Part shown: positions 1-64,000 of the stretch, in pieces | Numbering within the stretch: position 1 is the stretch's first letter | Layout of the letters: every line of letters begins with the position of its first letter | Origin: Tubulanus polymorphus | Lineage: Eukaryota; Nemertea; Palaeonemertea; Tubulaniformes; Tubulanidae | DNA length: 64,000 nucleotides | Direction: 5' to 3' | Assembly (NCBI RefSeq): GCF_964204645.1 | Contig: NC_134025.1 | Span: 4,531,001-4,595,000 of the forward strand | Notes under the pieces: generated by a model | What the model was told of the DNA's origin: nothing | What the model saw: only the letters and a program-made list of their open reading frames with translations | The model's database searches: none | Position numbers and translations under genes: made by a program

Positions 1-1694
1 CCGAGGAAATCAAGAGAATAGAAGTCTACGATCGTACATGATATACAACATAAAACAACAACAGTTTGCTTCATAGTGCAAAGAAGATCCCGTAACCACT
101 CGCAAACTATTCATAGACTCTACTGTAGTTTTATTCTTCAAGGAACCGCAGAATGCTGAGTTTCACACATAACTTATCCAATACATGAGCAGCTTTTACT
201 AGGTTCTCCAACACCTGCATTATTAGCGCATAAATATCTTTTGCTTGTCGGAGTAAATTGAGTGACTTACTGCGATTCGATATCAGATATCGAATGCATA
301 TTTTTCAATTTAGTGCATGTAAACTATGTGTAAACCCCAACTGAACTGAAGTTCCTCATTAAATCATGAAAAAGAGCTATTCACCCTTTAGAGTGCTACA
401 TCGAGAATAAATCATCTGATTTAATCAGGGGAATAAGAACACAGGCCTATACATGTATTATGCGTATAGACGAATTCTAACACATAAATACTTCTATTTG
501 TCCCTAACTTTTTTATTACACGAGACAAGTATTTTGGCACTATTGAATCACAATGATCCCACATTCTTTCTTTTAAAGAGCAGGATATTGTTTCAATACT
601 CGAAATACTATTGCAGCAATATTGTTATTTCTAGCTACAAACATAGTTATGATAGTGATTATTTGACGATAAATATGGAAATGTTATTCCAATTATATTC
701 TCTTCATACATGATAAAATAATATCAGCTTTTACATTTTTTCATGAATAGCTTTCTGTTAAGAGGGACATTATTTTAAAGACAGTGCAAGAAGAAGTGGT
801 AATTCGAGACCATTTAAGAGATCTCTCAGAAGATAAGTGTCAAACAACATTGCTCGAATGACTATTGTGCTTTCTTTATGACTGTAGTTAGTTCAACAGA
901 AAAGGTTAAAGTGGTATTTAAAAACTTATTCTCAGCAGTGTTACAAACAACTGATATCAAGAAATTAAAGATAATCACCGTCCATCCCTAGAAGATAAAC
1001 AAAAACAAAACAAAAATGTATATACTTAATATATACCAAATAAACAAGCAGAAGGTTTCATGCAGGATCTAAGGCTTATCATATCTGGTTAAAGATTTGA
1101 AATCAAATTCAAAAGAGCAACCAAATAGTCTTCATCTATTTACATGCTATTAGGGAATGAATCTTATGATATATTTCACAAGTACTGCTAAATGAGTAGA
1201 TACTTTTCTTTCTTCTTGATTATAAAGCGAAGCTCTCATTGAGAGTAACTCGTATCAAAGAGCACAATGTTTCTGATATATGCTCTAGTCTTTAACTAAA
1301 AGACAGTCACTAAGGGGTGGCTGGTGCTCGTATCTAGTCAATCGGTTGACGAAAAGGAATATGATAGGACAAAGTGAACATGCTTCACTGACATAGAATT
1401 CAAAATCTACAAGTAGTCTCGGATAGAAGACAGTTTTACTAACAGAACATGTTACTGACCTCCAGCTCAAAGATAAAGCAAATTCACAAAGAGAATTAAA
1501 CATTCAACCAGAAAAAACAAAGACGATTCTACTTCATATCGATCGCGTTTTATCAATGAAGAAATGAGCTCAGAAATAAGTTTGCTAAGAAAGATTTATA
1601 CAACTACAAAACCGTATATGAATGAAATTTGCACTGAACCTATTGATGAAACCGTTAAACCCGAGATATATGAATTATATACATGACGACCTAC
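1..1694 (-). other. alpha-actinin intron, no exon seen
   Basis: AT-rich sequence with no spectrin-repeat or EF-hand coding segment on the minus strand. It should be the start of the intron after the exon at 1695-1856. Short open frames here have no recognisable content. Confidence 0.6.
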
Positions 1695-11656
<9,962 letters not shown>

Positions 11657-12218
11657 AATACTTCTCAGCTCCTCTCGTGGTCAGCGAAACGCCCGTGCAG
11701 CCGCCAAACTAACGTAAAATCCGATGGAAATGGAATGTTTCGTCGAACGGTGGATTCTCTCTCGACACCCGCCGCAGGAACAGTCAAATCACGTGACCAG
11801 GTGAGCAATGCTAAATATGCGAAATAGTAAATTGCCGGCTTAATGGATATCTGAAACGGCGGTTCTATTATTAAACTGTTTATAAATTGAAAATGAGTGA
11901 TATATAAAATCTAGTATCTAATAAATCTAACAGAATGTTTTTGTTAGTGAAACTATCCTCAACATTAGCTTTGCTATATACGTCGTTTCAGCCAAAATTC
12001 ACCAAATTATACATAACTTGATTGAACTGCTTTGATTGGCTCGTCATTGTTGACAATATGGCGACCGAAATACGGAAGTGACAGGGGTTTGACAGTTCTG
12101 GACATGCTTTATTGTTTACTGAACCGCAACGTAGTCTATAGTCGTAATAGATCAGCCGGACTTATTGATTTTGGTACTGGAGTGTTAATAACGCAACGCA
12201 CGGTCAACAACAGCAAAA
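11657..12218. promoter_or_regulatory. head-to-head intergenic region ACTN / TMEM160-like
   Basis: The start codons of the minus-strand alpha-actinin gene (11656) and the plus-strand TMEM160-like gene (12219) are 562 bp apart and point away from each other. The region must hold both promoters. At 12055 an AATATGGCGACC stretch resembles a YY1-type element and opens a seven-codon upstream ORF (12058-12081), so the plus-strand mRNA may carry a uORF if transcription starts before it. No TATA box is evident. Confidence 0.5.
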
Positions 12219-13304
12219 ATGTTCCACCTGGTAAGATCTTTGGGCGTTGCCTCTAGAACTTCGAATGAAATTATGAAACATTACGGAAGCAAGACATATG
12301 CAGTTTGTCGTGTATATGGACCTACTACCTCAATACTCTCGCGACAACAAACACCTGTTAGTTCAAACCAGTTGCATTCTGGCGGCCAGCAGGAAGCAGC
12401 AAAGATTGAGGCGTCATGGGTATGTCTTCCCAATTCATCTCTCATGTGAATTCAATCAACTGGTTTAACTAATCAACATTTTACTAATAATATTCCAGGC
12501 TGGTGTAAGATTGTCCAATGAAAATGGTGAGACCAATTTTTTTTTAATTCACACTAAAACAAGTAAAAACATGTTTGAATCAATACTATTCATTTTTAGG
12601 ATACCTATCATGGACCAGAAATGCATACATTTCAACTATTTGCGGTGCAACTATGAATGTTCAAGAACTTATTGTGGCTCATTCAGAAAAGGCTGCAGCA
12701 GGTAAACTTAATGTTTAACAATATAGCTTTTGTTCGAGAGCTTCTTACAGTAGAACCTCAGCTTCATAGATCAGTTTGTTGAAACCCGTGCAAAATGCCA
12801 TAAAACTCCTTCAATTTTGGGAAATGGACAATAAGAAATTGTAGTTGTACAGTATACTAGTTACATTGTGTTAAGATTTACTGGAGGGACCCTGTCATAA
12901 AAAGAGCATACCCTGATGGACCATGATCCAGTGCCTATAGGACATAGATGTCTTGACCCTCATAGTCAGAATGTTAGTCTCAGAGTCGAATTTAACCGTT
13001 GATCTGGGTTCTTTTTTGTAAAGCTTTGTAGAAATACATGTTAATTTTTCCAGTGATGCTGTTTATTGCTTTTGGCAATATAACCATAGGAACCATGAGC
13101 TTCCTTAATTATTTGAACTGGTTCTACAGAGATTTCAAGATGTCAAGAAAGGTTTATCTGCTACAGTCAACCTTGGTGATCATTCATCTACTGCTTTGGT
13201 ATACAGCAATTTTGCTGTATTTTTTGACGTTTGACTCAATTGCCACAAAAAAGAAATTACCAGATTCTGAGATTGTAAAACTGGTCATGCAGAAAAAGCA
13301 ATAA
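12219..13304 (+). CDS. TMEM160: TMEM160-like mitochondrial transmembrane protein
   Basis: Four coding exons: 12219-12419, 12499-12526, 12600-12701, 13054-13304. They make 193 residues; human TMEM160 is 188. The N-terminus is rich in R, K and S with few acids (MFHLVRSLGVASRTSNEIMK), like a mitochondrial targeting sequence. The core begins ENGYLSWTRNAYISTICGA, which resembles the conserved NGFLSWxRN of TMEM160. Three hydrophobic segments follow (about residues 82-95, 111-130 and 150-172). The tail is lysine-rich and ends in QKKQ. The second exon is only 28 nt but is framed by good splice sites and keeps phase. Function is not established from sequence; in mammals the protein is mitochondrial. 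The family name rests on length, the SW-R-N motif and the membrane pattern, so it is probable rather than certain. A likely ATTAAA poly(A) signal is at 13876. Confidence 0.62.
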
Positions 13305-15000
13305 GTTCTACTATATCATATCATATAGACCTCCGTCATAAACATAACTGCCTTAACTTTTTTATATATTTTTCAAGTAACTATTATGTTAACTTTTTTA
13401 CCTATCAATATACTTGCTGCTTAAGATTGTACATTTAAAAATATATTTGTTTGTGTACTGAACGGAAAATATGATCTGATGAAATTGTTATACTGTCTAT
13501 GCATAATATCTATTTATACGAATGTACAATTTGGAATATTAGCTATTTTCTTTATGAGGTAAAGAAGATATATTTTGTATGAAAAACTATTGGTAGAACA
13601 AAATTCATTCATAGTATCAAGCCAGCTAGGTTATCAACTTATCACCATTAAATCATAGCCACATCTACACTAGAGTTCTTAAAAGGTCTTGATCAGCCCT
13701 TACATTTACTTGGTACAAAATGTTATCGTTTGAAATTTTCAGCCTTGGAACAATAGAATTCCAACAAAATCTTACGAATACACATGTACTGCTTTTTTAT
13801 TTCGCATGCCTTTCTCCCAGTGTAGAATTGTATGATTTTCGTTTAGTGTAGATATGGCATTAATTTTGTGCCTTATTAAAGGAAGTTTGAGAAGTACATT
13901 GTTATAATGTATTTATAGCCTTGATTCATTAGGTACAGAGCTGATTTATTTTCATAGTTATGTAGTTGTAGGTTTTCTGTTTGTATTGTTTCAAGGAGTA
14001 TTTGTTGTCCGTTATATGTAGGGTGTTTTGCAAAATAAAGTATCATGTTTACCGCTGACTTATAAAAATTATACCGAGGTCCAAAATAATGCATGTGAAA
14101 GATGTTATCAAACCTTATAGTTTATAATGATAAAAGTATTTTATTAAAATGTAGTTAAAATGGTTATCAATACTCTGTTGTTCCGATTTTAAAAATCCTT
14201 TGCTGGCTTTGTTATTCATTCCATCCATGAATTCTGAAACACTTTCCCCGTGCTTCACACTGGCGTCCCCGAAACCAGCAGCCTGGTTCCGCTCTTCTGA
14301 CATCTGGAGCCCATTTTCAGTTCCATTGGAATAGAAGTCTTCTGCGAAAATTCTTGAACTTAGTGCAAGTAATAATACCTATATGAGGCAGGCCAGGGAT
14401 AGAAAGCTGTATTAATCTACGCCTCAAACTGAATAGAAAATTTAATACACATCCATATCATACAAAAAACCAAAATACATGATTTAATTCAAAAGTATTG
14501 TTATTATTATCAAAATCCCCCTAAATACAAGATTCATCGTATATATGCTTAATTATCTATTTGTACAAGGCATAACATTGAGACCAGCCTGTGCACTGGT
14601 CATTCCTTGAAATACCGGTAACACACAATGTCCTCTTACAAAAACTTAACACAATTATCTCAGCGATATAAGGTGCATACATTACGTTATGTAACTCATC
14701 ACGGCTATATTTCAATTGGGCGCGGACACGATTCTTCAGTTGGAGACTTCTCAGTTAACCACAAACAAAATGGGCTTCACTTCTATTTGAGCATGTTTTA
14801 ACTCCATGGTAATGAATATCGACTAACCAAATAGATAGTTAGAGATCGACTTTTCAACACAGAAATAAAACAATATGTCAATTTGATAATGCACATCTGT
14901 GTAGGAACTATCACATGGCTAAAACGCCACATCCATATAAATAATCATATCAGAATAAACGAAAGTTCTTCTACCAAAACAACGCCCATCCAAAGCCTTA
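13305..15000. other. convergent 3' flanks of TMEM160-like gene and RBM25
   Basis: AT-rich 3' UTR and intergenic DNA. Plus-strand poly(A) candidates are ATTAAA at 13876 and AATAAA near 14034. On the minus strand AATAAA (TTTATT at 14140-14145) could end RBM25 or the unassigned ORF at 14115-14389. No other gene recognised. Confidence 0.5.
14115..14389 (-). CDS. unassigned ORF with coding-like composition
   Basis: An open stretch on the minus strand downstream of the RBM25 stop. A possible acceptor (CTCATATAG) at its upstream end is followed by a hydrophobic run, VLLLALSSRIFAEDF, that could be part of a signal peptide. Then comes hydrophilic sequence including MSEERNQAAGFGDASVKHGE and ends at a TAA at 14115. 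The middle is less AT-rich than its surroundings and looks coding. Against this, an AATAAA poly(A) signal (14140-14145) lies inside the frame, there is no upstream exon I can identify, and no family is recognised. It may be an exon of a small secreted peptide or only part of the RBM25 3' UTR. Confidence 0.2.
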
Positions 15001-18000
15001 TCACTTAACTAATCCGGCTTTCTTAGCTTCAGTTTCATAGATTAATAATCGCCACATTTTTACAACGAACACCTCTGCTTCTTCATCTAAAACCTACAAT
15101 AGATAAGATATTCACGTTCAGAAGCACTCAAATAACAATCGAAATTACATGTAGCTACGTATGACCAGAAATCATATTTTCTTTGTCGAGATCATACGCA
15201 GAGAAAGTTTGAACAATTACAACACGTACCATAGCTACATCATCCAGTATGTTATGAGGGGTACTGTTGGCTATCACTTTTTGACATATAAATTCTACTA
15301 AAGTTGCTTCCTCTTCTCCAATATATTCGACTATCTTCTTATTCACCCATGGTTTTATTCGTTTATCCATTAACGACTGTAAAACATCATAAATATTGAC
15401 CTTGAGATTTTTTACAGAAAAGACATGTTTAAATGTCCCTGTCACGTTCGCTGCAGGCTACGAATATACTCGAATACTTCCATTTCTGTCACCAGTGCCA
15501 ACCTACGAGTATATTCGTATTGGCAATTGGGGGCAGCATTGTATTATCAAGCTGGCAGCAAACGTGTTAAGAAATATGTTTTCCTCTTTCTTCATAACTA
15601 GTTCTAGCACTAGATAAGTTTTCAGTCCTACAAATATCATGTTTAGATGTATGTACCTGATCTACCATAGTCCAATCCATTTTATATGCGAACAGCTCTT
15701 CTTTTCCAGTTGGAATCTGTTCTATAAGCGTTTTGATGAATTTGCGTTTTTCCTCGGCCGATGTTGGAGGTTTTGCGGGTAATTCAGGTTTAGACTGATC
15801 CATACTGTCTGGCAGGGTTAATTTACGACGTTTAGCTTCAGCTTCTTCCTCGTCGTCCTGATTAAATGCTTCGCTCACCGTCATCTTTTTCTTTCGTGGC
15901 GGCATCTCACTCGGGCTGTCTGTAGAAGATGAAATATCGAAAAAATGAATTCAATAAGTAACAAAATTCACAAAGACTAGTCTTTATGAATTGTTGATAG
16001 CAATCATTGACTACTTGATATACTATACTTTGTGCCATTTGACAATTACGATAATATCGAAACAAAAACTTCATTATTTACCAGTTGATGTACTCTCTGC
16101 ATCTTTCATTGGGCCGACAAGATTTAAAGTTCCCTCAGGCAAGATTCGTGGTTGTTCCATCTGTTCTTCATCAGGCTGTTGTACTTCTTCTAATGGAATG
16201 ACTTGTGGTGGTGGTTCATCGACAACGGGTTTCGGTGTTTCCGATACGAGCGGTTCATGTTCTAGTTTTAATCGTGGACGAAGGTGCTCATTGCGTTCGT
16301 CTTCAATCTGAAAGTCATCAAACAATTCATTTATGTCAGAGATATGATTAGCAAAGTGATATCGGCTGAAATCGCACTTGTCTGTAGGTAACTACACCTA
16401 CCCTTGCAACTTCTCCTTCTGGATCAGGATGACCTTCTTCTAACAACTTTCGTCTGATTTCTTCGATTTCTTCTTTTTCACGTTGTCTGTCTCGGGTATC
16501 AGCTTCTATTTCCTTTTCTCGTTCCTTCAGTCTTCTAGACAGAGCACTTCCCCTGTAAGGATAGCTATCACGTTGAAGAGATTGAAATAGTCAATGAGCA
16601 ATTCTTATTTGGGAGCAACAGGAGACAACCAGATAACCAAAATCAAATGGACCTGAACCGAGATACACATGGACTTTGTGTATCACACTCTTTGATACCT
16701 GGAGACTGAAATTCTTAAACACACTTGGTTTCCCAACACCTTGAATAATGATGGTTTAGTTAATACTTGAGAAAAATATGTTGACTAGATTAGAAACACT
16801 AGATGAGCATTCGATCTGATTAACACAGATGACCATTTCACTGACATAGCTCTAAGCGTGACCAAACTATGAGCACTACATTATGATTCAATCAGGCAGA
16901 CAAAATGAATGAATACCGCATATCATATGGATTCAGTTAAATCATTATTCTCAACATTTTCTTTCGAATTACCTATAAAAATTACTTACGCAAAGTTACG
17001 TCCTCTGAAAGTATATCAATGGCACAAAGATTTGTAAATGTTGTTGCTATTGATTAGGAATCAACCCATGCAGGGTATGTATGTGAATGACATTAACAAG
17101 GCTGGTGCTCACATGTAGGATGATAAAAGCACTGAAAAGAGAACTTACTTATAGAACTTGGGATCATCTCGTTCGTCATCATAATCTTCTAGAAATTCCC
17201 TCAGACGTCGACCTTCTTTTGCCTAGTATTATACAAGTTAGAGGGAATGATTCATCTAAACGATGAGATATATTTGCTACGTATAGATAGGCTCTTCAAA
17301 TACCTCTTCAAATTTCCTCTCATCCTCCTTCTCTTTTTCTTTTTCATATTCTCTTGTTTTCTTGCGCTCTCGTGCCTCCCAAACCTTAAGACGCTGAAAT
17401 CCATAAATAAATTATGAGAGTACGTGCCCCCGAATGATATTGCATTTCATCTTTTGAGTTTATTGTTGATCAGTGATCTACCTCTTGGTAGGCCGTTTCT
17501 TTTTCCCGAAGTTTGCGTTCTAATTTTTTTCGTTCATACATCTCTTCTTCTTCTTCAGCTTCTTTCTCTCTGCGTTCCCTGGAAAAATGGAGAAAATACT
17601 TTGAACAGTTTGGCTAAAAATGAAAGTAACTGCATTGTTATCATTAACGAATGATATCCGTTTACAAACTTCCTTAAGAAACCATTACAACTAGGATAGA
17701 GGTAATTAACTATCAAGATGGGAAGATTTTGAGTATAACCACCTCGCGCTTGAAAGATTTATTCAATAAATTTATCTTTACTCATTGAATTTGTTAGGTT
17801 ACAAGAGGCTTTGTATAAATATTAGCATCAAATAGCCATACAGCAATTAATCAAGGCTTCAGTATGAACTCATTATTTCTATCATACGACATGACCAGGT
17901 CTGATTAATACCGGTATGTAAAATAGAACCAATATAAACCACGCTCACTGCTTGACCCTTAAGATTTAGCATTACAGCCACACATTGCCACTATTGATCG

Positions 18001-21000
18001 ATATCTTAGGTAATTACGTGGCGATTAATGCCTTTCATTCAATCATGATTGCTTTTTCATTTGTTAATAACAGGAATCATCAGAATCACGAAATAAAATT
18101 AGTACGGTCAACCACCGATTCTTTTTAATGAAGACAAAAATCTACTAGACACCCTGTTATGTTGCTGCTCTGCACCTTTAGGTTATAAAGATATGCCATG
18201 AACCGTACAGAATATAGAAAATAGTGTGACAGTTAACATATGTCCATATTGGCCGGAGGGATATAGCGCTCAAGAGAAAAGAAATATTAGATAAGATTGC
18301 TATTTTATTGGTAATTCTTACCGCTTTGCTAATGATTCCTGTGCACTAAAAATGTTTTCACAGAAAAGAAACCGATACAGAAAATAATAATAGATATGAG
18401 GGGGATGTTACCAGAAATGTACTTATTCAATTCAATTTCTATTGCATTGTTAGAATTGTAATAAACCGTATAAGAACAAGAAACACTTTGCAACAGTTGA
18501 AGGTGCTGAATTAAAATTGAGAAAAGACGAAATAAGGAAATGAGCCTTACCGAGTGGTCTTTGTAGCTGGCATCGTACTAAAAATAATATGATCAATTCA
18601 ATAGTACAACCGCCAAATAAGACCATAGTTCAACATATGCATTTGATAGAGAAAATTTGGACAATAGTGGACAGCACAATCTATATTCTATAATGACATC
18701 TTACGAAAACCAACAAAATAGTAGAACATGGCTTTGAAAATACATTCAAAGGATGCTACGTTAAGTAAATTTGAGGTAACGCATGGTATGAGCACCTGTT
18801 ATTACTACTACTGACATTGTAGCCATGATATGATCATCCTCCCCTAGTGGGATTCGAATCTGATGGTATTGACACACACCACGATACAAAACCGTGTCTG
18901 ACTAGCCCGAGTGCAGAGCTAAGATGATGACATTATCAGCCAATCAGAAATCCTGTTTTATTTTATCCCGGGTTTTTCCAGTTAAAATTCATCTGTGAAA
19001 TTTGCCTCATCGATCCTAAAAAAGGCAATCTGATCAGCGCAGCAAGTTCTTTTTCTGCAACAAACCTGCACACCAGATCTAATAAGGCAGGGTTTGGTGC
19101 TGTGGTTGAGTCTAGCGATGCCATCAGGTATGAATCCCTGCTCAGGGAGGATGGGATTTGATAGGAACAGAAAAACTAACTTGACCAGTGCAAAAAGAAA
19201 TAATAAGAAAGGAAAGCTGCTTGAGAATTGAATTGCTCGCAATATCATTTTAATACTAACCGGTCTCTTGTTGATGAACGTTCTCTTGATCTAGAACGTG
19301 ATCGCGTTCTTTCACGTTCACGACGTAATCGTTCTTTCTCACGTTCTCTTCGCTCGCGTTCGTATTCCCGTTCGCGCTCCTCGCGACGGCGCCTCTCTCG
19401 TTCGCGATCGCGGAAATCTCGGTTCTCGCGAAGATGCTGTTGCGGTTGCTGCGACTGCTGCTGCTGCGATTGTTGCTGGCTGTTATCGTCATTTTCGACC
19501 TGGAATGAGAGATAAGATTCCGATGGTTAAATCAAGAGGCCTGTAATCACTCGACTCTCAAGTGATGTAGACAATTGCTACATGACACGCGCACACAAAA
19601 ATCGAGCAACCGTTAACCAATCCCGATATGGAATCGGTTTGCATTTATTGCTCGGCAGTAGGTGTTACATAAAAAGAAAAACATCCTCTCATTAACAGCA
19701 GTTAGACGAAGATCTAAGAACGGTTACAAAACGAGTAACCATACCACTCAGGATATATTTCCTTTCAAGACCCACTTTACATGGTTTTGGCTCAAATTTG
19801 ACCCCAAGGTTAAAATCATCAAAGGATCATCAAATACCAACCAATGCCAAGTAAATGGGACCTGAGCGTGAGCCTCAAATGATGGTGCATGTAATAATAT
19901 TATGGTTTTTAGATCTAGTCACCGCTTATTACATTGCATATAACTTACCCACCTCAGCTAAACGACTGTAAATATGAATACTTATAATATGTGTAGAAGA
20001 GTTGGTGATGAATACTTAGCTCCGCGTACAACTGAAAGAGACAAGCAATTTTATCTCCCCTAAATCCCTGATGTGAATCCCCTGTGCGTGGCCCTAACAT
20101 ATCTCCCCATCTACAAGAAAACTGATTTCAAAGATAGTACCGTCAAACTGATAATAGGCTAGCGAGAAATCAAAAAGTGGTATTTTCTCCAATATTTCGA
20201 TAAGTATACTGAATATGAACTGAAATCGATACGAAATAAAAATTGGAATATTCTATGATGAACAATTGGTGGAATCAACTGTAACCATTATAAATTTCAC
20301 TAAATTCACATGCACAGTTTTCAACCGTATTACATCAACAATGTTGTATTACTCACCAAGCTGTCCCATCTTACCTGATGGGCACACATCGCAGCCCAAA
20401 TGGAATATTTGACCGAAATAACTAGTTTTTCAAAGAATTGTAAGGTAGAGGCACTAACCTGCGACTACAGTGTTTAACTGCATTTAACTTGGGTTAGAGT
20501 TGGCATCAGGTATTTAATTAGTTTAAATAATAATAACTACTACGAGAAGTATCTTATCTAATAACAACAACACTCAACCATGCCATGTATAAGAAACACT
20601 ATTCAAGCGGTTTCAAATCGATTTAAATCTTCCTAATCAAGCAACTAATTCAGTGGCGCCTCAAGGAAAATAGCGATGTACAGGTACATTTTTGAAGATA
20701 GGTTCTTTTAGATTTCTGATGGCAACGAAATAGAATAATGAAGAGAAAAGAGGTAATCACAGTACCCGGGTGATGATAAAAGAGAAATGCTAAGCAAACT
20801 GAATTTTACTGCAACGTCTATAGAACAATATACAGACTTCATCATATGCCAAGACGTTTTAAGCATCTCGCGAACAAATACACACAAAGATATCACACAA
20901 CGACTAAAAAATTAGTCTTACCTCTACATCGGGGTCCAACTGACAATGGGGAAAATAATGAGTGACTTATTTTGTAGAGATATGTGATCACTCACCTCAA

Positions 21001-23601
21001 CGTTTCCAAATATAATTTATTTTCACACAACCAACACAACTTTATGGGGGCCTGGTGTAGGTAACTTGTCAATCCCCATGGGAATCTATAGTTTTAGCCA
21101 ATATGAAATAATTTTTATTAATGGGGGCCCTAACATCTGCTAGAGAAGGACTATAGAACAAAAGAACGGGGCGTCATTTATTGAACATATTGAATGATTC
21201 AACTTGTTGAAAGGCATTCGATGATTAACTTATAGTATTCATCAAGATTCGAGCTTATATAAGAATATAACTCAATGTCATGCAGAATTTCTTGATTTGT
21301 TGAATATTTGTTTTGTCTTTAATACAAGCTGTCGACGGGTCGGACATAAACAATAAATGATATTCCTGTGAGGTTACAGGATCGAATCAGCACTAGCGTT
21401 CTCACCTTATGCGAATCACGGAAAAATTTAATTTCCCGGTTTATGAGATCCTTCTTGTCATCTTCCATGTCCATATCCTCAATGCCCTATAATGATAAAG
21501 TAAAACATTCAGAATGAGGGATACTTCTTCTGAGGTCACTTGATCCTGCATGTCACTCCAAGGTTTATAGCAGTCGGACTGAGGCGATTAAGTCAGCACT
21601 TTTCCCGAATCCAAAAAGACAAGTGGCGTTTACTATAGACTTTTGCTAATCAGAGAGGGCAGGTGGCTATGTCTTGATAATAGGCCCAGTTGAATTCCAC
21701 ATAACAAGACATAATAAGCAGTAATTAAAATTTGTCAGCAGAACTTTCCTGTGATAGCATCGAGTTCAAAAAGTGAACACTTTTCAACACTTTCAGGATT
21801 CTTCCTAAAATGTAAGCACTGATCAGGGCCTATCCTTAAATTTTTCCCGACGTTAACAAGTTTCTGACTTTGTTACGCTCACTACAACCCTATTACTATA
21901 TGAATAAAAACTCACCGTATCTTTTTCCTCTTTTTGTTTTCTAGGACGACGGTTTTGTTCCTCCGCAACGGGATCTCTCGTCAAATCATCGTGATATTCG
22001 CGCATTATCGCGTCCAGTCCAGCCTTCGCTACACGATCTTCCCTCATCGTGAATTCATCCAAACTATCATCTTCCGTTTCACCTTCTTCGCCATTTCCAT
22101 TCTCAGAGTCGGCCTTTTTTCCACTTTGTTTCGCTCTCTTTTTCTTCTTGTATTCATCGAGAAGAGCTTTCGTTTTTGCATCGACTTTTACCTATGATGT
22201 ATTTTCAGCATTATTGCATGTTTTCATATTAAAAACAGTAAGATATAAAACTAAGAGTTCCAAAAACTTACAACTAGTTTTTTCTCGCATATTTGCCATT
22301 CATTCAGTAGCCTTATACATCTCCAGGTAGATTCCGGATCATCGTACTCACAAAATCCAAAAGCTACAAAATCAATCCGTCAAAGTTTTAATAAGGAACC
22401 AAAATCATTCAAATATAATTCAGCGTTGCAGTCAACATACAAAATACAAGTGATATCTGATTACCTTGTAATTTTCCTGAGGCACCTTGAACACGTTTCC
22501 AACTAAGAACATTGCCACACCGCTGCAAACATCAATCAAAATAAGATTCAACTCAAGCAAATGTTTCATTTAAATGAGTTTAAGGTTAACATCATATATA
22601 CCTTCAACTCAATATATTACATTCTACAAAACAGTAATTACCTGAAGCATCTGTTTAACCATTGGATCTGGTGCGCGATCAGCAATGTTACCAACAAATA
22701 CAGTCGTCACTGGCTTATTTTCTCCATCATGATCCTGAACAAAACAATTTAAGAGAATTCATCAAAAATGTCAACAGCAAGCAGAACTTCCATATCATGG
22801 AAGTTGAAACCTATGTTCAGAAAAAAATTAACATTGAATACTTTATGGAGACAAGCCATAAAGGTTCTCGGGCTCAAACTCAATTTCTCAGTTATGAGGT
22901 CGTGTCAAGAAACAGTTTTTAGTGCCTAATTCTGCCACTAGATGGCACATTAGGCCCACTCTGCACTGCACAATGAGTCCCCCATACTTTGTAGCCAAGT
23001 TTCATCAACATCGACACAAAAATAACAAAGCTAAGTAGCTGAAAGGCAGACACACATACAGACGGAATAAGAGTCTCATGAAGCCCAAGAAACAAAAATA
23101 TTCCCATCAAGGAACTCACCTTTTTTCTTAACTGAGGTATTTCTTGTGGAATCAATTTTTTTGGTTGCTTTTGCATAGAAAGAGAATGACTCATCATCTG
23201 TAAAATGATACATTTCAACCTCAAAAATCACAGTGAAATTTTCATAGACCCTTAAACAAACTTAAACACATTTAGAATATGAAATAATAGAACTTTGACT
23301 TTAATATTGTTGAGATAATGCTTACATTTGGAGGCATAACTTGTGGCATGGACATCATTCCTACAAATGAAAAACATACACATATATATATATAAAACAT
23401 ACACATACATATTGGTGAGGTTAAATTGATGGTCATTCAATTCATTGCGACAAAAAAAATAAAAAATAATTATCAACCTGATGTTTCAGAATGCTCTTCT
23501 GCCTGATCCCTAAATATAATATATAACTTACCCATAGGAAAACCATATGTTACTGGAGGCGGCATGCCTGACATCATTGGGGGCCTTGGTGGATAAGACA
23601 T
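15001..23601 (-). CDS. RBM25: RNA-binding protein 25 (splicing factor, RRM + RE-rich + PWI)
   Basis: Nuclear splicing regulator. The 21 coding exons are 23532-23601, 23326-23360, 23120-23197, 22642-22734, 22465-22522, 22272-22363, 21916-22191, 21406-21486, 20922-20939, 19261-19499, 18551-18577, 18322-18345, 17482-17578, 17304-17393, 17149-17222, 16990-17004, 16402-16552, 16082-16307, 15657-15919, 15230-15376, 15001-15093. They total 748 residues; human RBM25 is 843. A Pro/Met-rich N-terminus (MSYPPRPPMMSGMPPPVTYG) is followed by an RRM at about 70-145 (TTVFVGNIADR, LSWKRVQGASGKLQAFGFCE). A glutamine run and Arg/Glu-rich domain come next, coded by 19261-19499 and the following exons. The C-terminal PWI domain (about 620-748) has IKPWVNKKIVEYIGEEEATL and ends EAKKAGLVK. 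An acceptor just upstream of the ATG (about 23604) implies a 5' UTR exon. Four exons are microexons. Confidence 0.94.
16990..17004 (-). other. RBM25: RBM25 15-nt microexon
   Basis: Sequence between an AG acceptor and a GTAAGT donor. It joins KFYK to GSALSR by adding GRNFA in frame. It lies at the junction between the RE-rich region and the linker that precedes the HPDPEGE segment. Confidence 0.75.
17579..18321 (-). other. RBM25 intron
   Basis: AT-rich intron; no exon, RNA gene or repeat recognised. Confidence 0.5.
18322..18345 (-). other. RBM25: RBM25 24-nt microexon
   Basis: Flanked by TTTTTAG and GTAAGAA. Phase matches both neighbours, coding within RAQESLAKRERR. Confidence 0.7.
18551..18577 (-). 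other. RBM25: RBM25 27-nt microexon
   Basis: Flanked by TTTTTAG and GTAAGG. Coding TMPATKTTR with a codon split at each end, in phase with exons on both sides. Confidence 0.65.
18838..18925 (-). repeat. tRNA-derived SINE fragment
   Basis: On the minus strand, CTCGGGCTAGTCAGAC resembles a pol III A box and GATTCGAATCCCAC at 18846-18859 matches a B box. It lies in an RBM25 intron. Confidence 0.5.
19088..19155 (+). repeat. tRNA-derived SINE fragment (plus orientation)
   Basis: TGGTTGAGTCTAGCG (A-box-like) is followed about 20 bp later by GGTATGAATCCCTG (B-box-like). It lies in the same RBM25 intron, opposite in orientation to the copy at 18838. Confidence 0.4.
19500..20921 (-). other. RBM25 intron
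   Basis: About 1.4 kb of intron without recognisable coding sequence between the RE-rich exon and the 18-nt microexon. Confidence 0.5.
20922..20939 (-). other. RBM25: RBM25 18-nt microexon
   Basis: Flanked by TTGTCAG and GTAAGAC. Coding LDPDVE between FRDSHK and VENDDN, phase 0 on both sides. It is skippable without a frame change. Confidence 0.6.
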
Positions 23602-23604
23602 CCT

Positions 23605-23966
23605 GGAAATGAGTAATAATGAACGGTTGAAACCCAGACTATACATCACTTGCTGTCCGTCTTTTCGACATTTCAGACCGAATTTTACGCATTTCCCAAC
23701 GAGATATCAATATCAAGTGACTATCTTGCAATAAAGCGTCTACTCTTTTTTATGAATACCTACCTAGATATGTCTTCAGTTAGTTTGTATAAATGTTTCT
23801 AGCGTTTTTATTTCGATATTTTCCTCACGAGAAAAGAAAGCACGAATCACTACCCACAATTCCATCGACCAATTAGCCATTGACACCGATGATTGTCGGT
23901 AGATGGCGCCAGTTGCTTGCTGTTGGCAGCTGTCAAATCAAATTTTATTGGTGAAAATAGGAAAGG
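23605..23966. promoter_or_regulatory. bidirectional promoter RBM25 / ZDHHC with CTCF-like site
   Basis: The RBM25 start codon (23601, minus) and the palmitoyltransferase start codon (23967, plus) are 365 bp apart and divergent. The RBM25 5' UTR exon must lie in this interval or overlap it. At 23898-23912 GGTAGATGGCGCCAG contains AGATGGCGCC, the core of insect-type CTCF sites. Confidence 0.55.
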
Positions 23967-24881
23967 ATGCATTTTTCTGAGAGCGAAGTCCTTCATGGGC
24001 GCAGGTCTCTGAAAGAAAAACTAGTTAACGTTGCATACCATAACACTGGACGACAAAACCTGACGTTAGGACGACGAATCGACACACTGAAAATCGGTCG
24101 ATTTGGGCTTATATTTTTCTGGTGTATGATCACGAGCTTGACATTCTGTATACCTTGTATAGTGCTACCTAAACTTTATCCGCACCCGCCTGATTATTGG
24201 ATAAGAGTATGCATTTTCTTTTTCGTGCTGATGGAAGGAATTACGAATTGGATTCTATTAAGACGTCATGAAAGCCAGTGGAAACCCTGCCAACCTAGAG
24301 CCAGTGAAGTGCCGCAATTAGGTTGGAACTATTGTATCATCTGCGAACAAAATGCTCCTCCAAGAAGCCATCATTGTAAAGTGTGTCAGATATGCATTTT
24401 AAAGCGCGATCACCATTGCTTTTTTGCAAATGTTTGCGTCGGATTCTTTAACAGACGATATTATATTGTTTGTGTATTTTACATTTTATTAACAAATGCA
24501 TATGCAATCTATCTGATTTCTGCATACCTATACAGCTATATCAATATATTTTCAGGAGAATTTGTAGCTTTTATTCCCGTCATACAATTTGTCCTTGTTG
24601 CTATAGGGTCATTGCCTATTACTCAGATTTACCTGATCTGGCAAGTATACTTGTGTTTAAGCTCACTGTGTATGGCTGTTGTACTATTCAGTGTTGGTAT
24701 GTTTATATCGCTCATTGGAAGCACTGAACGTGAAATGAGCAAGAGTATTTCTGACTATATTCAAGTCGGGACTTTGATTAGTAGAATTAGAACAGTTTTT
24801 GGTCCATACTGGATTGTGAATTTCATAATACCACTAACGACATCACCAGTCGGTGATGGAATCCATTGGAAGAGTAGGTAA
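23967..24881 (+). CDS. ZDHHC: DHHC palmitoyltransferase (ZDHHC22/24-like), intronless
   Basis: Integral membrane S-acyltransferase of 304 residues in a single exon. The cysteine-rich domain (about 123-166) has CIICEQNAPPRSHHCKVCQI, CILKRDHHC with the catalytic DHHC at 148-151, and NVCVGFFNRRYY. Hydrophobic segments at about 46-70 and 81-98 precede it; 165-190, 200-222 and 226-252 follow. The C-terminal TTxE motif of larger family members is not obvious. Length and the short N-terminus suit the ZDHHC22/ZDHHC24 group. The enzyme attaches palmitate to protein cysteines, probably at Golgi or ER. It shares a promoter region with RBM25. A poly(A) signal AATAAA lies 28 bp after the stop. Lack of introns stands out against its intron-rich neighbours. 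Confidence 0.93.
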   Translation: MHFSESEVLHGRRSLKEKLVNVAYHNTGRQNLTLGRRIDTLKIGRFGLIFFWCMITSLTFCIPCIVLPKLYPHPPDYWIRVCIFFFVLMEGITNWILLRRHESQWKPCQPRASEVPQLGWNYCIICEQNAPPRSHHCKVCQICILKRDHHCFFANVCVGFFNRRYYIVCVFYILLTNAYAIYLISAYLYSYINIFSGEFVAFIPVIQFVLVAIGSLPITQIYLIWQVYLCLSSLCMAVVLFSVGMFISLIGSTEREMSKSISDYIQVGTLISRIRTVFGPYWIVNFIIPLTTSPVGDGIHWKSR

Positions 24882-24908
24882 AGATCAGGAATTAAGACAT
24901 CATTTATA

Positions 24909-24914
24909 AATAAA
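24909..24914 (+). terminator. poly(A) signal of the DHHC gene
   Basis: AATAAA 28 bp downstream of the TAA stop region. Confidence 0.7.
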
Positions 24915-25129
24915 CAACTTTATTACAATCAATATGATGTAAATTTCGACTCTACTGTCCAAAATACAAGTTTTTATTCTTAAACATGTTTCTCTAGATG
25001 CATTTGCTGGATGATCAAAAATCATAAACTGCACGTGATGTTGAATGGTATTTTTTTCCACATTTCATAGAAATATCTTTTCACTGGTTTTTGTAAAATA
25101 AATCATCAATTACTGGTAGACCGATTGTG

Positions 25130-25135
25130 TTTATT
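25130..25135 (-). terminator. poly(A) signal candidate of UBXN1
   Basis: AATAAA on the minus strand about 195 nt after the UBXN1 stop. A second minus-strand AATAAA sits at 24919-24924. Confidence 0.5.
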
Positions 25136-25328
25136 TTTACTTTAAGGCTTCTGTAAGCAAAATCAGCTATAGGTTGAATTATACGCTGCTTATTTCTCAT
25201 GGCAACAAAACTGAAATCAGTCGCTATGACTTCGATGGAGATATTTCCCCCATGTGTCAAGTCTCGTACAGTATCCGCATTAAAACAATGGTTCGCTTGC
25301 ACAATTAATCTCTAATTTATAGTTATAA

Positions 25329-27382
25329 TCACTTTTGTTTCGTCACAATAAGAACAGCTGATGGAACCAAACCTACAATGAAAATCAGGGAATGAACCAT
25401 TTAGTCACCATGCTAGTATAAGTATTGCAAGTAAGTATTGCAACATTAGCCTAAACCAATACCTAATTCGCTCAATGGCTTCTCCATATCTTCGTCAGTA
25501 AATACTTTTCTTGGATAAGTAGTCATTAAAGCAAATTGAGCGCAAGGATCTCCGAGTTTCATTTGAATAAACAATCGTACACGAGCTAGTTCACTTTTCA
25601 CATCAAATGTTTCCGTCACGCATTCACCGTCCATTAATCGGATCTACAATAATATAATTCTATCTTTTGAATATATCGAGGCTTAGTTATCTAGTACAGG
25701 GTCCCTTCAGATCATTCCTGGATATTAAGGACATTTCAAGAAGAAAGTGTCGCCATCACTTTCATATCACAATTACAGTAGACTCCTAGATTAGTACTGT
25801 TTATCTCAGTGAACCATTAATTTGGTGGTTATGTAAGCAAATTTGTATCCTTTACACTACCTAAACCAATTAGTAAGTGCCTAATTGGTTAAAATATCCA
25901 GGTTCCAACTGTATCGATATAGAGTTTTTATATAGGGAATCAAGGAGTTGTAGGGACTCCTCTGTAGTAACAATCACTACCGCAACCGGATTTTACCTGA
26001 ATTCTAGATTTATCATAGGTTTTTTTTACAGCAGGAGAAGCAGTGGCTGGAGCGGGTACTGGCTGTGATGCTGGTGTAACTGTTGCAGTCTGTTGTCCTT
26101 GTTTTGGAAACTGAAAACAAATAAATCAGAAACAGATGTTTCATTTCGAATTTGACAAAATCATTGTCTCAAAGCCTTTCAAGAAAGTCATATCCCTTAA
26201 ACATTTGATCTAATTGAATTTGTACATACTTTAGCAGCTCTGGCTTTCTTATCTTCCTCAATTTGTTCTCTGACTTTTTGCCGGGCCAATTTTTCCTCGT
26301 GTTTTTCTCTTCGTCTTTGTTCAGCAAGTTGTTTCATTTCATCGTCCTTCATCCTGAATTCAACCAAAAAAATATCTGACCATGAGAACTGAAATCTTAA
26401 TGCAACATACTGAGAAATCTTACTATTCATACTTTTGTTTTGCGGCTGTCAGATCTCTGCCTTGAATTCTTCTCAATTTTTCTTTTTCACGAGCCTCTTC
26501 CTGCTCCTTTTTAGCTTTTTCTACCCTTTTTTCTTTTAATTTTTCTTGAATCCTAAAATGAAAACATTTTTCAGAGCACTTACGAGAATAGCTTGAATTT
26601 TGTTACGATGATTAATGAGGAGTTAATGAAAAATCAACCTGGCTAATTGTTCTTGTTTTTCCTCCTCTGTCAGTGGTTTGATTTCTTCCGTAGATTCAGA
26701 GAAATTCGAATGACCAGATCTTGCAGCGTGTAACTGTACTGCATCCTCATCTCTTAATAATTTACCACAGCTAGAAAATTATACTAACACGTTAATATCA
26801 TTTGGCTTCCAGTGTCTACCTTCAACCTGCACTGACTGTTGTTAAATTAGGATCTTATTAGATTGCTTACTCATCACATTTTAAAGACATTGGCTGCTGT
26901 GCCGTCATGGCTGTATCAGAACTTGCAGGGGTTTCTTCCATTTCATCATCAACTGATGGCGGTGCAGGCTCAGGATCGGGATCATCTTGATGAGCAAATA
27001 ACCTTTATAGTTAAAGAATAGATATTAAAATCATAACTTTTCGAAATAACTCTTCTGACTCAATCAAATTCATAAAGTTTTTTTCCTTGAATTTACCATT
27101 CCATCGCCACATCTACGCCTTTGTAGTGTGTCTCTTTCAAGGCCTTTTCCCTGCAATCCAATGAAAACATCATTAACCACTCGGTCAAAGAATTATCTTT
27201 TTTGGTTTCAGAGAACAAATATATGTCGCTTCACTTACACACGGCGGTCACCACGACCACGTCCACCGAGAATGAGATTGATTTTCATGGTCGATATAGA
27301 TAGGAAGCAATTAAAACAAGTGCACTTACGCCTTAGGCTTTGAAAAGCCCATCTCTAATAGGGTTTCTATATCGGTCGGCAT
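25329..27382 (-). CDS. UBXN1: UBX domain protein 1 with UBA, C2H2 finger and UBX
   Basis: p97/VCP cofactor that binds ubiquitin chains. Nine coding exons: 27330-27382, 27097-27150, 26871-27002, 26639-26770, 26433-26552, 26230-26353, 25997-26110, 25463-25643, 25329-25372; 317 residues. The N-terminal UBA (1-40) has IETLLEMGFSKPKAEKALKE and VDVAMEWLFAHQDDPD. A C2H2-type motif follows with C78, C81, H94 and H100 (C-x2-C-x12-H-x5-H), then SFSESTEE-like acidic text (NFSESTEEIKPLTEEE). A long charged coiled coil spans about 120-205. A Pro/Ala-rich linker leads to a UBX domain (about 240-317) that ends GLVPSAVLIVTKQK, as in human UBXN1. The human protein (about 297 residues) lacks the zinc finger as far as I recall it. 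The start is the only ATG that begins a UBA. Confidence 0.93.
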
Positions 27383-28344
27383 CTTGGTATTAGTGATTCT
27401 TCTTGGTTAGTGATTAGATTAGCTTGTCTGCGAATTGTCGAATTGTCACCAGTAATTTGTCGGCTTCTCACTAGGAGTCGCTATGTCATGAATGTCGTAC
27501 CGATTTATCGAATATTCATGCATTTCGTTTGTTTGGTATTTTTTCACCTAAATGAGACGCAAACTTTACTCAATTAATTGCAAGGCTATTTGCTATGCCA
27601 AATAGAATTAGATTTTCTTCGTTATCTTTAGCCTTAATCGAAAATTGTTTCTACATACCGTGAAAGGTATGTTTAAAACACCGATCTGGACTTTGATACT
27701 TGGAAAATTTAGATACGCGTTGTAGACATAACCCCGCGAACTAATCTCGCCAATAAAGTTAACTCCTCCATTGATTTGAAGACGATTTATCCGGATAGGT
27801 GTAAATACATTTCTATACAGGTGTGTGTTTTCATTGTCTTTTTTGTTTGGATTCACCACCGACAGTGACTGACACCGTATTAAATTAGGTTCCTGCCTGA
27901 GGCTGTGTTAAAAGTCTGACTGAAAATCACGCTGAGACTCTAAAAGTAAAACTGTAAACTAAAATAAAAAGTTGAAGAAAAAAAATACTGCAGGAGTGCC
28001 CCCCAGCCGCAGATGTCCAGTGGCAGTGGCACACACAGTGTATGCAGTGTTTTTTTAATACTACCTGACCGAACCTACTGAGACTTCACTGAAAACCTTT
28101 TAATTTTAGTGTCAACGCCACGCCAGTATACTTCAGTACGTACGCAGTTGAGAGTTAAGTTTACAGCAGAGGAGCACTGCGAACTGAGTTGACTGGTTGA
28201 AACTGAGATCAATACTTATATTACTAAAACTTACTTGATGCAAACTGAAATGTCATTTGATTTGTTTGTGACTCAAGTTTGTTAATTTACTAACGATTTT
28301 CTATTCTTTTTTAGGTCTACAAACTTTTTGATTTGAAGAAAGCA
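27383..28344. promoter_or_regulatory. head-to-head intergenic region UBXN1 / NSMCE1
   Basis: Holds the promoters and 5' UTRs of the two divergent genes. NSMCE1 has an acceptor at about 28314 (TTTTTTAG), so a 5' UTR exon lies upstream. A minus-strand open frame of 83 codons at 27608-27859 has no recognisable family and is probably chance. Confidence 0.4.
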
Positions 28345-29732
28345 ATGTCACGTCAACTAAAAGAATCCCAACAGTTATTTCTGCAAGCGTTTATGTCGAG
28401 GGGTATTCTAGATTGCCGTCATGTGAAGTTGCTGTATCAAAATGTCTGTACACGTTTTGAAGAAGAGCCCGACATGAGTCGCCTGGGAAACTTTGTCATC
28501 ACGATCAACAGCTCCTTAAAGCCGTTTGGAATGGAAATTAAGAAGGGTACAAGTGAACAAACAGGAGGACAGTTTTATGCTTTAGTGAGTATGTTCCTTT
28601 GAAAGTCTTAATCTTTCCAGATAGTACCAAGTTTGGATATACTAAAAATATGCTTGATTTATAAATTTGAAATTTCAGGTGAATTTACATGAAACTAATA
28701 TTACGAGAATGTGTCCAACATATACACCTAATGACCTTGAACTGTTCAAGAAAATTGTATGTATACAATTGGAAATTTCAGCGAAATTACTCTACAGTTA
28801 TTATTAGCCTAAATTTAACAAGAGTTTAACTCATTTTTAGATTGAAGCGATAGTACAAACAGACGAAGGCTGCACGACGACCGTTAATGTTCTCAATATC
28901 GGGGCAGAAATGGAGAAAAAAGTGAGCAAGACCCACGCAGAGGAATTCCTTCATGATTTAGAAAAGAATAAATGGATAACGGTATGCTTCATTATAAATC
29001 CCTCACTACCTGGTACATAAGGCAAAAAACAGATAATTACAATGATTAGTCGGTATGCTTTACATTGATATTATCATAGCGTGTAGGTATTTTGATCTTC
29101 AGATAACAGATGGTGAGATATCACTAGATACTCGCAGTCTCCTCGAACTAGATCAATATATGAAGACGCAGTTTGAAGATCATGTTGTCATTTGTACTAT
29201 GTGTAAAAGAATATGTTTACAGGTAAGAGATAGTAATCTGATTTAAAAGTTTTAAGTTAGAGTTGATCGCAATGTGTATAGGAAAATTATAATTCTGCAA
29301 TGCAAGGAGATTATGGAATAATTGAATATACAGATGGCAATCCATGTATTGCATAAAACTCTTCATTTTTAAGGGTCAAGCTTGTGCTCAGTGTGATGTG
29401 AAACTACATATACATTGTGCGGCTACTTATTTCGCTCGTAATGCAAATGCTAATGCCTGTTGCCCTGAAAAGCGATGCAAGGCTCCTTGGATTCACGAGA
29501 TACCCCAGCCGAGAAAACGTTAGTATATGGCATAGTTGTATGCATAAATGCTCTCAGTATTGTTTGCCCATAGAGCGCATTATTTTTCAGCTAATTAGAT
29601 GAATTTACCTACTGGGAAATGTACCCTCTCTTTTTAGGTGGGCCTGATGATAGTCCAATGAAGGCCTCGCAGTCTACGGAATCACAGGATAGTCAACAGA
29701 GATCACGTACAACTCGCAAGAGAAGAGCCTGA
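28345..29732 (+). CDS. NSMCE1: SMC5/6 complex subunit NSE1, RING-like ubiquitin ligase
   Basis: Component of the SMC5/6 DNA repair complex in the nucleus; with MAGE/NSE3 and NSE4 it forms a subcomplex with E3 activity. Six coding exons: 28345-28584, 28679-28756, 28841-28981, 29103-29222, 29374-29518, 29638-29732; 272 residues (human 266). Winged-helix N-terminal part: FLQAFMSRGILDCRHVKLLY, then YALVNLHETNITRM. The C-terminal variant RING has CTMCKRICLQGQACAQCDVK, LHIHCAATYF, then ACCPEKRCKAPWIHEIP. That is the cysteine/histidine spacing of NSE1. The tail is basic (RTTRKRRA) and could be a nuclear signal. The chosen ATG aligns with the start of the winged helix; the frame upstream is also open to the acceptor, so a longer N-terminus cannot be excluded. 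Confidence 0.92.
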
Positions 29733-29842
29733 TTATTATCAGTAATAGTCCGATCGTTGACTTCACATGACTGCTGCCGATGTTCAATAATAATCCTTAT
29801 GGTGCAATTCGTAACATGTACATATGTTTATAGAAATCTGTA

Positions 29843-29848
29843 AATAAA
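29843..29848 (+). terminator. poly(A) signal of NSMCE1
   Basis: AATAAA 111 nt after the TGA stop. Confidence 0.7.
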
Positions 29849-29879
29849 TCGTTGAGCTTAATTTTTTGCAATTAAGATA

Positions 29880-30440
29880 TCCATTTTCCTTCTCTGCTTC
29901 TTCATTGATACATGAACGATTATTTCATATTTCTCTCATCAGGAAACGTTTTGTATTCATATCTCTTTCACGAATAACCAGTATTAGCTCGAGTCCTATT
30001 TTATAGCATTACAGCAGACAGGATTGAGGAACAATAAAAACTGAAAACCTGAGATAACAAATGTGAGCTAACGTATTTGGCCCTAAGGGGTTAATAAGAA
30101 ATGACCCAAAATCTGAAAAAAAATTCCGGAATGTACAACTGGTTGGTTTCAACTCCGTAAGCCTAGAATTACGAAAATATTGGCCATCAAAATATGGCGT
30201 TTTGACCTTGACCAAGAGTCTATATAAAATGTCCGCATTTTAATGAATAATATATGCCCATAAAATCAGTCGTACTACAACAGCCTCCTTCAGTGGAACC
30301 TCGTTACAACGATCATCGGTTATTATAATTTACTCAGAATTCTATCCTAAATAAATGCTTTCATAAGTGATTGGAGGCAATCTCTCGTCAAAACCACATA
30401 ATAGACATAAGCGGAGATAAAATGTCACTATTAATGTGCA
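29880..30440. other. intergenic NSMCE1 / FAU
   Basis: AT-rich. GGCCCTAAGGGGTTAATA near 30079 and GACCTTGACCAAGAG near 30211 look like remnants of a repeat, but no class is recognisable. Confidence 0.3.
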
Positions 30441-30446
30441 AACAGC

Positions 30447-30452
30447 TTTATT
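30447..30452 (-). terminator. poly(A) signal of FAU
   Basis: AATAAA on the minus strand about 53 nt after the FAU stop codon. Confidence 0.7.
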
Positions 30453-30504
30453 ATCTTGAATCTGAATCTGCTGTTACATAATTAAACACATCGTATCGGA
30501 ATAT

Positions 30505-31182
<678 letters not shown>

Positions 31183-31198
31183 GTTGTTGGATTCACCT

Positions 31199-31960
31199 GG
31201 AAAATAAATACATGTGGTATAATTAAGTAAATCCACAAAAAAATGAGGTCAACTAATTTGAAGACCAACAAGCCGAATCGAATTGGAAAAACGTATTCAA
31301 CTATTCTAGCAAGCTATCATCATACAGTAAGCTCTTACAGTACAAATCGTACGCTCAAATTAGCGTTAAAGACCTCTTAAAAACGAACAGGTAGTTTCAA
31401 GGTGTTAAATATGGGCGATTATTTCAAAATAATGGTTTAAATAGCGACTAACTTACACGTGCATGTGCAAATTTTCTATACAAATGGCTGGAAAGGCATA
31501 ACCTGTGTAATACGTCACGCATAAACGTGATAGTAGAGTCAAAAAGCCGGAACAGGACTCAAAATCTGTAAGCGGAAAACACGGATTCGCTTTCGGCATA
31601 AATGCATGAAGCGTAGTATCCCGATCACTAGAATTCGTTTGTTGAGAAAAGAAAAAATAGCTACATATCACCATATTATCGTTGAAATACAATGACTGAA
31701 GCACCGTAATCTATTTTCAGTGAAGAGGCCGATACATCTCTCTCTGACGAAATCCAGAGATTCAAGTGACTACGCCACGGCCCGGCGGACACTTATGGGC
31801 TGCTGAATTCATTTTTTATTCGGGGTGACAGTTGAAGCAATCTTATTTGCCAGAAATGCAATGAAATGGCATTCTCCATGTGAAAACATCAAGTAGAATT
31901 TGAGCCAAGGGGCGTGGTCTGAGACATAAAATATTTTTAGTGTCTGGATGTACAAATAAT
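31199..31960. other. FAU 5' intron and upstream region
   Basis: Must contain the FAU first exon and promoter. CCTCTTCACTG on the minus strand near 31725-31735 resembles a pyrimidine-rich TOP start, which ribosomal protein genes usually have. This is a guess without transcript data. No other gene seen. Confidence 0.3.
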
Positions 31961-31966
31961 TTTATT
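31961..31966 (-). terminator. poly(A) signal of MALSU1
   Basis: AATAAA on the minus strand about 87 nt after the MALSU1 stop. Confidence 0.7.
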
Positions 31967-32052
31967 TCTGAATAAATCTTTTTGAACATTTTGCTTGACA
32001 AAAAATGTAATAATCATAGTTCAATATTAATTTTCTCATTAAAACATGCAAG

Positions 32053-33267
32053 TTATTTTGATTTAACATTGTCCTCTTTTTGGGAATTATCATCGGAAGA
32101 TGATGTTGGTTGGTCAAACAATGTAGCAAATGGATCCTCGTGGTTATCGTGTTGTTCATCACCGAGTGTCCATAACGTTTCTAAATCATAAATTTCACGG
32201 ACCTCTGGTAAAAACAGATGAAGGGCGATATTACCTAAATATAAATATAAAGTACGTTACATTAAATTATCAAGTTATAATAATTGAATTTTTATGAAAT
32301 GACATTTACCTAAATCCAATGCCAGCCATCTGTCACGGGCATCAGCACCCTCGATTTTCGGTGGTTGCTTACCTTCACATCTCTGCTTATACTGAAAATA
32401 AAAACATTTTGAAACTTAAAGGTTTTAATACATATGCTGTAGATATTCAAGAAATTTCACAGCAGTTCTCCAAATAACTAACACAAACTCCTCTCCCAGT
32501 TACCAAGTACTACTTACGAGCCATCTAATATATTTAGCTACAGCCAATAAGTGTCGTGTAGATTTCCCTGAAGCGATTACCATATGATCGACATAACGTT
32601 TGGAAGGTGGAATATCAATAACACTGATATCTAAAGCGTTTTCGTATTTCAAAGCTGCAACTAAATCATCAACATCGAATACTCCATATTCACCGGCTGA
32701 AAAATAAAGAAATACCAATCATACCGATGAAATCACTAATCTACATCGATAAGCGTTCTATTTCTACTTATACCTACGTTCAAATGATATCGGATGCACT
32801 TTTTCAACAACTTTCTCATAATGCACTTCTCCAACACCCGAAAAATCACTGAAGTCCTGAAAGTCTTCATATTCATCTTCCAAATCGTTCACAGTTCTTT
32901 CGTTTTCATTAATTTCAACCTCCGATTCATTATCAATCACAGATGTAGCTTTAACTTCCTTTAGATTATAATCCTTAGCTATGAATTCATCATTTTCATC
33001 GTGTTCTGAATTCACTCCGATATCAGAAAAATCACTTGTTATCTCTTTCATCCAATCTTGAACATCAATGTCTTTTTTAATTTCATCAGAATTTTCGTCA
33101 GTGAATTCAGTTTTATTCCAAGTTGAAAGTGAAAAGTTCCGACTAATTTTATGCTTAGATAATAAAGGTTTAATTGCACCGACGTGATGTCTACTACACA
33201 AATTCCGAACTGTGACAGTCCTTAACAAATTCACAAAGGAAGAGCTCTTAACAATATACTGCAACAT
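32053..33267 (-). CDS. MALSU1: mitochondrial ribosome assembly factor MALSU1 (RsfS family)
   Basis: Mitochondrial homologue of bacterial RsfS, which binds uL14 on the large ribosomal subunit and blocks premature joining. Four coding exons: 32778-33267, 32518-32696, 32310-32391, 32053-32234; 310 residues. The N-terminus is basic and hydrophobic (MLQYIVKSSSFVNLLRTVTV), fitting mitochondrial import. A long acidic, low-complexity stretch (about 50-160) has no family match. The RsfS domain begins near 164: FDVDDLVAALKYENALDISV, DHMVIASGKSTRHLLAVAKY, then DRWLALDLGNIALHLFLPEV and REIYDLETLWTLGDE. The protein is longer than human MALSU1 (234) because of the acidic region. The first donor was placed at 32777 (GTAGGT); the alternative donor 4 nt away breaks the frame. 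Confidence 0.9.
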
Positions 33268-33694
33268 AACGATGTCCTGCTGAGTGAGTCCTGGAGAAGC
33301 AAATAGCCAATAATAGGCGTCCGGTTGTTTGTGTTGGTCAGCAGAAAAACAAAAAGCTCAATTCTATCATTTTTAGTCAATCACTCATACATAAATGCCG
33401 AATTCAACTAACAAAATTACAAATCAATAGGAATGTCACCTTCTCCTTGGAAATACAAGGTATTAAAAGACACACTGAGCTGATTCTTCAAAAATAAATG
33501 ATTGAAGTGAAACTTGTGGAGCCTAAGATCAAAAAGTTGTTGCGTTACAGCTACAATCAATAACGTAGGCTCGTTGAATTCGACGAAACTACGAAAATAC
33601 GCATCTCAATATAAAAATGTATAGTTTTACAAAAAGATTGCACAAAGTTCGGTTCAGTTATTTAAAATTAGCCATTGCCATTACTGAATAAGAT
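33268..33694. other. intergenic PRIM2 / MALSU1
   Basis: About 430 bp holding the PRIM2 3' end and the MALSU1 promoter. No further feature recognised. Confidence 0.5.
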
Positions 33695-36107
33695 TTAAAT
33701 TTTAGTTTGTATTTTTGTACTATCCTTTAGTTTCTCAACAAGTTGTTTGAATGTCACATAGTAGTCAACTGGTTTAGTCAAATCATCAGAGAATGATCTA
33801 ACTTCATCATTACTCAATATCTCAAATACACGTTTGTCGGTAACATGATTTGAACATTGCACACATACTGTTTCCATACTATCGCAATAGTTCTTGTTGA
33901 TCTCGTCAGTTTTTTGGATGCGTTTGGAACAATTGTTTGAAGTGTTCTCAATTTCAGCAGTATCGATCTGACTAGAGGCTAACTGACTAGATATCCATTT
34001 CTGTGTATCATTCAGATATTGAGACACATTATCCTCTGATTTTACTTGGGAATTTTTCCCTTCTTTTTCACAAGAATGAAGTGAAAATTGTTGATAAAAT
34101 TTCGCAATAAAAAACTGTGAACAAGCTTCTTTATATAACTGATTTCGCGATAGAACGATGATCAATTCAATATCACTTTGATTTAATCGTTCCATTTTCA
34201 ATTCTTCTTCAAGATGAAAAGCGTCAAAATGTTTGAATGGACATCCACCAGATTGGAGTGTACAATACTGTGAAAATAAAAAGAAATTCCTCTTCAATTG
34301 TAGCTACTCTGATGATAAAAAAAGCAAAACTAGATTTTCCTTTGTTACTCACTTGTAAATGTGAACAAGTGTGACTCCTACAGTTAATTCGCGATCCTTC
34401 AAGACCATACAGATGCCTGATGTTATAAATATATCGACTTTCATTGTGGCGCCATTTGCTGGCTAGTTGTCCAATTTCTGATTTGGATGGCTTCAAATAC
34501 TCACCACGCCAGAAGCTAATGGCCTCTTGGACAGGCAAGCCAATCTCTTTTAACATAAGTGTATATTGTATCTATCACAGAAAAAGAATAAGCATTCATT
34601 TCATAATTGCTTTCAATAGATCCCCCATACAGGGGCGTTTTCAAATCAAAGGAAAGAGGGCTGTCCAATTTAGGGCCTTTTTGTAAGATACACCACAATT
34701 TGATTGTACACATACACACTGATATTTTAGATCTTCTAGGATAGGTAAAACAGCTAATTATCACAATATCTTGGGGGAGGGGGTTCATAAACATGTATAA
34801 TTACCCGAGAATGATGAGGAACCTTGTGATTTTTTCGTAAATTTCTATGGATATTTCGCATACACAATGGGATGAATTGCTGAATTTCATCAATTTGATC
34901 CATGTATAAATCACCTTGCACAGAAAAATCCCTGTCACCATGTAGTGAATCATTACATTTCGAGAAAATATTCTGAAACAACAAACGAATAGATCGTAAA
35001 AGATTTTCACATATATTCATCAGGATGAATTGAAGATAGTCCAAGATGAAATATTGTACCTGAATAATTTTAAGTAATTTTCTGAAGCGAATGTCAGTTT
35101 TCAATAAGTTCAACGATTGTTTGGCACTCTCCATCCCAACTGTCAGCGATTGAAAAAATAACGCAGCCATGAGAGCTTGTAATTTGCAAAATGGAATGTA
35201 AGCCCAGCCATTTTTGACAATCACAGACCGATCAGCTACTAAATTGCTGACATATGTAAAAGGTACTTTGATGCAAGGTTTTTCGTTTCCGTTCAGATAT
35301 TTTCTCACTAGGGGTTCAACCCCATGTGCTTGTATTAGTCCATTCAATATGGATATAACGTCGCCAAATTTTGAACACGCGTAAACTTTTTTCGTGTCCA
35401 AGCGCCGCATATCTCGTCGCAAACTTTGGAAAAAGTGAATCAATTCCTTTTCGTTCATGCACGAAAAGCGGTAATGAAACAGAAAATTCTCAGCTGTTAC
35501 AAAAGCAAATTTTTCCTTTCCTTCAGCACAGATCAACCTGTAAGATTCAAACATACTGGACTTCATTAAGCGTATGGCTGTAATCGCTAGATAAAATGAC
35601 TATAGTAAAACTTGCGTAAGTCGGATAATCATTTATAGCAGATGATTATTGATATGCATGGTTTGTTTACTGTATTTCAATTTTGTTGAACAGATGTTGA
35701 GTGCCATTACTTAGTCAATTTTTTTAGTAAAAACCTAACATAGCATCGCAAATAACCAACATTAATGGACAGCCTAAACTGAGTTATGGCGCAAAGTTGA
35801 AATGGACATTAGCCATGTTAGCCTGAATGCTTTCTTCATCAGTTCAATCAGTGTATTTTTACCGCAACATAAAATGTGCCACATTATCCTTTTTTGTGCC
35901 TTCAATGAGACATTCACTGCCCTCAACAAGATGATGATGGGAACTGTCAGTGTCACTTATTTCTGATCCAATAATGTAGTCTTTCATTTTGACGAAGTTT
36001 CCATCGAACCTCGTGATTTCTGCCAAAAATAAACACCTTCTCAAACAAATGTCTTCCAGAGCTGATAGCGATATATTTCCATTGCATGGTTTCAGGTAAA
36101 ATGCCAT
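33695..36107 (-). CDS. PRIM2: DNA primase large subunit
   Basis: Regulatory Fe-S subunit of the primase-polymerase alpha complex that makes RNA primers in the nucleus. Five coding exons: 35863-36107, 35060-35537, 34805-34972, 34353-34571, 33695-34267; 560 residues (human 509). The N-terminal helical domain begins MAFYLKPCNGNISLSALEDI and has DNVAHFMLRLICAEGKEKFA, equivalent to HFILRLAYC in human. The C-terminal domain has FIPLCMRNIHRNLRKNHK, LMLKEIGLPVQEAISFWRGE, YIYNIRHLYGLEG, SHTCSHLQ and GGCPFKH. Likely 4Fe-4S ligands are C278, C366, C379 and C436. The C-terminal tail (about 440-560) is unrelated to the human one. About 30 residues of the usual N-terminus are missing. The frame is open upstream of the ATG to a possible acceptor, so a further 5' exon is possible. 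Confidence 0.9.
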
Positions 36108-36369
36108 AATAAACACTTTTGTTGTTTGAAAGGAAAACTCAAAAGCCGATCGGCGACCTTGAGGACAATGATTTGGCAGGCCGATCCTCGCATGCCACGG
36201 GATGAATCCTCGATTGCCACAGTATACCTACAGCTACCCTTACCTTCGAGTCTTCTCCAATACCAAGGATCAAAAGCTCACTATATTGTAAATAAGATGA
36301 AAACCCACTATCTGCAGATTAAAAGAATTTAAAAACAAGAATTTATTTATTCAATCTAAAATATATAGA

Positions 36370-36416
36370 ATACACGACGTTTCGATCTCACCCTAGATCA
36401 TCGTCAGGTGTGTCGA
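36370..36416 (-). mobile_element. Penelope-like element tail with hammerhead-like motif
   Basis: On the minus strand CTGACGA is followed by GATCTAGGGTGAGATC, a 5-bp stem with AGGGTG loop, then GAAACGTCG. The order CUGANGA, stem, GAAAC is the hammerhead ribozyme core found in pseudo-LTRs of Penelope-like retroelements. GATGATCTAGGGTGAGATCG next to AAACGTCG is also typical of their ends. One extra T beside stem II makes the fold imperfect. No reverse transcriptase frame is nearby, so this is a remnant. Confidence 0.45.
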
Positions 36417-36719
36417 TCACTATACTGGTATTGTAAAACTGACCTAAAAACCAACTAGAACAACTAAAACCATATAAAACACATGACTGAGGTCTTTATT
36501 TTGAGTAAACTTCGGTGCAGCAAAACTCCCAACGCGGACCGACTCCCATAAAATACGCAAAAATCTTTATAAGATTCTAAAAAAAAAAACTGAATTGAAA
36601 AGTTTACCCTTTGAAACGCTTGAAATATTGTCGACAATAGATATAACATGATACTGTAGATTTAGGAGCAATATTGGATGATTCCAAGCCGCCGTCTTAA
36701 ATGTGTTTTAATCATGAAA

Positions 36720-37185
36720 GGTCTTAAAGTGTCTAAACCGCCCGGAACCGGCCCCCAAGTTGAGCCTTGGGCCATGACCGTAAAATTCTTTCACGGATGA
36801 GATAAGGGTCACTTTAAGAATCAGATTTTATAAGATATCTATCTATCCGGAAATAATGAGATACATTATGAATGTGGAAGCGGTAAAGCGGAACGGCGGC
36901 GGTGGTGGTGCAGCGATCAGTCCAGTATCCTGATAGCGGAACTGCGGCTGTCAAGTCAAACTCGACCTCGCGGTGAATCTAGCCAAGGACGATGCTCTCC
37001 CTGATTGGTCACTGCATAAATGCCGGCCCGAATAGTCTCAAATCCGGTAACGCATCAATAGGTTTGAGAGCATTTGGCGCCCTGTCTAAAAATCGCCGCA
37101 CTCCATGCCCGCTGATCCGCCACCGTGTATGCTGTACTGATATGCTGTGCTAATGTATGCTGGGCTGAATGTTAAATCATGAACA
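36720..37185. other. GC-rich block upstream of the repeat array
   Basis: About 450 bp clearly richer in G+C and CpG than its surroundings, with a GGCGGCGGTGGTGGTG run near 36894-36911 and three TATGCTG words at 37128-37163. It could be a promoter (CpG-island-like) or the end of an element. No ORF recognised. Confidence 0.35.
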
Positions 37186-37210
37186 AGAAATTCGCCGTTT
37201 CTAACCTTTT

Positions 37211-37281
37211 CATGGTGAGAAAGTTTGATTTCAAAATCATTGATTGATTGTGTTTTATCCAAGCAGTAATATCTCATCTAG
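37211..37281 (+). repeat. direct repeat flanking the array, left copy
   Basis: CATGGTGAGAAAGTTTGATT to TATCCAAGCAGTAATATCTC closely matches 52868-52933 in the same orientation. Confidence 0.65.
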
Positions 37282-38691
37282 CCTAAGTTGTATAGTGAAT
37301 ACTTTCCAAACAATTTCATCATTTTCATAAATCGTTTTTTTATATTCCCAATTTATTTTCATTTTGCCGAGCCTAATAATTCATATTTTTACTTGCAGAG
37401 TTTGAACTGTATTTATTTCTCTGCTTCATGTTGTGACGTTAACATTCGATTGCAAGAAATTATCTACTATTTTCTTTATTTCCAGCCTCAGAAAGTTAGA
37501 AGTGTTTTTTATGGAGACCGTCTAACGAATCCATCGAATGCAAGATGAACCAAGTAGTCAACCCATCGTGACCTAGAACTACTCGAAGATGAACGACTAC
37601 TAGAAACAACTAGGGTCCAATGAACTATTAGAACTAAAAGAAGATGAACTCCTAGAAAATGAACTACTAATAGAACTACTGATACTACCTCCCAGTTGAT
37701 GATTGTGGCAATATAAAAAAGATAAGTTTGATTTATTTTTTTCTATTCCGGGAGGGATAGGAGAGAGTGGAGTGTCACATGGTTTACAAAACCCAAAAAT
37801 AAAATGTGTAAAAATACACATAAATGAGGTGTCGAAAAGCTTTTTTAACGCTTAATATCTAACTGAAAATGAAAAGAATAAAATCATCCAAATGACACAA
37901 AATCGTTAAACGATGTTCTGTGTCTGCACCGCACGAGTTCACAATCATTACTTCAGATAAGAAAACTTAAAGGAAAAGATCGTAAAACGACTTTTCTCTT
38001 TATCAGCCTCATAACAAAACCTCTATTGGGCCAAAATCTTGCTAACAAAATATGTTCAAAAAAAGATCTTGTCTCTGTTAGCTCTGTGCTGGAATTAATA
38101 TAGCGTATATTAGCTTTACTCATGTGTTAAGATAGATTTATGTGAACTATTGCTTCGTAAATTTGTAAGTAAATTCTTATTACATCTGCCAAGCAGTAAT
38201 TTCATATAGTCTTTAATCAGCAATAGTCTTGTAAATGTTGATTAGTTGTCATTGTAAGTTGTTTTGAATTCAGTATCTGTTCTGAAATGTGTAAGTGTTA
38301 AAAGGTGTATATTTTAGCCTAGTTGACTTGTTCTCTAGGTCTAATGCTGAACACGCTTGCAGCGTCTGAAAATAAGTTGTCTCGTTATAGTATTTTATCA
38401 GCTGTTTAGTCACTAGTTGAGTGGACGCTAGTTCACTTGGCTACGTGTACTAACTAATCATAGTCTCACTAGTATTAAAAAGTATTAAACATCATCTTTA
38501 TAAAGTTCTGTGATCAAGAAATAATGTGACTCAATATAGGATAGAATATACTATAGAATATTAGTTCTTACAGTTTGTTTGACTGAAAAGATTATATGAA
38601 GGTGTATAACCATTAGTTTGATCGCTATCCCCCCTAAATCCTACTAACAAAGTTCAAACTGTCTCTGTGAGCTCTGTTAAAGGTGTATTAT

Positions 38692-38729
38692 AGAAACTAG
38701 AAACTGTTTAAAACAGTTACTAGTTTCTC
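38692..38729. repeat. hairpin inside unit A
   Basis: AGAAACTAGAAACTGTTT is followed by AAAACAGTTACTAGTTTCT, an almost perfect inverted repeat. It is conserved in unit C (about 48980-49017) with one change. Confidence 0.6.
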
Positions 38730-38802
38730 ATAGTATTTTGTATAACGAAATCAAGCGCTGTTTAACCACTGACTAATTAGACTTAAGTTCTATTGGTTCA
38801 GT

Positions 38803-38835
38803 GGTTAGCACGCTTGTCTTGTGCCTTTACGTATA
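38803..38835 (+). repeat. tRNA-like A-box segment in unit A
   Basis: TGGTTCAGTGGTTAGCACGC has the D-arm/A-box pattern of a tRNA. The same sequence is in unit C (about 49081-49113). There is no matching B box or cloverleaf, so it is not an intact tRNA. Confidence 0.4.
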
Positions 38836-41512
38836 ATGAGATCATCTCAGCGAGCTCTGTTTTAATCATTTTATCATCAAAGTTCCTATGTCATAATTCC
38901 TTAATTTGAAATAAATTCTTAATGAAAAATTCTTTGAATTAATTTGTTAATTTTCTCTGTAGAAATGCGTATAATCTCGAGGTGTTCAGTCTTTTTTTAC
39001 TTGATATCGTAATCGCTTAAGTATTTGCAATATTCCAAATATTTTCTTACCAGTTTCTCAATCTCAATTTAAAAAAGAATCATCAAGATCTCTTTTAATG
39101 AAGCCTCATATTTTGATGTGGAGTTGATATTTAGTTTTACTTGTTTGAAAGTTCTGGATTCCCAGTAAGTGTTAGGCACATTAAGGTCAACTTAGAGAAT
39201 TTATATTGAAATCTTGATCTTCTGAAGAAGACCCATCATTCCATCTTAGTTAATGAAATCACTATTTTGCAAAAGATTCACAATCAATCCAATATTTTTA
39301 TTCATCAATATTTCAATATCGATGATGATCAAATGCTTTTAGAAGTGAAGTTAGAAAGTTGAATTGAATCAATTGAAGTTTCTCATTTTGTTCGTGTAAT
39401 TTCGAATGTAAATATAATCTTAGCCATTCGTTTAAATCTTGTGAAATTGATCGTAAAAGAAATCTTAATTTTGAAAGGAATCAATTGAATTTCCTTCTCA
39501 CTTTGATTATTATTCTGATGCAAAACTATTGTTTCTCAGAAAATCAAGCGAAGTTCTCACCTTCGAATTCATTGTTTTGAAATGAAATTCCGTAATTCAA
39601 TTCAATTTGAATTAAAGTCGAAAAAATTAATTTCGATATTGAATATTGATATTTATATAGATATGAATATCTAATAGAATAATTGACATTAAGTAGAAAT
39701 TGAATCCGCTTATTATCAATTTAATACAAATCTGCGCAACCTTAGAGCAGGATTCAGTCAAAATGGAAAAAATGTGTGGTTACTTAAAATATTCTAATTG
39801 ATTAAATTTGCACCAAACAATCAAAAATAGAAATCTCTTGAAATAAAGTGATTGCGAGTAAAAGCTTTGACACTTTGAAACTTCACTTCAAATTTAGCTA
39901 TCAGTGATACCTGTGTCAATAAAATGATTAGGAACTAGAAAAAAATGAAGTGCCTTTTTTGAAATAAATACAGGACTTGTCCGAGTACAAATCTAATGAT
40001 TTATCAGTTTCAATCTGGTCTAATTCAAGGCCACTAGTGTGAACTTATTTATGTAGCAGTTATTTTATGTAATGCTCTGCATAAATGGTTCGATTTCATT
40101 CAATTTACCTTCATTCATATTTTGAATATATTTTTACCGTTAATTTGTTTGTACTCGTATTAGACTGAAGTCCTTCAACATTTAATGGCACTTTTTCAAA
40201 ATATAGTAATTGTGACGTATATTTACAATTCATATTGATGATTCAATATCATTTATTTAAGGCTGTTTTATGTTTTTTGTTTAGAGTTCTATTAATAACA
40301 TTAGGTTAGAGATACAATAAATGTGTGGTGAGGTGTCGTTTTGGGACTTCTCCGAGTACAAATTTACAATTCAACATTTCACCATTCTTTATTTGTTAAG
40401 TCAGTTTAACTGGTCGAAAAGGACCACCGCGAACTCATTCATGTCTTATACATAATGGTTTGCCTCATTCAATTAAACACATGTTTCTATTTTCAGCGTG
40501 CTCGTATTAGATGAAAGTCCCGATTCATTTGTGGCACTCTCTCCACTCTCATTTGCATAATGACTATAATTGTTTTAATCACATGTATTCAATTCCATGT
40601 TATGTTCTGAATGTCATCAGTTGAAATGTGAAAGAGTTTCTCAAAATTATTTGGTGATTTCTATGTTTGTTTGGTGCTACTGCTACTACTTCTGCTGCTG
40701 CTGCGGCGCTACTCCTGCGCTACTCCTTAAGTTTGAATTCAGAAAACCGGACTAATAATATTTGAGAGATGAAACCTGCATGAATAATGGTTGTCGCTAT
40801 TTCATTTGAAACTTGTGATACAAAATTACTGTATCATTTTACATTGAGTTTTTCATTTTGATGGAAAAACTTCAATTATGTTTTTCTATTTGACGGAAAA
40901 AAATCCTTAGAATTTTTGTGTTTTTCTTATTGACTGAAAAACACGGTAATATATCGAGAATTTCAGAGCCAGTCCTCTGATAATATCATCCATGAAAATG
41001 ACCTTCCAGAGAAACTTTTGATATGAAATTCTAAATGTTTGTTGCTAATTACTGTGTCACTTCTATCAGTATTTTGATATATCGTCAATTAGCAGATATT
41101 GATATACCAAGTTTAGTCAGTGAATCTTTGTTACTAGAATCTCAATATCAAGAGTTTTGACAATATTTGAAGTGTTTTCTTATTGAAGGCTCGATCTTTG
41201 TTTGTAGAATCTCAATTTCAAAAAGAGTCATTTCAAGATCTCTTTCAATCAAAGCTTCACTTTTTGATGACAAGTTGATATTTTCTTATGATTTACTGAT
41301 ATTTAGTCCACACTGGTTTAAAAGTTCTTAATTTCCAGTAAAAGTGTTTTGTCACACATTTTGTGCTCTTGAAATGCATTAATAAGAAGTTGGTTTCATC
41401 CATGAGACTGTAATCACTTATCACAATGAGTTGTGCTTGACTTGACACTTGGCCACTTGTGGTAGCCACGCATTCAGCCTTATCAATCAGAGACAAAGAG
41501 TAGACCATTCCT

Positions 41513-41859
41513 GAGCAATAGGTGGCGCTACCAGCCTCTCAAACTCTCCCAAAATCATAATAACCTATAACTCTTAGATCTCAAAAACTCCCCTAAAACT
41601 AAAAATACATTAAACTTTGATCAGAGCATCGGGTAAGTGCGCAGAGACTATGGTGCCTGAGCAATAATAGGTGGCGCTACCAGCCTTCCTATAGCTCCCA
41701 ACTCTCATTCTCCTCCAGTGCTAAAGGTAGGATGGTGACGAGCAATAGGTGGCGTTACCAGTCGCCTAGAACTCGTAAATCACAATCCACCTTTTAGTAC
41801 TGTCTATTCCTATCAGAGCGCAGAGACTAAAAGGCCTGAGCAATAGGTGGCGTTACCAG
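41513..41859 (+). promoter_or_regulatory. CTCF-like motif cluster, unit A (4 sites)
   Basis: Four same-strand copies of GAGCAATAGGTGGCGYTACCAG at 41513, 41659 (with an extra ATA), 41740 and 41838. The centre AGGTGGCGC matches the bilaterian CTCF core AGRKGGCGC. Compared with B and C, one site and about 69 bp are missing after the first site. Confidence 0.55.
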
Positions 41860-42280
41860 TCTCTCTATGAGCTCCCAACTTAACAAACTCCAATAAGTCC
41901 TTCCGTCTAATCAAAGAAAATTGTCTAAAAATAGACAGCCCCGAAAAATGTCAAAAGAAAATCAAACTCCTCAGACAAAGAGGTTCAGTAGGATCTCAAT
42001 GTCTTTTTAAAGACACTGTGGACTTTGTACCAAATCAACGTTAACTGATCTTGTATCAGAGAAATCTACGTTAATGATCACTGTCTTAAATAGTGATTAA
42101 CTAACGCTACTAATACTAATCAATCGGGGGTTTATTGACAATGACTGATCAAATAATACAATTATTGCAATTGTAAACGACTGAGACGGATTTTAACTTC
42201 TCCATGTAAAATAATACGATGTTCGAACGGATTGTACGCCTCAAAAATATCATTTCTTTCCAGCTGAATGTTTCAAAATC

Positions 42281-43451
42281 AATATAGACGATAACTAATG
42301 TTGCGAGACCAACAGAAGATTCCATGGAGAATTAGCACAGTGATGTTCATAAATACTACCAGAAGAATCAGGCAGACGCATCGTGGAACCACCAGTTGAT
42401 CCACACTACCTCGCAGTTGATCCACACTACCTTGCAGTTGATCTACACTACGTCCCAGTTGATGATTGTCGCAATATAAAAAAGCTAAGTTTGATTTTTT
42501 TTCTATTCCGGGAGGGATAGGAGAGATTGGAGCGGCACAGGGTTTACAAAACCCAAAAATAGAACATGTTAAAATACACATAAATGAGGTGTTGAAAAGC
42601 TTTTTTAAAAGCTCATCTCAAAAAACTTAAATTTCTAACGCTTAATATCTAACTGAAAATTAAAAGAATAAAATCATCCAAATGACACAAAATCGTTAAA
42701 CGATGTTCTGTGTCTGCACCGCACGAGTTCACAATCATTACTTCAGATAAGAAAACTTAAAGGAAAAGATCGTAAAACGACTTTTCTCTTTATCAGCCTC
42801 GTAACAAAACCTCTATTGGACCAAAATTTTGCTAACAAAATACGTTCAAAAAAAGATCTTGTCTCTGTTAGCTCTGTGCTGGAATTAATATAGCGTATAT
42901 TAGCTTTACTCATGTGTTAAGATAGAAATATGCGAACTATTGCTTCGTAAATATGTAAGTAAATTCTTATTACATCTGCCAAGCAGTAATTTAATATAGT
43001 TTTTAATCAGTAATAGTCTTATAGATGGTAAGTGGTTGAGTGAGCTTGCCTTAAATCATTGTAAGTTGTTTTGAATTCAGTATCTGTTCTGAAATGTGTA
43101 AGTGTTAAAAGGTGTATATTTTGGCCGAGTTCACTTGTTCTCTAGGTCTAATGTTGAGCACGCTTGCAATGTCTGAAAATAAGTTGTCTCGTTATAGTAT
43201 TTTATCAGCTGTTTAGTCACTAGTTGAGTGGACGTGGACACTTGGCTACGTGTACTAACTAATCATAGTCTCACTAGTGTTAAAAAGTATCAAACATCAT
43301 CTTTATAAAGTTCTGTGATAGAGAAATCATGTGACTCAATATAGGATAGAATGTGTACTATAGAATATTAGTTCTTACAGTTTGTTTGACTGAAAAGATT
43401 ATATGAAGGTGTATAACCATTAGTTTGATTGCTAGATTCCCCCCCCCCCCC
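42281..43451 (+). repeat. macrosatellite unit B, left part
   Basis: Collinear with units A and C from AATATAGACGATAACTAATG to TAGTTTGATTGCTAGATTC, then ends in a run of C at 43440-43451, exactly where A and C continue CCTAAATCCTAC. Confidence 0.85.
42392..42462 (+). repeat. short tandem repeat in unit B
   Basis: About three and a half copies of a 21-bp word, CAGTTGATCCACACTACCTCG and variants. The same array is in unit C at about 47867-47937. Confidence 0.7.
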
Positions 43452-43515
43452 CGGGCACGGACCAAATTTGACTCGGGCCTGATCCGTGCCAATTTGGCAC
43501 GGGCCAAATCGTCTC
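43452..43515. repeat. inverted repeat at the left edge of the inserted segment
   Basis: GGGCACGGACCAAATT pairs in part with GATCCGTGCC and with AATTTGGCACGGGCC downstream. It looks like the end of a DNA element or a palindromic break point. Confidence 0.4.
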
Positions 43516-44084
43516 CATGTGACCACGGCTAAACGTTAGATGAACTCTTTTCTTGGGGTAAACAGGGTTGTCATAGGTTTGAACCCAGATATTACTGAAG
43601 TAACCAGGTTGCTTTTGAACAGCACATAGAGTATCAGCCCCGAATGATCACACAAACTGTGAAGTGAGAACTCTCGTATTCATGTGTATGGTTTGTGTGA
43701 AAGCGATGCGCGATTATTTCAGTAAAATATTCCAGAAAGATTCGCCTATATCTACATAAATATATATGAATAAAGAAAGAATTTAGGACTGAAGGCTTAA
43801 CATTACTTTATCTAATAAGATATGAGAATTAGATTCAATTTACTCCTCTCCGACCGATGTAGAACACATTTATTCAAATGTTCCACGATGGTTTATAAGC
43901 TGAACTGCATTCGACAGAGATGAAATAATGATAACTTGGTGAAACGTGACTTGATTGGTCGGATATACTCGGCAAGAGTCTGATGGAACAAGGGTTCAAT
44001 TTACTTCAATTTATCATTTAACAGATCGTTCAACATGATTCGTACAATAGAACGCTAATCATAGACTTATTACAGCGGCCGAAA

Positions 44085-45143
44085 ATGTTCGCTCATAGCG
44101 TCAATACGACAACTGGCCCGGTCCTGCAGCTCAACCTGTGTCAGAGAGTCCAAACTCGTCCGGTTCTAGTCAAATCAAAATTCAGTGTTCTAATGTACTT
44201 AGGATGTTATCTACCGGCGTCAGTATTAGGTATAACATTCAACGCCTTCACGTTGTTTGTTCTAAAACGGTTTAAATCTGATGTTTATTTTCTCATCAAA
44301 ATTCTCGCTGCAAACGATATTTTGTTTATGATCGCTACATTCATTCTGTATCCGCTGAGAGTTGCGTACATTTACGCCGTTTTGGGAGATATGTTATTAC
44401 GGGTGCACAGCGACTGGAATTTTGGGTGGATTTTTATTTCAATATCATTGCCGTTTTTCTATATATTTCAGATGACACGTAACTGGTGCACTGTACTGCT
44501 CAGTCTAGAGCGGTTAATCGTTGTATTGTTTCCAATAAAATCTCGTAGAATTCCCAGAAAGCTGATCTCACAGGGTGCAATGTTATTTATTTCTTTGTTG
44601 GGTTTTTGTGGTCATTTAGGTCAATTTATACCCTTCAAACATCTTGGATTCATGAATTGTCCTGACTATTGGCCTTATATCACAAGACGGCGTGGTAGAA
44701 ACATCCGGTACATTTTTAACATATATATCTGGAATTATTCAGTTTCTGAGCAGTCCTTTTTCTTCTATCTTACAGTCACATTTCCTCTGTTCATTTTGGT
44801 TTTCATCAATTTTATTCTTATTTCGGCGACTTTTTACCGTCGGGTTACTCGACGTTCACAGCTCGGTGTAACTGATGAATCGTCTAGAAGGGAAATGAGG
44901 ATTTTAAGGATGGTTTTATCAGTTGTTGCATTGTTTATTATTTGCGAAGGTTTGGGATTTGTGGATCGTAGAAGAAATTGGTTCCGCATAAAGGAAAACG
45001 GTTTTTCTTTTAGAATAATCGCATTGGCATTTTCTATTGTTGATTCGTCAGTAAATTTCATCATATATTGTGTGACAAATGACAAATTCAGAAAATCGTC
45101 CATTGACATTCTCAGTAAAGCTTGTTCTAGAAAAGGTTTTTGA
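44085..45143 (+). CDS. rhodopsin-family GPCR, FMRFamide-receptor-like, intronless
   Basis: 352-residue seven-transmembrane receptor in one exon. It has NTT glycosylation near the N-terminus, TM1 with LGITFNAFTLFVLKRF, TM2 with KILAANDILFMIATFILYPL, and an end of TM3 with NWCTVLLSLERLIVVLFPIK. The ERL replaces the usual D/ERY. TM4 begins near SQGAMLFISLLGFCGH, TM5 holds FPLFILVFINFILISATFYRR, and TM6 follows RREMRILRMVLSVVALFIIC. TM7 ends SSVNFIIYCVTNDKFRKS, where VNFIIY replaces NPxxY. The ND in TM2 and W-C spacing of TM3 suit peptide receptors of the FMRFamide/GPR139 group. The ligand is unknown. The gene stands alone in a 3.1 kb unique segment inside repeat unit B. An ATTAAA lies about 76 bp after the stop. 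Confidence 0.85.
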   Translation: MFAHSVNTTTGPVLQLNLCQRVQTRPVLVKSKFSVLMYLGCYLPASVLGITFNAFTLFVLKRFKSDVYFLIKILAANDILFMIATFILYPLRVAYIYAVLGDMLLRVHSDWNFGWIFISISLPFFYIFQMTRNWCTVLLSLERLIVVLFPIKSRRIPRKLISQGAMLFISLLGFCGHLGQFIPFKHLGFMNCPDYWPYITRRRGRNIRYIFNIYIWNYSVSEQSFFFYLTVTFPLFILVFINFILISATFYRRVTRRSQLGVTDESSRREMRILRMVLSVVALFIICEGLGFVDRRRNWFRIKENGFSFRIIALAFSIVDSSVNFIIYCVTNDKFRKSSIDILSKACSRKGF

Positions 45144-46529
45144 TGAATAGCTGGCGTGAGTTGAGATGATACAATTCTACAGTGGAACTCGCTCCGCATT
45201 TTCGAAGAAAAACCCGCAATTAAATTTTTAAGAAAATCTCGAAGAGAATCTTATACAGAGGTATCAAAACTTTCCGAACATTTCTCAAACTGGAAAAGAA
45301 AGGACAAAAAGGACGATGTTTTCACAACAGATGAATTCATAAAACTGACATCAAAACTGGGGTTAGTTTTTTTGCAAAACCGGTTAATCTGCATTCCTTC
45401 TCCGTTCGAATTGTCAGGTTGTAAAAATGCTACAGCAAATCACCCGCCCCAATAACAAAGCCTTGTAAGTTGATCAAGTGTTATCTTAATTCATTAGATC
45501 GGTAGTAAAATGTTACATCGACTCTACATAGTCTAAGGCTGGACATATTCGTAAACGAGAAATCGGTATGCCGTAGGTCGTGGTCAATATGATGCGTATA
45601 TTATTGGTATATGTTACCCGCCTAGTAAGGAGGGCTTCAAAAATAGTCTATAGACTCATTGATTGTTCCTCTCCACGGAAATCTTTAGTAAAAGGCGAAA
45701 GATTTAAACGTGGTTGAAGAGAAACCTGAGTACCTGTACCCTGAGTCCTCGAGGTATTTATACCCCGGCCTCGACCTCCATTGCCTTTAAACATGGTGTT
45801 TTACTGTCGAGTAATATAGATAGGTTCTGCTACAAAATCGGTCTTTTAGCCAGAAGTTTCCACAGATTTCACTCGAAATTTTATCCAAATTTGTATTACA
45901 CTTAATTAGATCAATCAACAAGCAATGATGCTACAGTTACAAATATATGATTATATTTATGATGATGGTATCTCGTTTTCCGTGAGCACTCGGTAAATTC
46001 CGTAAATCTCCGACTAGGTGGACGACTCACACTCGGCACACGCGAGTTGTGACACCTGCGACCCCCGCGTGAGCGCAACACTCCAGAGCGGCTTCTATCT
46101 TCAGGCGCGTTTCAAATCTATATTCTGTTTTAAAGGCCGACTTCGAGTATAAAAGGCCCATCATCTGTCAGACATGGCAGTATCTCTGAAGCCAGTCAAG
46201 AGCTCCAGCGGTTGAAACTGGTATTTCCCTGATATCTCCGTCCGATTTGGACCCTCCTTTTTGTCAGGGATTTGTGTAAACTCGTTATAGCACGAGAGGC
46301 CATGGACACTACCGCACTGAAATGCGCCAATTCGCTTTGTAGGAAAAATAGAAAAAAGCCCTCTAAAAAAATTTGACCGACTTGTACAAGTCCAACTGGA
46401 TCCACCACCCCCCCCCCCTCCGAGCTCAAGGAAACATTTTCAGACTTTATGAACTCTTATCACTGAAACACTCAGCCATGCCAACCTGTTACCTCGAGCC
46501 AATTGTCTTTGTAGGTGAAAATAGAAAAG
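45144..46529. other. unique DNA between GPCR and repeat unit B right part
   Basis: Includes a C-rich/CpG-containing stretch (46010-46110), a TATA-like TATAAAAG at about 46150, and a C12 run at 46408. Two similar words (CTTTGTAGGAAAAATAGAAAA near 46336 and CTTTGTAGGTGAAAATAGAAA near 46508) are about 170 bp apart. No gene recognised. Confidence 0.4.
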
Positions 46530-47755
46530 GGCACAAAACTTATGATGTGAAATTCTAAATGTTTGTTGCTAATTACTGTGTCACTTCTATCAGTATCTTG
46601 ATATATCGTCAATTAGCAGATATTATTATACCAAGTTTAGTCAGTGAATCTTTGTTACTAGAATCTCAATATCAAGAGCTTTGACAATATTTGAAGTGTT
46701 TTCTTATTGAAGGCTCGATCTTTGTTTTTAGAATCGCAATTTCAAAAAGAGTCATTTCAAGATCTCTTTCAATCAAAGCTTCACTTTTTGATGACAAGTT
46801 GGTTTCATCCATGAGACTGTAAACACTAATCACAGTGAGTTGTGCTTGACTTGACACTTGGCCACTTGTGGTAGCCACGCATTCAGCCTTATCAGAGACA
46901 AAGAGTAGACCATTCCTGAGCAATAGGTGGCGCTACCAGCCTCTCAAACTCTCCCAAAATCACTTAAACCATACAATCAGAGCTTTGGGTAAGTGTGCGG
47001 AGATGGTGTCCGAGCAATAGGTGGCGCAACCAGCCTTCCTATAACTCTTAGATCTCAAAAACTCCCCTAAAACTAAAAATACATTAAACTTTGATCAGAG
47101 CATCGGGTAAGTGCGCAGAGACTATGGAGCCTGAGCAATAATAGGTGGCGCTACCAGCCTTCCTATAGCTCCCAACTCTCATTCTCCTCCAGTGCTAAAG
47201 GTAGGATGGTGACGAGCAATAGGTGGCGTTACCAGTCGCCTAGAACTCGTAAATCACAATCCACCTTTTAGTACTGTCTATTCCTATCAGAGCGCAGAGA
47301 CTAAAGGGCCTGAGCAATAGGTGGCATTACCAGTCTCTCTATTAGCTCCCAACTTAACAAACTCCAATAAGTCCTTTTCCCGTCTAATCAAAGAAAATCG
47401 TCTGAAAATAGACAGCCCCGAAAAAATGTCAAAAGAAAATCAAACTCCTCAGACAAAGAGGTTCAGTAGGATCTCAATGTCTTTTTAAAGACACTGTGGA
47501 CTTTGTACCAAATCAACGTTAACTGATCTAGTAGAGAAATCTACGTTAATGATCACTGTCTTAAATAGTGATTAACTAACGCTACTAATACTAATCAATC
47601 GGGGGTTTATTGACAATGACTGATCAAATAATACAATTATTGCAATTGTAAACGACCGAGACGGATTTTAACTTCTCCATGTAAAATAATAAGATGTTCG
47701 AACGGATTGTACGCCTCAAAAATATCATTTCTTTCCAGCTGAATATTTCAAAATC
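46530..47755 (+). repeat. macrosatellite unit B, right part
   Basis: Resumes at CTTATGATGTGAAATTCTAA, equivalent to about 41014 in unit A and 51228 in unit C. About 2.4 kb of the unit (A 38640-41010) is absent from B. Confidence 0.85.
46918..47333 (+). promoter_or_regulatory. CTCF-like motif cluster, unit B (5 sites)
   Basis: Sites begin at 46918, 47012, 47133, 47214 and 47312, all on the plus strand. Spacing is 94, 121, 81 and 98 bp. The second has GCGCAACC and the fifth GGCATTACC, so these two are weaker matches. Confidence 0.55.
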
Positions 47756-50700
47756 AATATAGACGATAACTAATGTTGCGAGACCAACGGAAGATTCCAT
47801 GGAGAATAAGCACAGTGATGTTCATAAATACTACCAGAAGAATCAGGCAGACGCATCGTGGAACCACCAGTTGATCCACACTACCTCGCAGTTGATCCAC
47901 ACTACCTTGCAGTTGATCTACACTACGTCCCAGTTGATGATTGTCGCAATATAAAAAAAAGCTAAGTTTGATTTTTTTTCTATTCCGGGAGGGATAGGAG
48001 AGAGTGGAGCGCCACAGGGTTTACAAAACCCAAAAATAGAACATGTAAAAATACACATAAATGAGGTGTTGAAAAGCTTTTTTAAAAGCTCATCTAAAAA
48101 AACTTAAATTTCTAACGCCTAATATCTAACTGAAAATGAAAAGAATAAAATCATCCAAATGACACAAAATCGTTAAACGATGTTCTGTGTCTGCACCGCA
48201 CGAGTTCACAATCATTACTTCAGATAAGAAAACTTAAAGGAAAAGATCGTAAAACGACTTTTCTCTTTATCAGTCTCATAACAAAACCTCTATTGGGCCA
48301 AAATCTTGCTAACAAAATACGTTCAAAAAAAGATCTTGTCCCTGTTAGCTCTGTGCTGGAATTAATATAGCCTATATTAGTTTTACTCATGTGTTAAGAT
48401 AGAAATATGCGAACTATTGCTTCGTAAATATGTAAGTAAATTCTTATTACATCTGCCAAGCAGTAATTTAATATAGTTTTTAATCAGTAATAGTCTTATA
48501 AATGGTAAGTGGTTGAGTGAGCTTGCCTTAAATCATTGTAAGTTGTTTTGAATTCAGTATCTGTTCTGAAATGTGTAAGTGTTAAAAGTTGTATATTTTG
48601 GCCTAGTTGACTTGTTCTCTAGGTCTAATGTTGAGCACGCTTGCAATGTCTGAAAATAAGTTGTCTCGCTATAGTATTTCATAAGCTGTTTAGTCACTAG
48701 TTGAGTGGACGCTAGTTCACTTGGCTACGTGTACTAACTAATCATAGTCTCACTAGTATTAAAAAGTATCAAACATCATCTTTATAAAGTTCTGTGATAG
48801 AGAAATCATGTGACTCAATATAGGATAGAATGTACTATAGAATATTAGTTCTTACAGTTTGTTTGACTGAAAAGATTATATGAAGGTGTATAACCATTAG
48901 TTTGATCGCTAGATTCCCCCCCTAAATCCTACTAACAAAGTTCAAATTGTCTCTGTGAGCTCTGTTAAAGCTGTATTATAGAAACTAGAAACTGTTTAAA
49001 ACAGTTATTAGTTTCTCATAGTATTTTGTATAACGAAATCAAGCGCTGTTTAACCACTGACTAATTAGACTTAAGTTCTATTGGTTCAGTGGTTAGCACG
49101 CTTGTCTTGTGCCTCTACGTATAATGAGATCATCTCCGCAAGCTCTGTTTTATTTCATTTTATCATCAAAGTTCCTATGTCATAATTCCTTAATTTGAAA
49201 TAAATTCTTAATGAAAAATTCTTTGAATTAATTTGTTAATTTTCTCTGTAGAAATGCGTATAATCTCGAGGTGTTCAGTCTTTTTTTACTTGATATCGTA
49301 ATCGCTTAAGTATTTGCAATATTCCAAATATTTTCTTACCAGTTTCTCAATCTCAATTTAAAAAAGAATCATCAAGATCTCTTTTAATGAAGCCTCATAT
49401 TTTGATGTGGAGTTGATATTTAGTTTTACTTGTTTGAAAGTTCTGGATTCCCAGTAAGTGTTAGGCACATTAAGGTCAACTTAGAGAATTTATATTGAAA
49501 TCTTGATCTTCTGAAGAAGACTCATCATTCCATCTTAGTTAATGAAATCACTTTTTTGCAAAAGATTCACAATCAATCCAATATTTTTATACACCAATAT
49601 TTCAATATTGATGATGATCAAATGCTTTTAGAAGTGAAGTTAAAAAGTTGAATTGAATCAATTGAAGTTTCTCATTTTGTTCGTGTAATTTCGAATCTAA
49701 ATATAATCTTAGTCAGTGGTCTGAATCTTGTGAAAATTTATCGTAAAAGAATCGTCATTCCATCTTTGTTTCCGTGGTAGTTATATCTTAATTTTGAAAA
49801 GGAATCAATTGAATTTACTCCTCACTTTTTGATTATTTTTCTGATACAATACTATTGTTTCTCAGAAAATCAAGCGAATTTCTTACGTTCGAATTCACTG
49901 TTTTGAAATGAAATTCCATGAATGAATCAAATTAGATTACAGTTCGGAAAAATTTATTTCAATATTGAATATTGATATTTATGTTAATTGACATTAAGTA
50001 GAAATTTAAACTGGTTCTATCCATTTAATACAAAACTGCGCAACCTTGGAGCAGGATTCAGTCAAGATAAAAAATGTCTGATTATTTAGAATATTCTAAT
50101 TGATTACATTTGCACCAAACAATCAGAAATAGAAATCACTGAAATAAAAGTTATTGAGAGTGAAAGGTTTTTACGTTTTGACACTTCACTTCAAATTTAA
50201 CCTAATATATTTTTGCTGATAATAAATATCAGTGATACCAGTGTCAATATAAGAATGATTAGGAACTAGAAAAAAATTAAGTGCGTTTTTTGAAATAAAT
50301 ACAGGACTTGTCCGAGTACAATTCTAATGATTTATCAGTTTCAATCAGGTCTAATTCAAGGCCACTAGTGTGAACTAATTTATGTAGCAGTTATTTTATC
50401 TACTGCTCTGCATAAATGGTTCGATTTCATTCAATTTACCTTCATTCAAATTTTGCACATATTTTTACCGTTAATTTGTTTGTACTCGTATTGAAGTTCT
50501 GTTGAGTTCAATACTGACACCGGTTTAGAGATAAAATAATGAGTGGTGAGGTGCTGTTTTGGGACTTCTCCGAGTACAAATTTACAAGTCAATATTTCAC
50601 CATTCTTTAGAAGTTAAAGTCAGTTTAATTGGTCGAAAAGGACCACCGCGAACTCATTCATGTCTTATACATAATGGTTTGCCTCATTCAATTTAACGCA

Positions 50701-52578
50701 TGTTTCTGTTTTCAGCGTGCTCGTATTAGATGAATGTCCTGATTCATTTGTGGCACTCTCTCCACTCTCATTTGGATAATGATTATCATTGTTTTAATCA
50801 CATGTATTCAATTTACATGTATTGTATTCTGAATGTCATCAGTTTAAATGTGAAAGTGTTTCTCGATATTATTTGATGATTTCTATATTTGTTTGGTGCT
50901 ACTGCTACTGCTACTGCTGCAGCTTCAGCTGCTGCACCACTCCTTAAGTTTGAATTCAGAAAACCAGACTGATGATATTTGAGATGAAACCTGCATGAAT
51001 AATGGTTGTCGCTATTTCATCTATAATTCGAGATACAAAATTACGGGATCACTTTACATTGGGTTTTTATTTTGATGGAAAAACTTCAATTATGTTTTTA
51101 TATTTGATGGAAAAAAATCATTGCAAGTTTTGTGCTTTTCATATTGACTGAAAAACACTGTAGTATATCACTATGTTCAGAGCTAGTCCTCTGATAATAT
51201 CATCCCCGAGAATGAAGTTTAAGAGAAACTTATGATGTGAAATTCTAAATGTTTGTTGCTAATTACTGTGTCACTTCTATCAGTATTTTGATATATCGTC
51301 AATTAGATGATATTGATATATCAAGGGTAGTCCGTGAATCTTTGTTACTAGAATCTCAATATCAAGAGTTTTGACAATATTTGAAGTGTTTTCTTACTGA
51401 AGGCTCAATCTTTGTGGAATATCAATTTAAAAAAGAGTCATTTCAAGATCTCTTTCAATCAAGCTTCACTTTTTGATGACAAGTTGATATTTTCTTACGA
51501 TTTACTGATATTTAGTCCACATAGTTTAAAAGTTCTGGATTCCCAGTAAAAGTGTTCTGTCATATTTTGTGCCACTTGAAATGCATCAATAAGAAGTTGG
51601 TTTCATCCATGAGACTGTGTAATCAGTAATCACAATAGTTGTGCATGACTTAATAACTTGACATTTGGCCACTTGTGGTAGCCACGCATTCAGCCTTATC
51701 AGAGACAAAGAGGTGACCATTCCTGAGCAATAGGTGGTGCTTCCAGCCTCTCAAACTCTCCCAAAATCACTTAAACCATACAATCAGAGCTTTGGGTAAG
51801 TGGGCGGAGATGGTGTCCGAGCAATAGGTGGCGCTACCAGCCTTCCTATAGCTCTTAGATCTCAAAAACTCCCCTTAAACTAAAAAACATTAAACTTTGA
51901 TCAGAGCATCGGGTAAGTGCACAGAGACGATGGTGCCTGAGCAATTATAGGTGGCGCTACCAGCCTCCTATAGCTCCCAACTCTAAATCTCCTCCAGTGC
52001 TAAAGGTAGGATTGTGAAGAGCAATAGGTGGGGTTACCAGTCGCCTTAAACTCGTAAATCACAATCCACCTTTCAGTACTGTCTATTCCTATCAGAGCGC
52101 AGAGACTATAGTGCCTGAGCAATAGGTGACGTTACTAGTCTCGCTATTAGCTCCCAACTTAACAAACTCAATAAGTACTTCTCCCGCCTAATCAAGGAAA
52201 ATCGTCTAGAAATAGACAGCCCCGAAAAAAATCTGTATCTCCATATTGCACAAAAGAAAATCAAACTCCTCAGACAATGAGGTTCGGTAGGATCTCTATG
52301 TCTTTTTAAAGACACTGTGGACTTTGTGTCAAATCAACGTAACTGATCTTGTATCGGAGAAATCTACCTTAATGATCACTGTCTTAAATAGTAATTAACT
52401 AATGCTACTAATACTAATCATTCGGGGGTTTATTGACAATGACTGATCCAATAATACAATTATTGCAACTGTATACGACAGAGACAGAATTTTAACTTCT
52501 CCATGTAGAATTATAAGATGTTCGAACAGATTGTACGCCTCAAAAATATCATTTTTTTCCAGCTGAATATTTCAAAAT
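47756..52578 (+). repeat. macrosatellite unit C (about 4.8 kb)
   Basis: Full copy, the most complete of the three. It starts AATATAGACGATAACTAATG and ends CAGCTGAATATTTCAAAAT, after which sequence becomes unrelated. Small indels separate it from A throughout (for example 49720-49800 and 50200-50280). Confidence 0.85.
51725..52138 (+). promoter_or_regulatory. CTCF-like motif cluster, unit C (5 sites)
   Basis: Sites begin at 51725, 51819, 51939, 52019 and 52117, plus strand, spaced 94, 120, 80 and 98 bp. The second and third keep the full core GGTGGCGCTACCAG; the others have one or more changes. Confidence 0.55.
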
Positions 52579-52679
52579 GAAACCATTAGATGAAATGACC
52601 AAACAACCACTGATGACGAATTTCGCAACCGTTAAGACAACAGAACATCCCAAAATGTAACCAGCAGAGTTGCAGATAG

Positions 52680-52772
52680 TTAGCAGAGTTCCAGATGATA
52701 GGCAGAGTTCCAGATGATAGGCAGAGTTCCAGATGATAAGCAGAGTTCCAGATGATAAGCAGAGTTCCAGTG
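52680..52772 (+). repeat. 19-bp tandem repeat
   Basis: About five copies of GCAGAGTTCCAGATGATAR just beyond the end of unit C. Confidence 0.85.
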
Positions 52773-52867
52773 ATGTTCAGTAATGCCAGAATTCAGTTTA
52801 GGAGCAGCAGAGACAACAGTGTAACCACAATAAGATAGAAGGAAGGTTATCAGTTTCTTGTTAATTT

Positions 52868-52933
52868 CATGGTAAGAAATTTTGATTTCATAGTTAGGTT
52901 AAATGTTTTATCCAAGCAGTAATATCTCATCAA
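52868..52933 (+). repeat. direct repeat flanking the array, right copy
   Basis: CATGGTAAGAAATTTTGATT to TATCCAAGCAGTAATATCTC; matches 37211-37281. Confidence 0.65.
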
Positions 52934-52992
52934 ATTATACGGTACTTTTACAAACAATTTTATTGATTCATTTTGCATTGTCATTTTTACAG

Positions 52993-53532
52993 TTGAGAGT
53001 TTACTACCAGCAGAGAGTCTACTACCAACCAAGAGTCTACCACCAGCCGAGAGTCTTCTACAACCGAGAGTCTACTACCAGCCGAGAGTCTACTACCAGC
53101 CGAGAGTCTACTACAACCGAGAGTCTACTACAACCGAGAGTCCTACTACCAACGGAGAGTCTACTACCAGCCGAGCGTCTACTACAACCGAGAGTCTTAC
53201 TACCAACGGAGAGTCTACTACCAGCCGAGAGTCTTACTACCAGCCGAGAGTCTTACTACCAGCCGAGAGTCTTACTACCAGCCGAGAGTCTACTACCAGC
53301 CGAGAATCAACCCGCCGAGAGTCTACTACCAGCCGAGAATCTACTACCAGCCGAGAGTCTACTACCAGCCGAGAGTCTACTACCAGCCAAGAATCTACTA
53401 CCAGCCGAGAGTCTACTACCAGCCGAGAGTCTACTACCAGCCGAGAGTCTACTACCAGCCGAGAGTCTACTACCAGCCGAGAATCTACTACCAGCCGAGA
53501 GTCTACTACCAGCCGAGAGTCTACTACCAGCA
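52993..53532 (+). repeat. 18-bp minisatellite CTACTACCAGCCGAGAGT
   Basis: About 28 to 30 imperfect copies of 17-19 bp. Because indels shift the phase, it stays open in several frames (LLPAES on plus, VVDSRL on minus). The 229-codon plus-strand frame through it changes repeat reading twice, which is a minisatellite signature rather than a protein. No signal of a real gene around it. Confidence 0.9.
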
Positions 53533-54613
53533 ACAATCGCAGGAGCAGCAGAGTTTACGAACGATATCAGTGATCAGAGAACAATTGTTTAGTGTAGTGC
53601 GCATTTTTAAGAAGGGGCCCCGAAATTCACAATGAAAAAGATGCAGTATGATGCAAATGGAGTTGGTGTAAGGTAGGTGTGATTGTAATACGTGTATTTG
53701 TTGGGCATGTATGAATCTGTGTGTGAATCTGTGCGTAATGTATGAGTCCTATTTACATCATCTGGTATCTTTTTCTAGTGAAATCAAAATAAGTTTTCCT
53801 TTCATTCATAAAACATCTCCCCTTAAACTACTCAATTCACTTTCATCAATATTTTACTTGATCTTTAAGTGTTTTATTCGCATCCTAGGCACAAAGCGCA
53901 AAGCGTATTAACAAACCCTTTTATTTTTTTTAAACTAACATGCCCGGTGTTGGCAGCACAATAGGATGTGTATAATAAACGATTAAAGATCAAGTTTCCT
54001 CTAAACCCCCTCCCATTCACTTAATGTGAATATTCATTGTTTTGTGGATGATGGAAAATTAATGAAAAAAAATTTATAATCGTTTGGATTTGAAAAAAAA
54101 GATTGTAAAACTTAGTTTATAATGTACGTAGATAAAAATTAAGATAAAATTAAATGAAAACATAGAATATTAAACTTAGTCTTTCAAGTAGTAATAATAA
54201 TGTAGAAAAAAATTAATGAAATTAGTTCTAGATTGTTTACCTTGCGCTTTCCAGAGTGAACTTAGCATTGAGGGTAGTCTCTGGTTTTAGTGCGGAGGAT
54301 TTTAGTAGGATGGCACGCAGCATTCAGGAAACCGAGTGGTTTTAAGTCTCTTTGCGCGTGTCTCCATCTTAGTGTTATACCATACACTATTCGTTTTTGG
54401 AGTCAGTGCCTTTGACATGGACTTTAGTTTTCGCGCCCATGGTTTAATTAAACTACTTTCAATAGATAATTTAACATTTGACGATTCATAGAATACTGAT
54501 TTGGTAAATACCCTGCTGGAAATAGAAAGGAGCAGTTTCTTATTGACTGAGGATGTGTCGTCTGCAGTGTGCGAGTCACCGGTCAGTCAGGGACCTTTAC
54601 TGTGATGTTATTT

Positions 54614-54746
54614 CAGCATTCTATCAGCTCAACTACGCATAATCAATTAAACACTTAAAACTTAAATACACAATGAAATACAAACCACTGAAAACACAAA
54701 TTCAAAATTACAAAAAAACAACTACTTAAGATATGATAGAATGCTG
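54614..54746. repeat. palindromic element 1
   Basis: CAGCATTCTATCA at 54614-54626 and its exact reverse complement TGATAGAATGCTG at 54734-54746 enclose about 107 bp of A-rich sequence. Confidence 0.7.
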
Positions 54747-55129
54747 GATACTTCATGGAATGTAATCAAGTTTCATTAAGTTTTACTTGATAATGACTTC
54801 AATACAATCAAGTATCCTCTTATACTATTTCCAAAGTCAGGTATTTTGGTGTTTTTGGTATTCTATGAGTCGTGTTAATAAGAAATTAGTGTTTGTAGCT
54901 ACAATACTTTTTAACTTGCCGATTAAGATTGTTGTTACCGGAAACATTATGCCGGAAAATAAATTCCACTTATATTGTTAGAGAATTATCATTTTGAAAT
55001 TGATTGCATGTTAGAAATGTTTTTCCGATGTATGAAATACCGCTTTCTGTTGAAAATGGAAGAGCAGTTTCTGGCAACTGAGGAGGTATGGTTAGCAGTG
55101 ACTTGGATCTCTTCTTGTCATCGCTTACA

Positions 55130-55242
55130 AGCATTCTATGGACTCAATTAATGATAAACAAACACAAAACCAAATAAAATCAAACACATAATTAAAAAAA
55201 TCCCTTAACTTCAAAAATAAATGATTGATATCATAGAATGCT
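55130..55242. repeat. palindromic element 2
   Basis: AGCATTCTATG at 55130-55140 and CATAGAATGCT at 55232-55242 enclose about 91 bp. The upstream flank (GGAAGAGCAGTTTCTGGCAA) resembles that of element 1 (AAAGGAGCAGTTTCTTATTG), so both belong to one duplicated block of about 250 bp. Confidence 0.7.
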
Positions 55243-56747
55243 CGATTGATGATTTGATTAAGATAGTCTGCCATTGTTAATGGAGATCAAGAGGGTCATT
55301 TCTTGATCTTGAATTTCTCTGATCAGATTTGTGGTATTTCCTGGATCGAAGACATTGTTCGTATTGTATAGCTACACGATGTTCTAAGTAGTATTTGTGA
55401 ATCATAGTATCAAATGATACAATTTGTATAATGAAATCGAATAATCATATAATCAATTAAAGTAATTAAAGTATGTTGAAAATATGTTTGTTTAATATAA
55501 CGAGTTGTAAGTTGTAATTAGTTCTTATTAAGAGGGTCGGATGTTTGGGTGGAGTTCAGTATCAACACTTTTTTGTGTGGTGTAACAGTTAAGTTAAATT
55601 GAAAATAAATTAATAAGTTATTAAAGTTTAGTTGAAAATTCCATTTTGTGTTAGATGTTTTTGTAGTGTCGGATGTCTGGTGGATTTTATTATCAATACA
55701 TTTATTTTAATGATGTTATACTTTGTTAGTTGAATATACCTTATCATTTGTTGTTGATTAATTTGATTAGTCTTGATTTTATTATAGTGATTTATCGAGT
55801 GTCCGGCTCTGTTTTTTTGTTTTATATCGGTTTAAACCTGATGTTTTTTTTCAATAAAATCTTATTCAAGTGCTTGTAGTTGTTTCATATCGACCAGTTA
55901 GCCAGTAATTTGAGCAAGAGTCCATTCCTCACTGACCACGGATTAGATAGAATGTTTTCCAATTGAATCTCCTCAAGTGATCTCCTCAAGAGATGAACAC
56001 TGATGAGATTAATGCAAGATCAATCTGCAGCCTGGCGGCCCTCTAAGCCCGACTGACTGGAAGTGGATGTAGATCTGATCCGAAAATAATGTTTTCGTAA
56101 ATTGGAGTCTGTTGAGCGGACAAAAGTAATTCTCAGTAACAATTGAAGATGCAGTGCTGGTAACGACAGTGTTTCCGTTTCCATTCATGTTCATGACTTT
56201 TCACAGTGATTTCAAAAGAGTGATGATGGATAAAATCACGTGTTCAAGTGTGTCATTTTAACAGTGCTCATATCATTCTGACGTTCTCTTATTTTATGTA
56301 GTTGAAGTTTTGCAGCTATATGCAAACCAAGTAGTCTCTCAATTCGAGAATCTCCGGATGAGCCCAAATCAATCGAAGAAGTAGGTATTCAATGACAAAA
56401 GTTAAAGCTCGTTAGAACGCCACACTCGTTATACCGCCAGAATTTTGGCGTTATAATGAGTTTGACTACTTACATCGTGGGCACAGGGCTTTAATTATAT
56501 TCATAAACGTGCAGCCTTTAGGCTTGCACCGTGTCCCTATTCTTATACAACAAATTCCAATGAAAATACTATGTATTGATTAAAATCAATAATTTCGTTA
56601 GATTTATATCAATGAAAATAAGTATATTACATGTATTATCAGCATTATCATTATGCCTAAAAATTGAAAATATGTCTTCAATTATGATTTACAAGTAAAT
56701 GTGAGACACGCGGGAAGTTTCGGACATGATTCATCTCAACGATCATC

Positions 56748-59017
56748 TCACACTTTTCCCTCAAATGTTTGATAAACCGTTGTTGTCTGATTTCGGAAAT
56801 CTGTCTGTATTTGAAGTAACAGCCCAGGAGTGAACAATACATCCACTGCTGTCATAGCTAAAGATTTAGCGGTTTGTAGAGTTCGTTTCTGAGCTTCAGC
56901 CGATCCTGAAAAACAACGAAAATTTTCGATGTGCATCTTTGATCTTAATACATCCAGTATTAAGACTGACCTGGATTTGGTTGGGAGGCGACAAACCTCA
57001 ATCAGAAATCTGACGCGGTACGTGATGAGAAAAGTAAGAATTTCGTTACCTGACGCTGTTGTGAATTCGTACGAATGATTTGGAGCGTCTGTACCAATAC
57101 TAAAACAGGGATGTATAGACGGAACCAGCTGACTAATGTTACCCATGTCCGATGAACCCAGAGTAACATCTTTATCATAAAACTCTACACCGTTTTGACG
57201 GCCGTTTTCTTCGTACAGTTTACATAGCGTGTGGTTATGTATCATAGCATCGTAGGCACTATCGTGTTCAAAACTAATCTCAACCTGTTCAGTAGAAAAT
57301 CGAATAAAATATCCAGAGGCACAGATAAGAAATAATCGAATGATACATGTTTTGATACAATAACCACCAGTCAACGTAAAATAATATCACTGTGTACATC
57401 GATTCATTCGATCATGTGTTAATAATAATGTAAACAAATTCAAGAAAAGATTTTTTTTCAATTTTCCCTATCGAAATTGAACTCTGTTATTGATCGTTAC
57501 AAATTAGTTTCCATATTTTCAAATATTCGTGACAACTGTTATAACCATTATACCTGGCATTCTGTCGCCAAAGCAGCACCTGTCATTCGGAGTTTAGCTT
57601 TGTCGATTAACTCACGAAGGTAACTCGTATCGGTTGTTCGATAAGCAACTTCAAGTATCGCCTCATCAGGAATCACATTCACTCGACTTCCACCCTTCGA
57701 TATTATTGCTAGAAGAAAGTAAAGTCTTGATTTATCTATAGTAACGATTGTCAATTAATCAAACGTGGCGATGTGTTTGAATTTTTACCATGTGCGAAAC
57801 TGCCAGGTTTCATGTGTTGTCTCAAACACGCCAGACTCTGATAGGCAGTAACTGCAGCATCCAGGGCGTTCTGTCCATCCCATGGAGCTCCAGCTGCGTG
57901 GCTACTCTTACCCCTAAATATAGCTTTTCCTCTACAATGAAAACGACAAATTAGTCTGAAAAAAATAGTCTGAAAAAAATGATATAAGAATCCTAGCCAG
58001 GAGAATACCGATACGTCAAATTTACTTCTCATTTCGTCAACCAGTTTCAATCTAATTTATTTCAGTTTCAAATACCAAACAGATAAATAGAGAAATACGC
58101 ACACAATTCTACTGATCACCCCCGGCGTAACTGTCTCATGAGCGAACGGATGAGCCATTATAGCTATATCTACACCATCCAGGGCACCACCGCGTATCAT
58201 GTGAATTTTACCGCCATATGATTCCTCGGCTGGTGTACCCAGTACTATCACCTATACGATTAAACGTAATGAATATCAACATATTAACATATGAGAATAT
58301 TCAAAATAATCATAATAATGATGATAACACATGTACGTATGTGTATTTATATTCATATAAGTATATGAATAAAGAATTTGATTTGAATATTTTCCATTCG
58401 TGTTTGTATCGTACATTTTTATATCAGCTTTGTATATTATTCCGTATGATCACCTTATCAACAGACTTATCTTTAGAAACTCCTTAACCTCAACTCTAGG
58501 CCAGCACTACAATTAATACATTTCTGTCCTCGAAATTAATACCACTATAGCCTCTAGCATATATTCCAATCATTCCAACCGTATTTTCAATTAAAACCTA
58601 ATATATTCTCTTAATGGACCTACTTACTTTTCCTTTGAAATCAGGATCATTTTTTAGTTCTTTTTCAATACACGTTTTAACAGCTACGGCTGCACCAGCA
58701 CCACATTCTGCGATCAAATTGTGGCCACAAGCGTGCCCTATCTCCGGTAATGCATCGTACTCGCAAATAAGACAAACCACCACTCCACCATCAACACCGT
58801 AACTACATCTGAACCCTGTTTCTAAGATGTAGTGCTGCTCAACTTCGAACCCGTGTCTTCTCAAAAACTCTGTTAATATTCGATGTGCTTCGAACTCATT
58901 GAATCCTAGTTCAGGATTTTTCCAAATCTTCTGACTTAATTCCCCCAATTCCTGTTCATTTTGTTGAATACTGTAAGAGACGACAGCTTTCAGTACGTTT
59001 ATATCTGTACACGACAT
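56748..59017 (-). CDS. PM20D2: peptidase M20 domain-containing protein 2 (dipeptidase)
   Basis: M20-family metallopeptidase; in vertebrates it hydrolyses unusual dipeptides such as beta-alanyl-lysine. Six coding exons: 58628-59017, 58103-58251, 57789-57931, 57554-57708, 57050-57284, 56748-56905; 409 residues (human 436). Metal-site motifs are YDALPEIGHACGHN (D88, H98) and GTPAEESYGGK (E139, E140). The lid domain follows with FRGKSSHAAGAPWDGQNALD and ISKGGSRVNVIPDEAILEV. A conserved glycine-serine-aspartate stretch is GSSDMGNISQLVPSIHPCFS. There is no signal peptide, which fits a cytosolic enzyme. The start is the first ATG of the exon that contains the M20 N-terminus. Confidence 0.93.
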
Positions 59018-59604
59018 AATGGCTGTGTGTGCGTGAATGCCAACTGTACAGAGTACGTTTATCAGGGTACGGCAGTGTAGTCGACATTATTATGGAACTT
59101 GTCACTCGCCGGGACTTTTGAAATACCAATTATTCATTGACATTGTACATTGCTGAGTATTATCAAAGCTAAACCAGGGCCCAGTTTCACAAAAAAGTGA
59201 AACTCAAATTTTTGGTGTAATTGCCATTGGTTACTTCATTTCTTCAATGAGGACAACAATTCAAACTTAACCGTTTAAGCCTTAAACTTGTTCGTGAAAC
59301 TGCACCCAGGACTCCATACGTACAACGAATTTTAAACAAGCCAAATAGAAAATTGAAGGTTATCAATTTTTGTGATTCAGTCATATCAGCTTAGAACTGA
59401 CAGGTACATTTTTTTATGAATTGCGGGGTAAACTTATTTCAATTGATTGCCATCCGTTATTCTTTTATCGCTGACATTCATCTGACTAGAATAGATTAAT
59501 TAATCAAACAAATTCATGCGATATCTAGTTGGGTGGATTTGTTTGTGCTTCCTAGGATTCTAGCACAATCGCCGATTCAATTTGTTGGCGACAGAGTATT
59601 AAGC
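59018..59604. promoter_or_regulatory. head-to-head region PM20D2 / astacin
   Basis: Divergent start codons at 59017 (minus) and 59605 (plus). No TATA box or repeat is evident. Confidence 0.4.
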
Positions 59605-61699
<2,095 letters not shown>

Positions 61700-61797
61700 A
61701 TAGAACTGGTTACAATGCGTGTCATTAATCGTTTACTGCATGTTCGCTCCGTTCTGTTTCAGTTTAGTCAGATCACTGTCGTCGGATATTCACAGAA

Positions 61798-61803
61798 AAT
61801 AAA
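61798..61803 (+). terminator. poly(A) signal of the astacin gene
   Basis: AATAAA 99 nt after the TAG stop. Confidence 0.7.
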
Positions 61804-64000
61804 AACCAATTCTTATCATATTAATTACGTTTTCGGTGTTTGGTTTTTAGTCAGTTCGCTTTCTTCTCTTGTGCAAAAAGGGTAGGCCTACGTTTAAACA
61901 TCGGGTCTCATCTTTTTTATCCGGTCCTGGTTGCGCCAAATATTTTACGATTGCACTTTAAAGTGACTCAGATTTCGAATAACGGGTGATTGAGCCACCT
62001 GATGTGTCGCCATGAGCTATCCCATGTCCATGTCCCATATGATTGAGTTGTTTTGTCCACAGCGAAAATACTTTAAAATCCGCGGTGTCGCAAAAATGCC
62101 CTTCCCTTTGCTCTTTGAGATTAACGATGTCGTCCTCTCTCGTTTCAAATGTTGAGACATTAAGAACAATAAATCTTCTTTGCAATAATTGAGAATAATT
62201 GAATTCATTAGTTTCTGAGAGAACCCTGCATGCAAACTCTCGAGTGATTCGAACTGGTCGATCATGCCCGTCGCGTCTCTGGTTCACAGTACTTGTTCCG
62301 ATAACCAACAACCGCAAATTATACTTACCCGGTATAATGGCTATCAGAAGGTGGAGCTGCCTGCGATTGCGGGAGTTTTTAATTGTCTCATACTCATTAG
62401 AAATAGAATAGAACAGTACTATAGTCACTTGCTGCTTAATGTCAAACGCATACAGGAATACGTGCAGTACAAACAGGTTTGAAAGCGTGTAAGTAAACAA
62501 ACCATCGATAACGTCAACAATTACTAATTAACTTGTACGCATAAACTATTTTAGCCTGCGTTTAGTGAGTAGTGGGGCCTGAAAATGAAGTCGAACGGGT
62601 GAGCAGCATTAGATAATAATTATTGTAAATAGTGACACTATCAATCAATGTTACTGATTCAAGGTGGATCAGATCTAGTGACAGTTGATATGCCATTTTA
62701 AAATGTATTCGAGTTAGAGAAATAAAATTCTGTGTGGGACATCAAGAATTGCCAGGCCTACTGTTCATGCTGTTTATATCATGTGGTGAATAAAATAAAG
62801 TTCAAGTTCAAGTGTGACGAGTGATAAGTTTCCAAGGCTATAGCCATAGGGGTTGATTTAGAGGAGGGCATGTAGTGGGTTGAAAAAACAATTTGTATTT
62901 TCGAAAAAAACCATTTTGAATACTGGTATGAAATCACATTTAAAAGAGAATAGATATTCCAAAATATTCTTGCATGGGAGGGTCCACACGCCAGAGTAGA
63001 TTGATGGATGGGACTCTGATAGTAGATGATATACACACATGATCATAATCTACAAAGTAGAGAGTGTAAAAACAACTCAGTGCTTCACTAGATATACGTA
63101 GTAATGATAGCTTCAACTATGCATTGTGCAACTCTGCAATAAAGGTTTTTCTCTGCTAGGAAGCTATGATGCTGGATATATAGAGCACAACTGATACTAC
63201 TGTGGCCCCTTGATTCGCGATGAAAAATATTTTGAAAAAATTGACAAGTTGTAACATATTTCCTTCTCCTGGGGAGCTGATGTACATAACATGCCCTCAT
63301 TAAATGATTTTTTCTATGACTGTGCTGTGTATGAAATACAATCTGCTATGTGATGATCTGTAATTTCAGCCTTGAGGTAGGGTGAATTGTTGAATTGATT
63401 CATGTATCATTTTCAAACGTTTTTATTTCACAATAGATGTATGCTATGCTAAAACACTGTTTGGATATGGAACATTTTTACAGCCTTGAACGCTTAGTAC
63501 ACATTGACCACATTTTTGCTTTGAACTAAACCTTCACGAAACATTGATAATAATATTCATATAAAGTTGAAGCCAATAAAGCCAGTAAGGTTACATTCAG
63601 GCCACTTTGAAGGTTCCAAAGCTGTAATGCTATATCTTCGTATGTTAAGTCTTCAACTAGCATTTGACGGTAAAGGGTCAAATAAAAGAATGTCAGAAGT
63701 TTTGGTTGAGTTATGTTAAATCATTTTATGATTATGATAGGTCAGATATGAAGACAAGCAATTATGGCTTTGTCCTATGTAGGTGGCATTAGCCAAAACA
63801 GTATGGGGGTTTCTTTGAGCGTCGAGTAAATCTATTGAATATGGACGCGGTTGGTGTATCATCTATGCAGTTATGGATTAGTAGAATTCTTTGGCTAAGC
63901 ATTCGTTAAGAATTGTGTCGTTTAATATGCCTGCGTTAATTTTTCTCAATGTCTGTATTGGTCCATAAGAAGGCTAGATCGTTGTGACTTGCTCGTCGTT
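61804..64000. other. 3' flank, no gene recognised
   Basis: A minus-strand stretch at 61958-62500 is open in more than one frame, but I recognise no family. GTGGTGAATAAAATAAAGTT followed by CAAGTTCAAGT at about 62782-62812 resembles a SINE tail. The last 1.2 kb is AT-rich with no recognisable coding sequence. Confidence 0.4.

What the first reader, a model, noticed from the sequence alone, without database searches (positions are those of the whole stretch)
41513..52138. Tandem noncoding units each carrying a cluster of CTCF-like sites (DXZ4-like macrosatellite)
Fourteen copies of GAGCAATAGGTGGCGYTACCAG occur in three clusters (41513, 41659, 41740, 41838; 46918, 47012, 47133, 47214, 47312; 51725, 51819, 51939, 52019, 52117). 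All are on one strand, with spacing kept at about 94, 120, 81 and 98 bp. The centre AGGTGGCGC(T) fits the CTCF core used across bilaterians, and AATAGGTGGCGCTA aligns with most fixed bases of the vertebrate motif. Mammalian DXZ4 is a tandem macrosatellite in which each unit holds a CTCF site and organises chromatin. A comparable array with several sites per unit in an invertebrate would be new to me. Sequence between the cores has diverged more than the cores, which suggests constraint. That CTCF binds is inference.
Basis: partly seen in the sequence, partly recalled or inferred. Interest (0 to 1): 0.85.

Follow-up and report, generated by a model that had tools for sequence, protein, structure and literature searches.

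The report
Noncoding gene family with CTCF-like clusters
The repeated unit is not a satellite array but part of a family of noncoding, gene-like loci scattered over an animal genome, whose duplicated inner segments each carry a row of sites resembling those of the genome-folding protein CTCF; some copies travel inside a jumping gene.

Summary
In detail: 14 motif copies lie in three one-strand clusters with kept spacing; shuffles give none. The DXZ4-like macrosatellite reading fails. The window copy is one of seven paralogous loci (18 units, 1-4 per locus, 97 clustered sites) sharing a promoter-like head with a splice donor, repeat-rich exon-like linkers and a 3' region. The anatomy resembles mammalian FIRRE more than DXZ4. 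Two copies (C5, C1b) sit inside a multicopy TIR transposon with 8-bp target duplications. The genome has a CTCF gene and strong CTCF-motif enrichment (1240 matches against 38 for a permuted control). Between two clades (75-79% identical) cores are 89% identical, spacers 78%, the rest 68%; within a clade there is no difference. Against CTCF: only 9 of 14 window sites reach score 9 with the human matrix; the best-conserved site scores poorly, and the constrained footprint runs past the CTCF motif. CTCF binding and transcription remain inference.

The parts
36950..37214 (+). Promoter-like conserved head (GTCAAACTCGACCTCGCGG..., CCAAT-type TGATTGG at about 37002) and first exon-like stretch ending ATG at 37214
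   Evidence: alignment of 7 paralogues
37215..37485 (+). Intron-like stretch: donor ATG^GTGAGAA in 7 of 7 loci, acceptor TTTCCAG/TTTGCAG in 6 of 7 (deleted in C1b)
37486..37704 (+). Head exon-like segment with local repeats (GAACTACTACTAGAA type), stops in all frames
37705..42263 (+). Unit 1 (intron-like; acceptor-like end TTTCTTTCCAG, no GT donor at its start)
41512..41859 (+). CTCF-like site cluster 1 (4 sites)
42264..42466 (+). Linker / mid exon-like segment with 21-bp repeats (CAGTTGATCCACACTACCTCG)
42467..47738 (+). Unit 2, middle replaced by foreign DNA
43446..46535 (.). Foreign segment in unit 2 (GPCR-like ORF 44085-45143 +; U5 snRNA 45616-45733 -)
46917..47333 (+). CTCF-like site cluster 2 (5 sites)
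47739..47942 (+). Linker / mid exon-like segment with 21-bp repeats
47943..52562 (+). Unit 3
51724..52138 (+). CTCF-like site cluster 3 (5 sites)
52563..52871 (+). Tail exon-like segment with 18/19-bp repeats, donor-like ATG^GTAAGAA at 52872
52993..53531 (+). 18-bp tandem array GAGAGTCTACTACCAGCC; its reading frame shifts within the window array; 20-65 copies at each of the 5 clade-1 loci, 0 and 1 matches at C6 and C8
53590..56033 (+). Conserved 3' region shared by the 7 loci (main pieces 71-92% identity), no ORF of 120 aa or more

Best explanation
The array is the inside of one member of a seven-locus family of noncoding, spliced-RNA-like loci. A conserved promoter-like head and splice signals would drive a transcript whose exons are quickly evolving local repeats. 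The 4.0-5.9 kb inner segment is present 1-4 times per locus by tandem duplication. Near its 3' end, about 400 bp upstream of each exon-like linker, it carries 4-8 same-strand CTCF-like sites. Proposed mechanism (inferred): CTCF binds the better sites of each cluster, and the stacked same-strand sites act as a strong directional anchor, insulator or enhancer-like element at each locus, as intronic R0 repeats do in mammalian FIRRE. Extra units add sites (5 at C5 and C1b, 14-15 at the window, C2 and C8, 20 at C3, 23 at C6). Two copies were moved inside a TIR transposon. Shown: family, shared modules, site clusters, between-clade constraint, transposon ends and target duplications, CTCF gene and motif enrichment. 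Not shown: transcription, splicing, CTCF binding, chromatin effect.
For: Seven loci found with the unit and again with the 3' region. Arrays begin and end at the same phase. Head donor conserved 7 of 7. Stops in all three frames in 21 of the 23 exon-like segments counted at six loci (two C6 linkers of about 100 bp have an open frame; C1b not counted). 97 sites in 18 clusters. 66 of 100 core matches score >=10 with the recalled human matrix on the gene strand and 0 on the other strand of the same stretches, against 26 on both strands of about 167 kb outside. Core 0.89, spacer 0.78, rest 0.68 identity between clades; the eight best mask shifts among -60 to +60 lie between -4 and +3. CTCF zinc-finger gene with open frames (read; assigned by best match, no tree). 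CTCF consensus 1240 matches against 38 (block-permuted) and 16 (reversed). The family variant GCAATAGRKGGCRS occurs 55 times outside the family (7 for the reversal, which is CpG-penalised). The tree groups the last units of W and C3 apart from the other units, which group by locus.
Against: Only 9 of the 14 window sites score >=9 with the human matrix, and 34 of 100 core matches score under 10. The third site, the best conserved of five (0.98), scores only 2-7; site 4 in clade 2 has lost the C at CTCF position 5 (5.6 or less). Position-wise conservation does not track CTCF information (r = 0.22 over 19 positions), and the constrained stretch continues into CCAGC beyond the motif. Other blocks of the unit are conserved as strongly (0.80-0.95), so the sites are not its only constrained part. 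The units have no GT donor at their start, so their being introns is not secured. No RNA or ChIP data.
Confidence: 0.45

Rival explanations
1. The clusters are bound by another sequence-specific protein (for example a lineage-specific zinc-finger factor) that reads ATAGGTGGCGYTACCAG, a near palindrome around GGTNGCGCNACC; the likeness to CTCF is partial coincidence.
For: Conserved footprint extends to CCAGC, fully kept A/T at CTCF positions 7-8, CTCF position 5 not kept at site 3 and at site 4 of clade 2, weak correlation with the CTCF matrix. Many zinc-finger genes are present, with a dense group on C8.
Against: Sites 1, 2 and 5 score 8-17 in the rows printed, mostly 10 or more; the variant is present outside the family at 55 places against 7 for the reversed control; scores >=10 in the clusters are on one strand only.
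Confidence: 0.3
2. Selfish or passive cargo: the loci are transposon-borne or segmentally duplicated DNA without host function, and the clusters are a minisatellite with about 100-bp period.
For: C5 and C1b copies lie inside a multicopy TIR transposon with 8-bp duplications; unit number differs between loci; within clade 1 the cores are no better kept than the rest.
Against: Between clades, blocks of 0.8-0.95 identity alternate with blocks of 0.25-0.5 in the same unit (gaps counted as mismatch), which neutral decay does not readily give; no transposon ends were found in the fetched flanks of W, C2, C3, C6 and C8 (the 3' ends of the last four were not fetched).
Confidence: 0.15
3. The conserved business is RNA: the unit is a structured intronic or unspliced RNA, and the CTCF-like repeats are incidental.
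For: Many short conserved hairpins; some windows fold better than column-shuffled alignments (for example unit positions 1020-1140, z = -7.4 on the gene strand, 30 shuffles).
Against: Few double-sided compensatory changes (0-3 pairs in each of eight folds); best strand is mixed; no Rfam match over window 36600-42600 at E <= 1; short palindromes may equally be DNA sites.
Confidence: 0.12
4. A DXZ4-like macrosatellite, as proposed.
For: Kilobase units, largely non-coding, each with CTCF-like sites.
Against: 1-4 units per locus, 7 loci on 6 contigs, linkers and flanking modules, GC 0.30-0.42.
Confidence: 0.03

Closest known systems
FIRRE/Firre lncRNA locus (mammals)
   Same: Noncoding locus; CTCF-binding intronic repeats (R0) a few hundred bp upstream of repeats (RRD) that lie in exons; DNA repeats and RNA repeats in one gene (PMC4820808, passages; PMC6985041, passages).
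   Different: Seven dispersed loci instead of one X-linked locus; whole 4.0-5.9 kb segments duplicated; [quoted passage not shown] no RNA evidence; likeness of plan only, no homology claimed.
DXZ4 macrosatellite (primates)
   Same: Kilobase unit without obvious protein, with a CTCF site; conservation concentrated at functional parts (PMC3218863, passages).
   Different: DXZ4 is an uninterrupted, GC-rich array of 3-kb units on the X only; here at most 4 units, AT-rich, with linkers, seven loci.
Tandem CTCF sites of Pcdh/Igh clusters
   Same: Rows of CTCF sites act as directional insulators (PMC7087399, abstract).
   Different: There roughly one or two sites per promoter or gene segment (recalled); here 4-8 sites within about 350-780 bp, repeated per unit.
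Transposon capture of host DNA (Pack-MULE / hAT-type transduplication; recalled)
   Same: TIR element with 8-bp target duplication carrying the whole locus in C5 and C1b.
   Different: Cargo is a noncoding locus of about 9.7 kb in C5; superfamily not established.

Membership tests
DXZ4-like macrosatellite | Long uninterrupted head-to-tail array | tested here: not met
   1-4 units per locus in the assembly, separated by about 100-205 bp linkers
DXZ4-like macrosatellite | GC-rich, CpG-rich unit | tested here: not met
   2-kb windows over 38001-54000 have GC 0.30-0.42; DXZ4 GC-rich, 62% in the lemur copy
DXZ4-like macrosatellite | Confined to one (X) chromosome | tested here: not met
   Seven loci on C1, C2, C3, C5, C6, C8
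FIRRE-like locus (by analogy) | Transcribed, spliced lncRNA | not testable with these tools
   Only conserved splice-like signals, and stops in all frames of 21 of 23 exon-like segments
FIRRE-like locus (by analogy) | Intronic repeats bound by CTCF | not testable with these tools
   CTCF-like motifs only
FIRRE-like locus (by analogy) | Repeats in exons | tested here: inconclusive
   Linkers and tail hold 18-21 bp repeats, but exons are inferred
CTCF binding site | Match to CTCF motif above chance | tested here: met
   Window has 24 hits >=9 against 4.5 simulated, 9 of them motif copies; 7 against 0.2 at >=16, 3 of the 7 in the clusters (matrix recalled). 5 of 14 copies stay below 9
CTCF binding site | Organism has CTCF and uses the motif | tested here: met
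   CTCF-type zinc-finger gene at C3:3.43 Mb; 1240 against 38 motif matches. Use is inferred from enrichment
CTCF binding site | Constraint follows the CTCF motif | tested here: not met
   r = 0.22; C at position 5 absent at site 3 and at site 4 of clade 2; constraint extends beyond the motif
TIR DNA transposon (carrier of C5 and C1b copies) | Shared terminal sequences in many copies and target-site duplications | tested here: met
   5' end at 38 and 3' end at 31 places by my count of the listed rows (40 candidates scored in each); 8-bp duplications in 5 of 6 copies examined
hAT / P / Merlin superfamily | Encoded transposase | not tested
   No autonomous copy was read

The most novel reading that the evidence does not exclude
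An invertebrate counterpart of FIRRE evolved independently: a multi-chromosome family of noncoding RNA genes whose intronic CTCF arrays act as strong directional anchors, mostly near chromosome ends (5 of 7 within about 2 Mb of a contig end, binomial P about 0.003, cut-off chosen after looking and C6 borderline), able to be relocated by a DNA transposon and perhaps meeting in one nuclear hub.
Probability: 0.15. Interest if true: 0.88.

Novelty: new variant of a known kind. Interest (0 to 1): 0.6.

Why it matters
Whether CTCF works by oriented loop anchors outside vertebrates is open: echinoderm boundaries show no CTCF orientation pattern (PMC13317027, passages), and in an annelid most open regions with CTCF motifs have a single one, without clear direction (PMC7854359, passages). 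A natural series of seven loci with 5 to 23 same-strand CTCF-like sites, including two carried by a transposon into new places, would let one ask directly in one animal whether site number and orientation set boundary or loop strength.

Tried and rejected
Rejected: protein-coding gene (stops in all frames of 21 of 23 exon-like segments, frame of the 18-bp array not kept in the window; no Pfam family above its cut-off in the array ORF or in six further ORFs, one sub-threshold match at E 0.095). Rejected: the unit itself as a free mobile element (found only at the seven loci). Considered: a TATA-driven unit start (TATAAAAAAG in clade 1 is TACAAAAAAG in clade 2). Considered: structured RNA, left as a rival. 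Some z-scores are meaningless because the shuffled energies had almost no variance. The core counts are biased by the search pattern (<=4 substitutions) and cover the gene strand only; searches use columns defined in one reference unit (C5) instead. One search used 7 clade-1 and 3 clade-2 units, 11 and 6, of 18; W_2 (foreign middle) was in neither. Unit ends were set by hand, that of C8_3 (no clear end motif) roughly. Structure prediction, fold search, strand folding and fold_alignment were not called. Organism not identified: the COX1 search did not complete.
Full report
Observation. The motif is real and far above chance: 13 copies at <=3 mismatches, none in 100 shuffles, and 14 by core search, in clusters of 4, 5 and 5 on one strand. 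One site position of each cluster has a 3-base insertion before TAGG. The clusters recur because the surrounding 4.6-5.3 kb recurs three times: units 37705-42263, 42467-47738 and 47943-52562. The middle of unit 2 is foreign DNA with a rhodopsin-type GPCR ORF (Pfam 7tm_1, E 1.7e-7) and a U5 snRNA gene.

Family. In the 268-Mb genome (12 large contigs of 11.5-32 Mb) the unit occurs at seven places on six contigs: C1:4.57 Mb (window, W), C1:25.99 Mb (C1b), C2:30.99, C3:1.91, C5:1.73, C6:1.99 and C8:16.16 Mb (68 matched pieces). Unit numbers are 3, 1, 3, 4, 1, 3 and 3, 18 in all, with 97 clustered sites (14, 5, 15, 20, 5, 23 and 15; three further lone matches at C6 left out). A search with the 3' region alone (window 53590-55990) returns the same seven loci and two weak short matches elsewhere. 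Arrays start and end at the same phase, and homology continues on both sides. Two clades exist: W, C1b, C2, C3, C5 (91-97% between loci, leaving out the unit with the foreign middle) and C6, C8 (75-79% to the first). The tree puts the last units of W and C3 together and the other units of W and of C3 by locus, which suggests units were gained within loci.

Gene-like anatomy. Upstream of the array a block of about 260 bp, holding a CCAAT-type TGATTGG, is recognisable in both clades and ends in a splice donor ATG^GTGAGAA in 7 of 7 loci. An acceptor TTTCCAG/TTTGCAG follows in 6 of 7. Units end in an acceptor-like TTTCTTTCCAG or a variant of it. The tail segment has a donor-like ATG^GTAAGAA in all five clade-1 loci (none found at C6 or C8), and an acceptor-like TTTTACAG stands before the 18-bp array in the window. 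Linkers and tail hold short repeats (21-bp, 18-bp, 19-bp in the window), and 21 of 23 counted segments have stops in all frames. No Pfam family passed its cut-off in six ORFs tried. I infer a noncoding spliced transcript. A gap in this: the unit starts lack a GT donor (AAAAAG followed by CTAAGT or ATAAGT), so whether each unit is a plain intron is open.

CTCF. The genome has a CTCF-type gene at C3:3.43 Mb (69% and 53% identity of two neighbouring stretches to a human zinc-finger fragment, frames open; no tree made). The consensus CCASYAGRKGGCRS occurs 1240 times, against 16 for its reversal and 38 for a block permutation that keeps the optional CpG, 10 of these in one tandem array. AATAGGTGGCGYTA occurs 104 times, 72 in the family by my count of the 100 listed places, against 0 for the reversal. 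The family variant GCAATAGRKGGCRS occurs 91 times, 36 in the family and 55 elsewhere by my count, against 7 for the reversal, which is CpG-penalised. With the recalled matrix MA0139.1 the window has 24 hits >=9 (4.5 simulated), 9 of them motif copies, so 5 of the 14 copies stay below 9; it has 7 hits >=16 (0.2 simulated), 3 in the clusters and 4 outside. Of 100 core matches in the seven loci, 66 score >=10 on the gene strand (51 >=12, 28 >=15) and none on the other strand of the same stretches; 26 hits lie on both strands of about 167 kb outside.

Constraint. In an alignment of units, between-clade identity is 0.894 at the five cores, 0.782 in spacers and 0.685 elsewhere (gap-rich columns out); the eight best mask shifts among -60..+60 lie between -4 and +3. 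Results against CTCF as the driver: site 3, the most conserved (0.98), scores 2-7; site 4 in clade 2 has T for the C at CTCF position 5; conservation correlates weakly with CTCF information (r = 0.22) and goes on past the motif (mean 0.91 over the next six bases, 0.81 in the remaining flank). Other blocks of the unit are as strongly kept, with many short hairpins but little covariation.

Carrier transposon. C5 and C1b share sequence up to points with inverted terminal likeness (CATCTAGGGCAATCTTAAGA... and GAGTGAAGTCAATCTTAAGA...); at the 3' side their alignment runs about 30 bp past the end shared by the other copies. The 5' end is found at 38 places and the 3' end at 31 by my count of the listed rows (71 and 69 matched pieces, 40 candidates scored in each). 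From the coordinates most pair 2-6 kb apart, five at 9-13 kb (C5, C1b, C7, C8, C11). Ends of six copies were read: 8-bp target duplications are present at C5 (GTCAAATC), C1b (GAAAGAAT, with 10 extra bases at the 3' end), C4:12.66, C10:1.90 and C8:10.81 Mb, and absent at C9:3.76 Mb. In C5 the cargo is about 9.7 kb of the 10.8-kb element; C2 homology starts at the cargo edge. The fetched flanks of the other five loci show no such ends, but the 3' ends of C2, C3, C6 and C8 were not fetched, so loss of ends there is not excluded.

Known systems. DXZ4 is ruled out by copy number, composition and dispersal. FIRRE is the nearest analogue: its intronic R0 repeats recruit CTCF and RAD21, and RRD repeats, which lie in exons, follow a few hundred bp downstream (PMC4820808, passages; PMC6985041, passages). 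Here the cluster ends about 400 bp upstream of each linker in the window. This is likeness of plan, not kinship. Paper searches (listings only) showed no such invertebrate locus: no paper with all six terms; 12 of 17 listed; 10 of 14; 8 of 35; 7 of 9.

Verdict. CTCF as the binding protein is plausible (about 0.5), not shown.

Noticed in passing
window 43446-46535: Foreign segment inside unit 2 with an intact 352-aa rhodopsin-like GPCR ORF (44085-45143, +) and a full-length U5 snRNA match (45616-45733, -); a poly-C run stands at its left edge.
   Followed up: partly
G000 C1:31733336-31734825 and C1:31231836-31232214: Other one-strand clusters of canonical CTCF consensus (6 hits in 1.5 kb, 4 hits in 0.4 kb) near the end of contig C1, outside this family (which lists only the first 100 places).
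   Followed up: no
seven family loci: Five of seven loci lie within about 2 Mb of a contig end (binomial P about 0.003; cut-off chosen afterwards, C6 borderline).
   Followed up: partly
G000 C8:11.30-11.62 Mb and C10:3.17-3.36, 10.90-10.93 Mb: Dense groups of C2H2 zinc-finger matches; possible source of lineage-specific readers of the motif.
   Followed up: no
G000 C7:10165272-10177247, C8:10803483-10812916, C11:10328685-10339306: Copies of the carrier transposon 9-12 kb long where the family unit was not found; may be autonomous or carry other cargo.
   Followed up: no
G000 C1:30935949-30940109: Four AATAGGTGGCGCTA sites on the minus strand in 4.2 kb outside the family.
   Followed up: no
window 59809-60123: A 315-bp (AT)n run, 99% matches.
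   Followed up: no
C5 unit, about positions 2300-2450 and 2640-2830: Two pairs of GGACTTnTCCGAGTACAAA and CTCGTATTAGA...AGTCC arms per unit, largely conserved across clades (one is lost in W unit 3), unexplained.
   Followed up: partly
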